In this document: piece after piece, positions 1 through 54,327 of the stretch
Position numbering within the stretch: the stretch's first letter is position 1
Layout: each line of letters starts with the position of its first letter
Assembly (NCBI GenBank): GCA_014763895.1
Contig: JACXUM010000011.1
Span: forward strand, 1-54,327
Source of the DNA: Campylobacterales bacterium
GTDB lineage: Bacteria; Campylobacterota; Campylobacteria; Campylobacterales; Sulfurovaceae
DNA: 54,327 nt
Direction of reading: 5' to 3'
Translations under genes and position numbers: made by a program
Notes under the pieces: generated by a model
The model's input: the letters and a program-made list of their open reading frames with translations, nothing else
Told to the model about the DNA's origin: nothing
The model's database searches: none

Positions 1-330
1 GACAGCACGCAACCATGGTATAAAGGTTGGAGTTTTGGTAAATATACCACAACTGGCGTAGGAGCATACACAAATGCTGGTGGGTCCGTTGAATTAAACA
101 TTGGAACCTCTCCAAATGATCACATTAATGATATTGGTGGAGCTGGTGTAACTACTGGTGGATCTGGTGGGCCTTGGAGGCTGGTAAGTGCGGGATCTGA
201 AGTCACCTTTAGTTCAACTGCACGACCCTTGCAAAATTTTTCACTGGGCATTGGCACACCTAGCCTTATTCCATTTGAGACACATGCATTCAGAACAGAC
301 ACTAATGTTCATGTATTTTGGGAAAATTAG
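1..330 (+). CDS. C-terminal part of a toxin-like or surface protein (5' end outside window)
   Basis: The frame is open from base 1 to the TAG at 328-330 and no start is visible, so about 109 C-terminal residues of a larger protein are seen. The segment is rich in Gly, Ser and Thr, with short motifs such as GAYTNAGGSVELNIG and TTGGSGGPW, and ends in VHVFWEN. Gly/Thr-rich beta-type tails of this look occur at the variable C-termini of Rhs/polymorphic toxins; that is inference, as no catalytic motif can be assigned. A small membrane-protein frame begins right after the stop, which is the position of an immunity gene in such loci. It could equally be an adhesin or other secreted protein. Composition is more AT-rich and repetitive than the housekeeping genes further right. 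Confidence 0.55.
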   Translation, partial: DSTQPWYKGWSFGKYTTTGVGAYTNAGGSVELNIGTSPNDHINDIGGAGVTTGGSGGPWRLVSAGSEVTFSSTARPLQNFSLGIGTPSLIPFETHAFRTDTNVHVFWEN

Positions 331-403
331 ATGGAGTTGATTTATTTAAGCGTACCAAGTATGTTGCCAGTTTATATTTTTTTTTGTTGGTCTATTCTTT
401 CTT

Positions 404-856
404 ATGATTGTGGGCATGACTATCTCATGCCTTACCAGTGCGTACTGTAAAGATAAAAATATTCAAAAAATAAGCTTTGTAGTACTACTTGGCATAACGG
501 CAATGATTTATTCAGAGATAAATGAACAATTTATTTTAAAGTCCAAAATAGACGATGGATTAAATGGGGTCATAAATAACAAGACAATAGAAGGCATTAT
601 GGAAGACTATCGTGTTTCACGTGGGATAGAATATTTTAGTGTCAATGGAGTGAAATTTAAATATTACAAGAGACACAATAGAAATCTTCTTGATACTTTT
701 GTGCGTTACCATGCGATATACCCAAAGACAAATGCAAAGTTTAAATCTTTTCAGTCATTATATAAAAAATCAATTAACGAAGTAAAGCCATACATTAAGC
801 TAGAATATTTAATAGAAGGGAAATATGAAACACTTATATTGAGAGCTTATATTTAA
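404..856 (+). CDS. small membrane protein, immunity-like position, probably frameshifted at its 5' end
   Basis: This 150-residue protein has hydrophobic segments at roughly residues 1-12 and 23-37 followed by a basic, soluble C-terminal part. The motif IEYFSVNGVKFKY near residue 77 resembles small membrane-anchored proteins found in accessory islands. I do not recognise the family. The ATG at 404 lies in the middle of a natural membrane helix and has no ribosome-binding site. The ATG at 331, directly after the preceding stop, gives a better N-terminus (MELIYLSVPSMLPVYIFF) but is in another frame. Removing one T from the nine-T tract at 377-385 would join the two. The likely intact gene is therefore 331-856, broken by a real mutation, phase variation or a sequencing error. 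Its place behind a toxin-like tail suggests an immunity role, unproven. Confidence 0.55.
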   Translation: MIVGMTISCLTSAYCKDKNIQKISFVVLLGITAMIYSEINEQFILKSKIDDGLNGVINNKTIEGIMEDYRVSRGIEYFSVNGVKFKYYKRHNRNLLDTFVRYHAIYPKTNAKFKSFQSLYKKSINEVKPYIKLEYLIEGKYETLILRAYI

Positions 857-946
857 CTTGTTTGTATCTCTCGATCTGGAAACACAGAAGGTTCAGGTGA
901 TGCTAATGTCATTATAAATTATAATGTCCCCCCACAGGCAGCTTAG
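857..946 (+). pseudogene. orphan C-terminal fragment, possible displaced toxin tail
   Basis: Directly after the stop at 854-856 the same frame stays open for 29 codons to a TAG at 944-946. It reads with coding-like character, including SRSGNTEGSGDANVIINY and ending in PPQAA. There is no start codon or ribosome-binding site. Gly/Asn-rich tails of this kind can be left behind when polymorphic-toxin C-terminal cassettes are exchanged. With so few codons, chance cannot be excluded. Confidence 0.25.
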
Positions 947-1034
947 AAAACAATAAATAGAACTTGACATATAGTCGTATATTTAACTATTATTAGAAAA
1001 TATACTTCTTAATATATCAAGGATTTAAAGAAAT

Positions 1035-2288
1035 ATGATAAAAAAAATACTCCAAGAGCAAAACCTTCACTGGAACGGTATGCTTCAAATCTATGCCAAT
1101 AGGGAACAGCTTGATACGCTGATACGTTATCTATCTTTGCGGCAGATCATCACTATTACAGGTATCAGGCGATGCGGCAAAAGCACACTTGCCAAAGCCG
1201 CCATCAACCATCTCATCGAAAACGGTGTAGAGGCAAAGAACATCCTCTTTGTCAACCTGGAGCAGCCTTACTTTCTGGAGTATCGTCACGACGCCGCGTA
1301 TCTGGAGACGATCTTTGAAGAGTATCTCAAACTGCTTGACCCGCAGGGGAAACTTTATGTCATCTTTGATGAGATACAGTTTTTTGACAATTGGCAGGTG
1401 TATATCAAAAGCAAATACGAATCAAGCGATATAAAGTTCATTATCACCGGTTCCAACTCTTCCATGCTTTCCAGCGAGCTTGGCACACTGTTGACGGGAA
1501 GAAGTCTCAACATCCACCTTAACACTTTCTCTTTTATGGAATTCCTGGACTACAAGCAGATAGACTACAGCAATGAACTTGCGCGTATCACCAACAAAAT
1601 TGCTATCGAAAGAGCCAAAGAGGAGTACCTCAAGTGGGGTGGTTTTTATGAAGTATTTGAGACGGAGGATGTGCTTGTGAAAAAAGAGCTTCTCACGAGC
1701 TATGCTAGAAATATCATATATCGCGACATCATTCCCCGCTATGGTATCCGCAACAGCGAAAGTGTCGAGAGGCTTTTTTTCTATCTTCTGGGCAATGCGG
1801 GGATGATCCTCAACTATACGACTCTAGCAGGGATATTTGAACTTAGCGATAAAACCGTCAAAGAGTATCTGCGCTATTTTGAAGAGACGTTTTTATTGCA
1901 GCGGCTTGACAGGTTTCATGCCAAGCCAAAAGAGAGGATCAAATCGATGAAAAAGGTGTATATCAAAGACAACGGGTTTTTGCAGATAGCGCCCAAACAC
2001 TCTGACGATCTGGGAACGGCGCTGGAAAACAGTGTGTTCAATGTGTTAAGCGCCCACACAGAATCCCTTAGCTACCTCAAAGATACCTATGAGGTTGATT
2101 TTTATGCGGATAAAACACTCTATCAGGTCTCTTATGACATCAGTGAAGAGAAAACAAGAAAAAGAGAGCTTGGGGCATTTGGGTATTTTCAAAAGCCTCA
2201 TGAGGCATGCAAGCTGATAACGTACGATACCAACGAGAGCGCTGATGAGGCAATGATCGTAAGTTTTGACAGGTTTGCACTTTCTTGA
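1035..2288 (+). CDS. AAA_14/DUF4143 family ATPase
   Basis: This is a 417-residue P-loop ATPase of the AAA_14 type with a C-terminal DUF4143 domain. The Walker A motif GIRRCGKST is at residues 43-51, Walker B YVIFDE near 108-113, and a sensor-like ITGSNSSML near 138-146. The second half (about 220-390) contains the family pattern YARNIIYRDIIPRYGI followed by a winged-helix-like segment and a restriction-endonuclease-like end (YEVDFYADKTLYQVSY). The family is widespread, often in accessory regions, and its cellular job is not established. Length is normal, so the gene looks intact. The ATG at 1035 follows an AAGG-containing leader (about 1019). It stands alone on its strand, between a toxin-like region and a truncated fragment, consistent with an accessory island. 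Confidence 0.85.
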   Translation: MIKKILQEQNLHWNGMLQIYANREQLDTLIRYLSLRQIITITGIRRCGKSTLAKAAINHLIENGVEAKNILFVNLEQPYFLEYRHDAAYLETIFEEYLKLLDPQGKLYVIFDEIQFFDNWQVYIKSKYESSDIKFIITGSNSSMLSSELGTLLTGRSLNIHLNTFSFMEFLDYKQIDYSNELARITNKIAIERAKEEYLKWGGFYEVFETEDVLVKKELLTSYARNIIYRDIIPRYGIRNSESVERLFFYLLGNAGMILNYTTLAGIFELSDKTVKEYLRYFEETFLLQRLDRFHAKPKERIKSMKKVYIKDNGFLQIAPKHSDDLGTALENSVFNVLSAHTESLSYLKDTYEVDFYADKTLYQVSYDISEEKTRKRELGAFGYFQKPHEACKLITYDTNESADEAMIVSFDRFALS

Positions 2289-2411
2289 TCACTGCATTTA
2301 TACTAGGCAGTCATTTTGTCATATTTTCTTTTTTTTAGGGCAGTGACTTAATGCAAAAAATAGTACCTTAGGGCTATTGCATGAAGATTATGAAAATAGA
2401 GCTATTTACAT

Positions 2412-2648
2412 ATGATAACGATTGATGATAAATTTGAAATATCTTTGCTTTCTCCGGAAGATCTTATTATTTCCAAACTCATTCGTTTTGCACAAAATGA
2501 TGAGGAAGATATAAAACACATCATTGAAACAGGAAAAGTTGATAAAGAGCTTCTTTACAATTTGGCAAAAGATGCCATTAGCGTAGGTGTAGGTTTTCAA
2601 AAGAGATTTGTGGAAAGTAATTTAGATCTTGTTATGGAAATGTTTTAA
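2412..2648 (+). pseudogene. truncated DUF6036-like (nucleotidyltransferase-type) fragment
   Basis: The 78 residues contain LLSPEDLIISKLIRFAQNDEE, the pattern seen in the C-terminal half of DUF6036-type nucleotidyltransferase-fold proteins, where an aspartate-rich helix follows a 'PEDLI.sKL' motif. The N-terminal catalytic half is missing. Immediately upstream, bases 2366-2410 read LGLLHEDYENRAIYI in a different frame, which would join naturally through a one-base shift near 2410. The fragment therefore looks like the remainder of a longer gene damaged by truncation and frameshift. The ATG at 2412 has no convincing ribosome-binding site. Such proteins are often antitoxin-like partners or stand beside mobile genes; no partner is visible here. 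Confidence 0.5.
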
Positions 2649-2821
2649 GCATCCGTTTCTTGTCAAAATAATGAAAAAAGACTCTAACCAATCGCTCTGT
2701 TTTTTTAGGTTGATCGGTTGTAAAAACCACTCTTTTTAGCAGTCTTTCTTGCTGACTATGTTAGCACCGTGCGTGACAACTGCTGATGCTTTAGGCGTTA
2801 AAATCATTGGTAGAGAAAAAA

Positions 2822-3337
2822 TTATTTTAAAAATTTTTCTATTTCACCCATCACTTTGGATGGATTAAATCCGATCAGTTTATCTTTATAAAGTAGATGA
2901 GGTATTACCTCAAGAAGAATGTAAAGCAATCCTATCATCGGATAAAAAACATAATACTCTTTTTTAAAACTTTCAAAATTGTATCGTTCTATAAACCATC
3001 TTTTGGCGCTTTCTACTCCGTGATCAAAAAGCAGGATCTCGATCGCAAAGATAAACCCCCAGGTAAAGTAGGTCAACACACTGATTAATAAAGCTCCTTC
3101 TATCCCGAAAACCACCATGACGATACTGATAAAAAGTGCCAAAAAAAGTGAGAAGGATTTAAATCCGATACTGGCAAAGATAACCAGCATTGAAAAGATA
3201 AACAGCAAACTACCCAGAAGAAAGAATAGCTGCAAATAGGTTTGTTGTTCATCGAATGTAGGGCTTAAAATGGCACCCGTCAGGGTCAGTGCAAAAATTG
3301 CGATGATGGTGGCGATGAGATAGAGATGTTCTTTCAT
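2822..3337 (-). CDS. conserved membrane protein of unknown function
   Basis: This 171-residue protein has about five predicted membrane helices: residues 5-25, 36-58, 62-80, 83-103 and 130-150. An amphipathic stretch follows helix four (ESAKRWFIERYNFESF), and the C-terminal tail is charged. No named family is recognised. The start codon directly follows the TAA stop of the upstream M3 peptidase gene with no gap, so the two are almost certainly cotranscribed and translationally coupled. A role next to peptide degradation is only a guess from position. The end of the gene is followed by about 170 bp with no clear features. Confidence 0.7.
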   Translation of the reverse strand: MKEHLYLIATIIAIFALTLTGAILSPTFDEQQTYLQLFFLLGSLLFIFSMLVIFASIGFKSFSLFLALFISIVMVVFGIEGALLISVLTYFTWGFIFAIEILLFDHGVESAKRWFIERYNFESFKKEYYVFYPMIGLLYILLEVIPHLLYKDKLIGFNPSKVMGEIEKFLK

Positions 3338-5308
3338 TTAATGTTCCTCAATAACGGGAGGCTGGATACCGTAAAGTTTGATCAGGCTTTGAACTTCAGG
3401 TGTTCTTCCCAGCCACATCTCATAGAGTTTGCTCATCTCTTCAGAACCCCCTTGGGAAAGGATACACTCTTTATAGCCTTCTGCACGGTGCTGGATAAAT
3501 CCTCCCTCTTTATCCAAGCACTCATAGAATGCATCCGCACTCAGTACTTCGGCCCATTTATAGCTATAATATCCTGCTGCATATCCGCCTGCAAAGATAT
3601 GTGAGAAACCATGCTGAAACTTGCTGTAACTCGGCGGTTTGAGCAGAGCAGTGGTCTCCCTGATGGTATCAAGCAGTTTTTGCACTTCGTCTCCCTCATG
3701 GAGCTTTTGATGCAGTTTAAAATCAAAGAGCGCAAATTCTACTTGTCTTAGCATACCAAGTGCAGCCTGATAATTTTTGGTCTCTTTGATTTTATATAGC
3801 AACGATTCATCGATAGGTTTTCCACTTTGGTAATGGAATGCAAACCGTTTGAGGATAGGCCCTTCATAGGCAAAGTTTTCCAAAAACTGTGAAGGGAATT
3901 CAACGACATCCCAGGCTACGGCATTGATACCCGAAACTGAACGCTCTTTGCTTTTGCCAAAAAGGTGGTGGATAGCATGTCCCATTTCATGGAAAAGAGT
4001 TACCACATCATCATGCCGAAGCAATGAAGGGGTTTCTTTGGAAGCGGGCGAAAAATTACACACGATAAAAGCAGATGGTAAATGTTGATTTCCTTTTGCA
4101 TCGATATAGTGTGTTTCCCAGTCATTCATCCATGCACCGCCCTGTTTTTCTTTACGTGCTTCAAGGTCAAAGTAGATGCGTCCGGCCAAATCACCGTTTT
4201 CATAGATATCAAACGATTTGACACATTCATGCCATACAGGAACATTTATGTTTTTGAATTCGATATTAAAAAGTTCTGAAACGATATCAAGAAGTCCTTG
4301 AAGTACCCGGTTTTGTTCAAAATAAGGTTTGGTCATCGTATCGTCAAAATCAAACTTTTCTTTTTTAAGTTTTTCACTATAGTAGGCTACATCATAGCTT
4401 TCGAGTTTATCGATACCGTCTGTTTTTGAAGCAAACGCTTGCAGCTCCTCAAGCTCTTTTTGGGCATGGGGAATCGACTGCATTGCAAGGTCTTCCAAAA
4501 AGCCTATGACATCTTCCTGAGAAGAGGCATCCCGTTTTTCAAGGGCATATGCCGCATAGTTGTCAAATCCTAACAGTTGTGCTTTTTCGTTTTTGAGTTT
4601 TAGTATCTCATCGATCACTTCAGCATTTTGGGGTGCTCTGGTATTGTAAGCTTTATAAAGTGTTTCACGATAGGTACGGTTAGGGCCGTAGGTCATGTAG
4701 GCAATATAACTCGGTATCTGGAGTGAAAAGCAGTAGACGGTTTTATCGTCACGCATCTCTTCGGCCGTATCGATATCGCTTTGTGGCATCCCTTCAACAT
4801 CCTTTTCATCTTCAATGATGAGCTCATAGGTTTTGGTGGCATTGAGCAGATTTTGGGAAAATTGATTGCCAAGTTCGCTGAGTTTCAGGCTGATCTCTTC
4901 CATTCTCTTTTTTTGATTTTCCGGGAGATTGACCCCTGAGAGTACAAAGTCTCTTATTTCATTTTTAATAACTTTTTGGGCTTCCTTATTATCGGTTTTT
5001 ATCTGTTCTATCTTTTTGAAAAGTTCAACATTCTGTGCCATTTGCGAAGAGAATTTTGAAAGCATGGGGATACACTCTTCGTAGGCTTGTTGCGTTTGAG
5101 GCGAATTCATCACTGCATTGAGATGTGAAAGTGGTGTAAAAAAGATCTCCCGTTCCTCATCAAGGTCCTGAAGCGGCTTGAGAACTTTTTCATAACTTGT
5201 CTCATCACTTTTGGTGATCTCATCGATGATTTTTCGGTGTCGATCAAGCATGACTTCAAGTTCTTTTGGAAAGGTTTTTAGATTGTCAATTTTAAATTCT
5301 TGAAACAT
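3338..5308 (-). CDS. prlC: M3 family oligopeptidase (oligopeptidase A type)
   Basis: A 656-residue zinc metallopeptidase of the M3 (thimet oligopeptidase) family. The zinc-binding HEMGH motif is at about residues 440-444, inside LFHEMGHAIHHLFG, and the downstream glutamate lies in a segment matching the family (WDVVEFPSQFLENF). The C-terminal SHIFAGGYAAGYYSYKWAEV region is typical of the OpdA/PrlC branch. The family cleaves short peptides in the cytoplasm, including signal-peptide fragments and products of ATP-dependent proteases. Length matches bacterial OpdA. It is transcribed away from rplI-hslV-hslU, and the ATG at 5308 is preceded by an AT-rich promoter-like region. A small membrane protein gene follows without a gap. 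Confidence 0.9.
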   Translation of the reverse strand: MFQEFKIDNLKTFPKELEVMLDRHRKIIDEITKSDETSYEKVLKPLQDLDEEREIFFTPLSHLNAVMNSPQTQQAYEECIPMLSKFSSQMAQNVELFKKIEQIKTDNKEAQKVIKNEIRDFVLSGVNLPENQKKRMEEISLKLSELGNQFSQNLLNATKTYELIIEDEKDVEGMPQSDIDTAEEMRDDKTVYCFSLQIPSYIAYMTYGPNRTYRETLYKAYNTRAPQNAEVIDEILKLKNEKAQLLGFDNYAAYALEKRDASSQEDVIGFLEDLAMQSIPHAQKELEELQAFASKTDGIDKLESYDVAYYSEKLKKEKFDFDDTMTKPYFEQNRVLQGLLDIVSELFNIEFKNINVPVWHECVKSFDIYENGDLAGRIYFDLEARKEKQGGAWMNDWETHYIDAKGNQHLPSAFIVCNFSPASKETPSLLRHDDVVTLFHEMGHAIHHLFGKSKERSVSGINAVAWDVVEFPSQFLENFAYEGPILKRFAFHYQSGKPIDESLLYKIKETKNYQAALGMLRQVEFALFDFKLHQKLHEGDEVQKLLDTIRETTALLKPPSYSKFQHGFSHIFAGGYAAGYYSYKWAEVLSADAFYECLDKEGGFIQHRAEGYKECILSQGGSEEMSKLYEMWLGRTPEVQSLIKLYGIQPPVIEEH

Positions 5309-5416
5309 ATGTGTATATCCGTTTGTTAAATTTTTTCGATTGTAGCATAAAAACTTTAGAGATGTTTTTGGAAAGGTTTTAAAAGAGTTCCCATCTTATC
5401 CATAGTAAAAATTCGA

Positions 5417-5422
5417 TAAAAT
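5417..5422 (+). promoter_or_regulatory. -10 element for rplI-hslV-hslU
   Basis: TAAAAT preceded by CGA lies 31 bp before the rplI start. No convincing -35 box is present, as is common for the vegetative sigma factor in Campylobacterota. Confidence 0.45.
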
Positions 5423-5453
5423 AGTATCACTCTATGCGTTAAAGGAAAGATGA

Positions 5454-5897
5454 ATGAAAGTATTGCTTATTAAAGATGTCAAAACACTTGGGAAAGCAGG
5501 TGAAATTAAAGAAGTAAAAGACGGATACGGACAGAATTTTCTCATTGGAAAAGGTTTAGCAAAACTTGCAACCCCTCAAGTTGTGGAAGAATGGAAGATA
5601 GAACAGGAAAACGCAGCACGTCAGCTTAGAGATGAATTGGCCAGATTGGAAGCTGAAAAGATCACGCTTGAAGCGGCAACGATCAAGATAGAAAAACCAT
5701 TGGCGCCGGTCGGAATCCAAGGATCTGTTGGAAATGGTGATATTTCTCAGGCGATACAGGATCAGTTCAATATCGAACTTGATAAAAAACATATCGGTTT
5801 GAAAAAAGCGATCAAATCAACCGGCATTCATGAAGTAGATGCGAAATTGGGCCATGGCATCCATGCTACGTTGAAAGTAGAAGTGGTAGGCGTATAA
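5454..5897 (+). CDS. rplI: 50S ribosomal protein L9
   Basis: This 147-residue protein is ribosomal protein L9. The N-terminal domain starts [21 protein letters not shown] with the diagnostic [13 protein letters not shown] at about 25-37, which binds 23S rRNA. A long charged connecting helix (about 45-75) leads to the C-terminal domain. Length is normal. The ATG at 5454 is preceded by AAAGGAAAG. The gene opens a plus-strand run in which hslV follows after a single base, so L9 and the HslUV protease share a transcript, an arrangement well known in Campylobacterota. Confidence 0.97.
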
Positions 5898-5898
5898 G

Positions 5899-6429
5899 AT
5901 GTTTGAAGCAACCACCATACTCGGATACAGGGGGGACGGTAAAGCTGTGATCGGGGGTGACGGCCAGGTTACATTCGGCAATACGGTACTCAAAAGCAAT
6001 GCAACGAAAATACGTGCATTGCATGATGGGAAGATCCTTGCAGGATTTGCCGGAAGTACAGCCGATGCATTCAACCTTTTTGATATGTTTGAAGGGATTC
6101 TTGCAGAGAAAAAAGGTGATCTTTTTAAATCAGTCATTGAATTTTCCAAGATGTGGAGAAAAGACAAGCATTTACGTCAGCTTGAAGCAATGATGATCGT
6201 ACTCAATAAAGAACATATTTTTATCTTAAGCGGAACCGGCGATGTAGTCGAACCGGAAGACGGTAAGATAGCAGCTATTGGAAGCGGAGGAAACTATGCT
6301 ATTTCGGCCGCACGTGCATTGGATAAACATGCCAACCTTGATCCAAGAACATTGGTACAGGAATCACTTGAAGTTGCCGGAGAGCTTTGTATCTATACCA
6401 ATAAAAACATCAAAATATTAGAGCTTTAA
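5899..6429 (+). CDS. hslV: ATP-dependent protease subunit HslV (ClpQ)
   Basis: A 176-residue proteasome-like peptidase subunit. The catalytic N-terminal threonine is in the TTIL motif at residues 5-8. The short leader MFEA must be removed, which is slightly longer than the usual single-Met or few-residue leader. The body has [13 protein letters not shown] and the typical [11 protein letters not shown] near residue 130. HslV forms a double hexamer capped by HslU and degrades misfolded and regulatory proteins. It starts one base after rplI and is followed 10 bases later by hslU. Confidence 0.97.
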
Positions 6430-6439
6430 GGAATAAAAT

Positions 6440-7768
6440 TTGGAAAATTTAACACCTAAAGAGATCGTTTCTTATCTTGATAAATATGTCATCGGTCAGA
6501 ATGAGGCCAAAAAGACGATAGCGGTTGCATTGCGAAACCGTTATCGACGTATGCTGCTTAGTCCTGAAATGCAGCATGACGTAATGCCGAAAAATATTTT
6601 GATGATCGGTAGTACAGGAGTCGGGAAAACAGAGATTGCCAGAAGACTTGCAAAGATGATGGAACTGCCATTTATTAAAGTTGAAGCGAGTAAATATACC
6701 GAAGTCGGGTTTGTAGGCCGTGATGTAGAGTCGATGATACGTGATCTGGTTTCTGTGGCGATGCAGCTTGTACGCCAGAGCGAGAATGAAAAGAACCATC
6801 AAAAGATCGAAAACTATATAGAAAACAAAATCATTGAAAAACTTTTGCCACCGCTTCCATCCGGGGCAAGCGAACAAAAGAAGCAGGAGTATGATGCTTC
6901 TTTTGCCAGGATGCAGGAAAAATTTGTAAAAGGTGAACTGGATCATCTCAAGATCAAAATTGAGATGCCAAATACGCCAAGTTTTTCTGATGAAGGATTG
7001 CCGCCTCAGATGATACAGGTGCAAGAATCGATCGTCAAAGTGCTTGGAGGTTACGGTAAAAAGGGACCACAAAAAGAAGTTACGGTCAAAGAGGCTAAAA
7101 AGATCCTTGAGTCAGAAGCAAGTGAAGCGCTATTGGATGAAGAACAGCTCAAGACATTGGCGCTTGAAAAAGTTGAAAAAGGCGGCATCGTCTTTTTGGA
7201 TGAAATCGATAAGATAGCAGTTTCCTCATCCTCTCAAAGTAGACAGGATCCTAGCAAAGAAGGGGTACAAAGAGATCTACTGCCGATCGTAGAGGGTTCT
7301 ACCGTACATACTAAAGTAGGTATGGTAAAAACGGATCATATTCTTTTTATTGCAGCTGGGGCGTTTCATCTCTCCAAGCCAAGTGATCTCATCCCCGAGC
7401 TCCAAGGAAGGTTCCCTTTACGGGTAGAGTTAAGCAGTTTGGATGAAGAAGCCCTTTATCGTATTTTGACGGAGCCTAAAAACTCTCTTTTGAAACAGTA
7501 TCAAGCTTTAATGGCTGTTGAAAATGTCGATCTTCATTTTGAAGAGGAGGCCCTGAGAGCTATTGCCCATTATGCACTGGTAGCGAATGAAAAAACGGAG
7601 GATATCGGTGCAAGAAGGCTTCATACGGTTATTGAAAAAATACTTGAAGAGATCAGTTTCAGTGCCGATGAACATACTGGAGAGAAGATCGTTGTAGACA
7701 AAGGGCTTGTAGAAGAGAAGATCGGTAAAGTCGTTGAAGACGTGGATGCCACACGATATATTCTATAA
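6440..7768 (+). CDS. hslU: ATP-dependent protease ATPase subunit HslU (ClpY)
   Basis: A 442-residue AAA+ unfoldase of the HslU family. Walker A GSTGVGKTE is at about residues 57-65 and Walker B IVFLDEID near 251-258. The N-terminal LTPKEIVSYLDKYVIGQ is diagnostic. The inserted I-domain spans about residues 110-240, and the tail ends in RYIL, the type of C-terminus that docks into HslV. The start is TTG at 6440, supported by AAGGAA at 6428-6433 and by the alignment of MENLTPKEI with family N-termini. It works with the product of the gene just upstream and shares its operon. Confidence 0.97.
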   Translation: MENLTPKEIVSYLDKYVIGQNEAKKTIAVALRNRYRRMLLSPEMQHDVMPKNILMIGSTGVGKTEIARRLAKMMELPFIKVEASKYTEVGFVGRDVESMIRDLVSVAMQLVRQSENEKNHQKIENYIENKIIEKLLPPLPSGASEQKKQEYDASFARMQEKFVKGELDHLKIKIEMPNTPSFSDEGLPPQMIQVQESIVKVLGGYGKKGPQKEVTVKEAKKILESEASEALLDEEQLKTLALEKVEKGGIVFLDEIDKIAVSSSSQSRQDPSKEGVQRDLLPIVEGSTVHTKVGMVKTDHILFIAAGAFHLSKPSDLIPELQGRFPLRVELSSLDEEALYRILTEPKNSLLKQYQALMAVENVDLHFEEEALRAIAHYALVANEKTEDIGARRLHTVIEKILEEISFSADEHTGEKIVVDKGLVEEKIGKVVEDVDATRYIL

Positions 7769-7770
7769 AG

Positions 7771-7866
7771 ATGAGCATGTTAAATAAGCAAAGTCTTTTT
7801 TACAATGTTAACACTGAGTTTGCTCAACAGCAGGCTCAAGCGACCAGTCGCTTTTTTAATCTATAA
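7771..7866 (+). CDS. possible 31-residue small protein between hslU and era
   Basis: An ATG two bases after the hslU stop opens a 31-codon frame ending at the TAA at 7864-7866. The product is polar and Gln-rich (EFAQQQAQATSRFF). There is no strong ribosome-binding site, but translation could be coupled to hslU. The end of the frame contains the AAGCGAC..GTCGCTT palindrome and T-run described as a terminator, so coding and termination would conflict. The frame may be chance. Confidence 0.25.
   Translation: MSMLNKQSLFYNVNTEFAQQQAQATSRFFNL
7838..7857 (+). terminator. hairpin with T-run between hslU and era
   Basis: AAGCGA pairs with TCGCTT around a four-base CCAG loop and is followed by a run of six T. 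It is placed to end or attenuate the rplI-hslU transcript before era. A closely related palindrome lies at 30792-30803. Confidence 0.55.
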
Positions 7867-7877
7867 GGAAATAAAAC

Positions 7878-8777
7878 ATGTTTGATGAAAGTGTTGAAAC
7901 AAAAGCCGGGTTTGTTGCAGTGATCGGTAGACCTAATGCAGGTAAAAGTACGTTATTGAACCATGTGGTAGGTGAAAAGCTTGCAATGGTCTCCAAAAAA
8001 GCGCAAGCAACCCGAAAGCGCATGAATATTATTGTGATGCATGAAAATGCACAGATCATATTTGTCGACACTCCGGGTATTCATCAAAAAGAGAAACTGC
8101 TTAACCAGTTTATGATGGATGAGGTTTTCAAAGCCATTGGAGATTGTGATCTTATCTTATTCTTGGCACCTATTACGGATAAATTGACAGAGTATGAAAA
8201 ATTTTTAAATCTTGTCGAGTCAAAAGGGGTAAAACATATTGTCGTGCTGACAAAGATTGATCATGCAAAACAGGGTGATATTCTTAAAAAGCTAGGGGAG
8301 TATCAGAAGTACCAGGATCGATTTGAAGCTGTTATTCCTTTTTCGGTAAACAAAAAAGTAGGAAAAAAACAACTGCTAGATGAAATCACCAAACATTTGC
8401 CATATTCACCTTATTTATACGATCCGGAATTATTAACTACTCAAAACATCCGTGATATCTATAAAGAGCTGATACGGGAATCCATCTATGAAAATCTCAG
8501 CGACGAGATACCCTATGAGAGTGATGTGATCGTAGACCGAATAGAAGAAAGTGATGAAATGGATAGGGTCTTTGCAACGATCATTGTTGAAAAAGAGACG
8601 CAAAAGGGTATGATCGTCGGTCAGAAGGGTGCTGGTATCAAGCGTGTGGGTAAGTTTGCAAGAGAACAATTAGAACTCTTTTCCGGCAAAAAGATTTTTT
8701 TGGACCTTCATGTTGCCGTTAAGAAGGGATGGAGTAAAAATAAAGAAGGTTTGGAAGAATTCGGATATATAATCTAG
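7878..8777 (+). CDS. era: GTPase Era
   Basis: A 299-residue GTPase that assists 16S rRNA maturation and 30S assembly. G1 GRPNAGKS is at about residues 17-24, G3 DTPG near 64-67 and G4 TKID near 129-132. The C-terminal KH domain has MIVGQKGAGIKRVG near residue 247. Length is normal for Era. The ATG at 7878 follows AAGGAAAT. It follows hslU by about 110 bp containing a hairpin, so it may have partial independence from the protease operon. A long AT-rich stretch separates it from the pilus-like cluster downstream. Confidence 0.96.
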   Translation: MFDESVETKAGFVAVIGRPNAGKSTLLNHVVGEKLAMVSKKAQATRKRMNIIVMHENAQIIFVDTPGIHQKEKLLNQFMMDEVFKAIGDCDLILFLAPITDKLTEYEKFLNLVESKGVKHIVVLTKIDHAKQGDILKKLGEYQKYQDRFEAVIPFSVNKKVGKKQLLDEITKHLPYSPYLYDPELLTTQNIRDIYKELIRESIYENLSDEIPYESDVIVDRIEESDEMDRVFATIIVEKETQKGMIVGQKGAGIKRVGKFAREQLELFSGKKIFLDLHVAVKKGWSKNKEGLEEFGYII

Positions 8778-8872
8778 TATTATTAAAATAAATCAAAAAA
8801 AATTAAAAATTAAAAAATTATTTTTTACCAAAACTTTTAATTTTTGTAAGATACTTTTAATATTATAACATA

Positions 8873-8878
8873 TATAAT
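8873..8878 (+). promoter_or_regulatory. -10 element for the mshI-N operon
   Basis: A perfect TATAAT lies in an extremely AT-rich leader (8780-8880), 25 bp before the first gene of the cluster. A strong ribosome-binding site (GAAGGAAGG) follows. No clear -35 box is seen. Confidence 0.5.
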
Positions 8879-8903
8879 TGGTTAAGACAGAAGGAAGGTA
8901 AGG

Positions 8904-10436
8904 ATGTTTTTAAAGAAAAGTTCATCTCCATCGGATATTTCGAATATTGTTACAGTGAATGCTTATAACGGTAAGAGTTATATTTACAAAAATGATAAGT
9001 TCCAGCAATTAACTAAACTTAGCTACAATGCTTCTAATTTTATTACCTCATATATCAGTAATAAAGATATTATTACAACTACAGTCAACTTAAGCCGGGG
9101 TATCCCACAAGAAGATATAGCAGATATACTTGATATTAAAGCGTATGAGGAATTGGGGCTTGATCAGGCAAGTCGATATGTGATCAGTTCGATTGAGATT
9201 GAGAATGCAGGGGAAGAGCGGGAATTCCATATTTTTGTTGCAGAACCAAAATCACTGGAACATCTTTATTTGCCCATCAAAGAAGAGACTAAATATATTG
9301 ACTTGGTTATTCCTGCCCCTCTCCTTTATAAAACACTTTATAAAAGAGAGATTTTACAGCCAAACGGTACGCATTGTTTTATCTATTTTACAAAGAGTGA
9401 TGCCTTTGTAGCATTATATAGGAACGGGCAGTATCTCTATTCTAAATCAATAGATTTTTCTTTAGAGCAGATTTATGATAAGTATTGTGAAATCATTGGT
9501 GAAAAAATTGATGAAAAAGTCTTTATTTCACTTTTAGAGTCCGAAGGTTTAAAAACTGTTAACCCTGAATATCAAAAAAATCTTATGAAGATATTCGGGG
9601 AAGTCTTTATTCATATTAATGATATTATCATTTATGCAAAAAGGGCATTTCAGCTTGATACGATCGATCAGATGTATATTGGAACTGAAAATGGTCCTAT
9701 CATAGGCTTAGATGAATATAGCCAGAATTATTTAGGTTTGCAATCGTTTGAATTGAATTTTAATTATTCTATTAATAATGATGAATGGTATATTGATCAA
9801 TTGCAGTATTTAATGCTGTTAAATTCTTTTGATTATATGGAAGATGAAGAATCTGTTGTCAATCTTACATTATATCACCGTCCGCCTCCATTTATTCAAA
9901 GAGCAAGCGGTCAATTTATTATTTCCACAGCTGCAGCGATTTCAATCGGTTTGGCATACCCACTTGTGTATTTGATCGGTTCATATGTCAATGATGCAAG
10001 AATTTATGCTATGAACATTGAGAATCAAAAATTGAGTGCAGAAGTTACCAAATATAAACAGATACTTGGGGAGAAGAAAAAAGAGATTGACCAATTGGAT
10101 AACAAAATTACAATGTTGTCTGATAAATATCATGCCAAGACACAGACATTAACTTCTATTTATGACAAAAAAGTGAATTATCGTTTGAAGTCAGGGATAT
10201 TCCATACAGTTGCAGAGGAATTAAACCGATTTGGTGTGCATATAGATAATATTCAGACCAAAGAGAATACGGTATGGCTCTCTTTGGTTAGTTCAGATGA
10301 TAGAAAATTGACTGAGCTGATCAAGTATGTATCAGACAACCATTTCAATGAGATCAATCAAATTGATATTGAGCTGATTGAAAAAGATTCTCAAAGTGAA
10401 TACTATAGAGGGTTGTTGAAGGTGGATTTAAGATGA
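8904..10436 (+). CDS. mshI: PilM/PilN-type fusion, MshI-like pilus assembly protein
   Basis: This 510-residue protein appears to combine two parts. Residues 1-335 resemble a degenerate actin-like PilM/MshI domain on the cytoplasmic side. A membrane helix at about 339-362 (ISTAAAISIGLAYPLVYLIG) is followed by a coiled coil (370-410) and a PilN-like periplasmic domain. In type IV pilus and MSHA systems these proteins link the motor to the secretin through the inner membrane. It is the first gene of the cluster, preceded by a strong promoter-like region and GAAGGAAGG. Its end overlaps the next gene by four bases. The identification rests on architecture and gene order; sequence similarity to characterised MshI is not obvious by eye. 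The symbol is given by position and fold. Confidence 0.65.
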   Translation: MFLKKSSSPSDISNIVTVNAYNGKSYIYKNDKFQQLTKLSYNASNFITSYISNKDIITTTVNLSRGIPQEDIADILDIKAYEELGLDQASRYVISSIEIENAGEEREFHIFVAEPKSLEHLYLPIKEETKYIDLVIPAPLLYKTLYKREILQPNGTHCFIYFTKSDAFVALYRNGQYLYSKSIDFSLEQIYDKYCEIIGEKIDEKVFISLLESEGLKTVNPEYQKNLMKIFGEVFIHINDIIIYAKRAFQLDTIDQMYIGTENGPIIGLDEYSQNYLGLQSFELNFNYSINNDEWYIDQLQYLMLLNSFDYMEDEESVVNLTLYHRPPPFIQRASGQFIISTAAAISIGLAYPLVYLIGSYVNDARIYAMNIENQKLSAEVTKYKQILGEKKKEIDQLDNKITMLSDKYHAKTQTLTSIYDKKVNYRLKSGIFHTVAEELNRFGVHIDNIQTKENTVWLSLVSSDDRKLTELIKYVSDNHFNEINQIDIELIEKDSQSEYYRGLLKVDLR

Positions 10437-11086
10437 AGTACATAGAAGATAAATTAGAGGCTTTGGATGAATATTTCGCTCCCAAAAAAGAGAGCGAGAA
10501 GTGGATGATTATTCTTGGAATTGCAGCTGTCATCAGTTATTTGGCATATGCTTATTTACTTCCTTTTACAGAGAAAATGTATCAAAGGAGTGAAGCCAGT
10601 AAACAAAGCCTGCAGAAAGAAATAATAGACAATACAACATATTTGAATTCTATTACTGTGAATGGTGATCGTGATTATTACGTCAAAAAATTTGATAATG
10701 ATATTGTTCTCAAGAAACAAGAGATTGTAAACCTAAATCATAAGATCAAATTTATTAATTCAAATTTAGACAAGTTGTCCGATATGCTCTTTAATCAGAA
10801 GAGTTGGTCAAGATTTCTTGATTCTATTACGAATAAAGCAGAAGTCCAAAATGTGGGTATCCAATATATTAAAAATGATTATGTGGATACAAACGGTAGT
10901 TTTGGTTATGTTTTGGAAGTAGGAATAGGGTGTGATGGAGATTATAAAGGAATTGTAAAATTCATGAATGAATTGGAACAAAATATTCTGGTAACGGATA
11001 TTTATGGCTCCAATGTTTATATGGATACGAATACATCCAAAGTACATGCAGATATCAATATTTCAGTATGGGGGATTAATCACTAA
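10433..11086 (+). CDS. mshJ: PilO/MshJ-like inner-membrane assembly protein
   Basis: A 217-residue bitopic protein with a short cytoplasmic N-terminus, one membrane helix at about residues 25-43 (MIILGIAAVISYLAYAYLL), a coiled coil at 50-110, and a C-terminal ferredoxin-like PilO-type domain (about 130-215). PilO and MshJ pair with PilN/MshI in the inner-membrane alignment complex. The ATG at 10433 overlaps the end of the previous gene (ATGA), indicating translational coupling. It overlaps the next gene by one base. Assignment comes from topology and position between the fusion protein and the secretin. Confidence 0.65.
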   Translation: MKYIEDKLEALDEYFAPKKESEKWMIILGIAAVISYLAYAYLLPFTEKMYQRSEASKQSLQKEIIDNTTYLNSITVNGDRDYYVKKFDNDIVLKKQEIVNLNHKIKFINSNLDKLSDMLFNQKSWSRFLDSITNKAEVQNVGIQYIKNDYVDTNGSFGYVLEVGIGCDGDYKGIVKFMNELEQNILVTDIYGSNVYMDTNTSKVHADINISVWGINH

Positions 11087-11493
11087 TGAAGAAAGTTGTC
11101 TTAATTGTTCCAGTATTACTGGCATCTGTATATGCTGATCTTTCTGTTAAACAAATTCAAGAAATGGTTATGAAAATTCATGAAAAGAGAGAAGGTGTGA
11201 AGCTTGAAACACTGGAAATGACCAAAGAACCATTTGTTAAACTGAGTAACGAAAATAATGTGACTACATTTATTGTACCTGAAAAAATAGATGATGCAAA
11301 ATTATCTTTACATGCAATTATGAATGGCAAGGCATATATTAATGATTCGTGGATGAATGTCAATGATACCATTATGGGATATACATTGAAATATGTAGGT
11401 AAAAACGGTGTGGTATTGAGAAATGACGTTCAGATAAAAAAATTATTTTTGCATAAAACAGAAAATAATTTCATCAAGATAGAAGGAAGGTAA
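11086..11493 (+). CDS. mshK: PilP/MshK/CtsR-like periplasmic protein
   Basis: A 135-residue exported protein with a signal peptide (MKKVVLIVPVLLASVYA) and cleavage expected near residue 17. The C-terminal half has the pattern YINDSWMNVNDTI followed by a short beta domain (LKYVGKNGVVLRND) like the homology region of PilP/GspC proteins, which contact the secretin. No lipobox cysteine is present, unlike typical PilP. It overlaps mshJ by one base and the secretin gene follows directly. In Campylobacter the small ctsR gene occupies this place before ctsD; equivalence is inferred from order only. Confidence 0.6.
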   Translation: MKKVVLIVPVLLASVYADLSVKQIQEMVMKIHEKREGVKLETLEMTKEPFVKLSNENNVTTFIVPEKIDDAKLSLHAIMNGKAYINDSWMNVNDTIMGYTLKYVGKNGVVLRNDVQIKKLFLHKTENNFIKIEGR

Positions 11494-11497
11494 AGTG

Positions 11498-13087
11498 ATG
11501 AAACGTGTACAAAAAATCAGACAGAAGTTTTTTGCTTCATTGGTTTTGTTTTTTGCGATATTTAATATTGCGAATGCAAATGAGTGTTCAACAAAACTCT
11601 TCAGTGTAACTGTTGACAGTAAATTAAGTATTGGAGATGTCATAGAGAACTTAGCCGATACGTGTGGATTGACTGTTATTGTAAAGGATGATGCTGCAAA
11701 AATGAGAATGAACAAAAAGCTGTATTATGTCAAGTTGAAAAATAGTACACTAGCTGGCTTTTTGAACACGATACTCAAAGATAACGATCTTCACTATATT
11801 TTGAGCGGCAACAAGTTGGAGATCTCATATTTGATTACTCGTACATTCCGTATTCATTATATTGCTGGACAAAGAACAGGCAAAAGTAATGCGAATGTAA
11901 CGATTGCAAATCCTAATAATGCTTCGGGTAGTATGATGAGTGGCGGAGCAGGAGGTGGAACTGCAGATGCAGCTTCAAGAACAGGTATTTCAATTGAAAG
12001 TAATGATGAATTTGCATTCTGGCAGACTGTAGAAAAAGAGGTTCAGCGTATCTTGGTCAGTGCCGGAGATAATAGCACGCATTATACCAAAAGCGGGGAT
12101 GGATGGACAGGACCTGACGGGCAGGTTTGGGAATATAACCCACTAGCCCCTATTATTAACCCAGAGGCAGGTATGGTTACAGTTACCGGAACGGATCAAC
12201 AGATCAATCGGGTAGCACAATATATCCGTACACTGACACAACAATTAAAATCTCAGGTATTGATTGATGTCCGTATTTTGACCGTAACCTTTGATGACAG
12301 TAAAACAAGCGGTGTGGATTGGTCACAATTATATTCTTTACAGAATATGACAATCAATACATTGGCAATGGCACAAAGAAATGTAAGTTCATATACGTGG
12401 GATACGACGGACGGTATTACAGAGGCTGAGTTTGCACCGGATACGAGACCAAGAAGCGGACAAATTATCAATCTGACGGGCAAAAACGATGTCTCTGAAG
12501 TAATTAAGTTTTTAGGAACACAGGGTGATGTAAAATCAATTTCAAGTCCAAGAGTAATGACGCTCAACAATCAACCAGCATTGATCAGTGTTGGTAAAGA
12601 GCTTTTCTATAAGATAAAATCTGCAACAACGGCAGCAAGCGGTGGGGGTGCTACTTCAGCAGAAGGAGAGTTGATTGATTCGGTATTTGCAGGTATTTTG
12701 CTTGATATAACACCTGAAATTGATGGAAACGGTATGATCACACTTAAGATCAACCCTTCAATCTCCGACACTGTTGAAGCAGTTCAAAGTACAACAGGGG
12801 TAAGAACAATCCCGCCAGATTTGATCAGAAGACAAATTGCATCTGTGATAAAAGTTAAAGACGGTGAGCATGCAATTTTAGGTGGTTTGATCAATTCTAA
12901 ATCTGGTGTTCAAGTGAGTAAAGTACCACTGCTTGGAGATATACCGTTGCTGGAATATGCATTTAAAAGTGAAAAACAGATCAATACTGTAGAAGAGTTA
13001 GTACTTATCATCACTCCCCATGTTGTGAAAAATGCTAAATCTGCCACTTTGAAAGATTTAGGATATTCAAAAGTTAATGAAAAGTAG
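11498..13087 (+). CDS. mshL: secretin, MshL/CtsD type
   Basis: An outer-membrane secretin of about 529 residues. It has a signal peptide (about 1-28), an N-terminal secretin/TonB short domain (about 40-110), a Gly-rich loop (150-165), an N-domain with GMVTVTGTDQQINRVAQYI near 235, and the C-terminal secretin domain with ISSPRVMTLNNQPALISVG and the VPLLGDIPLLEYAFKS motif followed by ELVLIITPHVV. It forms the multimeric channel through which a pilus or DNA passes. A GTG at 11495 is three bases upstream in frame; the ATG at 11498 is preferred because AAGGAAGG at 11483-11490 is then spaced 7 bases. The end overlaps the next gene by 11 bases. No lipoprotein cysteine is visible in the signal peptide. 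Confidence 0.9.
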   Translation: MKRVQKIRQKFFASLVLFFAIFNIANANECSTKLFSVTVDSKLSIGDVIENLADTCGLTVIVKDDAAKMRMNKKLYYVKLKNSTLAGFLNTILKDNDLHYILSGNKLEISYLITRTFRIHYIAGQRTGKSNANVTIANPNNASGSMMSGGAGGGTADAASRTGISIESNDEFAFWQTVEKEVQRILVSAGDNSTHYTKSGDGWTGPDGQVWEYNPLAPIINPEAGMVTVTGTDQQINRVAQYIRTLTQQLKSQVLIDVRILTVTFDDSKTSGVDWSQLYSLQNMTINTLAMAQRNVSSYTWDTTDGITEAEFAPDTRPRSGQIINLTGKNDVSEVIKFLGTQGDVKSISSPRVMTLNNQPALISVGKELFYKIKSATTAASGGGATSAEGELIDSVFAGILLDITPEIDGNGMITLKINPSISDTVEAVQSTTGVRTIPPDLIRRQIASVIKVKDGEHAILGGLINSKSGVQVSKVPLLGDIPLLEYAFKSEKQINTVEELVLIITPHVVKNAKSATLKDLGYSKVNEK

Positions 13088-13889
13088 ATATGAAGCTGCT
13101 AAAAATGTATTCATCGATTCAATCGAGATCGATGATTACATAGAACTTGATTCCTCAGTTACTGCTTATAAACAGTTGCAACACAGTATTGAAAAACCAT
13201 TAAAAATGATATTGCTTTTTGGTAAGCCAGGGACGGGTAAAAGTATTCTTTTAAATCGGATTTCTGAAAAACTGAAGCATCAAAAGGAGATCTATTATTT
13301 TGATACTCCTTCTGTTACAGAAAAAGAATTTTTCTATAAATTATTCAAAGTATTGACTAAACAGGATATGCCTCGCAATACTGAAGTAAATTTTTCTGCA
13401 TTGGTTAATTTTTGTAAAAATTTAAGAGGAAAACGTGAAATTATCATTCTTCTAGATGAAGCACAAATGTATGGCCCTCAAATGATGGAACGTATCAGGT
13501 TGTTATCGGATAGCAGAAGTGTGAAATTTGTTGTCTCTTTGCATAAAACGGAAGATGAAGACTTGATAGCAAAAGAGCATTTTCAATCACGTATTTGGGA
13601 AGTAATAGAGCTTAAAAATGCTGCTCAGGCGGATCTTGCATCATATATCCATAAAAAGCTTCTTAAAAAGAACCTTTTTGAGATAGCCAACAGTATTAAA
13701 GAAAAAGATATGAAAATGATTCATAAATTTACCAAAGGCAATTATAGAGAATGCAATAAACTTTTGTTTACAATCTTTGAAATCTGTGAATATTATGATG
13801 AGAATGAACCTACAAAGATCAATTATACTCATTTGCCTCAAAGAATCATTGAAATGGCAGCTCTCAAATTAGGATACATTCATGTATGA
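13077..13889 (+). CDS. mshM: AAA ATPase, MshM/ExeA/CtsP type
   Basis: A 270-residue ATPase of the ExeA/GspA/MshM group. Walker A GKPGTGKS is at about residues 49-56, and Walker B IIILLDEAQMYG near 121-132 is followed by sensor residues in VKFVVSLHKTE. The protein lacks the membrane helix and peptidoglycan-binding tail of full-length ExeA, as MshM does. In Campylobacter the nucleotide-binding protein CtsP sits at the same place after the secretin CtsD. It overlaps the secretin gene by 11 bases and the next gene by 8, so translation is coupled. Confidence 0.85.
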   Translation: MKSRYEAAKNVFIDSIEIDDYIELDSSVTAYKQLQHSIEKPLKMILLFGKPGTGKSILLNRISEKLKHQKEIYYFDTPSVTEKEFFYKLFKVLTKQDMPRNTEVNFSALVNFCKNLRGKREIIILLDEAQMYGPQMMERIRLLSDSRSVKFVVSLHKTEDEDLIAKEHFQSRIWEVIELKNAAQADLASYIHKKLLKKNLFEIANSIKEKDMKMIHKFTKGNYRECNKLLFTIFEICEYYDENEPTKINYTHLPQRIIEMAALKLGYIHV

Positions 13890-14646
13890 TATCAAACCTT
13901 TGGAAGAACAATGGAAACGATATAAACGCAAACAGCGTAAACCATGGTATCTCTTTTCTTTTACGGTTGTTATGTTGATAGCAGCTTCAACTATATTTTA
14001 TTTTAACAAAACTTTTTTATTGGAAAAATTTTTGCAAAATGATCTGAATGAAAGTAAAAAAATTGAAAAAGTTATTACAAGAAAATCAGATGAAACGCTT
14101 GTTCCTTCCTCGATTTTTTTTGATAAAGCAATAACCCAACTGCAAACAGTTCCCAAAAATATTCCAACAGATGATAAAACAATAGTGAATCGTGAAGTAT
14201 CACAACCTGTAGGACCTTATGAAAGTGCACAGGATGTATCGGTATTGGAAGAATCAATAGATTCTGATAAAAGCTATGGCACTCAGCCTGTGAAAGTGAA
14301 GGATAGGCCAAAGATTCATTTAGAAATTGTTGAGACGTCAAGTGTCAGTGCATATAAAGACGTTGAAAATCGGTTTTATCAATCCCATGATATTGATGAT
14401 TCGCTTTTTTTGGCAAAAAGCTATTATCGTCAAGGGAAATATCAACAAGCTGAATTTTGGGCATTACAGACAAATAAGGTAAATCCAGCTATAGATGAGT
14501 CTTGGTTAATTTTTGTAAAAGCAAAATATAAATTAGGTCGTAAAAGTGAAGCCACGAATGTTTTGAAGACCTATATCAATAAATCAAATTCAAAGGAAGG
14601 AAAAAAACTTTTAGAAAAGTTTAATAATGACGGGTTTATAGATTAA
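13882..14646 (+). CDS. mshN: TPR protein with one membrane helix, MshN/CtsX-like
   Basis: A 254-residue bitopic protein. A basic N-terminus (KRYKRKQRKPW) precedes a membrane helix at about residues 23-43. A long low-complexity linker (45-160) leads to a C-terminal tetratricopeptide region (about 168-250, containing AKSYYRQGKYQQAEFWALQ and an A-K-Y-K-L-G-R repeat). MshN proteins have this layout and follow mshM. In Campylobacter the membrane protein CtsX stands at this place and works with CtsP. It overlaps mshM by 8 bases and is followed by a 74-bp gap with its own promoter-like element before the motor ATPase gene. Confidence 0.65.
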   Translation: MYDIKPLEEQWKRYKRKQRKPWYLFSFTVVMLIAASTIFYFNKTFLLEKFLQNDLNESKKIEKVITRKSDETLVPSSIFFDKAITQLQTVPKNIPTDDKTIVNREVSQPVGPYESAQDVSVLEESIDSDKSYGTQPVKVKDRPKIHLEIVETSSVSAYKDVENRFYQSHDIDDSLFLAKSYYRQGKYQQAEFWALQTNKVNPAIDESWLIFVKAKYKLGRKSEATNVLKTYINKSNSKEGKKLLEKFNNDGFID

Positions 14647-14674
14647 AAAAATCAGTTTTAGCAGTTCAATATGT

Positions 14675-14680
14675 TATACT
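14675..14680 (+). promoter_or_regulatory. -10 element before mshE
   Basis: TATACT with an upstream TGT lies 41 bp before the mshE start, in the only real gap of the cluster (74 bp). A strong GAGGGGGG ribosome-binding site follows. This suggests separate or boosted expression of the motor and platform genes. Confidence 0.4.
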
Positions 14681-14720
14681 GCCTAAAGGTATAAGAGATT
14701 AGACAAAAAGAGGGGGGATT

Positions 14721-16457
14721 ATGGTCAATATCATCGAAATGATGTTAGCAGAAAATGTGGTCACAAAAGATGCAATTTCACAATTGGTAAGGATGCGTCC
14801 CCCCAGAAAAATATCTATCGCCAATCTTATTAATGAAAGAATGGTTGATTTGCGCAGTGTGCAGATTTTCCTTGTCAAAAAGATACGGCAGGGTGCCATT
14901 ACACTTGCTCATCTTGAATCGATAGACGGCATTGATTTGATTCCAATTATTGAGGAAGTTGCACAGGTTTTGCATGTTGAATTTGTTGATCTTGATGCTA
15001 CTGAGATTGATATGCAGCTTTTTTCCAAAATTCCATATAAACAACTGCTCAGATATCATGCTATTCCGATAGAAGAAAACGATTTGAATGTGTTGGTGGT
15101 ATTTGATGATCCCTTAGACATGGCAGCACAAGATGCGATACAAAGAATTTTCCCAAAAAAACCGATCAGAATAGGGATAGCCAAACCCCATGATATCCAA
15201 AAACATTTGCAGCGCCTTGAGATCAATGAAAGCATCAAAGGATTGGTTTCAGATATACGCAGGGATTTAAGCCAGGAAGGGATAAATGAGGAGAAGGATG
15301 AATCTCCTGCTGTTTTAAAACTTATTGATATTATTTTAAAATCTGCTATTTATATTACAGCGAGTGATATCCATATTGAAGCTACGGAAAAAAACTGTAT
15401 CGTGAGAGAACGTGTGGATGGTTTGTTGCGACAAAGCTTTACGTTTGATAAAGATATTTTCCATCCTCTTGCTTCCCGTATGAAATTACTTTCTAATTTG
15501 GATATTGCAGAAAAGAGAAAGCCGCAGGATGGTAGATTTTCTGCATCTATAAATAAAAGAGATTTTGACTTCAGGGTTTCAACATTGCCTACGATTTATG
15601 GTGAGTCGATCGTTTTAAGGATTTTGGATAAATCCAAAGCAATGATCAGACTTGAAGATGCAGGAATGAGCAAATTTTGTTATGACCGTTTTGCGCAGGC
15701 GATTAAAGTCCCTTACGGTATCATTCTGGTAACGGGGCCTACAGGTTCAGGTAAAACGACTACACTTTATGGCGCACTAAATGCCATTAAAGACATAAAA
15801 GACAAAATTATTACCGTAGAAGATCCGGTAGAATATCAAATGACCGGTTTGCAGCAGGTACAAGTGCATCCCCAGGTAGGGCTTACGTTTTCGACAGCAC
15901 TAAGATCCATATTAAGACAGGACCCTGATAAGATCATGATCGGTGAGATCCGGGATCAGGAAACACTGCGTATCGCAATACAGGCTGCTTTGACAGGACA
16001 CCTTGTACTTTCTACACTGCATACCAATGATGCCATATCGGCGGTTACGCGTATTATCGATATGGGAATTGAAAGTTATTTGGTGAGTGGTGCTCTTATT
16101 GCTATTCAGGCTCAAAGGTTGGTAAGAAAGATTTGTCCTCATTGTAAGCATGAAACTACACTTCCTTCAAAGCTGTTGGAAGATATCAAAGAATATTTGC
16201 CGGAGAATCCTGTATTTTATAAAGGTGAAGGATGCAAGGAATGTGGACATAGCGGTTATGCGGGAAGGGAAATGATATCCGAAGTTTTAACCATCAGTGA
16301 AAAGTTTGCAAGGATGATTGCTGCAAATGCTTCTAAGGAAGAAATGACCAATCAAGCTATGGAAGAAGGATTCGTTACGATGTTTGAAGATGGAATCCGC
16401 AAAGCATTGGATGGTAAAACGACAATAGATGAAATCTACAGGGTAGCGAGGTTATAA
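14721..16457 (+). CDS. mshE: assembly ATPase, MshE/PilB/CtsE (GspE) type
   Basis: A 578-residue secretion motor ATPase. An N-terminal MshEN-type domain (about 1-150) precedes the GspE core. Walker A GPTGSGKTT is at about 339-347, the Asp box SDIHIEA lies near 214, Walker B IMIGEIRD is near 408, and the His box contains LSTLHTNDA. A tetracysteine zinc site is formed by CPHC at about 472-475 and CKEC at 505-508. The protein powers extension of a pilus or pseudopilus from the cytoplasmic face. It overlaps the platform protein gene by one base. No retraction ATPase (PilT) is found in the window. Confidence 0.93.
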   Translation: MVNIIEMMLAENVVTKDAISQLVRMRPPRKISIANLINERMVDLRSVQIFLVKKIRQGAITLAHLESIDGIDLIPIIEEVAQVLHVEFVDLDATEIDMQLFSKIPYKQLLRYHAIPIEENDLNVLVVFDDPLDMAAQDAIQRIFPKKPIRIGIAKPHDIQKHLQRLEINESIKGLVSDIRRDLSQEGINEEKDESPAVLKLIDIILKSAIYITASDIHIEATEKNCIVRERVDGLLRQSFTFDKDIFHPLASRMKLLSNLDIAEKRKPQDGRFSASINKRDFDFRVSTLPTIYGESIVLRILDKSKAMIRLEDAGMSKFCYDRFAQAIKVPYGIILVTGPTGSGKTTTLYGALNAIKDIKDKIITVEDPVEYQMTGLQQVQVHPQVGLTFSTALRSILRQDPDKIMIGEIRDQETLRIAIQAALTGHLVLSTLHTNDAISAVTRIIDMGIESYLVSGALIAIQAQRLVRKICPHCKHETTLPSKLLEDIKEYLPENPVFYKGEGCKECGHSGYAGREMISEVLTISEKFARMIAANASKEEMTNQAMEEGFVTMFEDGIRKALDGKTTIDEIYRVARL

Positions 16458-17707
16458 TGAAATATTTTATTATCACAATTATAGAAAAAGGTAGAAAACG
16501 CAAAGAGCAGGTAAAAGCCAATGATAAAATGTCTGCCATAAAAGTTGCCAAACAAAAGTTTCCAAATACTATAGTGATGAAAGCTGAAGAGACTGCACCT
16601 CCTTTGGAAGAAACAATGGGGAGTATTTTTAAAGGTTTAAAAAAAGCATTGAAAGGGAAGATCCCCGTCAATGACAAGATTTCTACTATCCGTCAGATTG
16701 CGGTAATGACAAATGCAGGTATCGCAATCACGGATACATTAGAAGATGTTGCCAGCAATACGCAGAACAAACAGTTAAAAGACATTTATACGAATATTTA
16801 TAACGATATTAATGCCGGTAACAGTATAGCAACGGCAATGGAACCCTATCGTGATGAATTTGGACATGTTGCATTGGCTATGACAAAACTTGGAGAAAGA
16901 ACGGGTAACCTTTCCGAGTCATATCATAAGTTGGCAGATATCTTGGAGAATATCAGAAATAATACGGCTAAATTTAAAAAAGCCATTAGGACACCTTTGA
17001 TTACCCTGGCGGCAATGGCAATTGCATTTACGATTTTGATTATCGTCGTTGTCCCTAAATTTAAAGAGATATTTGCCAGATTTAAGACCGAACTCCCATT
17101 GCCAACCCAGATTCTTTTGTTTCTTGAAAATGCTTTTACACATTACGGCATATATATTTTGTTCGGTTTGATAGGAATTATTGTTACGATAAAATATATG
17201 TATAGCAATAATGTTAATTTTAGGTATCAGATGGACAAGTTAATGATTCATCCACGTTTTTATCTGATTAATAAAGCGATATTCCTTTCGACAATGCACA
17301 AGTACAATTTGGTATTCAGCGAACTTGTCAAGGCAGGTATCCCTGTATCTGAAGCTTTGACTACGGCAGTAGGAATGGTAGATAACCTGGCCATTAAAGA
17401 AAAATTGCTCAGTGTTAATTCGAATATCAGTAAAGGGATGAACCTTGCGGAAGCTTTTGAATTGACGGGTCTTTATGAGAATATGCTTTTGCAGATGATA
17501 AGGGCAGGTGAGTCCGGAGGTCAGCTTGATACAATGCTTGGCAAGGTAACAGAGTACTATGATATGCAATTCCAGGATTTGATCGATAACCTTGCAGCAT
17601 ATATAGAACCGATCATGTTGTTCTTCCTGGCCGGTTTAGTTTTGTTAATGGCGTTGGGAATCTTTATGCCAATGTGGGATCTTGGAAAAGCTGTTAAAAA
17701 CGGTTAA
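16457..17707 (+). CDS. mshG: inner-membrane platform protein, MshG/PilC/CtsF (GspF) type
   Basis: A 416-residue polytopic platform protein with two GspF repeats. The first cytoplasmic repeat (about 75-175, with IRQIAVMTNAGIAITDTLED) is followed by membrane helices near 178-200 and 220-245. The second repeat (about 280-380, with ELVKAGIPVSEALTTAVG) is followed by a third helix near 385-410. GspF/PilC proteins anchor the assembly ATPase and the growing fibre. The gene closes the cluster: a hairpin follows and the next gene, kdsB, is convergent. The minor-pilin genes that follow mshG in Vibrio are absent. Confidence 0.93.
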   Translation: MKYFIITIIEKGRKRKEQVKANDKMSAIKVAKQKFPNTIVMKAEETAPPLEETMGSIFKGLKKALKGKIPVNDKISTIRQIAVMTNAGIAITDTLEDVASNTQNKQLKDIYTNIYNDINAGNSIATAMEPYRDEFGHVALAMTKLGERTGNLSESYHKLADILENIRNNTAKFKKAIRTPLITLAAMAIAFTILIIVVVPKFKEIFARFKTELPLPTQILLFLENAFTHYGIYILFGLIGIIVTIKYMYSNNVNFRYQMDKLMIHPRFYLINKAIFLSTMHKYNLVFSELVKAGIPVSEALTTAVGMVDNLAIKEKLLSVNSNISKGMNLAEAFELTGLYENMLLQMIRAGESGGQLDTMLGKVTEYYDMQFQDLIDNLAAYIEPIMLFFLAGLVLLMALGIFMPMWDLGKAVKNG

Positions 17708-17713
17708 TAATAG

Positions 17714-17731
17714 ACCAGAGTTTTCTCTGGT
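17714..17731 (+). terminator. hairpin after mshG
   Basis: ACCAGAG and CTCTGGT form a seven-base-pair stem with a TTTT loop, seven bases after the mshG stop. No T-run follows on either strand, so it may be an mRNA end stabiliser instead of an intrinsic terminator. Confidence 0.4.
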
Positions 17732-17767
17732 GCTGTGCAAGAACATCTTAGAGAAGATAGATGGAGA

Positions 17768-18487
17768 TTAAAGTCTATGAAATCTGATGGCTTTCTCTAA
17801 ATCTTCGGGTGTATCTATACCGAAACTTTTTGTTTCTACTTCGATCATCGCAACTTCATAACCATGGTAGAGTGCTCGCAGTTGTTCAAGTTTTTCTATA
17901 TGCTCAAGAGGAGCAGGAGAAAGTGAACAGAATGCCTTCAATGATTCAACGCTAAATCCGTAAATGCCGAGATGCCCTTTATAATCATCAAAATGGTGGT
18001 CTCTTGGATACGGTATCTTGGCTCTTGAAAAATAGAGGGCAATATCGTCTCTATCTGTTACGACTTTGACGATATTGGGATCGTCTGCTTCAGGGTTGTT
18101 GATGCGTTTATAGCATGAGTTCATCAAGATCTTAGGGTTGCCATGATTTCTTTTCGTAAGGTCATAAATGGCTTTTACCACATCGGTTTCTATAAAAGGC
18201 TCATCCCCCTGTACATTGATGACAATTTCATTCTTGGATAGACCAAGCTGTTGTGCAGCCTCAAAGATCCTGTCAGTGCCGCTTTGATGTTCACTGGAGG
18301 TCATTACCGCCTTGATACCATGTTCTTTGGCGATTTGGATGACATCCAAAGAATCTGTAGCAATGGTCACATCATCGACATTTTGTACGGCCATTGCCGT
18401 ACGTACAACCATAGGGATACCGCCAATGTCAGCCAAGACTTTGTTTGGAAATCGGCTTGAGCCGATACGTGCCGGAATAATAATCAT
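17768..18487 (-). CDS. kdsB: 3-deoxy-manno-octulosonate cytidylyltransferase
   Basis: A 239-residue CMP-KDO synthetase that activates KDO with CTP for lipopolysaccharide core synthesis. The N-terminal nucleotide-binding motif IIPARIGSSRFPNKVLADI is diagnostic, and INVQGDEPFI near residue 109 binds Mg and nucleotide. YFSRAKIPYPRD and GIYGFSVESL are also typical. Length is normal. It is convergent with mshG and divergent from hemH. Its upstream region (18488-18566) is shared with the hemH promoter. Confidence 0.96.
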   Translation of the reverse strand: MIIIPARIGSSRFPNKVLADIGGIPMVVRTAMAVQNVDDVTIATDSLDVIQIAKEHGIKAVMTSSEHQSGTDRIFEAAQQLGLSKNEIVINVQGDEPFIETDVVKAIYDLTKRNHGNPKILMNSCYKRINNPEADDPNIVKVVTDRDDIALYFSRAKIPYPRDHHFDDYKGHLGIYGFSVESLKAFCSLSPAPLEHIEKLEQLRALYHGYEVAMIEVETKSFGIDTPEDLEKAIRFHRL

Positions 18488-18535
18488 AGGTTACCTTTAT
18501 TTGTTAGTCTTAAAGTAATTTTACACTCTCTATGT

Positions 18536-18541
18536 TAAAAT
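18536..18541 (+). promoter_or_regulatory. -10 element for hemH
   Basis: TAAAAT inside the ten-base word ATGTTAAAAT, 25 bp before hemH. The same ten bases lie before the genes at 25180 and 37981, at similar distances from the start codons. No -35 box is evident. Confidence 0.5.
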
Positions 18542-18566
18542 ACACCACATTTACAAGGACGGCAAT

Positions 18567-19520
18567 ATGAAACAGGCACTATTACTTCTTAATATGGGTG
18601 GCCCTAACAATCTGGATGAAGTGAAGCTCTTTTTATACAATATGTTCAGTGATAAAAATATTGTACCCAATCCGCTAGTTCGTCCTCTGGTCCGAACGAT
18701 TATCATTCAAAAAAGGCTCAATGAAGCCAAAGAGACCTATGAAGAGCTTGGGGGTAAGTCACCGCTTTATGACTTAACCACGCAACTTATAGATAAATTA
18801 AGTACTAAGGTCGATATGCCTATCTATCCGGCGATGCGTTATGTACCGCCTTTTGCATTACCTGCACTTAAAGCGTGTCAAGAAAACGGTGTTGAGGAGA
18901 TACTGCTTTTCTCGCTTTATCCTCAGTATTCAACGACAACAACGCTTTCATCTTATGAAGATGTACTTAAGGCATGTGATGAGTTGGACTACCATCCTAA
19001 AATAACCTTTGTAAAAGAGCGCTATTATGATGACTTTGAATATATTAAAGCAAGTGCCCAAAAAATCGTTGAAGCGCTGGGCGATAAAAAGAGCAGGGAA
19101 TATGATCTGATACTCTCAGCACATGGTCTTCCTGTGAGTATCATCAAAGCCGGAGATCCTTACCAAAGAGAGGTAGAGGCTAATGTAAGTGCACTTAAAA
19201 CATATCTCGAGACTGAAGGTATACACTTTAAAGATGTCAAGCTTGTTTACCAGTCAAAAGTTGGCCCGCAACAGTGGCTGGAACCGGCTTTGGTAGATAC
19301 TTTACGTAACCCACACAATCGAAAAGTACTCATCTATCCGTTAGCCTTTACGATTGATAACTCTGAAACGCTATTTGAGATTGACATAGAAGCACGCCAA
19401 ATAGCTGAGAAGATCAAGTATGAAGATTTTATCGTAGCCAAATGTATGAACGATAGTGATGCTTTTGTCAAATTTATAGCCAAGAGCATAGAGGAGTATA
19501 ATGCAGACACTGCAAAATAG
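18567..19520 (+). CDS. hemH: ferrochelatase
   Basis: A 317-residue ferrochelatase that inserts ferrous iron into protoporphyrin IX as the last step of heme b synthesis. It starts with the family motif LLLNMGGPNNLDEVKLFLYNMF, has the catalytic histidine in LSAHGLPVSII near residue 186 and the iron-site region YPLAFTIDNSETLFEID near 254. The ATG at 18567 follows AAGGACGG. The 3' end overlaps the next gene by 20 bases. hemE in the same window (50481) belongs to the same pathway but is a separate locus. Confidence 0.95.
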   Translation: MKQALLLLNMGGPNNLDEVKLFLYNMFSDKNIVPNPLVRPLVRTIIIQKRLNEAKETYEELGGKSPLYDLTTQLIDKLSTKVDMPIYPAMRYVPPFALPALKACQENGVEEILLFSLYPQYSTTTTLSSYEDVLKACDELDYHPKITFVKERYYDDFEYIKASAQKIVEALGDKKSREYDLILSAHGLPVSIIKAGDPYQREVEANVSALKTYLETEGIHFKDVKLVYQSKVGPQQWLEPALVDTLRNPHNRKVLIYPLAFTIDNSETLFEIDIEARQIAEKIKYEDFIVAKCMNDSDAFVKFIAKSIEEYNADTAK

Positions 19521-20049
19521 TGTAGAATCTCTTACAGAGGTTAATAAGTCAAAATTCATTACCTGTCTTGTCCCGATCGATGAATTTGAGGGACTTCAGG
19601 ACAAGCTTAAAGAACAAAATCCCAAAGCCAATCATGTTGTTTATGCACTCCGTTATCTTAATAAATACGATCAGGTCGTAGAGAATACCAATGATGACGG
19701 AGAACCGAAGGGTTGTGCGGGAGTCCCGGTCCTAAATGTATTGCGCGGTGAAGAGATGATCAATTGTGCAGTGTTGATCGTGCGCTACTTTGGCGGTATT
19801 AAGTTGGGGACTGGCGGAATGGCCAGAGCTTATGCCCAGGCGGTCAAAGATGTGCTGGAAGCTGCCGAACTCATACCCTATAAAAAACAGATAAGCTATA
19901 CCTTTGAAACCAGTTACAGTGATGTGGACAAAACACTCTATCGTCTGAAGCAGCTTGATATCACCAGGATAGATAGAGTGTTTCATGCGGATGGTGTTTT
20001 GTGGACGATAGAGAGTGATGAAGAGAAGATAGAGCAGTTTGAGCACTGA
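19501..20049 (+). CDS. yigZ: YigZ/IMPACT family protein
   Basis: A 182-residue protein of the UPF0029/IMPACT family. The N-terminal domain contains ANHVVYALRY, TNDDGEPKGCAGVPVLNVL and VRYFGGIKLGTGGMARAYAQAV at about residues 85-110, the family signature. The C-terminal domain is of the DUF1949 ferredoxin-like type. The biochemical role is not established; human IMPACT affects translation control. It starts 20 bases inside the end of hemH, so translation is probably coupled. A hairpin-like inverted repeat follows before the convergent PII gene. Confidence 0.88.
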   Translation: MQTLQNSVESLTEVNKSKFITCLVPIDEFEGLQDKLKEQNPKANHVVYALRYLNKYDQVVENTNDDGEPKGCAGVPVLNVLRGEEMINCAVLIVRYFGGIKLGTGGMARAYAQAVKDVLEAAELIPYKKQISYTFETSYSDVDKTLYRLKQLDITRIDRVFHADGVLWTIESDEEKIEQFEH

Positions 20050-20069
20050 AAGCTAAATGCTCAGTGCTT
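20041..20069. terminator. inverted repeat between yigZ and glnK (convergent)
   Basis: GAGCACTGA and TCAGTGCTT form a nine-base stem (last pair G-T) around an 11-base loop, spanning the yigZ stop. No strong T-run follows, so its role as a bidirectional terminator is tentative. Confidence 0.35.
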
Positions 20070-20075
20070 AGATGT

Positions 20076-21598
<1,523 letters not shown>

Positions 21599-21782
21599 AA
21601 GCAATCTCCTTGAAGTTTCTCATTGTAAGTGTAGCAGGTATCAAAAAATATGGAAAGTAGGAAATGGCGTGAATTTAATCACTTTAAACATCAAAAGGTA
21701 TAAACCGGAAGTAAATTTGATTAAAAATTAATCAATGTAGGATTTTAGGGTTATGAACAAGGTAAATCCTTGTTCATATGGA

Positions 21783-22139
<357 letters not shown>

Positions 22140-22211
22140 TTATTTGTTATTGTGTTCATAAAGTTGCTTGACCAATACAGCAAATGCTGTATTGGCATAG
22201 ACAATGCATGA

Positions 22212-23525
22212 TTATGCATTCATTGCTTTTTCACCGTGGATACTCTCATCCAGACCGATCTCTTCAGTTTCTGCATCAACACGTGCACCGCCTGTCAATG
22301 CCGAAGCGATGAAGTAAACGATCACAGTACCTACCAATGTGTACAGACCTACTACGATAACTGATTCAAACTGTACGAAAAGCTGACCCATTCTGTCACC
22401 GCTCTCTTTAAGCGGACCATCCCATAGAAGATTTTTATCATCAAGAGCAAGAAGACCTGTTGCAATAGCACCCCATAGACCTGCCAAGAAGTGGATACCG
22501 AATGCATCAAGACTGTCATCATACTTAAACATTTTTTTCAATGATACAACACCGAAGAATCCGATCAGTGCACCAACGATACCTACAATGAATGCTCCAC
22601 CAACACTAACAAAACCAGCAGCCGGTGTGATGGCAACAAGACCTGCAACGATACCGGATGCAATACCAAGCAATGTCGGTTTTTTGAAGATCATCCATTC
22701 AAGCAACATCCAAACCACACCAGCAGCAGCTGTTGCAACAGTAGTAGTCAATATTGCCAAACCAGCGATAGCATTTGCACCGAATGCAGAACCACCGTTA
22801 AATCCATACCATCCAAACCAAAGCAATGCTGCACCTGCAGCAGTCAATAGGATACTGTATGGTTTCATCGCAGTTTTTGGGTAACCAGCACGTTTACCTA
22901 CCAATATAGCCAATACAAGTCCAGCCAAACCACCGTTCATATGTACAACAGTACCGCCGGCGAAGTCAAGAGCGCCCGCATCAAAAAGCAATGCACCGGC
23001 ACCACCCCAAACCATGTGCGCAACAGGAGCATAAACGATTAGACCCCATAGTATAACAACGACCAACCAAGTAGAGAACTTCATACGTTCAATCACTGAG
23101 CCAGCTGCAATTGCTACAGTAATCGCAGCAAATGTTCCCTGGAATGCAACAAACACATATTGTGGATACGTTCCAAATCCATCAAGATCTGTCCATTTGA
23201 TACCGTCAAGCATCAGATTTCCAAATCCACCCATTACATTTTGAAGCATTGCACTTTCATTTGTACCAAATGCGATTGAAAATCCTGCAATGATCCACAC
23301 AACCATCGCCACTACGAATGCACCCATAACCATCGCAAAAGTATTGAGTGTGTTTTTACTTCTTGTCATACCGCTGTAAAATAGTGCCAAACCAGCCGGT
23401 GTCATGAGAAGTACAAGCGCTGTAGAGATCATCATCCATGCTGTGTTCCCAGAGTCCAGCTTACCGTCTGCAAAAGCAGCGATAGGCATGAGCGTTGCCA
23501 AAAGAGCTAAAAGTTTTAACTTCAT
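22212..23525 (-). CDS. amtB: ammonium transporter, copy 2 (with signal peptide)
   Basis: A 437-residue ammonium channel. A cleavable signal peptide (about residues 1-19, ending AAFA) precedes the eleven-helix core. This branch matches the E. coli AmtB arrangement. The pore histidines lie in GGTVVHMNGGLAGL and FGIHFLAGLWGAIATG. The C-terminal tail ends ETEEIGLDESIHGEKAMNA and would bind PII. Sequence is clearly distinct from copy 1, so the two transporters belong to different subfamilies. AAAGGA precedes the ATG, and an unusual hairpin-forming region lies about 60-100 bases upstream. Confidence 0.96.
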   Translation of the reverse strand: MKLKLLALLATLMPIAAFADGKLDSGNTAWMMISTALVLLMTPAGLALFYSGMTRSKNTLNTFAMVMGAFVVAMVVWIIAGFSIAFGTNESAMLQNVMGGFGNLMLDGIKWTDLDGFGTYPQYVFVAFQGTFAAITVAIAAGSVIERMKFSTWLVVVILWGLIVYAPVAHMVWGGAGALLFDAGALDFAGGTVVHMNGGLAGLVLAILVGKRAGYPKTAMKPYSILLTAAGAALLWFGWYGFNGGSAFGANAIAGLAILTTTVATAAAGVVWMLLEWMIFKKPTLLGIASGIVAGLVAITPAAGFVSVGGAFIVGIVGALIGFFGVVSLKKMFKYDDSLDAFGIHFLAGLWGAIATGLLALDDKNLLWDGPLKESGDRMGQLFVQFESVIVVGLYTLVGTVIVYFIASALTGGARVDAETEEIGLDESIHGEKAMNA

Positions 23526-23585
23526 CTGTTGTCCTTTAAAATTGATTTACAATACAATAGTAACACAGATACAAATGATTTTTAT

Positions 23586-23622
23586 GCAGTTATTGATTAA
23601 TTTTTAGGCAATAACTGCCTAA
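23586..23622 (-). promoter_or_regulatory. overlapping inverted repeats upstream of amtB copy 2
   Basis: GCAGTTATTG (23586-23595) and CAATAACTGC (23609-23618) form one perfect ten-base stem. TTAGGCA (23604-23610) and TGCCTAA (23616-23622) form another that excludes the first. The site lies between the end of the PAS gene and the amtB start. It could be an operator, an attenuator or a terminator of the upstream genes. Confidence 0.4.
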
Positions 23623-23668
23623 TAAGGATTTTGAGCATGGAGCATTATAAAGCAATCAAAGATTAGAG

Positions 23669-24370
23669 TTACTGAATTAAAGGGATATCCAGTTTGATGC
23701 TACGCTCTTTGAGAGAACAGGCGATATGGGTATTTTCAGTCAGTGCCTTGATTTCATCGTCATGATCGACATAACGTCCGTTGGCCTCGATCCTCAGCTG
23801 TACCATCGATTCTCTTTTGCCTGCAATGATGATATGTTCACCGATGAGCATTCTTAATGAGATAGCAATAGAGTCAGATGCTCTGAAAGAATCCAAGGTT
23901 TTTCTCAAGAGTTTTGAAAAATTGTTCTGGTCTATTTTAAAACGCGGAATTTCCTGGTCGGTTAAAAGTGTCAGGCTATTTTGATTTTTTGTTTTAAAAA
24001 GCGCAATATTGGCTTCAAGCAGGATATTGATATCGGTTGTGATCAATTTGTCTTTTTGAATCGGTATATTTTGTCTAATACGAGGTTTGTTATAGAGCCT
24101 GATGGCTATTTGATCGTCATTTTCGTAGCCTACTGTGAGGGCATAAAAACTGAAAGCATCGTAGTTAAGTGAAACCGTTGTTGTCATAAAACCGAAATTT
24201 TGAGGGGCATAAGCCACAGCAATATCATAGATCTCTTTAGGTGTTACATGCCCAAAGAGGATCTCTGCAGCATTATTGAGATAGACGATTTTCCCTTGAT
24301 GGTCAAAAAGGATAAACGGACTGTTATCCCATTCCACAAAAGGTTTAAAATCAATCGATATGGTGTTCAT
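23669..24370 (-). CDS. PAS-domain protein, degenerate NtrB-like
   Basis: A 233-residue protein. Residues 8-75 look like a PAS domain (SPFILFDHQGKIVYLNNAAEILFG). Residues 120-233 have the outline of a histidine-kinase dimerisation/ATPase region, but the phospho-accepting His and the N, G1 and G2 boxes of a HATPase are absent. It probably senses something without kinase activity, or it acts as a partner for the preceding gene. It overlaps that AAA/Fis gene by 20 bases in the same operon. Position beside two amtB-glnK pairs hints at nitrogen control; the function is inferred. Confidence 0.6.
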   Translation of the reverse strand: MNTISIDFKPFVEWDNSPFILFDHQGKIVYLNNAAEILFGHVTPKEIYDIAVAYAPQNFGFMTTTVSLNYDAFSFYALTVGYENDDQIAIRLYNKPRIRQNIPIQKDKLITTDINILLEANIALFKTKNQNSLTLLTDQEIPRFKIDQNNFSKLLRKTLDSFRASDSIAISLRMLIGEHIIIAGKRESMVQLRIEANGRYVDHDDEIKALTENTHIACSLKERSIKLDIPLIQ

Positions 24371-25085
24371 ATATTTTTTTCCTCAATGTATTTCTATTGA
24401 TACCCAAAACTTGGGAAAGTTGAAGTTGGGAGCCGAATTTTTTAAGTCCTGCTTCTATAAGTGGTTTTTCATAAAGTTCAAGATGTTCTTTATAGGCATT
24501 GTTACCATCCATATGTTTTAAAAGATAGGTGTAGATAGCCTCTTCTATCTCTTTGGCACCCATTGCATGATACATCACATGTTCATAGACTGACTTTTTA
24601 AGGCTTTTGGTGTTGGAAGACAGGTCGATAGGAAACTCTTGCGTGTTGATATCATTTTCATCAATCATAAGATTGGTGCAGGCTTCTTTGATGAAGATAG
24701 CTCTGATATATACGGCGTCCTCAATCCTCTCTTTTAACGATGGTAGGTTGTATATGAAGGCAAAAAGATTATCGATATTTTCTTGATTATTGATATGGTT
24801 GGCTGTTGCGATGATTCTTTTATTGTCAAATTTAAGCGCATTTGGATTGCTTAGTTTTTCAAAATCGGTCAAGATCAGTTCGTCATGATTTTCAAGTGCA
24901 TTTTGAACCTCTTCCTGGTTATACCCAGAGACTACTACCGCATCCGGAAAAAGAGAACGTGCAAGAGTCTTTTTCCCACTTCCGGCTTCTCCTATAATGA
25001 TAGAAGAGACAAAAAGTGTACGCGTAAGATTGAGTCCTTTGATAATATTTTGCACTTGAGGCGATTTGGTATAAAACTGCTCCAT
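24351..25085 (-). CDS. degenerate NtrC-like AAA/Fis protein without receiver domain
   Basis: A 244-residue protein. It has a Walker A-like GEAGSGKKT at residues 32-40, a segment LPSLKERIEDAVYIR near 125 that corresponds to the arginine-finger region (LPPLRERxEDI) of sigma-54 activators, and a C-terminal Fis-type helix-turn-helix (QLSQVLGINRNTLRKKI) at about 220-238. The AAA domain is much shorter than normal, and the sigma-54-contacting GAFTGA loop is missing, as is any receiver domain. It probably binds DNA but may not activate sigma-54 RNA polymerase. The next gene encodes a PAS protein and overlaps by 20 bases. Confidence 0.65.
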   Translation of the reverse strand: MEQFYTKSPQVQNIIKGLNLTRTLFVSSIIIGEAGSGKKTLARSLFPDAVVVSGYNQEEVQNALENHDELILTDFEKLSNPNALKFDNKRIIATANHINNQENIDNLFAFIYNLPSLKERIEDAVYIRAIFIKEACTNLMIDENDINTQEFPIDLSSNTKSLKKSVYEHVMYHAMGAKEIEEAIYTYLLKHMDGNNAYKEHLELYEKPLIEAGLKKFGSQLQLSQVLGINRNTLRKKIYEHHID

Positions 25086-25141
25086 GTTGGCCTTTGAATT
25101 GTTTAATTATTAATCATATAGCAATTTGCCTAAAAGTATGT

Positions 25142-25147
25142 TAAAAT
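25142..25147 (+). promoter_or_regulatory. -10 element for the DUF234-type gene
   Basis: TAAAAT within the word ATGTTAAAAT, 32 bp before an ATG at 25180. The identical word precedes hemH and the ABC-F gene. It supports 25180, and not 25233, as the natural start region. Confidence 0.45.
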
Positions 25148-25232
25148 AGCCCAAAGCAGAAAATATGATTATAAAAGGTATGTCATTAGAACGTCATTTA
25201 AAAGGTTTTATCAGGATTTTAGTTATCTTGGG

Positions 25233-26075
25233 TTGGAGCAGTCTTTAGATTATTTTGCAGTACTGGGTGGAATAGAAGAGAATATTGTTTTGGATTATTT
25301 TGATGATGTTTTTTCCATGGTGGAGTCGAATTTTGTCAAAAACTTTCGCCGTTTTGAGGCTCTTGTAAGACCCAGTTATCTTTTGGAGAGTCCCTATAAA
25401 GAGATCTTGATTGCAGCAGCTAGGGGAGATGGCAAATACTATAGCGTGCTACGTAAAGCGAGACTGAGCGAAACAGTAGGCGAACAGGTGATCGAAGCGT
25501 TGATAGATCTCAACATACTCAGAGTAGAGTATTCAAGAGAAACACCTCTCAAAAGCTATCCTAAACAGAAGATCAAAAAAGAACTCAGAAGTTATCGTAT
25601 ACAGGATAAACTCCGTTTTGTTCAGCCTTTTATGCGTTTTTGGTTTGGGTTTGTGGCCTTTTATGCTGATGAATTGAGAGCCGGAAAAAGTGAACGTTTT
25701 CTCAAAAATTTTATAGAACATTACGAGAGGCTGCGTTCTTTGATCTATGAACAGTTATGCGATGCATTGCTTGTCGAACATTTTTCTTCGCAAAATCCTT
25801 TAAAGAGCAGCGGAAGCTACTGGACCCAGCAAAATGAATTTGATATTTTGGCAGTCACCGATGATAAGAAAGTGATACTCGGTGAATGCAAGTATAAAGA
25901 CAGGAAGGTTTGCAAGAATGAACTGACAAAACTCAAAGTTAAAGCAGTGCAGTCAGGTTTGAATGTAGATACCTATGCGTTATTTTCCAAAGACGGTTTT
26001 TCAAATGAACTACTGCAGACCAAAGATGAAGGGTTACTTTTATTTGATCTGAATGATCTAAAGAGTTTGCTCTAA
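25233..26075 (+). CDS. DUF234-type protein (C-terminal domain of AAA ATPases), 5' frameshift likely
   Basis: The 280-residue frame resembles the C-terminal part of archaeal-type AAA ATPases with a DUF234 domain. It has a winged-helix-like segment at 55-95, YRIQDKLRFVQPFMRFWFGF near 122-141, and a nuclease-like end with EFDILAVTDDKKVILGECKYKDR near 205-227 (the E-F-D...E-x-K pattern of restriction-like folds). The AAA part is absent. The TTG at 25233 has no ribosome-binding site. The ATG at 25180 reads MSLERHLKGF and would join this frame (YQDFSYLGLEQS) if the T-run at 25206-25209 had one more base. Either the gene is frameshifted or the sequence lacks one T. Function unknown; a nuclease role is inference. 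Confidence 0.65.
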   Translation: MEQSLDYFAVLGGIEENIVLDYFDDVFSMVESNFVKNFRRFEALVRPSYLLESPYKEILIAAARGDGKYYSVLRKARLSETVGEQVIEALIDLNILRVEYSRETPLKSYPKQKIKKELRSYRIQDKLRFVQPFMRFWFGFVAFYADELRAGKSERFLKNFIEHYERLRSLIYEQLCDALLVEHFSSQNPLKSSGSYWTQQNEFDILAVTDDKKVILGECKYKDRKVCKNELTKLKVKAVQSGLNVDTYALFSKDGFSNELLQTKDEGLLLFDLNDLKSLL

Positions 26076-26082
26076 AAAGCAG

Positions 26083-27057
26083 TTATTTACCTTTTTTAAC
26101 CGTTTCAATATTCTTTCTATGTTCTTTAAAGGTCGAACTGAAGTCATGCAAATCCTGGGCATTTTTCATAAAATAGAGATAATCTGTCTGTGCCGGTTTG
26201 ATCGCTGCTTTGATCGCATCCAGACTTACTGCTCCAATAGGTGAGTCTGGGATTCCTTTGTGTTTATAAGTATTGAAAGATGTATTATCTTCTCGAATGC
26301 GTTCAGGTGTGACTTTAATATGCGAATATGCACCATAGTTGAGGGTACCATCCATCTGGAGCATCATTCCTTTTTTTAAACGGTTATAAATGACCGAAGA
26401 GACCAGAGGCATCTCATGGGTATTGGCTGCTTCTTTTTGTATGATAGAAGCGATGATAAGCACTTTTTGCCATTGTTTTTTATCATAGGTGCCATAGATC
26501 TTTTCTGAAATTTCCTGATATTTTTTTTCAGATTCTTTTACCAAAAAATCGATCAGGTGTTTTTCCTGTATGCCGTAAGGGACATAGTAAGTATCTGCAT
26601 AGATGCCTGCTTCAGGATAACTTGAGAACTCTTTGTAATATTCCATGAGTTTGACCTGGTTTAAGTGCATCGTCTGGGCAAGCATTTCAAAAAAAATAAT
26701 GCTGGTTTCTCCCGGTATGAGTGTTACTTTTTCAAGACGTGCTTTGGCGCTGGTGAGTTTATAGAGAAAGTCGATGCGGTTGAGCTTTGTCTGGCCGATG
26801 TAAATCCATCCGCTTCGGGGTTTACCGATCATGGCAAGAAGATATTTGTCTATGGGGCTGAGTGCATACCCTTTTTTTGTCAGCTGTGTTATAATATGGC
26901 CGATAGAGCCTTGAGGCACTAGGAGCGTTGGTGTCGTTTGAATAGGTATCGTGGTGTAAAAGGCAAGAGTGATGATCAAAAGCAGTGCAATGGACTCAAT
27001 CCATGTTATCCATGTATGGATACGTAACAGTTTGGGGTTATTGATCGTCATAGGCAT
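26083..27057 (-). CDS. mltG: endolytic transglycosylase MltG
   Basis: A 324-residue YceG/MltG-family lytic transglycosylase that cuts nascent glycan strands and influences their length. One membrane helix lies at about residues 17-38, followed by a periplasmic LysM-like part and the catalytic domain. That domain contains ASIIQKEA near 204-211 with the catalytic Glu, QMDGTLNYGA near 236 and DNTSFNTYKHKGIPDSPIG near 256. Length is normal. The ATG at 27057 is used, with a second in-frame ATG at 27051. The 5' end overlaps the divergent AsmA-like gene by roughly 85 bases. It is convergent with the DUF234-type gene, 7 bases away. Confidence 0.92.
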   Translation of the reverse strand: MPMTINNPKLLRIHTWITWIESIALLLIITLAFYTTIPIQTTPTLLVPQGSIGHIITQLTKKGYALSPIDKYLLAMIGKPRSGWIYIGQTKLNRIDFLYKLTSAKARLEKVTLIPGETSIIFFEMLAQTMHLNQVKLMEYYKEFSSYPEAGIYADTYYVPYGIQEKHLIDFLVKESEKKYQEISEKIYGTYDKKQWQKVLIIASIIQKEAANTHEMPLVSSVIYNRLKKGMMLQMDGTLNYGAYSHIKVTPERIREDNTSFNTYKHKGIPDSPIGAVSLDAIKAAIKPAQTDYLYFMKNAQDLHDFSSTFKEHRKNIETVKKGK

Positions 27058-29539
27058 TGCTCTTTTCTTTTGGTTTAGATCCGGAATTCATATAGAAGGT
27101 CTGAAGGTCGGACATTATCAGGTCAAAAAATTATACATTAAACTCGATAAAAAACTTACGCTTAAAGCCGATGATATCGTTATCCCCATAAGCAAACAAA
27201 AACCTTCGTTTGAAAATGTTGACAAGACCTTTGACCGTATCAAATCACTGTTGACCTATTTTGAATACCTGGAAATTCAAAACATTCATTTCAACGATAA
27301 TACGTTGGGAGTTATCTTTGCCGATGATATTCTTTATATTACCACAAATGAGTACGAGATCGCGGGGAATATTCACAGAGCAGGGAAACGTTTTATCGCA
27401 AACATCGATCTGTTGTATCTTAAAAAAAATCATGCAACGTTGAATGGCAAAATGACCTATGATCTTAAAAAAGATACACTTGAAACAGAAGGAAGGTTTC
27501 ATGCCTATCATATCAAGGGAGACTTTAAGGCCAGTAAAGAAAAGAGTCAGATCGATTTTTCCATTCGAAGCGATCAGTTTGCCGATTTGAAAACATTTAT
27601 TGATACGTTGCCTCTTGGTAATGTGACCAAAAGCTGGATCGTTGAAAAGGTGCAGGCTACAAAGTATCGGCTCATCTCGTTTGAAGGAAAGGCTGATATC
27701 GGTAAAAAAGGCAACGTTAAAATCGATTTTGATGCACTCAAAGGGTTGATGCAATTGGATGATGTGAAGATCTTCTACAAGGAAGGCCTAGATCCGGTTC
27801 TTGCACAACAGGTCATGCTCAGTTATGCCGACGGTGCTTTACATTTTGATCTGCAAAAACCGCTTTATCATGATAGAATTTTGGATGGCAGCACGGTTGA
27901 TATCGTTGATCTGACCGGTACCAAACCTACTCTTTTGAAATTAGATCTTCATTTTTTAACACCTTTTGATGAGGTCGTGCATCAGATACTTCATGCCTAT
28001 GGTCTGAATATTCCTGTTTCCCAAAACAAAGGCAAAATGCAAGCGGTATTCAAAGCAGATATCGGGCTAAAAGACCATAACAGCAGTTTTAATGCCGATG
28101 TCATGCTAGGAGAGGGAGATGTCAACGTATCAGGTGTGAATCTCTCTGTTGTGAGTGGTGAGGTTCATTACCGAAAAGATACAGTGACCTTGGATAAAGT
28201 GGTTCTAAAAGAGCGTCGGTATGAAGGTGTCGTGGATGGAAAGATCAGACTAAACAAGAAAAACGCAGCACTGACCTTGAATGCCAAAACCATCAAAATA
28301 GGCGACGAGAAAGAACCTTTTTTGGTGCTTAAAAATGAAAAATTGCCTTTTGAACTTGATTTTAAGGGTCGGTTTAAAGCCGTTATTCCCAAATTGAAAG
28401 TCAGTCTGGAAAACAAGGCTGATAAAACTGTACTCCGTTTGGAAGATTTGTTAAAGATCAAACCTTACCTTCAGGATAAGGGGATCGTGGAGAACGGTGG
28501 TATGCTGGAGTTTCAAACGAAAGATTTTGATACCTATTCTTTTAAAGGTGAATTGAAAAGAGAGTCCTGTTTTTTTTACGATAATGACAATGTCTGCCAC
28601 GTAAGAGTGCCTTGCAGCGGGGAAATAGGCAAAAACGGCATTGACATTTATGCGTTTGATAAGCGTTTTCATTATAACGAAGAAAAATCGCGCATCGATA
28701 TATCTGATATTAATATTGATCTGAAAAAGTTTTTGGATTCGCGTTTGCAAAAGAACAAAGACAAGGTTGAAAAACTGGTGATAGTAGGCAAGCGAAGCAA
28801 TTTCAGATATGATGTATATACCCTTTTGACAGACAGCTATGACATAGAGGTTAGACCAAACGGTTCTCTTAAAGCGATAGGAAGTTTGAATGGGGATATT
28901 GTCAAACTTGAAAAAGAGGGTAACAGTTTACGAATGGACGCATTTCGAATACAAGACAAAATGCTGCATCCTTTGATCCATTTTGACGGGCTCAAAGAGG
29001 GCAGATATACTCTCAGACACTGGGGTGATCCGGATAATCAGATGGAGGGGCGGATTATCATCGAAGGAGGGGTTATGAGCAATTTTAAAGCTTATAACAA
29101 CACGCTTGCTTTTCTTAATACATTACCGGCATTGGCAACTTTGAATACTCCAGGTTTTTCAATCCAGGGATTTAAGATCAATGAGGGCGTTATCGAATAT
29201 CATATCGTCAAAGATATCCTTTATTTTGATTCGGTTCTAATCAAGGGACAATCTGCAACGATAGCAGGGAAGGGTATGATCGATATGAAACAAAAAACGA
29301 TTCAAATAGAACTTGCTATCCAGACTGCAAGGGAATTAGGGAAGATTCTCGAAAAGGTACCGTTGCTTGGATATATCTTAATGGGAAAAGATCAAAGTAT
29401 GACAATAGGCCTTAAAATATCAGGCACCCTCGACGATCCCAAGATCAGAACGACGGCTACAGAGGATATCTTGATGATGCCGATACAGTTCCTTAAGCGG
29501 ACGATCGAAGCACCCGTTGAAAGTATCAAAGCAAAATGA
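26972..29539 (+). CDS. large AsmA/TamB-like envelope protein
   Basis: A protein of about 855 residues with one N-terminal membrane helix (about 20-37) and a long periplasmic part made of beta-strand repeats. The C-terminal region (about 700-800) has TPGFSIQGFKINEG, AGKGMIDMKQ and KVPLLGYILMGKDQSMTIGLKISGTLDDPKI, the closing pattern of DUF3971/AsmA_2-type proteins. Relatives bridge the periplasm and help phospholipids reach the outer membrane. A GTG at 26969 adjoins the ATG at 26972, preceded by AAAGGCA. Downstream in-frame starts such as 26990 are possible. The start lies inside mltG on the other strand. It ends two bases before the convergent lolC. Confidence 0.8.
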   Translation: MIKSSAMDSIHVIHVWIRNSLGLLIVIGIALFFWFRSGIHIEGLKVGHYQVKKLYIKLDKKLTLKADDIVIPISKQKPSFENVDKTFDRIKSLLTYFEYLEIQNIHFNDNTLGVIFADDILYITTNEYEIAGNIHRAGKRFIANIDLLYLKKNHATLNGKMTYDLKKDTLETEGRFHAYHIKGDFKASKEKSQIDFSIRSDQFADLKTFIDTLPLGNVTKSWIVEKVQATKYRLISFEGKADIGKKGNVKIDFDALKGLMQLDDVKIFYKEGLDPVLAQQVMLSYADGALHFDLQKPLYHDRILDGSTVDIVDLTGTKPTLLKLDLHFLTPFDEVVHQILHAYGLNIPVSQNKGKMQAVFKADIGLKDHNSSFNADVMLGEGDVNVSGVNLSVVSGEVHYRKDTVTLDKVVLKERRYEGVVDGKIRLNKKNAALTLNAKTIKIGDEKEPFLVLKNEKLPFELDFKGRFKAVIPKLKVSLENKADKTVLRLEDLLKIKPYLQDKGIVENGGMLEFQTKDFDTYSFKGELKRESCFFYDNDNVCHVRVPCSGEIGKNGIDIYAFDKRFHYNEEKSRIDISDINIDLKKFLDSRLQKNKDKVEKLVIVGKRSNFRYDVYTLLTDSYDIEVRPNGSLKAIGSLNGDIVKLEKEGNSLRMDAFRIQDKMLHPLIHFDGLKEGRYTLRHWGDPDNQMEGRIIIEGGVMSNFKAYNNTLAFLNTLPALATLNTPGFSIQGFKINEGVIEYHIVKDILYFDSVLIKGQSATIAGKGMIDMKQKTIQIELAIQTARELGKILEKVPLLGYILMGKDQSMTIGLKISGTLDDPKIRTTATEDILMMPIQFLKRTIEAPVESIKAK

Positions 29540-29541
29540 TT

Positions 29542-30753
29542 TTACTCATTGCGTAAGACGGTAAGCGGATCGGTCTGAGAAGCTTTTTTTGCCGGATAAA
29601 GGGATGAGAGAAGAACGATAATGGTCGTTCCCAAAAGGATAAACCCAAAATCGTTCATTTGAAGATCTATGGGAAGCTTGCTTGTGCCGTAGACATCCTC
29701 AGGAACGGAGATGATATCAAATGTTGTAAGCAGCCAGATACCAAAACTCCCAAGAATGGTACCCGCAATGATACCTGCTGTTCCGATGATAACACCCAAG
29801 CGGAAGAATATAGAACGTATCTCTTTTTTTGTTGCACCCAATGTCCGCATGAGGGCAATTTCGCTTCGTCTGCTCATCACAGTCATCAAAAGCGATGAAA
29901 TGATATTGAGCGAGGCAACGAGAATGATTAAAAGCAAGACGAGGAAGAGGGCTTTTTTTTCCATGGCCATCGCAGAGAAAAAGCCGCCGTTTTGTTCCCA
30001 CCACCCTTCGATGATGACGTTGTTGGGAAGTGCTTTTTTGATCGATTCGATCTCATCCATAGGATTTTGGGTAAAAATATGCAACCCGTCATAGATACCT
30101 TTTGGACGGTCAAGCAATTTTTCAAAAGCCTCCAACGAGGTATACATGATCGCTTTGTCATAGGCTTTAAGTCCCGAATCAAATATACCGTCTACCGTAA
30201 AACGTTTTTGCAAAGGCATCGTACCAAACCCGACTGCCTGTTGTTCGGAAAAATAGAGCGTGACTTTATCATTCACTATCACATTCATCTCTTGTGCAAG
30301 CGCGTCGCCTATCACAACTTTAAAAGGTGATTCATTGGATCCTTTTGCTTTATCAAAGATCGGGTTAAGCGCACTCTCTTGCGCATAATCTATACCATAA
30401 AGCAGGCTTCCCTGCACGACCCCTTCATTTTTGGTAATTACCTGTGTTGTATAATAGGGACTAAATTGGAGATGAGGAAACTTGGTTTTTAAGGATTGGA
30501 TGAGTTCATGGTTAATACCATGAGTTTCTATAGGAAGGACGGTCAGGGGATAGTTCATTACAAAAAGACGTTTTTTAAACTCTTCTTGTGTGCCGTTCAT
30601 GATACCCATAGCGATCATCAGTACCATTACTCCTGCAGCTATACCCAAAAAAGCAAGCAAAGCAGAGATAAAAATAAAAGGATTTTCTTTATCGTACTTG
30701 AGATAGTGTTTGATAATGCTACGTACAAAGAGTCTGTTGATGGTTGATTTCAT
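29542..30753 (-). CDS. lolC: lipoprotein-releasing ABC transporter permease, LolC/LolE type
   Basis: A 403-residue FtsX-family permease. The first membrane helix is at about 28-50, followed by a large periplasmic MacB-like domain (55-250) and three helices near 270-292, 315-340 and 365-390. Motifs include NIISSLLMTVMSRRSEIALMRTLGATKKEI at the cytoplasmic coupling region and YPAKKASQTDPLTVLRNE at the end. It extracts lipoproteins from the inner membrane for LolA. No LolD ATPase is adjacent. lolA is in the same window at 33714, beyond secA. secA lies upstream on the same strand with a structured 107-bp spacer. Confidence 0.9.
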   Translation of the reverse strand: MKSTINRLFVRSIIKHYLKYDKENPFIFISALLAFLGIAAGVMVLMIAMGIMNGTQEEFKKRLFVMNYPLTVLPIETHGINHELIQSLKTKFPHLQFSPYYTTQVITKNEGVVQGSLLYGIDYAQESALNPIFDKAKGSNESPFKVVIGDALAQEMNVIVNDKVTLYFSEQQAVGFGTMPLQKRFTVDGIFDSGLKAYDKAIMYTSLEAFEKLLDRPKGIYDGLHIFTQNPMDEIESIKKALPNNVIIEGWWEQNGGFFSAMAMEKKALFLVLLLIILVASLNIISSLLMTVMSRRSEIALMRTLGATKKEIRSIFFRLGVIIGTAGIIAGTILGSFGIWLLTTFDIISVPEDVYGTSKLPIDLQMNDFGFILLGTTIIVLLSSLYPAKKASQTDPLTVLRNE

Positions 30754-30788
30754 AAGAGATAATATCCTAAAAGTAATATCACTATTTT

Positions 30789-30860
30789 AGAGCGACTAGT
30801 CGCAACTGCTCTTGGCTGGGAAGACCCCGGCTTTGACGTAGCAATAAGGAGCCTTGCTTC
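30789..30860 (-). repeat. GC-rich structured intergenic element between secA and lolC
   Basis: The spacer is richer in G+C than its surroundings and holds several hairpins. GCGACTAGTCGC (30792-30803) is a perfect 12-base palindrome flanked by AGAGC and GCTCT. Next to it GCTGGG pairs with CCCGGC around AAGAC (about 30815-30831), and a third partial stem lies near 30846. The palindrome resembles the hairpin after hslU. It may be a repeat family, a terminator or an mRNA processing site. Confidence 0.45.
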
Positions 30861-33503
30861 CTATGCCTGATTTGACAATAAACCTTTTTTGGGTCCGCTC
30901 TGTCCACAGCAGTTTTTATATTTTTTGCCTGATCCGCAGGGGCAGGGGTCGTTTCTTTTTGGTTTTTTCCCTCCGAATGATTCAGGGGTAAGATCTTCTG
31001 CGATTACACCCTCTTCGTAAGACTGGTTCAGAGTGGTCTGGGAGATATCATGCTCCATCTCATCTTTCATATTCTCTATGGCTTCTTGTTCATCTTCAAT
31101 GGATCTGAAATTGAACTGGACAAGCTGAAGGACTTTGACCGCTTCATATTTGATACGTTGCACCAAACCGGTAAAGAGTTTAAAGCTTTCCTGTTTGTAT
31201 TCTGTTAAAGGGTCTTTTTGGTTGTATCCTCTCAGTCCGATACCGGTTTTGAGCACATCCATTTCATACAAATGATCTCTCCATTGAGGGTCAAGAACCT
31301 GTAGATAGAGAATGCGTTCGATCTCCTGTCTTTGGTCCGGATCGATCTGTGACATTTTAGCTTCATAAAGGCCAGTCATTTTTTCATTGATAGTTGTTGC
31401 GATCTCTTCGGCGCTTTTGCCTTTTAAAGCTTCTGTCGGAATATCGATCATTACTTCTTCTTTTAATAGTGCACGAAGTTTTTCCAGATCGTAATCTTCT
31501 TTTTGCATCCCTTCAAAGATCCCGCATTCTGAAAGCATATGATCGACAAATTCGACACGGTTCTCTGTAATCTTGGAGCGGATATCAAAATCAGGATCCA
31601 AAAGCTGGTTTCTAAAAGTATAGATCGCTTTTCTTTGATGGTTGGCTACATCATCATACTCAAGAATATGTTTTCTTGACTCATAATGCATATTCTCGAC
31701 TTTTTTCTGTGCTTTTTCAACACTTCTGGTCACCAGTTTAGAGTCGATATATTCACCTTCACTGACTCCCAGGCGGTTCATGATATTTCTGATCTTCTCT
31801 CCACCGAAAATACGCAAAAGATTGTCATCAAGACTGAGGAAAAACTGGCTCTCTCCTGGATCTCCCTGACGTCCGGAACGTCCTCTCAGCTGGTTGTCGA
31901 TACGGCGGCTTTCATGACGTTCTGTACCCAAAATGAGCAGTCCCCCAAGTTCCCGCACTGTATCATCAATCTTGATATCGACACCACGTCCAGCCATGTT
32001 GGTCGCTACCGTTACGGCAGCTTTTTGACCCGCATTGATAATGATCTGAGCCTCTTGTTCATGGTTTTTGGCATTGAGAACGTTATGCGGGATCTTTTCT
32101 TTTTTCAGTCTTTCATGGACCATCTCGGATTTCTCTATGGATGCCGTTCCGATGAGTATAGGTTGTCCTTTGGCATAAGCTTCTTTAATGCGTCTGACAA
32201 CTGCATCGAGTTTTTCACGTTCAGTATTGTAGATCAAGTCGTTTTTGTCGATCCTTGCAACCGGCAGGTTGGTCGGAATGCTGATAACATCAAGATCATA
32301 TATCTGCGCAAATTCTGTTGCTTCTGTCTGTGCAGTACCGGTCATTCCTGCGAGTTTTTCATAAAGCCTGAAGTAATTCTGGTAGGTTATTTCTGCTAGG
32401 GTTTGGGATTCTTCCTGTATTCTGACCTCTTCTTTGGCTTCTAGTGCCTGATGCAGTCCTTCAGAGTATCTTCTTCCTTCTGAGAGTCTTCCTGTGAATT
32501 CATCTACGATCACAATCTCATCCTCTCTTACGACATAATCAACATCTTTTTCAAAGAGATAATGCGCTTTAAGCGCTTGATCTAGGTAGTGTGAAAGTGC
32601 AGCATTTTCTAAACTGTAAAGGTTCTCGACTTCAAAAAGTTCTTGTGCTTTTTCAAGCCCTTGTTCTGTCATGATGATTACACGGTTTTTTTCATCTACG
32701 ATAAAGTCTCCGGTCGTCTCTTCGGGTTCCCCCGGTTTGGTCTCTTTCTTTTCTCCGCGGATCATCATTTTTGCGATCTCATTGGCCTTGGCATAATGGC
32801 TTTGGTCTCTATGTGCAGGACCGGAGATAATCAACGGCGTACGTGCTTCGTCGATCAAAATAGAATCGACTTCATCGACGATGGCAAAATGATGTTCTCT
32901 TTGCACCTTTTCTTCGATTCTGACTTTCATATTATCTCTAAGATAGTCAAAACCGTATTCATTATTGGTTCCATAGGTGATATCAGCAGCATATTGCGCA
33001 TTTCTGTCACTTTCATTATAGATGTCGGTTGTGATACATCCTACAGAATAACCTAAAAACCTATACAGTTCGCCCATTTGCGTGGAGTCTCTTTTGGCAA
33101 GGTAGTCATTGACTGTGACGACATGTACCCCTTTGCCTGTCATGGCATTCAGGATGACCGGTAGGGTTGCAACCAACGTTTTACCCTCACCGGTTTTCAT
33201 TTCTGCTATATTGCCATCATGCAGCACCAATCCACCGATCATTTGCACATCAAAGTGTCTCATCCCTAACACACGTTTAGATGCTTCTCTGGTAATGGCA
33301 AAAGAGTCCGGTAAAACATCATCCAATGTTTTTGATCCGTTTACAACAGCATTTCTTAGTTCTGAAAATGCTGATTGAAGTGCTTCATCCGAAAGAGTTT
33401 CGTATTTTTCTTCAAGAGCATTGATGGATTTTACTTTTTTGAGGTAGGTTTTGACGATCCTGTCATTTCGTGTTCCAAAGATTTTGAGTACGCTTTTAAT
33501 CAT
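30861..33503 (-). CDS. secA: preprotein translocase ATPase SecA
   Basis: An 880-residue SecA motor for Sec-dependent export. Walker [12 protein letters not shown] is near residue 105, Walker [16 protein letters not shown] near 205, and the second helicase domain has [12 protein letters not shown] and [18 protein letters not shown]. The C-terminal zinc-binding SEC-C motif [16 protein letters not shown] is at about 852-867, used to contact SecB or the ribosome. Length is normal and the gene looks intact. It is divergent from lolA, with about 210 bp between them holding both promoters. Confidence 0.98.
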
Positions 33504-33713
33504 AATTTTGTGTGCCTAGTTTAGAAAATTAGGAATAATTCTATCCAAAAAAAAGTGTAAAAATGGTTAATCTTTCATAACAGAGTTTTTTGAGTGTGAT
33601 ATTTGGCCTATCATTTTTTCTCTATTTTCTTCACAATTTTATGACAATATGACAGATGTCATCCGCGAAAAAGATGATTTTAGGTATATTTTTAATGATA
33701 AAAAAGGAAAAAA

Positions 33714-34241
33714 ATGAAACTGATATTTACTGTACTGGTATGGAGTTCAGTACTTTTTGCATCGATACAGGTCCCTGAAAATTTTCAGGCGGATTTTACG
33801 CAAAAAATTACCAATCCAAAGAAAAAAGTGATCACTTATACCGGGAAAATCTATTTTTCCAATAAAAACAGGCTGAAATGGGAATATCAATCTCCTACAA
33901 AAAAAGAGGTCTGTACTGACGGTGTAGAGGTCTTGGTAGTGGATCATGACCTTGAGCAGGTTTCCAATTATCTGATCAATAAAGGATTTGATCTTGCCAA
34001 GATCCTTGAGACGGCCAAACCTTACAAAGACAAAAAAAGTGTTTTTATCGCAAAACATGAAGGGAAAGAATATACGATACAGCTAGATGCCAAAGGGAAA
34101 CTTAGCCGGGTTGCGTACTATGACGACTTGGACAATACGATCTTGATTATATTTGAAAAGATGCGTTATGGGAAGGGAGATCTGCCTTTGAAAGATATCA
34201 GATGCAATTTTCCTGAAAACTATGATGTCATAAGGGAATAG
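33714..34241 (+). CDS. lolA: outer-membrane lipoprotein carrier protein LolA
   Basis: A 175-residue periplasmic chaperone for lipoproteins. The signal peptide (about residues 1-17, ending LFA) is followed by the beta-barrel-like LolA fold with FQADFTQKIT and KIYFSNKNRLKWEYQSPTKKEV, typical of the family's inner sheet. It receives lipoproteins from LolC/E and carries them to the outer membrane. AAAAGGAAAAA precedes the ATG, and TATATT at 33685-33690 is a possible -10. rmuC follows after five bases in the same direction. Confidence 0.9.
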   Translation: MKLIFTVLVWSSVLFASIQVPENFQADFTQKITNPKKKVITYTGKIYFSNKNRLKWEYQSPTKKEVCTDGVEVLVVDHDLEQVSNYLINKGFDLAKILETAKPYKDKKSVFIAKHEGKEYTIQLDAKGKLSRVAYYDDLDNTILIIFEKMRYGKGDLPLKDIRCNFPENYDVIRE

Positions 34242-34245
34242 AGGT

Positions 34246-35790
34246 ATGAATAATTTGTTTGACAGGCTTCAAGAGGATTCGACATTTTTATTGATCGTAG
34301 GGATCAGCCTCGTTGTTTTATTGATTATTGTATTGGTTGTAGTGGTTTTTTCAACCAAAAGCAAAACATTGGCTGAGCGTGTTGCTGAGCTTAAAGAGAC
34401 TCTTGTGGAAAAAGAGAAGAAGATCGAACTTCTTGAACTGGAGCTTAAAACCCTCAATATCAAAAATGCCAGTAATGAAAGAGAATTACAGCAGTTTGCA
34501 GAAACCAAAGGCATATTGGGATCCAAAGAAGAACTGCTTGCAAGTATTCAGGCAAAATATAATGAACTTGAGATAGTCCAGAGCGAAACGAAAACAAAAC
34601 TTGAAAGCCTGCAAACAGCACATGAAAAACTGTTAATAGAACATGCCGCATTGCAGGAGCGCAGTGAGATTTTACAAGAAGACAATAATAAGCAGAAGAC
34701 TAATCTTGCCAGATTATTGACCAAACTGGAATCGGATACTAGACATCATGCTGCGAAAGTTGAAATGATGCAGGCAAATAGAGAACAACTCAAAGAGGAA
34801 TTTGAAGCACTGGCCAGAAAAGTATTTGAAGGTAATTCTGCAAAATTTGCTGAGTTTTCAAAACAGAATATTGACAATATGATCAAACCGCTTCAAACCC
34901 AGATCGATGAATTTAAAAAACAAGTCTCACAAACCTACGATATTGAAAGCCAGGATAGAGCGGTTTTAAAAAATGAGATCAACACACTCAAAGAGCTTAA
35001 CCAGAAGATAAGCCAGGATGCTATCAATTTGACGAATGCTCTTAAAGGAAAAAACAAACAGCAGGGTGTCTGGGGAGAGATGGTACTTGAACGTGTTCTT
35101 GAAGCATCTGGACTGCGAAAAGGTTTCGAGTTTGAACGAGAGGTATCTTTGCAAACCGATGATGGGAATACACTAAGGCCGGACGTGATCGTGCATCTTC
35201 CCGACAAGCGGGATCTGATCATTGATGCAAAGACCTCCCTTGTCGCCTATGAGCGATATGTCAATGCACATGAAGATGAAAAAGCGTATTATCTTGGTCT
35301 TCATCTTGAATCGATCCGAAGCCATATCGATGGATTGGCACAGAAGAATTATGAACGGCTCAGAGAGATCAATACTTTGGATTTTATCTTTATGTTTATG
35401 CCGATTGAAGGCGCATTGGCCGTTGCATTGGAGCATGACAACAGTATCTATGACAATGCGTTCAAAAAAAAGATCCTGCTCGTAGGCCCGACCACTTTGC
35501 TTGTAGCCATGCGTGCGGTAGAGAATATATGGAAATATGAACGTCAGAACCAAAATGCCAAAGAGATCGCAAGGAGAGCGGGTGCCATGTATGACAAATT
35601 TGTCGGCTTCTCAGAAGATCTGATCAAGATATCCAAACAGATTGACACCCTTCAAAACAGCTTTCATACCGCTAAAAACAGATTAAGCGAGGGGAAAGGG
35701 AATTTGGTAAAGCAAGTACAGCAGCTTAAAGAGCTGGGTGCACAAACAAGCAAAGAGATACCCAAGGAACTTGAAGGTGAAAAGTCATGA
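34246..35790 (+). CDS. rmuC: DNA recombination protein RmuC
   Basis: A 514-residue RmuC-family protein. A membrane helix at about 14-37 precedes a long coiled coil (40-200) and the RmuC nuclease-like domain (about 210-460). The core contains KQQGVWGEMVLERVLEASGL, LRPDVIVHLPDKRDLIIDAKTSL and FMFMPIEGALAVAL. The P-D...D-A-K arrangement matches the restriction-like fold. The family limits DNA inversions in E. coli, and the N-terminal helix fixes it to the membrane. It overlaps the ppk2 gene by four bases (ATGA), which indicates coupling. Confidence 0.95.
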   Translation: MNNLFDRLQEDSTFLLIVGISLVVLLIIVLVVVVFSTKSKTLAERVAELKETLVEKEKKIELLELELKTLNIKNASNERELQQFAETKGILGSKEELLASIQAKYNELEIVQSETKTKLESLQTAHEKLLIEHAALQERSEILQEDNNKQKTNLARLLTKLESDTRHHAAKVEMMQANREQLKEEFEALARKVFEGNSAKFAEFSKQNIDNMIKPLQTQIDEFKKQVSQTYDIESQDRAVLKNEINTLKELNQKISQDAINLTNALKGKNKQQGVWGEMVLERVLEASGLRKGFEFEREVSLQTDDGNTLRPDVIVHLPDKRDLIIDAKTSLVAYERYVNAHEDEKAYYLGLHLESIRSHIDGLAQKNYERLREINTLDFIFMFMPIEGALAVALEHDNSIYDNAFKKKILLVGPTTLLVAMRAVENIWKYERQNQNAKEIARRAGAMYDKFVGFSEDLIKISKQIDTLQNSFHTAKNRLSEGKGNLVKQVQQLKELGAQTSKEIPKELEGEKS

Positions 35791-36617
35791 TTTTACAAAG
35801 CGTCTGTTATTCAGAAGAGTTGCCAGAATATACTGTTCATTCTTCCAAAGTTTTCAACGGAAACGGGAAGATAAGAGGCAAATTTTATGAGAAAGAAGCT
35901 TTAAAGCTTCAATATGAATTGGTCAAACTGCAAAAATGGGTGATAGACAACCAAAAAAGGCTTCTTGTCATTATAGAAGGGATGGACGGAGCAGGTAAAA
36001 GTACTACCATCAAAGAGTTTACAATGAATCTGAATCCGAGGGAAGCACGTACCGTCGCACTTCCAAAGCCGGATTCGAGAGAGGCGGGACAGTGGTATTT
36101 TGAACGTCATATGAAGCAGTTGCCTAATGCAGGAGAGATCGTTTTTTTCGATCGAAGCTGGTATAACCGCGCCGGGATAGAGCAGGTTTTCGGGTTTTGT
36201 ACGCCTCAGCAGCATAAGCATTTTTATAACCAGGTCAACAAAGTAGAAGAGATGCTGGTGGACGACGGGATCATGCTGTTCAAGTTTTATCTCAATATCT
36301 CCTATGAGACACAGAGCCGTCGTCTCAAAGACAGAGAAAAAGATCCGTTAAAAAACTGGAAACTGAGTGAACTTGACTATAAATCTCATGAAGCATACGG
36401 GGAGTATGTGGTTTTGAGAGACAAGATGTTTGCCAAAAGCGGTACTGCATTTGCACCATGGTGTGAAGTTAATGCCGATGATAAAAAGAGAGCAAGGTTA
36501 AATGCCGTGAAATATTTACTTTGCAATATTGATTATGAAGGTAAAGATAAAGATGCCATTTTAGGCATCGATAAAAAAATCGTGAAAATACATAACAAAG
36601 GGCAAAGTAATGAATAA
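35787..36617 (+). CDS. ppk2: polyphosphate kinase 2, copy 1
   Basis: A 276-residue single-domain PPK2. Walker A EGMDGAGKST is at about 64-73, the lid and Walker B region has NPREARTVALPKPDSREAGQWYFERH and IVFFDRSWYNRAG near 125-137. The family transfers phosphate between polyphosphate and nucleotides, usually making NDP or NTP from polyphosphate. The start overlaps rmuC by four bases and the end overlaps arsC by eight, so the three genes are coupled. A second PPK2 lies at 39885; the two differ in the P-loop (GMDGAGKS here, GRDAAGKDG there), so substrate use may differ. Confidence 0.95.
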   Translation: MILQSVCYSEELPEYTVHSSKVFNGNGKIRGKFYEKEALKLQYELVKLQKWVIDNQKRLLVIIEGMDGAGKSTTIKEFTMNLNPREARTVALPKPDSREAGQWYFERHMKQLPNAGEIVFFDRSWYNRAGIEQVFGFCTPQQHKHFYNQVNKVEEMLVDDGIMLFKFYLNISYETQSRRLKDREKDPLKNWKLSELDYKSHEAYGEYVVLRDKMFAKSGTAFAPWCEVNADDKKRARLNAVKYLLCNIDYEGKDKDAILGIDKKIVKIHNKGQSNE

Positions 36618-36960
36618 AACGATCATTTGGCATAATCCACGCTGCAGTAAATCCAGAAATGCACTGGAACTTTTGGAAGAAAAAGGCGTTGAAACAGAAG
36701 TGGTAAAATATCTGGACACCCCTCCTGCCAAAGAGGAGATCAGAGAAGTTTTGAAGTTATTGCATATTTCGGCGAGGGAATTGATGAGAACAAAAGAAGA
36801 TATTTATAAGGAACTTGACCTGAAAAACGAAACGGACGAAGACAAACTGATCGATGCCATGATAGAGAACCCAAAATTGATCGAGCGTCCGGTTGTCATC
36901 AAAGACGGAAAAGCGGTGATCGGACGTCCTATAGAGAAGGTTCTTAAACTTTTGGCTTAA
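36610..36960 (+). CDS. arsC: ArsC-family arsenate reductase (glutaredoxin-dependent type)
   Basis: A 116-residue ArsC/Spx-fold protein. The catalytic Cys12 is in WHNPRCSKSRNAL, and the second-half motif LIERPVVIKDGKAVIGRP carries the arginines that bind the oxyanion. The length matches glutaredoxin-linked arsenate reductases of E. coli type. The start overlaps ppk2 by eight bases. No ars regulator or efflux gene is nearby, so a general thiol or Spx-like role is possible. The stop overlaps the convergent outer-membrane protein gene by four bases. Confidence 0.9.
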   Translation: MNKTIIWHNPRCSKSRNALELLEEKGVETEVVKYLDTPPAKEEIREVLKLLHISARELMRTKEDIYKELDLKNETDEDKLIDAMIENPKLIERPVVIKDGKAVIGRPIEKVLKLLA

Positions 36961-37871
36961 AAGTTAAAAGTGACTCCCAATCCGATATTGTACCCGTCAA
37001 AATTATTCCCTTTTGTATAGCTTGTATCCACTGTGATTTGATCGATCCATCGGATAGGCAATGGGCTTTTGAGGTAAAATTTGTTTCCGACGGTGGTAAA
37101 ATGTTCTATACCCGTAATATCCCTCATATCATCGGCAATATCCGCATAGGATGTATAGAGTTCGGTATAGAGCGGATAATCTCCTACGATTGCCAATGTC
37201 GGTGTAAAGACTCCTGCTCGGACTTTGAAAATGACTGTGTTGATGTGCGATAACGTATCAGATACGGCATCTGTATCAGTATACAAATAACTCAAACCAC
37301 CTTTGATATAAGGTTTATACCCGTTGATTTGGGGATGATATCCGATCCGTGTGGAGAGTTTCAAAGAGTGAAAGATATGATCGTCGTTTAGCAGGGTATC
37401 GATCAGTCTGTCTTCCGCAGATGTGCTTAATGGATTTGAGGTATTGTATCCACAGTCAATATAGGCGTATAGATAGGAAGTCTCTATGGAAAGGTCGGCA
37501 TCTTTGGCAATATCAAAACGTGCACCCGCACCAAGCTTGAAAGTATGGTTTTTCATTTCAGATCCATCGATCGAGCCGCGTCCGAAATCAAGACCTTTAT
37601 GATCATATCTTTCAAAGCCTATTGCACCGGTTAAAAAATAATGCAGTGTTTCATTTGGACTGTAGATATCTTTGCTAAAAGGAAAAATATAGGTATCGAT
37701 CTTTGTCTGGTCGTTACCGAAGGTGTAATAACCCCCGTTCAACGTCTCATCCATGCTGAAAAGAAGCGATGTACCTATACCCTCAAGATAGCTTTCCTCA
37801 ATAGCTCCTGCATTTACACAGGTCGATAGAAGCATTACCGAAGCCCATTGAATGATCATAGAATTTTTCAT
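36957..37871 (-). CDS. predicted outer-membrane beta-barrel protein
   Basis: A 304-residue exported protein with a signal peptide (about 1-21, ending CVNAGA). The mature part is built of alternating polar and aromatic strands (GYNPYIKGG-like turns, YKPYIKGGLSYLYTD) and ends in a Phe (GLGVTFNF), the C-terminal signature for barrel insertion. No specific family is recognised. The ATG at 37871 is chosen because AGGGGAG lies five bases upstream; a longer frame begins at 37901 but has no such site. It is convergent with arsC, with stops overlapping by four bases. Confidence 0.7.
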   Translation of the reverse strand: MKNSMIIQWASVMLLSTCVNAGAIEESYLEGIGTSLLFSMDETLNGGYYTFGNDQTKIDTYIFPFSKDIYSPNETLHYFLTGAIGFERYDHKGLDFGRGSIDGSEMKNHTFKLGAGARFDIAKDADLSIETSYLYAYIDCGYNTSNPLSTSAEDRLIDTLLNDDHIFHSLKLSTRIGYHPQINGYKPYIKGGLSYLYTDTDAVSDTLSHINTVIFKVRAGVFTPTLAIVGDYPLYTELYTSYADIADDMRDITGIEHFTTVGNKFYLKSPLPIRWIDQITVDTSYTKGNNFDGYNIGLGVTFNF

Positions 37872-37944
37872 GGAAACTCCCCTGAATGTTTCGATGTTCA
37901 ATTATAATATGTTTTTACTTTCATATAGTTTCAGTACATTATGT

Positions 37945-37950
37945 TAAAAT
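37945..37950 (+). promoter_or_regulatory. -10 element for the ABC-F gene
   Basis: TAAAAT inside ATGTTAAAAT, 30 bp before the GTG start of the ABC-F gene. It is the third exact copy of this ten-base word in promoter position. Confidence 0.5.
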
Positions 37951-37980
37951 GCCAAAATTATTTAGACAGAAGGAAAAGAT

Positions 37981-39576
37981 GTGTTAAGTACGGTTAACCT
38001 CACACAACGATATGGAAAGCGTGTGCTTTTTGATAAGATCAATATTACTCTGGATGTAGGAAAAAGATATGGTTTGATCGGTGCCAACGGCGCAGGTAAA
38101 TCAACATTCCTCAAGATCCTATCAGGGGAGATTGAACAGAGCGACGGTGAAGTACATCTTCAGCCAGGTTTGAAAATGGGCGTTTTGGGACAGAACCAGT
38201 ATGCATTTGAGAACTTTACGCTCAAAGATGCAGTACTCTATGGCAATAAAAAACTCTATGATGCACAAAAAGAGAAAGAAAAACTTTACATGGAAGGGGA
38301 TTTTGAAAGCGACGAGGTCAATAACCGCCTTGCCGAACTTGAGATGATCTGTGCGGATGAAGATCCGACCTATGAGAGCGATGTGAAGATCGAAAAGCTT
38401 CTTGAAGCATTGGGATTCCCTGCCAGCCAGCATGATGACCTGATGAGCTCTTTGACTGGAGGGGACAAGTTCAAGATCCTTCTTGCACAGGTACTCTTCC
38501 TTAAACCGGACGTATTGCTTTTGGATGAGCCTACGAACAACCTTGACATGGATACGATCGCATGGCTAGAAAATGAGCTTAAACGACATGAAGGGACAAT
38601 GGTCGTTATTTCTCACGACAGGCATTTCCTTAACAATGTCGTAACGCATATCCTTGACCTTGATTTCCAAACGATCCGGGAATTTACAGGGAATTACGAT
38701 GACTGGTATATTGCGGCAAACTTACTTTCCAAGCAGGCTGAAACAGATAGAAGCAAAGCATTGAAAGAGAAAGAAGAACTTGAGAAATTCATTGCAAGGT
38801 TCTCGGCAAACGCTTCCAAGGCAAGACAGGCAACCAGCCGCCAAAAACAGCTGGATAAACTCGAAATAGCCGATATCAAACTCTCAAGCAGAAGAGATCC
38901 TTCGATCATGTTTAAGCCTCACAGGGAGATCGGAAACGAGGTTTTGGAAGTTAAGGATTTATGTAAAAGCTACGGTGATGAAAAAGTACTTGATCATATC
39001 TCTTTTAGAGTTAAATCCGGTGATAAAATAGCATTGATAGGGTCAAACGGTGTGGGTAAAACAACACTGCTTGAGATTTTGATGGAAAAACTTCCGGCTG
39101 ATAGCGGAACTTTCTCATGGGGCCAGACGATCACCACGAGCTATTTCCCGCAAAATACGACCGATGTTGTGAAGGGTGACATAGAGCTGTCTCAGTGGAT
39201 TCAAGGGTTTGATCCTAAATGGCATATCGATGATATTCGCAAAACACTTGGACGGATGCTTTTCACCGGTGAAGAGCAGAAGAAAAAAGTCGATGCCTGT
39301 TCAGGTGGAGAGAAACACCGTGTTATGATGAGTAAGATGATGATGGACAGTGCAAACTTCCTTGTGATGGATGAACCAAACAACCACCTTGACCTTGAAG
39401 CGATCGTTGCACTAGGTGAAGCATTGCATGCCTATCAGGGCGGTGTGATCTGTGTTTCCCATGACAGGGAACTTATCGATGCTTTTGCCAACAGGATCAT
39501 CAAACTCAACGAAGACGGAACGATGATCGACTTTGAAGGAGATTATGAATCTTTCGTGGAAATGCACTCCCATTAA
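37981..39576 (+). CDS. ABC-F family ATPase (YbiT/EttA-like)
   Basis: A 531-residue soluble protein with two ABC domains and no membrane part, the ABC-F layout. Domain one has GANGAGKST near 37-45, SLTGGDKFK and LLLDEPTNNLDMDT. A charged linker (about 235-305) follows. Domain two has GSNGVGKTT near 355, CSGGEKHRVMMSKMMM and LVMDEPNNHLDLE. ABC-F proteins act on ribosomes as translation factors or antibiotic-protection proteins. The closest match by feel is YbiT-type. The start is GTG at 37981 with AGGA six bases upstream. The gene is followed by 308 bp without an intact gene. Confidence 0.9.
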   Translation: MLSTVNLTQRYGKRVLFDKINITLDVGKRYGLIGANGAGKSTFLKILSGEIEQSDGEVHLQPGLKMGVLGQNQYAFENFTLKDAVLYGNKKLYDAQKEKEKLYMEGDFESDEVNNRLAELEMICADEDPTYESDVKIEKLLEALGFPASQHDDLMSSLTGGDKFKILLAQVLFLKPDVLLLDEPTNNLDMDTIAWLENELKRHEGTMVVISHDRHFLNNVVTHILDLDFQTIREFTGNYDDWYIAANLLSKQAETDRSKALKEKEELEKFIARFSANASKARQATSRQKQLDKLEIADIKLSSRRDPSIMFKPHREIGNEVLEVKDLCKSYGDEKVLDHISFRVKSGDKIALIGSNGVGKTTLLEILMEKLPADSGTFSWGQTITTSYFPQNTTDVVKGDIELSQWIQGFDPKWHIDDIRKTLGRMLFTGEEQKKKVDACSGGEKHRVMMSKMMMDSANFLVMDEPNNHLDLEAIVALGEALHAYQGGVICVSHDRELIDAFANRIIKLNEDGTMIDFEGDYESFVEMHSH

Positions 39577-39884
39577 ACTATTCCCAAGGCTTATCCCATT
39601 TCTTCTATGAGGATAGGATAAGCGCATTTATAAACTTTTTTATATTTCATCCCAATAGATCAAATTCAAAATTCAGAGCAATCATCAAGTCCCAGATTGT
39701 TATCTCATAGCTGAGTGCATTTGTCAAACTATCATCAGTGTCTACGGTTTTGATGAAACCGATAGGATAGGAATGGTCAGCCTTTGTATGGATCTATGCT
39801 TTAAGCCGGTTTGTTCTTAATGATATTGTTAAGATGGCCGTATTTAAGGTATTATCATACAAATAGAGGAAATAGGGGTATGAT
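39577..39884. other. intergenic region with possible gene remnant
   Basis: This 308-bp gap has no intact gene. An inverted repeat (GCTTATCC 39589-39596, GGATAAGC 39616-39623) with a 19-base loop follows the ABC-F gene and may help end transcription. On the minus strand an open frame without a start (39647-39793, 48 codons) looks coding-like, with YPIGFIKTVDTDDSLTNAL. It may be a decayed gene. A GAGG-containing leader for the ppk2 gene lies at the right end. Confidence 0.4.
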
Positions 39885-40643
39885 ATGAAAGTCAAGCAGT
39901 ACAAAAAAAATCTATATGATCTGCAAGTTGAACTGGTTAAGTTTCAAAAACATGTGATTGAAAAACGCCTCAAAGTGTGTATCATCATTGAAGGAAGGGA
40001 TGCAGCAGGGAAAGACGGTACGATCAAACGTTTCGTAGAGCACCTAAGTCCAAGAGAAGCACGTGTTGTGGCTTTGGGTAAACCGTCTGACAGGGAAAAT
40101 GGTTTATGGTATTTTCAGCGTTATGTTGCCCATTTGCCTGCCGAAGCAGAGATTGTATTCTTTAACCGAAGCTGGTACAACCGTGCAGGGGTAGAACGTG
40201 TAATGAAATTTTGTACGCAAAAAGAATATAAGATTTTTATGGATGAAGTGGGAAATTTCGAACATCTGTTGACTCATTCTGGAATGCTTTTTTTTAAATA
40301 TTATCTGGATATCACCAAAAAAGAGCAAAAACGCCGGCTTGAAGACCGGAAACATGATCCGTTAACCCAATGGAAACTAAGCCCCATCGATATGCAGGCT
40401 CAGGAGCGCTGGGATGACTATTCAAAGGCACGTGATGACATGTTTGCCAAAACAAGTTTTGATTTTGCTCCGTGGTATATCGTTCATGATGACACTAAAA
40501 AAAGTGCCCGTATCCATATCATCAGACATTTTTTAAGTGAAGTGGACTATCCAGGCAAAGATCATTCATTGTTTGAGCGTATCACAAACGGAGTGTTTAT
40601 CTACAGTGAACATTGTCATAGACAGGGCCTGATCGCCCCTTAA
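39885..40643 (+). CDS. ppk2: polyphosphate kinase 2, copy 2
   Basis: A 252-residue single-domain PPK2. Walker A EGRDAAGKDGTIKRF is at about 36-50, SPREARVVALGKPSDRE follows near 60, and IVFFNRSWYNRAGVERV near 95. The C-terminal part has HDPLTQWKLSPIDMQAQERW. The GRDAAGKDGTI form is the common one in class I PPK2. It is clearly diverged from copy 1 at 35787, so this is not a recent duplication. The ATG at 39885 is weakly supported by a GAGG at 39866. It is followed nine bases later by a truncated MgtC-like gene with a strong ribosome-binding site. Confidence 0.95.
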   Translation: MKVKQYKKNLYDLQVELVKFQKHVIEKRLKVCIIIEGRDAAGKDGTIKRFVEHLSPREARVVALGKPSDRENGLWYFQRYVAHLPAEAEIVFFNRSWYNRAGVERVMKFCTQKEYKIFMDEVGNFEHLLTHSGMLFFKYYLDITKKEQKRRLEDRKHDPLTQWKLSPIDMQAQERWDDYSKARDDMFAKTSFDFAPWYIVHDDTKKSARIHIIRHFLSEVDYPGKDHSLFERITNGVFIYSEHCHRQGLIAP

Positions 40644-40652
40644 GGAGGTTTT

Positions 40653-40778
40653 ATGCACGTTAATGCCGACTTGATTCATTTTATTTTAACTGCTGTTTTG
40701 AGTTTTATCATGGGATTGGAGCTGAAAACCTATCGTATCCAGTCACACCCAGATGGTGTTAAAATCTATTATTACTAG
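40653..40778 (+). pseudogene. truncated MgtC/SapB-like gene, N-terminal part only
   Basis: A 41-codon frame with a strong ribosome-binding site (AAGGAGG six bases before the ATG). Residues 5-31 read as the first membrane helix and following loop of MgtC/SapB/DUF4010-type proteins (FILTAVLSFIMGLELKTYR). The rest of the protein is missing and the end (KIYYY) is unrelated. It is most simply the 5' remnant of a gene lost by deletion; a short functional peptide cannot be excluded. Confidence 0.45.
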
Positions 40779-40868
40779 AGGTCATATCGTCATTGAGGTG
40801 TTTTGTTATCACGTAAATTTCAATCTGTCATCAAGTTTTTTAGAAGATGATTTACTTTCAGTTTACCC

Positions 40869-41171
40869 ATGCATCCTATAATCCCATCCATGAAAACAGC
40901 AGGTATCATTATTTTAGTACTGTTATTGTCATTGTTCACATTTAGCACTGCAAAGAATTCCTTTGGTCAGATGGAAAAACCATTCAAAGTGCTGATTGTC
41001 GATTGCGAGGAAAAGTCTCCGGTTGATGATATTGAAGACAAGAAGATGTACACCTCGTTGTTGTATGCACCTTTTTCTTTTTTCAGCGACAGGATCGAGA
41101 ACAATGAGAACATATATTTTCAATATGCCGCTTTTTCTCTTTTTAAGCCTCCTAAAACACTTTTTGCATAA
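40869..41171 (+). CDS. hypothetical exported or membrane-anchored protein
   Basis: A 100-residue protein with a hydrophobic N-terminal segment (TAGIIILVLLLSLFTFSTA, about 9-27) that may be a signal peptide or anchor, followed by a polar region. No family is recognised. The in-frame ATG at 40890 would place the hydrophobic segment right at the start and may be the true start; neither site has a good ribosome-binding sequence. The gene sits among remnants, so expression is uncertain. Confidence 0.4.
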   Translation: MHPIIPSMKTAGIIILVLLLSLFTFSTAKNSFGQMEKPFKVLIVDCEEKSPVDDIEDKKMYTSLLYAPFSFFSDRIENNENIYFQYAAFSLFKPPKTLFA

Positions 41172-41229
41172 TTCAAAACTTCTGAAATAAACCTTCTAAA
41201 CTTGATTCAAAGTCTAAAGGAAGTCTATA

Positions 41230-41367
41230 TTGGCGTCATTATTCAGAGGATTCAATCAAAAAACAAACCATTTTCAACTTATAAGAAAATTTTTAATGCA
41301 AAAAAGTACACTGCTTTATAATAAGATCAAGGTGGAGACCGTAGAGTTTCGCTATCCGACATCGTAA
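41230..41367 (+). CDS. possible 45-residue basic small protein
   Basis: A frame starting with TTG at 41230 and ending with TAA at 41365-41367. AAGGAAG at 41217-41223 is spaced six bases from the TTG, which is the main support. The product is basic (MASLFRGFNQKTNHF at the start, VETVEFRYPTS at the end) and has no membrane segment. No family is recognised. It may be a true small protein or the end of a decayed gene. Confidence 0.35.
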   Translation: MASLFRGFNQKTNHFQLIRKFLMQKSTLLYNKIKVETVEFRYPTS

Positions 41368-41440
41368 GTTGCGCCTTTAAGTTTCAACAGGGAGCGTTTG
41401 CCATTGCGTACAGGTTAATAGAACACTATTTTTTTCCCTA

Positions 41441-41466
41441 AACATGCCCGATTATTCGGGCATGTT
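41441..41466 (+). terminator. strong 11-bp hairpin upstream of the flavin reductase gene
   Basis: AACATGCCCGA and TCGGGCATGTT pair perfectly around a TTAT loop. The tail CTTCTCG is only weakly pyrimidine-rich. A run of seven T precedes it on the plus strand. It probably ends the transcript of the small frame at 41230. Confidence 0.55.
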
Positions 41467-41531
41467 CTTCTCGTGTTGGAACATTCTAACCATTTTTATC
41501 GTACCATTGTTAAAAAATGAAGGTTAAAATC

Positions 41532-42122
41532 ATGTTGATTGATTTCAAAGACCAAACGCTTATGCAGCGCTATCGTTTGATGGCACAGACGGTGATCCCG
41601 CGTCCCATAGCGTGGATCGTAACTGAAGATGAAGTGGTAAACATTGCCCCTTTTTCTTACTTTATGGCTCTCTCTTCCCAGCCTCCAACCTTGATCGTCT
41701 CGATAGGACAGCGTGATGACGGAACCCCAAAAGATACCTTACGCAATCTCAGAAATACCGGCAAGTGCGTCATCTGCATGGTGGGCGAGAAACATTTTGA
41801 AGCCATGCATTTGAGTTCGAAAGAGCTTGAATCTCATCGGAGCGAAGCCGAAGTTTTCGGTATCCGTACAAAAAAGATCCTGGAAGGGTATCCGCCGATG
41901 GCAGAAGGTGTACAAGCGGCATTTTTCTGCGACTACCTTCAAGAGGTCGATCTTGAGGGAAGCGAAACAATTCCTGTTATTGTGGAAATCAAACAGCTTT
42001 ATATCGATGATCATATCATCAATGATCCCAAGAAGTTAAGTTTGAAGTTGGATGCGATTGCGAGAATTGGAAAAAGTTATGCAAAAATAGGAGAGGAGAT
42101 CACACCTCCACCGATACCCTGA
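41532..42122 (+). CDS. flavin reductase family protein (FMN-binding split barrel)
   Basis: A protein of about 196 residues of the flavin reductase-like/DIM6-NTAB family. The N-terminal part has VIPRPIAWIVTEDE and NIAPFSYFMALSSQPPTLIVSIGQRDDGTPKDTLRN, which form the FMN-binding split barrel. C-terminal segments include IDDHIINDPKKLSLKLDAIARIGKSYAKI. Members reduce flavins or bind FMN in diverse oxidoreductions; the substrate is unknown. The ATG at 41532 is preferred because GAAGG lies eight bases upstream; the ATG at 41517 has no site. It is convergent with yebC, three bases away. Confidence 0.88.
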   Translation: MLIDFKDQTLMQRYRLMAQTVIPRPIAWIVTEDEVVNIAPFSYFMALSSQPPTLIVSIGQRDDGTPKDTLRNLRNTGKCVICMVGEKHFEAMHLSSKELESHRSEAEVFGIRTKKILEGYPPMAEGVQAAFFCDYLQEVDLEGSETIPVIVEIKQLYIDDHIINDPKKLSLKLDAIARIGKSYAKIGEEITPPPIP

Positions 42123-42125
42123 AGA

Positions 42126-42866
42126 TTATTCGATATTGGTATAGACGTGCTGTACGTCTTCATCATCTTCAAGTTTATCGATAAGAACGTCGATCTCTTC
42201 CATCTGCTCATCTGTCAATTCTATAGGAGTGTTGGCAATGTACTCAAGCGTTGCTTTACTTACAGTGATGCCTCTTTCTTCAAGGGCTTTACTCAGCTCA
42301 CCGAATGAGGTATATTCTCCATAGATTCTGATAATCGCTTTGTCATCAGCATTTTCCTGCGGTTCAACATCCTCTTCTATCTCTTCCAATCCATAGTCGA
42401 TGAGCTCTAGTTCAAGTTCTTCAATATCCATATCAGGCGTTTTGTCGCATACAAAAACCGCTTTTCTGGTAAACATGAAATTCAGTGAACCCGAAGTCAG
42501 CATCTCTCCACCGTTTCTATTGAGGATCGCTTTAACATTTGCCACCGTACGTGTATTGTTATCCGTTGCACATTCGATGATTATCTGTACGCCGTATTTT
42601 GCCTTCACATCATAAGTGATCTCTTTAATATCGGCAGCATCTTTGGCAAAAGCTCTTTTGATCGCGGCTTCGATATTGTCTTTTGGCATGTTCTGTGCTT
42701 TGGCATTGAGGATCGCCGTACGAAGTTTGGAGTTCATCTCAGGATCAGGAGATCCTCCCTCTTTGGCTGCCATGGTGATAGTTTTACCCAGTTTAGGGAA
42801 AAGCCGGGACATTGTCCCCCATCTTTTCATTTTTGCTGCTTTACGGTACTCAAACGCTCTACCCAT
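42126..42866 (-). CDS. yebC: YebC/PmpR family regulatory protein
   Basis: A 246-residue YebC/TACO1-family protein. The N-terminus [27 protein letters not shown] and the region [31 protein letters not shown] (about 36-66) are diagnostic, followed by [32 protein letters not shown]. Members were described as transcription regulators, and more recent work links them to relief of ribosome stalling. Length is normal. Divergent from selO with about 95 bp between. Confidence 0.95.
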
Positions 42867-42960
42867 CTTGTCTATCCTTGAATATTATAGTTCTATGGAG
42901 CGCATTATACCCCTCTTTGACTTAAGTCTTTTCAAAGCAGTGCTATGTAGAATACATCCT

Positions 42961-44409
42961 ATGAAATTAAAAGACATACAAGTGACCAATCCTTATCTGA
43001 ATTTGCCGGAGCTCTGTTATGACAGAGTCAAACCTTCACCGCTGGTTGATGCATATCTGATCCATGCCAATCTATCTATGGCCCAGCAGCTTGGTATAGA
43101 TAAAGAGGAACTGGACACCAGGCATTTTGTAAACTTTGTGAATGGTGCAATGGAGCTTGAGGGAAGCGATCCGTTTGCGATGTGTTATGCCGGGCATCAG
43201 TTTGGTTTTTTTGTTGAACGTCTTGGGGATGGCAGGGCGATCAATATCGGATCGATCACAACTCCAATAGGAAACCAGCATCTTCAGCTAAAAGGTGCTG
43301 GATTAACGAAATATTCACGTGACGGAGACGGCAGGGCTGTATTGCGCTCTTCTGTACGAGAATATCTGATGAGCGAAGCGATGCACGGGCTGGGCATTCC
43401 AACTACGAGGGCTTTGGCATTGATCGGTTCTGCACACTCTGTTTACAGAGGAAAGTGGGAAAAAGGTGCGATAGTGCTTCGTGTCTCACCTTCCTGGGTG
43501 CGTTTTGGTACTTTTGAATACTTTGCACACCACAAAAAGTATGAAGAGCTCAAAGCACTGGCAGACTATGCCATCGCAGAATCGTATCCTCATCTGTTGG
43601 ATGAAGCGGACAAATATCTGCATTTTTTTACAGAAGTGGTAGGCCAAACAGCGATCCTTATGGCTCATTGGCAGGCAGTCGGGTTTAACCACGGGGTGAT
43701 GAACACCGATAATATGTCAATCGCGGGTTTGACGATCGATTATGGACCGTACGCTTTTTTGGATGACTATGACTTTGGCTATATCTGCAACCATACAGAT
43801 CAGTTCGGTCGTTACAGTTTCGGAAGCCAGCCTGCCATTGGAGAATGGAACCTAAAGGCACTGATGCAAGCTCTCTCCCCGCTGGTAGAGACAGAAAAAA
43901 TGGAGAAGGTTCTATCCCATTACAGCAGACTTTACAATGAACGTTATCTCTATTTGTTGGGTAAAAAGCTGGGCTTGGATAGACTGGAAGAAGACGATCT
44001 GGAACTTTTCCGCCATCTTTTGGGTATGATGCAGGGACTGCGTGTGGACTATACTCTCTTTTTTAGAACATTGAGTCATTATGATGGGGATCGCACAGCA
44101 CTGCTCAAGGTAGGGTTATATCATAAGCCGATGCATGACTGGCTGGATAGCTATGACGAACGGTTGAAAAAAAACAGTTCGTCAACAGAAGAAAGACATG
44201 CCAAGATGCTTATGATAAATCCCAAGTACGTTCTAAAAAATTATATGCTTCAAGAAGCCATAGAAGCTGCAGGAAAAGGTGATTATACTTTGGTGGATAG
44301 TTTGTTTAAAATTGCACAGCATCCCTATGATGAGCATCTGGAGTTTGAACGATGGGCAGGTTCAACACCGGATGAGCTTAAAAACAAAAAATTGAGTTGT
44401 TCGTCGTAA
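42961..44409 (+). CDS. selO: protein adenylyltransferase SelO
   Basis: A 482-residue SelO (YdiU) pseudokinase that transfers AMP to proteins. Features include FGFFVERLGDGRAINIG near 82-98, LQLKGAGLTKYSRDGDGRAVLRSSVREYL near 110-138 and GVMNTDNMSIAGLTIDYGPYAFLDDYD near 245-271, holding the catalytic and metal-binding residues. The protein ends LSCSS, with Cys three residues from the end, where eukaryotic SelO has selenocysteine. The reading frame extends upstream to 42616, but that stretch is antisense to yebC, so the ATG at 42961 is used. No strong ribosome-binding site is seen. Expected to act in redox stress. Confidence 0.95.
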   Translation: MKLKDIQVTNPYLNLPELCYDRVKPSPLVDAYLIHANLSMAQQLGIDKEELDTRHFVNFVNGAMELEGSDPFAMCYAGHQFGFFVERLGDGRAINIGSITTPIGNQHLQLKGAGLTKYSRDGDGRAVLRSSVREYLMSEAMHGLGIPTTRALALIGSAHSVYRGKWEKGAIVLRVSPSWVRFGTFEYFAHHKKYEELKALADYAIAESYPHLLDEADKYLHFFTEVVGQTAILMAHWQAVGFNHGVMNTDNMSIAGLTIDYGPYAFLDDYDFGYICNHTDQFGRYSFGSQPAIGEWNLKALMQALSPLVETEKMEKVLSHYSRLYNERYLYLLGKKLGLDRLEEDDLELFRHLLGMMQGLRVDYTLFFRTLSHYDGDRTALLKVGLYHKPMHDWLDSYDERLKKNSSSTEERHAKMLMINPKYVLKNYMLQEAIEAAGKGDYTLVDSLFKIAQHPYDEHLEFERWAGSTPDELKNKKLSCSS

Positions 44410-44440
44410 GAGTAATGTTGATTAAGAGAAAGTACAGAAA

Positions 44441-44959
44441 TTAAGATTCATCAGCCGATGGGTGTGGTAGATGAAGAGGATAGTAATCCTTGAGATTGAC
44501 AAAAAGGGAAGGATGCTCTTTTTTGATATCGGCAATAAGTTGATCCAAATTAATGCTGACAGGTTTGTTTCCCTTATGGTTTTGAATCGTTTTTTTAATC
44601 TGGTCCATTGCAACAACCCAAACATCTTCAAAATCTACAGGCACATATCGCCAGATCGTTTTTTCAAGTTTTAGGTTGAAGTTCTCCTCTTTTGAAGTAC
44701 GAAGCGCATTGAGTAACTGAGCAAAGTTTTCAGAAGGTATAAAGACATAGGCTTTTTGGATATTTTCTGTATCGAAAGCAAACATCGGTTTGTCATCGTC
44801 CCATCTTCCGCTTTGAAGTATGAGCTGTTTGATATTTGGATCATCCGTTGACTTGATCTCAAAGATCGTTTTTTCTCCATCGGCATATCCCATATTCTCT
44901 GAGAGAGTCTTGATCTTGTCTAGAAGTTCTATATCGTTTGAAGTTCCATTGCTCATCAT
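44441..44959 (-). CDS. hypothetical protein, about 172 residues
   Basis: A soluble-looking, acidic-to-neutral protein with no signal peptide or membrane helix. Segments such as QSGRWDDDKPMFAFD and FIPSENFAQLLNAL look like an ordered mixed alpha/beta fold. No family is recognised. The start at 44959 is chosen because GGAG precedes it; a second ATG at 44956 is equally good in spacing. The longer frame to 45040 has no such site. It is convergent with selO and divergent from the thioredoxin-like gene. Confidence 0.7.
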   Translation of the reverse strand: MMSNGTSNDIELLDKIKTLSENMGYADGEKTIFEIKSTDDPNIKQLILQSGRWDDDKPMFAFDTENIQKAYVFIPSENFAQLLNALRTSKEENFNLKLEKTIWRYVPVDFEDVWVVAMDQIKKTIQNHKGNKPVSINLDQLIADIKKEHPSLFVNLKDYYPLHLPHPSADES

Positions 44960-45102
44960 GTTTCTCCTCTTTATGGTGCTGATATGATGAATGATAACAG
45001 ATATCCCCTGAATACTTGTCAATGAAGTTAGAAAAAACAACTTATTGGGTATGATGTTATTGATTGTTTATAAAGTCAAAATTAAGAATGAAAAGGGAAT
45101 CA

Positions 45103-45423
45103 ATGACATTGGAAGAATTACAGAACATCATTAGATCAGAAGTTGGTGTAATGCTCTATTTTTCAGGGGAACACTGCAATGTCTGTCATGCGCTCAGACC
45201 AAAGTTCAAAGAGGTTTTTGACGAACATTTCCCTCTTCTTAAGCAGATCTATCTGGATGCACATGAAAATCTTGAGATCTCTGCACATTTTGGTGTTTTT
45301 TCAGTCCCTACGATGATCGTTTTTATGGATGGAAGAGAGTTTACCAGGGAAGGGAGGGCCGTGAGTTTGCATCAACTGACGCAAAAACTCCAAAGACCTT
45401 ACGAGATGATGACCTCGGAGTAA
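45103..45423 (+). CDS. thioredoxin-fold protein
   Basis: A 106-residue thioredoxin-like protein with a CNVC active site at residues 25-28 (FSGEHCNVCHAL) and the cis-proline motif VPTMIVF near 70. The redox motif differs from CGPC of housekeeping thioredoxin, so this is a specialised member. No signal peptide is seen, so it should act in the cytoplasm. The ATG at 45103 follows AAAGGGA; a longer frame from a TTG at 45064 lacks support. It ends directly against exbD on the other strand. Confidence 0.85.
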   Translation: MTLEELQNIIRSEVGVMLYFSGEHCNVCHALRPKFKEVFDEHFPLLKQIYLDAHENLEISAHFGVFSVPTMIVFMDGREFTREGRAVSLHQLTQKLQRPYEMMTSE

Positions 45424-45801
45424 TCATTTCGTGGTGATGATGGAGATATTCTCAAACCCTTTTGTTTTGAGGATGTCGATGATATCGACAAATTTTTGAA
45501 ATTGTGTTTCTTTGTCGGTATGCAAAGAGATCAGATCTTTCTTGGGATCCAGTTTAAGCAGTTTCTCCTTGATCGCCTCAAAGCTTAGCGGTTCTTTATC
45601 ATAAAAATATTCTCCTGCTTTGTTGATGGCGATATGAATACTTTTTTGTTCTTCATTTTTTTTCGAACTGGCGGTTGGCAGATCCACTTTGATGGTTTGG
45701 TTGGTCACAAAGGTCGCAGTTGCCAAAACGATTACCAGCAACACAAGAACAATATCGATGAACGGAACGACGTTCATCTTGTCAAAACGTTCGCGTCTCA
45801 T
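45424..45801 (-). CDS. exbD: biopolymer transport protein ExbD
   Basis: A 125-residue ExbD/TolR-family protein. The single membrane helix at about residues 11-32 carries the conserved Asp in VVPFIDIVLVLLVIVL, which is part of the proton path. The periplasmic C-terminal domain is of the usual length. With ExbB it converts proton-motive force into motion for TonB-dependent uptake or a Tol-like system. It overlaps the end of exbB by four bases. No tonB is adjacent. Confidence 0.93.
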   Translation of the reverse strand: MRRERFDKMNVVPFIDIVLVLLVIVLATATFVTNQTIKVDLPTASSKKNEEQKSIHIAINKAGEYFYDKEPLSFEAIKEKLLKLDPKKDLISLHTDKETQFQKFVDIIDILKTKGFENISIITTK

Positions 45802-46250
45802 CTATCGCTTTGACCCATTTGATCTTGGTATATCTCCCAGAGCGCCAATATCCTATCGATCTTTGCAAGCAGGGCATTGTAGATAACGGTTGCAGGGATC
45901 GCAACCACAAGTCCGGCAGCTGTTGCTTTGAGCGCCAAAGCAAGATGTTTCATGATCTCACCGGGATTGATCGTAGCTTGCTGCTCCCCGATGATATAAA
46001 AGGTAAGAATGATCGCTAGAACAGTACCCAGAAGCCCGATATACGGAGCATTTGAACCGATACTTGCAATGGTGGCCAAATGCTTTGAAAGATCAAGTTC
46101 AAGTGCTATTTTATTGGAATATGATTTGATGTTGACGGAGCGGAAAAAAAGTACTCTTTCAATCGCAAATGCAAAGGTAATGAAACTCAGAAAAACAAGC
46201 AGACCGATGATTCCGTAGTCAACGATATGTTTTATCTCTTCAATGGGCAT
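45798..46250 (-). CDS. exbB: biopolymer transport protein ExbB
   Basis: A 150-residue ExbB/MotA/TolQ-family proton channel protein with three membrane helices, near residues 9-32, 75-100 and 110-135. Motifs include SIGSNAPYIGLLGTVLAIILTF and HLALALKATAAGLVVAIPATVIYN. The ATG at 46250 is preferred, with AGGA nine bases upstream; an earlier frame start at 46286 has no ribosome-binding site and adds a 12-residue tail not expected in the family. It overlaps exbD by four bases. Confidence 0.93.
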   Translation of the reverse strand: MPIEEIKHIVDYGIIGLLVFLSFITFAFAIERVLFFRSVNIKSYSNKIALELDLSKHLATIASIGSNAPYIGLLGTVLAIILTFYIIGEQQATINPGEIMKHLALALKATAAGLVVAIPATVIYNALLAKIDRILALWEIYQDQMGQSDR

Positions 46251-46386
46251 AATATTGGATCCTGATTTGATTAAATAAGAAGGCATTATAGTCCAATAAA
46301 GTTAAAAATGTGTTAAATCCCATTTTTCAGTATTCGTCCGACCCAAGAAAGTCGGTTGTTTAAGTAAATTTGCTGCAACACTAAGA

Positions 46387-46392
46387 TATAAT
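46387..46392 (+). promoter_or_regulatory. -10 element for gyrA
   Basis: A perfect TATAAT lies 38 bp before the gyrA start in the exbB-gyrA gap. No clear -35 element is visible. Confidence 0.45.
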
Positions 46393-46430
46393 ATTTCCAA
46401 TTTTTTTGCAAAAAAGTATGAGGAAGTTGA

Positions 46431-48932
46431 ATGAGTGATTTGTTTGAAGATCAAAGCAAAATTGAAGAGGTGCTGATAGAGGATAGTATCAAGACAAGTT
46501 ATCTTGACTATTCGATGAGCGTTATCATTGGTAGGGCATTGCCCGATGCCAGAGACGGGCTTAAGCCTGTTCACCGAAGAATACTTTATGCGATGAATGA
46601 ACTCAATCTCTCTCATAGAAGCCCTTATAAAAAATCTGCGCGTATCGTCGGGGACGTGATCGGTAAGTATCACCCTCATGGTGATACGGCAGTTTATGAT
46701 GCCTTGGTACGTATGGCACAAGACTTCTCCATGCAGGCACCTTTGATCGACGGACAGGGAAACTTCGGTTCGGTTGATGGGGATAATGCTGCAGCGATGA
46801 GGTATACTGAAGCGCGTATGACAAAGATCGCAGAGGATCTTTTAAGCGATTTGGATAAGGATACCGTTGATTTTGTAGCGAACTATGATGATTCACTCAG
46901 TGAACCGGATGTTTTGCCTTCACGTATACCAAATCTGCTTTTGAACGGAAGTTCAGGTATCGCCGTAGGTATGGCTACCAATATCCCTCCCCATCGCTTG
47001 GATGAATTGATTGAAGCACTGGTGCTTCGCATCGATGATCCAAACTCTACGGTTGAAGATATGATGTCCAAGGTACAAGGTCCTGATTTTCCAACAGGCG
47101 GTATCATCTTTGGGCGAAAAGGGATCACTGATGCCTATATGACTGGGCGTGGGCGCATCAAAGTACGTGCCAAGACGCATATGGAAGAAAAAGGTAGCAA
47201 AGAGATTATTATTATAGATGAGCTTCCATACCAGGTCAATAAAGCTAGACTCATCGAAAATATCGCTCAATTGGTAAGAGAAAAACATATTGAAGGTATC
47301 TCAGAGATCAGGGATGAGTCTGACAGGGAAGGTATACGTGTTGTTCTGGAACTCAAACGTGATGCAATGAGTGAGATCGTACTGAACAACCTCTTCAAGA
47401 GTACACAGATGCAGGTGACGTTTGGTATCATCATGCTTGCAATCCAAAACAAAGAGCCTAAGGTCTTTAATCTTCTTGAACTTTTCGATCTCTTCTTGAA
47501 GCATAGAAAAACAGTGGTGATCAGAAGAACGATCTTTGATCTTGAAAAAGCCAGAGCCAGAGCCCATATCCTCGAAGGTCTGAAAATCGCTGTAGATAAT
47601 ATCGACGAGGTTATCAAGATTATCCGTGCAAGCAACGATGATAACGAGGCTAAAGATAGCCTGATGGCTCGTTTTGAACTCTCAGAGATCCAGGCCAAAG
47701 CGATCCTGGAGATGAGACTCAGACGTTTGACGGGTCTTGAAATCGAGAAGATCGAAAATGAATTGGCAGAACTTAGAAAACTCATCGAAGAGCTTGAAAG
47801 TATTCTTAAAAGTGAAGCGAAGATCAGTCAGATCATCAGAGATGAATTGCTTGAGATCGGCGAGAAGTATACAACAGAACGCCGCACAGAGATCGTAGAT
47901 GATTATGATGATATCGATATCGAAGACCTGATCGCTGATGAGCCGATGGTCGTTACGATCACACACCGCGGATATATCAAGCGCGTACCGGTCAAATCGT
48001 ATGAGAAGCAAAACCGTGGTGGTAAAGGCAAGATCGCCGTGACCACACACGATGATGACTTTATCGAACGGTTCTTTATCTCCAATACCCATGATACACT
48101 CATGTTCGTAACCGACAAAGGGCAGCTTTACTGGCTTAAAGTTTATAGACTTCCTGAAGGAAGCCGTACGGCAAAAGGTAAAGCAGTGGTTAACCTGATC
48201 AACCTTGAACAAGATGAGAAGATCATGGCGATCATTCCAACGACGGATTTTGAATCAGACAAGAGTTTGGTCTTCTTTACGAAAAACGGTATTGTAAAGC
48301 GTACGAACCTTTCTGAATATTCAAATATCAGAAGCAACGGGGTCAGAGCGATCAACCTGGATGGAGATGATGAATTGGTAGAAGCCAAGATCGTGAGACC
48401 TGAGACAAAATGGCTATTTGTCGCAACGAAAAAAGGTCTATGTATCAGATTTAAAGTTGAAGATGTCAGAGAGATCGGAAGGGTTGCAAGAGGTGTAACC
48501 GCGATCAAGTTCAAAATCGGCGGTGATTATGTCTGCGGCGCAACGACGATCGAAAATGAAGAAGATGAATTGCTTATGATCAGTGAAAAAGGTTTAGGTA
48601 AACGTACAACTGCAAGCGAATACCGTGAGCAGAATAGAGCCGGTAAAGGGGTTATCTCCATGAAGCTCACGCCAAAAACCGGTGATGTGGTAGGCGTTGT
48701 ATTTGTAGAAGAGGACAAGGACCTCATGTGTCTGACAAGCGCAGGTAAAATGATTCGTCTGGATATGGAGACGATCCGAAAAGCCGGACGTAATACTTCA
48801 GGCGTTAAGATCGTAAACGTGGAAAGAGAAGACAAGGTTGTCAGTATTGCAAAATGTCCTAGAGAAGATGAGATAGACAACGACAATGATCAGTCAGAAG
48901 ATACATCAAACAATAATACATTGGGGTTATAA
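46431..48932 (+). CDS. gyrA: DNA gyrase subunit A
   Basis: An 833-residue GyrA. The catalytic Tyr is at 125 in [10 protein letters not shown]. The quinolone region [10 protein letters not shown] spans 81-90 with Thr86 and Asp90, the wild-type, susceptible state in Campylobacter numbering. The breakage-reunion domain continues to about 500, and the C-terminal beta-pinwheel has repeats such as [10 protein letters not shown] and the GyrA-box region. The acidic tail is Asp/Asn-rich. The gene introduces negative supercoils with GyrB. It is followed after two bases by asd. Confidence 0.98.
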
Positions 48933-48934
48933 AA

Positions 48935-49966
48935 TTGAAAAAATATAATATTGCTGTAGTCGGTGCATCAGGTGCCGTTGGTGAAGAAATCTTTAGGGTG
49001 TTGGAAGAAGTGAACTTTCCGATCAATTCGGTTTTGCCTTTAGCAAGTGCAAGAAGTGCCGGTGAAGAGATAGAGTGTCAAGGGAAAGCTTACGAAATAG
49101 AAGAGCTAACACCTGAAGTCTTTGAAGGTAGAGATATCGATATCGCGTTCTTTTCCGCAGGCGGAAGCATCTCTGCCAAATATGCACAATATGCTGTTGA
49201 AGCAGGTGCTGTGGTGATAGACAATACGTCACATTTCAGAATGGATGCAAAAGTACCTTTGGTTGTGCCTGAGGTTAATCCAGAAGACATTCAGCTTTGG
49301 AAAGAGACAGGTATCATTGCCAACCCGAACTGCTCTACGATCCAGATGGTTCATCTGCTTAAACCGCTTCATGATCTTTACGGCATTAAAAGGGTAGATG
49401 TCAGTACCTATCAGGCGGTAAGCGGTGCAGGTAAAAAAGGGATGGAAGAGCTGGTTAGGCAAATGCAGGATTTTTTTGCATTCAAGCTTAATGAGAGTGA
49501 AGTAAAGGCTTTTGCTCACAGAATCGCACTCAATGTCATTCCTCATATCGATACGCCGCAAGAGAACGGATATACCAAAGAAGAGATGAAGATGGTCAAG
49601 GAGACCAACAAGATCATGCACACAGATTTTGCCGTATCGGCAACATGTGTGCGTGTACCTGTTCTTAGAAGCCATAGTGAGTCGATCACGATCACTTTTA
49701 ATGACAATGTAGATGTGGATGTGGAAAAGGCAAGAGCAGCGTTGGCAGCATTTGAAAATGTTGTGGTGGTCGATAATCTTGAAAAAGCAGAATATCCGAT
49801 GCCGATGACGGCTACCGATACGGATGAGACGTATGTCGGGCGTATCAGAAAAGACCTGTTTGCCAAAAATATGCTTCACCTTTGGGGTGTTGCAGATCAG
49901 GTGAGAGTCGGCGCAGCGACCAATGCGGTAAGAATTGCACAGAAATGGATCAAATTGGAGAAATAA
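48935..49966 (+). CDS. asd: aspartate-semialdehyde dehydrogenase
   Basis: A 343-residue enzyme that reduces aspartyl phosphate to aspartate semialdehyde in lysine, threonine, methionine and diaminopimelate synthesis. It starts with the NADP motif VVGASGAVGEEIFRVLEE. The catalytic Cys in IIANPNCSTIQM lies near residue 132, and the substrate His in AFAHRIALNVIPHID near 190. The start is TTG at 48935, two bases after gyrA. Its stop shares a base with the ATG of the next gene. Confidence 0.96.
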   Translation: MKKYNIAVVGASGAVGEEIFRVLEEVNFPINSVLPLASARSAGEEIECQGKAYEIEELTPEVFEGRDIDIAFFSAGGSISAKYAQYAVEAGAVVIDNTSHFRMDAKVPLVVPEVNPEDIQLWKETGIIANPNCSTIQMVHLLKPLHDLYGIKRVDVSTYQAVSGAGKKGMEELVRQMQDFFAFKLNESEVKAFAHRIALNVIPHIDTPQENGYTKEEMKMVKETNKIMHTDFAVSATCVRVPVLRSHSESITITFNDNVDVDVEKARAALAAFENVVVVDNLEKAEYPMPMTATDTDETYVGRIRKDLFAKNMLHLWGVADQVRVGAATNAVRIAQKWIKLEK

Positions 49967-50481
49967 TGGGTTTTATCGAACAACTTTTTGAAAAAATATT
50001 ATGGAATAGTAGGTTTTTTGTACTTTTGGCTGTAATCTTCAGTATGCTTGGCGGTATTACATTGTTCATCGTAGCAAGTATGGATGTATGGGGAGTAGTT
50101 ATAAGTGTCGTGGATACCTATATCAACCATCTGCATCCTGAACATTTTCACGAAGAGATCGTTGGCGGTATTATCGGTGCAGTGGATCTCTATCTTATGG
50201 CGATCGTAATGTTTATTTTCGGTTTTGGTTTGTATGAACTTTTCATCTCCGAGATTGACGTGGCTAAAGAGAGCAGTGCTTCACGAATCCTTGAGATACA
50301 CTCTCTTGATGAACTCAAAGACAAACTTGCCAAAGTGATCGTTATGGTATTGGTCGTAAGTTTTTTCCAAAGAGTACTCCATACGCAATACAGTGGGGCT
50401 TTAGAAATGCTTTATTTCTCTCTTTCGATTTTAGGATTGGCAGTCGGACTCTATTTTTTACATAAAGGCGGTAATCATTAA
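49966..50481 (+). CDS. yqhA: YqhA family (UPF0114) membrane protein
   Basis: A 171-residue membrane protein with about four helices (near 17-42, 68-92, 120-138 and 148-165). The motif [18 protein letters not shown] and the [28 protein letters not shown] stretch match UPF0114. Function is unknown. The ATG at 49966 overlaps the asd stop by one base, with GGAG nine bases upstream. A longer frame lies inside asd and is not used. It ends by overlapping hemE by one base. Confidence 0.88.
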
Positions 50482-51521
50482 TGGCTAAAATATTTGTGGA
50501 TGCCTGTTTGGGAAAAGAAACTCCTTATACACCTGTGTGGATGATGAGACAGGCAGGTCGTTATCTTCCGGAGTATAAAGCAGTCAGAGCTCAGGCAGGA
50601 AACTTTCTAAATCTTTGCCATGATCCGGCAAAAGCGTGTGAAGTGACATTGCAGCCGGTGGATATCCTAGGGGTGGATGCAGCGATCCTTTTTTCTGATA
50701 TTCTTGTCGTTCCGAATGAAATGGGAATGAAGTTGGATTTTGTTGCAGGTGAAGGGCCGGTTTTTGAAAAACCGGTTAGAACACAGGAAGAAGTCGATGC
50801 TTTGATGGGCGGAGAAGCAGCAGCGGATAAACTGACCTATGTCTATGAAACGATCCGTTTGATCAAAGAGCAATTGGCTGATGATAAAGCATTGATCGGG
50901 TTTACAGGGGCACCATGGACCTTGGCAACATATATGATCGAAGGACAGGGGACAAAGACCTATAATATCTGTAAAAAGATGATGTATTCTGCCCCTGAGC
51001 TGCTTCATGAGATCCTTCAAAAAGTCACTGAAGTCGTAAAATACTATTTGGAAAAACAGATTCTCTCAGGTGTAGATGTCGTTCAGATCTTTGACAGTTG
51101 GGCAGCGGCGATCGAGCCATCCAAGTATGATGAATTCTCATGGAAGTATATGGTAGAGATTGCTGATTATATCAAAGGTAAGTATCCCCATATCCCGATA
51201 ATCATGTTCCCTAAAGGTATTGCAGCCTTTATCGAGCGTGGATGGGTTTATGGGAACTTTGATGTATTCGGTGTGGATTGGGGAACACCGATGGCATTGG
51301 CAAAAGAGAAGCTCAGTGATAGATATGTACTTCAGGGTAATATGGAGCCGTGCCGTCTTTACTCCAAGGAGCAAACCACTATATGTGTAGAAGCACTTCA
51401 GGACATTATGGGCGGTAAAAGACATATCTTCAATCTTGGTCATGGTATCCTCCCTGATGTGCCGGTGGAGAATGCAAAACACTTTATCGATGAATGCCAT
51501 AGAGTAAGTAAGCAAAAATAA
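50481..51521 (+). CDS. hemE: uroporphyrinogen decarboxylase
   Basis: A 346-residue enzyme that removes four carboxyl groups from uroporphyrinogen III to make coproporphyrinogen III in heme synthesis. Signature motifs are [15 protein letters not shown] near 18-32 and [14 protein letters not shown] near 69-82. Catalytic-site segments [17 protein letters not shown] and GVDWGTPM are present. Length is normal. It overlaps yqhA by one base. The HD hydrolase gene follows 16 bases downstream. Confidence 0.97.
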
Positions 51522-51537
51522 AACAATTAGCGCTTGT

Positions 51538-52902
51538 ATGAACATTAAACGTTATGACTCTTTAGTTGAAGAGTGTGAAATGGGGATCGTTGGGCATAAG
51601 GTTTTTGTCCGGCTCAAAGATATCCCGATGTATCTTTCTAAAAAAACCCGAGACAGCATCCGAAACCGTTACAGTCATTCTGTAGAGGTGGGGCTCAGTA
51701 CGGAATATATGATCAACCATATCAGCCGCCGTCTGGGTGATGATGTTGATCTTAACTTCTTTAAAGTCGCCAAGATCGTAGGTTTGCTTCATGATATCGG
51801 ACATACCGCCTATAGCCATGATGGTGAAGTGATCCTGGACCAGATGCTCCAGAAAGCATCGTCTAGCTTTGAAAAACCGCTTCGTTTTAACGCAAATCTA
51901 AACAATTTCCGTCGTATCGAAAAGTATGGGCTTTATGATATTTTGCCTCAGGATATTAAAGAGTATGCCCTTGCCTCATTGCTCAAACGTTCAAAAGAGC
52001 TTAAAGAGTATCCGGAGTACATTTTCCTGAAGACATATCAGGAGAATGCAATGAAACTTGAAGAAGAGTATCTATCTTCAAAAGGTTTCAAGATAAGCAA
52101 TCAAACAGGCAAGACTATCCTGTGTCAAGCGATGGATCTGGCCGATGAGAACCGTTATAGGGTAACCGACATTATCGATGCACTCAATATCTATTCTAAA
52201 GGGAAACTCAGAGAGATACTTTTTAGGATGATCAAAAGCGAAGTAAGAATCAAAGAACTGCGCAAACTTGTAAACATCAAAACGATAGAGTTTGATGATA
52301 TGGATATCGTACACTTTGAAAAATTGAAAATCAGAGACCTGCTTCTTTTGCTCCTTGAACGTTCCAGTAATGCCAAAACAGAGTTTCAAAATGTGATGAA
52401 CAGTATCTCGATGGCCTTTAACAGGAACTTTAAGCTTGAAGAAGACGGCAGATTGGTAGCTGTAGATCAGGGGATAGAAGCGCTGCGCAATGACTTTCAG
52501 CGCCTTGCTGCCAAGTATATCTGGGGATCGAAAAAAGTCGAAAAGATCAAAGAACCCTATAAACACTACTTTAGCACAGTGGCTGATTATTTTATCCATC
52601 ATAAGTTTGATATGGATTTGATCGACAGTAATTCTTACAAACAGTCACTCATTGCTTTGAGACAAGAAGATGTCGATACCGAAGATGTCAGGAAAGAAGA
52701 GTTGATATTGATACGTAATTTTCTGGGAGGGCTCACGAATTTGAAGATCATCGAGCTTTACAAAAAAATCATGCTTGTGAAATTTGAAGCAAAATTAGGG
52801 TACAAATTAGATAAACGTGATACACTTATCGAAAAGAATTCTGTCAAAACATTGAAACAGAAACTGGACAAATATCACAAGAAGTTGATAAAAAAAGGTT
52901 AA
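51538..52902 (+). CDS. HD-domain hydrolase, dGTPase-like
   Basis: A 454-residue protein of the HD superfamily, related to deoxynucleoside triphosphate triphosphohydrolases. The motif RNRYSHSVEVG near residue 44 carries the first metal His, and VGLLHDIGHTAYSHDGE near 81-97 supplies the HD and following His. The C-terminal half is helical with basic repeats. dGTPase activity is plausible from family but the substrate is not shown by sequence. The ATG at 51538 follows hemE by 16 bases, with no strong ribosome-binding site. The radical SAM gene follows after three bases. Confidence 0.8.
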   Translation: MNIKRYDSLVEECEMGIVGHKVFVRLKDIPMYLSKKTRDSIRNRYSHSVEVGLSTEYMINHISRRLGDDVDLNFFKVAKIVGLLHDIGHTAYSHDGEVILDQMLQKASSSFEKPLRFNANLNNFRRIEKYGLYDILPQDIKEYALASLLKRSKELKEYPEYIFLKTYQENAMKLEEEYLSSKGFKISNQTGKTILCQAMDLADENRYRVTDIIDALNIYSKGKLREILFRMIKSEVRIKELRKLVNIKTIEFDDMDIVHFEKLKIRDLLLLLLERSSNAKTEFQNVMNSISMAFNRNFKLEEDGRLVAVDQGIEALRNDFQRLAAKYIWGSKKVEKIKEPYKHYFSTVADYFIHHKFDMDLIDSNSYKQSLIALRQEDVDTEDVRKEELILIRNFLGGLTNLKIIELYKKIMLVKFEAKLGYKLDKRDTLIEKNSVKTLKQKLDKYHKKLIKKG

Positions 52903-52905
52903 AAG

Positions 52906-53820
52906 ATGGCATCGATACTATTTGGTCCGGTAAATTCCAGACGTTTTGGAAAGTCTCTTGGAATCGATCTAAGCCCTTATAAAAAACAGTGTAACTTTGA
53001 TTGCCTCTATTGTGAGCTTGAACCTGCTAAAACGATGGATCATTATGAAGATGTGATCAGTGTTGATGAGATCATTGAAGCTTTGCAAAAAGGGATTAAA
53101 GAGCATCCGGATATCGATGTTATTACATTGACGGCGAATGGTGAACCTACACTTTATCCTTATCTTGGAGAACTTATCGACCGTATCAATCAAATCAAAG
53201 GGGAAAAACAGACCTTGATACTCAGTAACGGCAGTACGATTGCCGATCCATCAGTCCAGAATGCGCTTTTGAAACTTGACCGTGTAAAGCTTTCGCTTGA
53301 TTGCGGAACCGATACCTGTTTGAAGAGACTCGACAGGGCGCATAAAGGCATTACGATCGGGGAAATTATGTCCGGAATGCTCGAATTTAGATCGAAATAC
53401 GACAAACCGCTTATTATAGAGATATTGATCGTCAGGACACTGAATGATAAACCTGAAGAGATCAGCAAGCTCAATGAATTTTTGTTAAAACTAAGACCGA
53501 CACGCATTGATATGGGGACAATCGATAGGCCCCCGGCCTATGACGTAAAGCCGGTAAGCTATGAAGAACTGCTTGCGATTTCCCATCAGTTTGATGCCTC
53601 ACTGCCACTTTATATCGTTTCGCGTCATAAATCGGCGGTTCGTGCTTCAAGCTATAGCGATGAAGAGATCGTGCATACGCTTGCCAACAGACCGCTGACT
53701 TTGGAAGATATAGAGAGCCTTTTTGATGAAGCCAGTAAAAAAAGGTTTGAAATTTTGTTAAAAGACGGAAAACTCAAAATGATTCAGTCAAACGGGGTAG
53801 AATTTTATAAAAAAGCCTAA
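52906..53820 (+). CDS. radical SAM protein
   Basis: A 304-residue radical SAM protein. The iron-sulfur motif CNFDCLYC (Cys29, Cys33, Cys36) is followed by the family strands DVITLTANGEPTLYPYLGELI, with the GGEP-like SAM motif as NGEP near residue 86. The N-terminal FGPVNSRRFGKSLGIDLSP matches the COG0731-like group. The C-terminal part is winged-helix-like. The substrate is unknown. It follows the HD gene in the same direction after three bases and ends the protein-coding run. Confidence 0.88.
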   Translation: MASILFGPVNSRRFGKSLGIDLSPYKKQCNFDCLYCELEPAKTMDHYEDVISVDEIIEALQKGIKEHPDIDVITLTANGEPTLYPYLGELIDRINQIKGEKQTLILSNGSTIADPSVQNALLKLDRVKLSLDCGTDTCLKRLDRAHKGITIGEIMSGMLEFRSKYDKPLIIEILIVRTLNDKPEEISKLNEFLLKLRPTRIDMGTIDRPPAYDVKPVSYEELLAISHQFDASLPLYIVSRHKSAVRASSYSDEEIVHTLANRPLTLEDIESLFDEASKKRFEILLKDGKLKMIQSNGVEFYKKA

Positions 53821-53827
53821 TGTCTGC

Positions 53828-53856
53828 TTGACAATAAAGCTAAAAATGACTATAAT
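53828..53856 (+). promoter_or_regulatory. sigma-70 promoter of the tRNA-Asn pair
   Basis: A consensus TTGACA at 53828-53833 and TATAAT at 53851-53856 are spaced exactly 17 bp. The first tRNA starts 35 bp after the -10. This is the clearest two-box promoter in the window, fitting strong stable-RNA expression. Confidence 0.8.
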
Positions 53857-53891
53857 CTCACCCACCAAAAAAGTGAAGCATTTTTGATTAT

Positions 53892-53966
53892 TCCGGATTA
53901 GCTCAGCGGTAGAGTAGGCGACTGTTAATCGCTTGGTCACTGGTTCGAATCCAGTATCCGGAGCCA
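53892..53966 (+). tRNA. tRNA-Asn(GTT), copy 1
   Basis: A 75-nt tRNA with a complete cloverleaf: acceptor TCCGGAT pairs with ATCCGGA, then discriminator G and an encoded CCA. The anticodon in ACTGTTAATC is GTT, which reads Asn codons AAC and AAU. The T-arm has GGTTCGAATCC. It is identical to copy 2. Confidence 0.97.
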
Positions 53967-53969
53967 CTT

Positions 53970-53988
53970 AAAAGTATAGCACTTTTTT
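53970..53988 (+). terminator. weak hairpin between the two tRNA genes
   Basis: AAAAGT and ACTTTT pair around ATAGC, followed by more T. The stem is short and AT-rich. It may be a partial terminator or processing site in the 39-bp spacer. Confidence 0.25.
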
Positions 53989-54005
53989 AGTTTTTATCTA
54001 TCTAT

Positions 54006-54080
54006 TCCGGATTAGCTCAGCGGTAGAGTAGGCGACTGTTAATCGCTTGGTCACTGGTTCGAATCCAGTATCCGGAGCCA
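54006..54080 (+). tRNA. tRNA-Asn(GTT), copy 2
   Basis: Identical in sequence to the first copy, including the encoded CCA and GTT anticodon. The two copies lie within exact 81-bp repeats (53889-53969 and 54003-54083), separated by 33 bp. No separate promoter is seen, so it is probably cotranscribed. Confidence 0.97.
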
Positions 54081-54274
54081 CTTCTTTACAAGCAACCAAT
54101 AAAATTTACATCTCACAATTTTTATTCCGAATAAATTATTCGATCTTAATGAAAAATGGTTAAAAAATAAGCATTTTAAACGTTATATACTAATATATAT
54201 TACGTTAGCATGTTACTGTAATCAAAATAGATAGTGCCCTTAAAAGTTCGCAATTTCAAAACACCTTTTATGTA
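54081..54274. other. AT-rich intergenic region after the tRNA pair
   Basis: No gene is seen. A short palindrome, CGAATAAATTATTCG near 54127, is a weak terminator candidate for the tRNA transcript. The stretch around 54170-54210 is almost pure A and T. Composition differs from the housekeeping genes, and tRNA-adjacent DNA is a common site of insertion; no attachment repeat beyond the tRNA duplication is visible. Confidence 0.4.
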
Positions 54275-54327
54275 TCAGGCTGCATCCTGCAGCAACTCTT
54301 CACGCTTAATCATTACCAGTTCGAGCT
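54275..54327 (-). CDS. C-terminal end of an unidentified gene (start outside window)
   Basis: On the minus strand, codons from the window edge to a TGA at 54275-54277 read LELVMIKREELLQDAA. The frame has only 16 sense codons and no family can be named. A transposase or accessory-gene end is one possibility because it adjoins tRNA genes and AT-rich DNA. Confidence 0.3.
   Translation of the reverse strand, partial: LELVMIKREELLQDAA

Follow-up and report, generated by a model that had tools for sequence, protein, structure and literature searches.

In the genome of a Sulfurovum-like bacterium of the Campylobacterales, eight coupled genes encode an assembly apparatus of the type IV pilus kind, with no pilin gene beside them. 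Which fibre does this machine build, from which subunits, and for what purpose? Our answer, to which we give a probability of roughly three in four, is that the locus is the secretory operon of a retractile pilus of the MSHA class, whose genes are split over three loci and which serves both surface contact and DNA uptake. The locus lies in a stretch of 54,327 nucleotides (the window) which is the entire contig C7 of a single assembly (1.77 Mb in 47 contigs, 99.8% complete).

The assembly locus

A sequence-only reading of this DNA had proposed eight coupled genes at 8904-17707, and all eight open reading frames are confirmed there on the plus strand (Table 1). Neighbouring genes overlap or are separated by at most one base, the sole exception being a gap of 74 bases upstream of the ATPase gene. 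Downstream of gene 8 the run is closed by a terminator-like stem and the convergent gene kdsB. Sigma-70-like sites occur at about the frequency found in shuffled sequence. Further along the window, at 20076-23525, two near-identical GlnK-type proteins of 113 aa are encoded, each beside a different ammonium transporter gene.

Table 1. Features of the assembly locus, with positions in the window
Feature	Position	Strand	Product	Basis
Gene 1, mshI position	8904..10436	+	510 aa, membrane-anchored assembly protein	ORF
Gene 2, mshJ position	10433..11086	+	217 aa, PilO-like inner-membrane protein	weak PilO match
Gene 3, mshK / ctsR counterpart	11086..11493	+	135 aa, PilP-like periplasmic protein	homologues, hhalign
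Gene 4, MshL / CtsD secretin	11495..13087	+	530 aa	TIGR02519, MshL clade
Gene 5, MshM / CtsP AAA ATPase	13077..13889	+	270 aa	AAA_22, profile grouping
Gene 6, mshN / ctsX position	13882..14646	+	254 aa	one membrane helix + TPR
Gene 7, MshE / CtsE assembly ATPase	14721..16457	+	578 aa	MshEN + T2SSE, MshE clade
Gene 8, MshG / CtsF platform protein	16457..17707	+	416 aa	T2SSF, MshG clade
Terminator-like stem, between gene 8 and convergent kdsB	17714..17731			stem seen in sequence

The same reading saw in these genes the order mshI-J-K-L-M-N-E-G. K, L, M, E and G can be upheld by sequence, whereas genes 1, 2 and 6 carry their names only by position. Gene 1 has no Pfam family above cut-off, its 12 homologues in relatives hold the equivalent place in the locus, and hhalign against the Legionella and Aeromonas I proteins was not significant; nor did hhalign tie any of genes 1, 2 and 6 to the I, J and N proteins of these two genera. 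Gene 2 matches PilO at 14.5 bits, under the Pfam cut-off, and gene 6 has a TPR-like Pfam match and homologues that include the jejuni-like CtsX. Among the 21 homologues of gene 3 are a Legionella adelaidensis protein and the jejuni-like ctsR product, and hhalign gave 98.8% against the Legionella K protein. The gene 4 product scores 252.5 bits against the NCBIfam model of the MshL-type secretin, TIGR02519 (cut-off 250.2); a lipobox was looked for in it and is absent. Gene 5, adjoining the secretin gene, encodes an AAA_22 (Pfam) protein whose profile groups with MshM of Aeromonas and Legionella and with the jejuni-like CtsP. The Pfam domains of gene 7 are MshEN and T2SSE and that of gene 8 is T2SSF.

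The c-di-GMP-binding MshEN motif is a V. cholerae trait and no requirement for the MSH family. In its relaxed form (PMC5013675) it is not recognisable in gene 7, against one match in each of the two MSHA references. The locus contains no gspC, mshF was not found in the run, and there is no prepilin peptidase gene, the only one in the genome being on contig C1.

Placement in the MSHA family

In a maximum-likelihood tree of secretins, the Campylobacterota proteins and MshL of Aeromonas and Legionella form one clade (support 100/99), with GspD and PilQ/HofQ separate. When PilT served as outgroup, long branches caused a first ATPase tree to separate MSHA from Campylobacterota. In the maximum-likelihood tree built without PilT and with PilB/EpsE, the Campylobacterota ATPases group with MshE at 97/95, rising to 99/95 once the long branches are removed (with one of the two jejuni-like genomes omitted). 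The platform proteins form a clade with MshG, here a single reference, at 97/95. The two jejuni-like genomes nest within the Campylobacterota clade. The eight genes are the assembly (secretory) half of an MSHA-class type IV pilus, and the proposal that Cts and MSHA are one family, made on gene order in the earlier reading, is supported: all three trees join the window proteins and the jejuni-like Cts proteins to MshL, MshE and MshG, and none places them with T2SS or with PilQ/PilB.

The match to ctsR-D-P-X-E-F, also proposed then, holds for K-L-M-N-E-G, with the correction that ctsR is the counterpart of K and not of I. In one jejuni-like genome, the locus adjoins a nifJ-like gene and its K, M, N and E proteins are 103, 202, 195 and 519 aa long. 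These lengths are close to those published for C. jejuni CtsR, CtsP, CtsX and CtsE (105, 202, 195 and 519 aa; PMC8308473), which equates ctsR-D-P-X-E-F with K-L-M-N-E-G. From gene lengths and neighbours we infer that the jejuni-like genomes are of C. jejuni type.

MSH systems in Epsilonproteobacteria, in which mshA stands alone and the locus lacks the peptidase, were reported by Denise et al. in 2019, so that family membership alone is not new; the systems tied to transformation in that work are ComM, Tad and T4aP, and MSH is not named (PMC6668835). A search of the open-access literature, a scope outside which the original Cts papers fall, found no paper treating both MshL and CtsD. What is new here is the satellite pilin loci and the reading of Cts as a reduced MSHA through nested loss.

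In V. cholerae, the MSHA genes are divided between mshI-F, the secretory operon, and mshB-Q, the structural one (PMC4624765). The two operons are adjacent there; in the window genome they are separated and the presumed shaft pilins form a third piece, giving three loci. With the MSH family the genome shares the secretory gene order, the MshL, MshE and MshG clades, an MshQ-family protein, a locus without peptidase, a stand-alone MshA gene and a PilT encoded elsewhere. It differs from the V. cholerae system in having no recognisable c-di-GMP motif, no lipobox and no mshF found in the run, and in the linkage of its pilin array to priA and comEC.

Pilins encoded elsewhere in the genome

The sequence-only reading had argued that the pilins must be elsewhere, and so it proved: the lack of a pilin is a matter of location. 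Nine N_methyl matches are found genome-wide, together with the prepilin peptidase, one ComEC, a ComEA-like protein of 94 aa and three PilT-family ATPases. Secretins and assembly ATPases are limited to two of each. The second machine, on contig C45, is a T2SS with gspC, D, E and F and the pseudopilins G, H, I, J and K; since it has its own pseudopilins, two pilin sets, on contigs C47 and C1, are left as orphans. These would be the substrates of the window machine. Beside the T2SS pseudopilin genes there is also an exosortase-like membrane protein of 158 aa (L010:15727-16203).

The first orphan set consists of three pilins at C47:607-2241, immediately upstream of priA, in the order pilins, priA, ispG, dnaB, comEC (comEC at 8236-9507). 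Another pilin start adjoins uvrB at the end of contig C20. The two contigs, C20 and C47, may therefore meet within a pilin array, although their ends have no exact overlap. Against 21 reference pilins, the profile of the priA-linked pilins scores best with Aeromonas MshA (66 bits, with MshB at 48 and GspG at 38). An MshA-type pilin is thus present in the genome, outside the secretory locus. In C. jejuni, Cj0683 lies upstream of priA, has a pilin-like N-terminus, interacts with CtsE and is needed for efficient DNA uptake (PMC10046745); by gene order, the array holds the place of this competence pilin. The dnaB gene of the contig (L011:5780-8233) encodes a protein of 817 aa, compared with 476 aa in the relative L129, with an intein-like insert in the P-loop region.

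The second set, at C1:20466-26949 between a bamD-like gene and hpf, comprises a protein of 1256 aa, D-O-P minor-pilin-like genes and a FimT-like pilin; the same genes occupy the bamD site in other families. The names D, O and P rest on order and size, and pilin profiles against single MSHA pilins were not discriminating and did not single out MshD, MshO or MshP. A C-terminal piece of the 1256-aa protein matches DUF6701 at 39.3 bits (cut-off 27), the domain that Aeromonas MshQ carries at 333 bits. Pfam did not detect DUF6701 in the full-length protein or in four full-length Q proteins, only one of 12 Q C-terminal pieces has a match, and the alignment of 12 Q proteins, compared by hhalign with the single Aeromonas MshQ, gave no significant hit. 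For the MshQ-like C-terminus, AlphaFold yielded a model of too low quality to interpret (pLDDT 36.9). Nearly all the MshQ-like proteins in L139-L168 close with a tryptophan and a conserved NRR-like stretch before it, an end that may act in docking or sorting. The Aeromonas caviae record L076 (NZ_AP026896.1), labelled a plasmid, is 4.94 Mb long with MSHA, T2SS and PilQ loci, and so is probably chromosomal; the mshQ reading frame in it is apparently interrupted.

At the equivalent site a jejuni-like genome has bamD-fliW-proC-ctsT (98 aa), followed by genes for 242 and 144 aa; proC is cj1076 and ctsT cj1077 (PMC8308473). Judged by its neighbours, the set of mshQ-D-O-P and FimT-like genes sits where C. 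jejuni has ctsT.

Conservation and nested loss

Among named genomes, most of the closest relatives belong to Sulfurovum, with secretin identity of up to 83%. All eight genes are present in 55 of 80 named Sulfurovum-type loci. A motif scan found a pilin ORF near none of these 80, several of which are on short contigs, although the motif does not catch every pilin (control loci gave 4, 3 and 2, fewer than they hold); pilin absence is therefore a property of the locus and not peculiar to the source genome. One Sulfurovum-type mshL (L198) is on a contig binned as Heimdallarchaeota, most likely a misbinned contig.

Across Campylobacterota, an MshL match (E <= 1e-10) is found in 272 of 298 genomes, 220 of them above the family cut-off; in family f6 the matches are weak, at about 1e-36, and could come from secretins of another kind. 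In the 20 loci fetched, the order gene 1-2-K-L-M-N-E-G, mostly adjoining hslV-hslU-era, is found in families f3 (genus g15 excepted), f7, f8 and f10, and in f11 without M and N calls. Between the N (TPR) and E (ATPase) genes, most relatives outside Sulfurovum have an extra ORF of 178-187 aa which the window does not (L060, L063, L064, L065, L071-L073 and L075, with a signal peptide in L060).

An alignment-based search gave an MshQ-like C-terminus in 135 of the 298 genomes and PilT in 179, and every MshQ carrier (135/135) has PilT; the Fisher p of about 3e-46 ignores kinship and is descriptive only. In the jejuni-like genus g15, neither MshQ nor PilT is found in any of 38 genomes, while MshL is kept in 37. 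A pilin match is absent in 23 genomes, and the 20 of these that are listed all belong to genus g19, which we take to be Helicobacter proper, and are also without MshL. Helicobacter uses the ComB system. The natural reading of this nested loss is that a full MSHA pilus was reduced to the Cts uptake machine.

The C. jejuni Cts system (ctsRDPXEF, ctsT, ctsG and Cj0683) shares with the window genome the K-L-M-N-E-G order, the pilin before priA and the minor pilins at bamD-fliW. The window genome has MshQ, PilT and, at the locus, genes 1 and 2, none of which is found in the jejuni-like genomes, and CtsT is only about 100 aa long. We consider it somewhat better than an even chance that the ancestor of Campylobacterota had one retractile MSHA-class pilus for attachment and DNA uptake, encoded at hslUV-era, uvrB-priA-comEC and bamD-fliW, and that the C. 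jejuni-type Cts is a reduced descendant, with uptake retained and PilT, MshQ and genes 1-2 gone.

Proposed function of the pilus

In the proposed mechanism, prepilins would first be cut by the shared prepilin peptidase on contig C1 and then polymerised by MshE (gene 7) on the MshG platform (gene 8), with the alignment proteins (genes 1-3) guiding the fibre towards the MshL secretin. As shaft subunits, the MshA-like pilins of the uvrB-priA interval are most likely; MshD-O-P and the FimT-like pilin, together with the large MshQ-family protein from the bamD site, would form the tip complex. The PilT proteins would retract this fibre, which most likely serves surface contact and would also deliver DNA into the periplasm, to ComEA and ComEC. 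PilT retraction and the MshQ-family protein suggest a dynamic surface pilus. Two features suggest DNA uptake: both pilin loci sit at competence positions, and the genome has no other pilus machine to serve ComEC. Dual use in attachment and DNA uptake is thus the most likely arrangement. In Campylobacter ureolyticus, which is said to move by type IV pili and has no flagella (PMC3758288), MshL, MshM and PilT are present.

A purely adhesive pilus for contact with, for example, sulfur grains or biofilm, with DNA taken up otherwise or not at all, is the strongest competitor, though we regard it as unlikely. The MshQ-family protein and the three PilT proteins would suit it; the MSHA pilus of V. cholerae is retractile and serves attachment (PMC7096442), and in Sulfurovum indicum, of a genus without flagella, MshL is up-regulated on elemental sulfur (PMC10045233). 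It leaves aside, however, the MshA-like pilins in the priA-comEC neighbourhood and the minor pilins in the place of ctsT, and, the T2SS apart, no other machine is left to serve ComEC. A pure competence pseudopilus like that of C. jejuni, with no surface fibre, is improbable. It would agree with the ctsRDPXEF order, the similar satellite pilin loci and the non-transformable ctsD, ctsE, ctsR and ctsF null mutants of C. jejuni (PMC10893306), but the window genome retains genes 1 and 2, MshQ and PilT, which are absent from the locus or the whole genome in jejuni-like bacteria. Type II protein secretion, to which the best NCBIfam model of the ATPase points (GspE, under its cut-off), is rejected as barely credible: secretin, ATPase and platform protein lie outside the GspD, GspE and GspF clades in the three trees, the locus has no gspC, and the genome's separate T2SS, with homologous core parts, belongs to another clade and has GspC and its own full pseudopilin set.

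Placing Cts within the MSHA family, and the orphan pilins in syntenic MSHA-like loci, gives each Cts protein a named counterpart and predicts its pilins. It also makes testable the question of whether MSH pili import DNA, and whether they do so without PilT. If Cts does descend from an ancestral dual-use pilus, MSH would be a further class of filament performing natural transformation, and in C. jejuni it would do so without a dedicated retraction motor.

Follow-up and report, generated by a model that had tools for sequence, protein, structure and literature searches.

How could two proteins that resemble NtrC and NtrB, but lack the parts by which such proteins are phosphorylated and activate transcription with sigma-54, control the ammonium-transport genes next to which they are encoded? 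This question is raised by two adjoining genes, designated A and B, in the window, the whole stretch of 54,327 nucleotides that was analyzed. The genome to which the window belongs is of the Sulfurovum type (1.77 Mb, 99.8% complete; close relatives have been deposited as Sulfurovum) and has no sigma-54 gene, as judged from the lack of any PF04552 match. In the genome paper on Arcobacter butzleri, the lack of NtrC/NtrB-type proteins was termed 'remarkable', and RpoN was also reported to be missing (PMC2147049). We found no description of an A/B system in the open-access literature on nitrogen regulation in Campylobacterota, most subscription papers being outside the scope of the search. Nitrogen control in Campylobacterota lacking NtrBC and RpoN is a gap, which A and B, their operator and their regulon would fill for many lineages within the order.

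The genes of the locus lie on the minus strand and are read in one direction in the order A, B, amtB1, glnK, amtB2, glnK:

24351 to 25085, minus strand: gene A, NtrC-lineage regulator of 244 residues, with a trimmed AAA+ domain and a C-terminal Fis-type helix-turn-helix
23669 to 24370, minus strand: gene B, 233 residues, with a PAS domain (about residues 12-95) and a GHKL fold devoid of kinase boxes (residues 106-233)
22212 to 23525, minus strand: amtB1, ammonium transporter, the first gene behind A-B
21783 to 22124, minus strand: glnK copy 1 (PII protein)
20429 to 21604, minus strand: amtB2, second ammonium transporter (nearest model TIGR03644, 'marine subtype', below its cut-off)
20076 to 20417, minus strand: glnK copy 2 (PII protein), 96% identical to copy 1

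The overlap of A and B by 20 bases, reported in the initial annotation, is exact, with both open reading frames in place, and the pair is indeed adjoined by amtB-glnK-amtB-glnK. On the opposite strand, gene A adjoins a gene encoding a DUF234 protein (PF03008, 25233-26075), the usual N-terminal ATPase part of which is unmatched.

Protein A had been described as keeping a P-loop, an arginine-finger-like region and a Fis helix-turn-helix in the absence of a receiver domain and of the GAFTGA loop. The helix-turn-helix was recovered above the Pfam cut-off (PF02954, E = 7.7e-7), and an ntrC model matched the C-terminus of the protein (E = 1.3e-10). The P-loop is kept: in the Walker A motif, residues G32 and G37 are invariant and K38 is present in 44 of the 46 relatives. 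The Sigma54_activat match of A itself is sub-threshold and limited to residues 6-46 (Pfam). The same model is matched by 21 of the 46 relatives (best E = 4.5e-8), and descent of A from the sigma-54-activator family is therefore clear. The missing receiver was confirmed, since no match to such a domain was obtained and the protein starts directly at the AAA+ domain (relatives of 214-255 residues). Profile alignment with NtrC1 structures revealed about 49 residues fewer between Walker A and the sensor-I strand, indicating that the GAFTGA segment is gone, as had been proposed. The arginine-finger claim was not upheld: in this alignment the 9-residue arginine-finger segment FREDLYYRL is deleted and only the motif LPPLxER remains. 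The catalytic glutamate of Walker B is also lost, D/N-F-E/D replacing DE, with phenylalanine at the glutamate position in most members. We infer that ATP hydrolysis by A is unlikely and that nucleotide binding is possible. With four aligned sequences as input, structure prediction gave a poor model of A (pLDDT 58.7), the only matches of which were Fis/NtrC DNA-binding domains; the evidence for the AAA+ half comes from sequence profiles. In two genomes, gene A is interrupted by a frameshift or a stop (L140:1428-2158 and L141:7572-8307), which may reflect either a sequencing error or a real loss.

The PAS domain attributed to protein B by the initial annotation gave weak matches that recurred in 21 of the 49 relatives. 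It is separated by about 15 residues from a second domain, which Pfam did not recognize. In the predicted structure, of poor quality in the PAS half and better from residue 140 onward, residues 106-233 superposed on the catalytic domains of histidine kinases. The top match in this model was NtrB (1r62; Z = 14.3, 122 residues, 2.8 Å), tied with other kinase catalytic domains, and the Foldseek list was dominated by kinases. Comparison of the B sequence profile with solved structures returned nothing convincing, so that the kinase fold is shown only by fold comparison. There is no DHp domain, and no phosphoacceptor histidine is conserved among the 49 relatives. The N, G1, F and G2 boxes are absent from the alignment, in agreement with the earlier description; the position of the N box is occupied by LLRKxxxxF, and there is neither a DxGxG motif nor an ATP lid. 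No cysteine or histidine is conserved that would suggest a haem or an Fe-S cluster. We conclude that B is a PAS domain followed by a dead NtrB-type catalytic domain and cannot be a kinase. Together, the anatomy of A and B excludes phosphorylation of a receiver and remodelling of sigma-54.

Among 80 related genomes, A and B were both present in the same 68 and both missing from the same 12 (chance p of about 1.7e-14). Sigma-54 was not seen in 43 of the 68 A/B-bearing assemblies, which still keep both proteins. At the level of the phylum, B was present in 77 of 249 good genomes (E below 1e-50), and the genomes listed in this survey without a B match belong to three families (f8, f10 and f13). 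A contig search with A returned only three named loci, all from Sulfurovum or Campylobacterota MAGs. The survey of linkage to amtB that had been proposed showed that the order A-B-amtB-glnK is kept in nearly every locus of the same genus, with A-B directly upstream of amtB-glnK. A-B precede amtB2 where amtB1 is missing from the locus (L120, L134). In other families, A and B are divergent from amtB or glnK (L072, L090, L091) or unlinked. Pseudogene decay of A and B was rejected on the basis of their conservation over many families.

The upstream regions of amtB1 have in common a near-invariant 17-bp palindrome of the Fis type, TGATTAAAAATTAATCA. In the window, the following elements were predicted:

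25100 to 25116, minus strand: predicted operator TGATTAATAATTAAACA before gene A, overlapping a -10-like TGcTATATg (25123-25115); the presence of a site before A is kept in relatives
23594 to 23610, minus strand: predicted operator TGCCTAAAAATTAATCA, centered 77 bp before amtB1
23557 to 23565, minus strand: extended -10 element of sigma-70 type, TGTTACTAT, in the amtB1 promoter, with a hexamer starting 40 bp downstream of the palindrome center
21718 to 21734, minus strand: predicted operator TGATTAATTTTTAATCA, a perfect palindrome centered 122 bp before amtB2

The region initially put forward for binding (23586-23622) contains the conserved palindrome at 23594-23610, although no binding data are available. 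A first operator candidate, AGGCA-N5-TGCCT near 23605, was dropped because it is not conserved. The palindrome fits the published Fis consensus, GNNYAAWWWTTRNNC, as expected for the helix-turn-helix of A. Both the amtB1 site of the window and the glnA site of its genome are imperfect. Across relatives, the distance from site to start is mostly 23-54 bp for A, 76-85 bp for amtB1 and 120-130 bp for amtB2. Allowing up to two mismatches, the whole genome of the window contains nine such places, versus three for a reversed control pattern. With one mismatch allowed, 17 of 18 other A/B-bearing genomes contain 2-11 sites, versus 0-1 for the reversed pattern; at this threshold no sites were found in G051, which has A and B and diverged sites, or in G048, which lacks A and B.

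The position of the palindrome relative to the -10 box is nearly always the same. In 42 of 49 amtB1 promoters, the distance from the palindrome center to the start of the extended -10 element (TGnTAnnnT) is 37 or 38 bp, which places the hexamer at 40-41 bp. Of 23 further target promoters, 20 have a TAnnnT hexamer at the same 40-41 bp and two have one at 42-43 bp, while the last has none. No sigma-54 -24/-12 core (GG-N10-GC) was detected downstream of the operator in the 49 amtB1 promoters. With a spacing of 40-41 bp, the palindrome is centered near -52 and leaves the -35 region free, the arrangement expected of a sigma-70 activator. The promoter of A itself is organized differently, the site overlapping or following the -10 region. 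This location suggests autorepression, and A, as predicted from sequence, probably regulates its own gene by repression. At the other targets, the sign of the regulation by A is inferred and is likely to be activation.

Regulon searches were performed as pattern scans, and glnA was scored with a weight matrix. In 22 of the 23 scored A/B genomes, including that of the window with TGACTATTTTTTAGGCA at 80 bp, glnA is preceded by a site at a distance of 66-83 bp from its called start; the lone exception, G034, has a weaker site at 132 bp. Five complete genomes lacking A and B (G055, G057, G060, G073 and G077) had no site upstream of amtB and/or glnA. The A/B-less genome G048 keeps a weak glnA site (score of 12.6), and since this assembly is 98% complete, A and B may have been lost recently or may fall in an assembly gap. 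The glnA site and the presence of A/B were associated (Fisher p = 3e-4). amtB carries a site even in families in which A and B are elsewhere in the genome, and two incomplete genomes (G031 and G032) have amtB sites without A or B in the assembly. Sites are also found before genes for nitrate transporters of the NarK family and for nitrite reductases of the NirA type, which are divergent and have one site each. The other genes preceded by a site encode nitrate-type ABC binding proteins (nrtA), an assimilatory-nitrate-reductase-like molybdoprotein (nasA), aspartate ammonia-lyase (aspA), an iron-sulfur/anchor protein similar to DmsBC and an OprD-like porin. Several of the names in this regulon are based on matches that fell short of the curated cut-offs. 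The predicted regulon is well supported. In contrast, the assignment of A as the protein binding the palindrome is an inference made without binding data, mainly because the sites correlate with the presence of A/B. Taken at the level of sequence, A and B very probably still run nitrogen assimilation across this order through one palindrome in sigma-70 promoters.

Additional features of the sites were observed. In the divergent narK-nirA regions L204-L208, each of the two promoters has its own operator, and the two sites are separated by 76-79 bp. A site of the form of the window's amtB1 operator lies before the OprD-like porin at L154:3429-3445 (G000:C27:16428-16444), and a site accompanies the same porin in the genomes of six relatives (L214, L215, L217, L218, L221 and L227). 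A perfect palindrome at L154:8521-8537 (G000:C27:21520-21536) follows another porin-like gene and is situated ahead of an unidentified 108-residue open reading frame and an rseP-like gene.

TyrR and VpsR are relatives of the enhancer-binding proteins that lack GAFTGA and act at sigma-70 promoters. VpsR is also treated in PMC10274813. These regulators differ from A by other N-terminal domains, other signals and the lack of a B-like partner. NtrC of Rhodobacter capsulatus and Caulobacter also lacks GAFTGA and acts at sigma-70 promoters; for the R. capsulatus protein, binding of ATP matters and its hydrolysis does not (PMC10274813). A resembles these proteins in being a likely nitrogen activator of the NtrC lineage with a deleted L1/GAFTGA loop and sites at sigma-70 promoters, the latter known for A by sequence only. 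However, they keep a receiver phosphorylated by a working NtrB, whereas A/B have no receiver, arginine-finger segment, Walker B glutamate or kinase. Compared with canonical NtrC, A shares Walker A and the Fis-type helix-turn-helix, but the receiver, GAFTGA, the DE of Walker B, the arginine finger and sigma-54 in the host are missing. B is similar to E. coli NtrB (NRII) in having a PAS domain followed by a catalytic domain, its C-terminal half matching 1r62, and dissimilar in having no DHp domain, phosphoacceptor histidine, N/G1/F/G2 boxes or ATP lid. The B-A pair is also reminiscent of NifL-NifA, in which a PAS- and GHKL-type protein that is not a kinase is the partner of an activator of the NtrC family, and NifL receives the nitrogen signal by contact with GlnK. 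Unmodified GlnK is thought to act by contact on the GHKL domain of NifL, and the C-terminus of Klebsiella NifL has little sequence similarity to GHKL domains (PMC9866876). Unlike A, NifA carries a GAF domain together with a sigma-54 AAA+ domain that is intact; in NifL, an H domain and two PAS domains are retained, whereas B has 233 residues and no DHp.

We therefore favor, as the probable explanation, a phosphorylation-free NtrC-NtrB pair that regulates nitrogen genes on sigma-70 promoters, B relaying GlnK status by contact. This reading retains the initial proposal of a simplified nitrogen regulator whose mode of action departs from the usual dependence on phosphorylation or sigma-54: receiver, phosphoacceptor histidine, GAFTGA and sigma-54 are all lacking, and the nitrogen promoters combine the palindrome with sigma-70 -10 boxes. 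A dimer of A would use its Fis-type domain to bind TGATTAAAAATTAATCA, some 52 bp ahead of the transcription start, and would activate the sigma-70 promoters of amtB-glnK, glnA, narK, nirA, nrtA/nasA and the porin. It would repress its own promoter from the site in the start region. The degenerate AAA+ domain would at most bind nucleotide as a conformational input. In nitrogen excess, unmodified GlnK would dock on the catalytic-domain relic of B, which would keep A inactive or fail to assist it; in nitrogen limitation, GlnK loaded with 2-oxoglutarate or modified by GlnD would release B. Most of these genomes encode a GlnD-like protein that could modify GlnK. G054 has A and B without a GlnD match, so that uridylylation might be dispensable in some of these bacteria. 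The GlnK-B-A contacts, and hence the PII path, are probable by inference, only the linkage to glnK being shown. We consider the chances even that PII, by binding to the dead kinase domain of B, directly controls the sigma-70 activator A in the manner of a contact switch. If true, a two-component system turned into a two-protein contact switch would be the nitrogen master switch across a Campylobacterota order. A/B offer a directly testable case of a phosphorelay and an ATP-driven activator decaying to a sigma-70 contact switch with retention of the regulon.

It remains conceivable, although unlikely, that B functions independently of PII, with its PAS domain sensing a ligand or redox state, A reading ATP/ADP and GlnK being merely a target of the regulon. 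The PAS domain is conserved in the B family, as is Walker A in A, and direct contact with PII has not been shown. However, the lack of a conserved cysteine or histidine in B for haem or Fe-S leaves the redox alternative of the initial annotation without support. The linkage to glnK, the NtrB-like catalytic fold of B and the nitrogen regulon point instead to PII; the catalytic domain is the PII-binding part of NtrB. We regard as rather doubtful the possibility that A represses the nitrogen genes in nitrogen excess and that B/GlnK relieves this repression. The site in A's own promoter is placed where a repressor would act, but in the remaining target promoters it stands ahead of the -35 region and is separated from the -10 element by a fixed distance, as for an activator.

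The loss of most catalytic residues in A and B could also mean that the palindrome serves another regulator and that A and B are decaying remnants nearby. This is very improbable in view of the intact copies over many families, their strict co-inheritance, the disappearance of the sites along with A/B, and the presence in the promoter of A of a palindrome fitting a Fis-type helix-turn-helix. Finally, Campylobacterota flagella use FlgS/FlgR with RpoN (PMC2147049), but a degenerate two-component pair of this type, whether flagellar or otherwise tied to sigma-54, can be rejected with little hesitation, since A and B are conserved in genomes lacking sigma-54, the targets are nitrogen genes and there are no -24/-12 elements downstream of the amtB1 operators.

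Two observations concern the transport genes. The glnK copies (20076-20417 and 21783-22124) are 96% identical, whereas the amtB genes beside them share just some 27% identity, a contrast that points to gene conversion or a recent duplication. In three loci (L180 in G068:C26, L181 in G052:C6, and G071:C94), the ammonium transporter is contained in a 761-residue open frame and may therefore be fused to a further domain.
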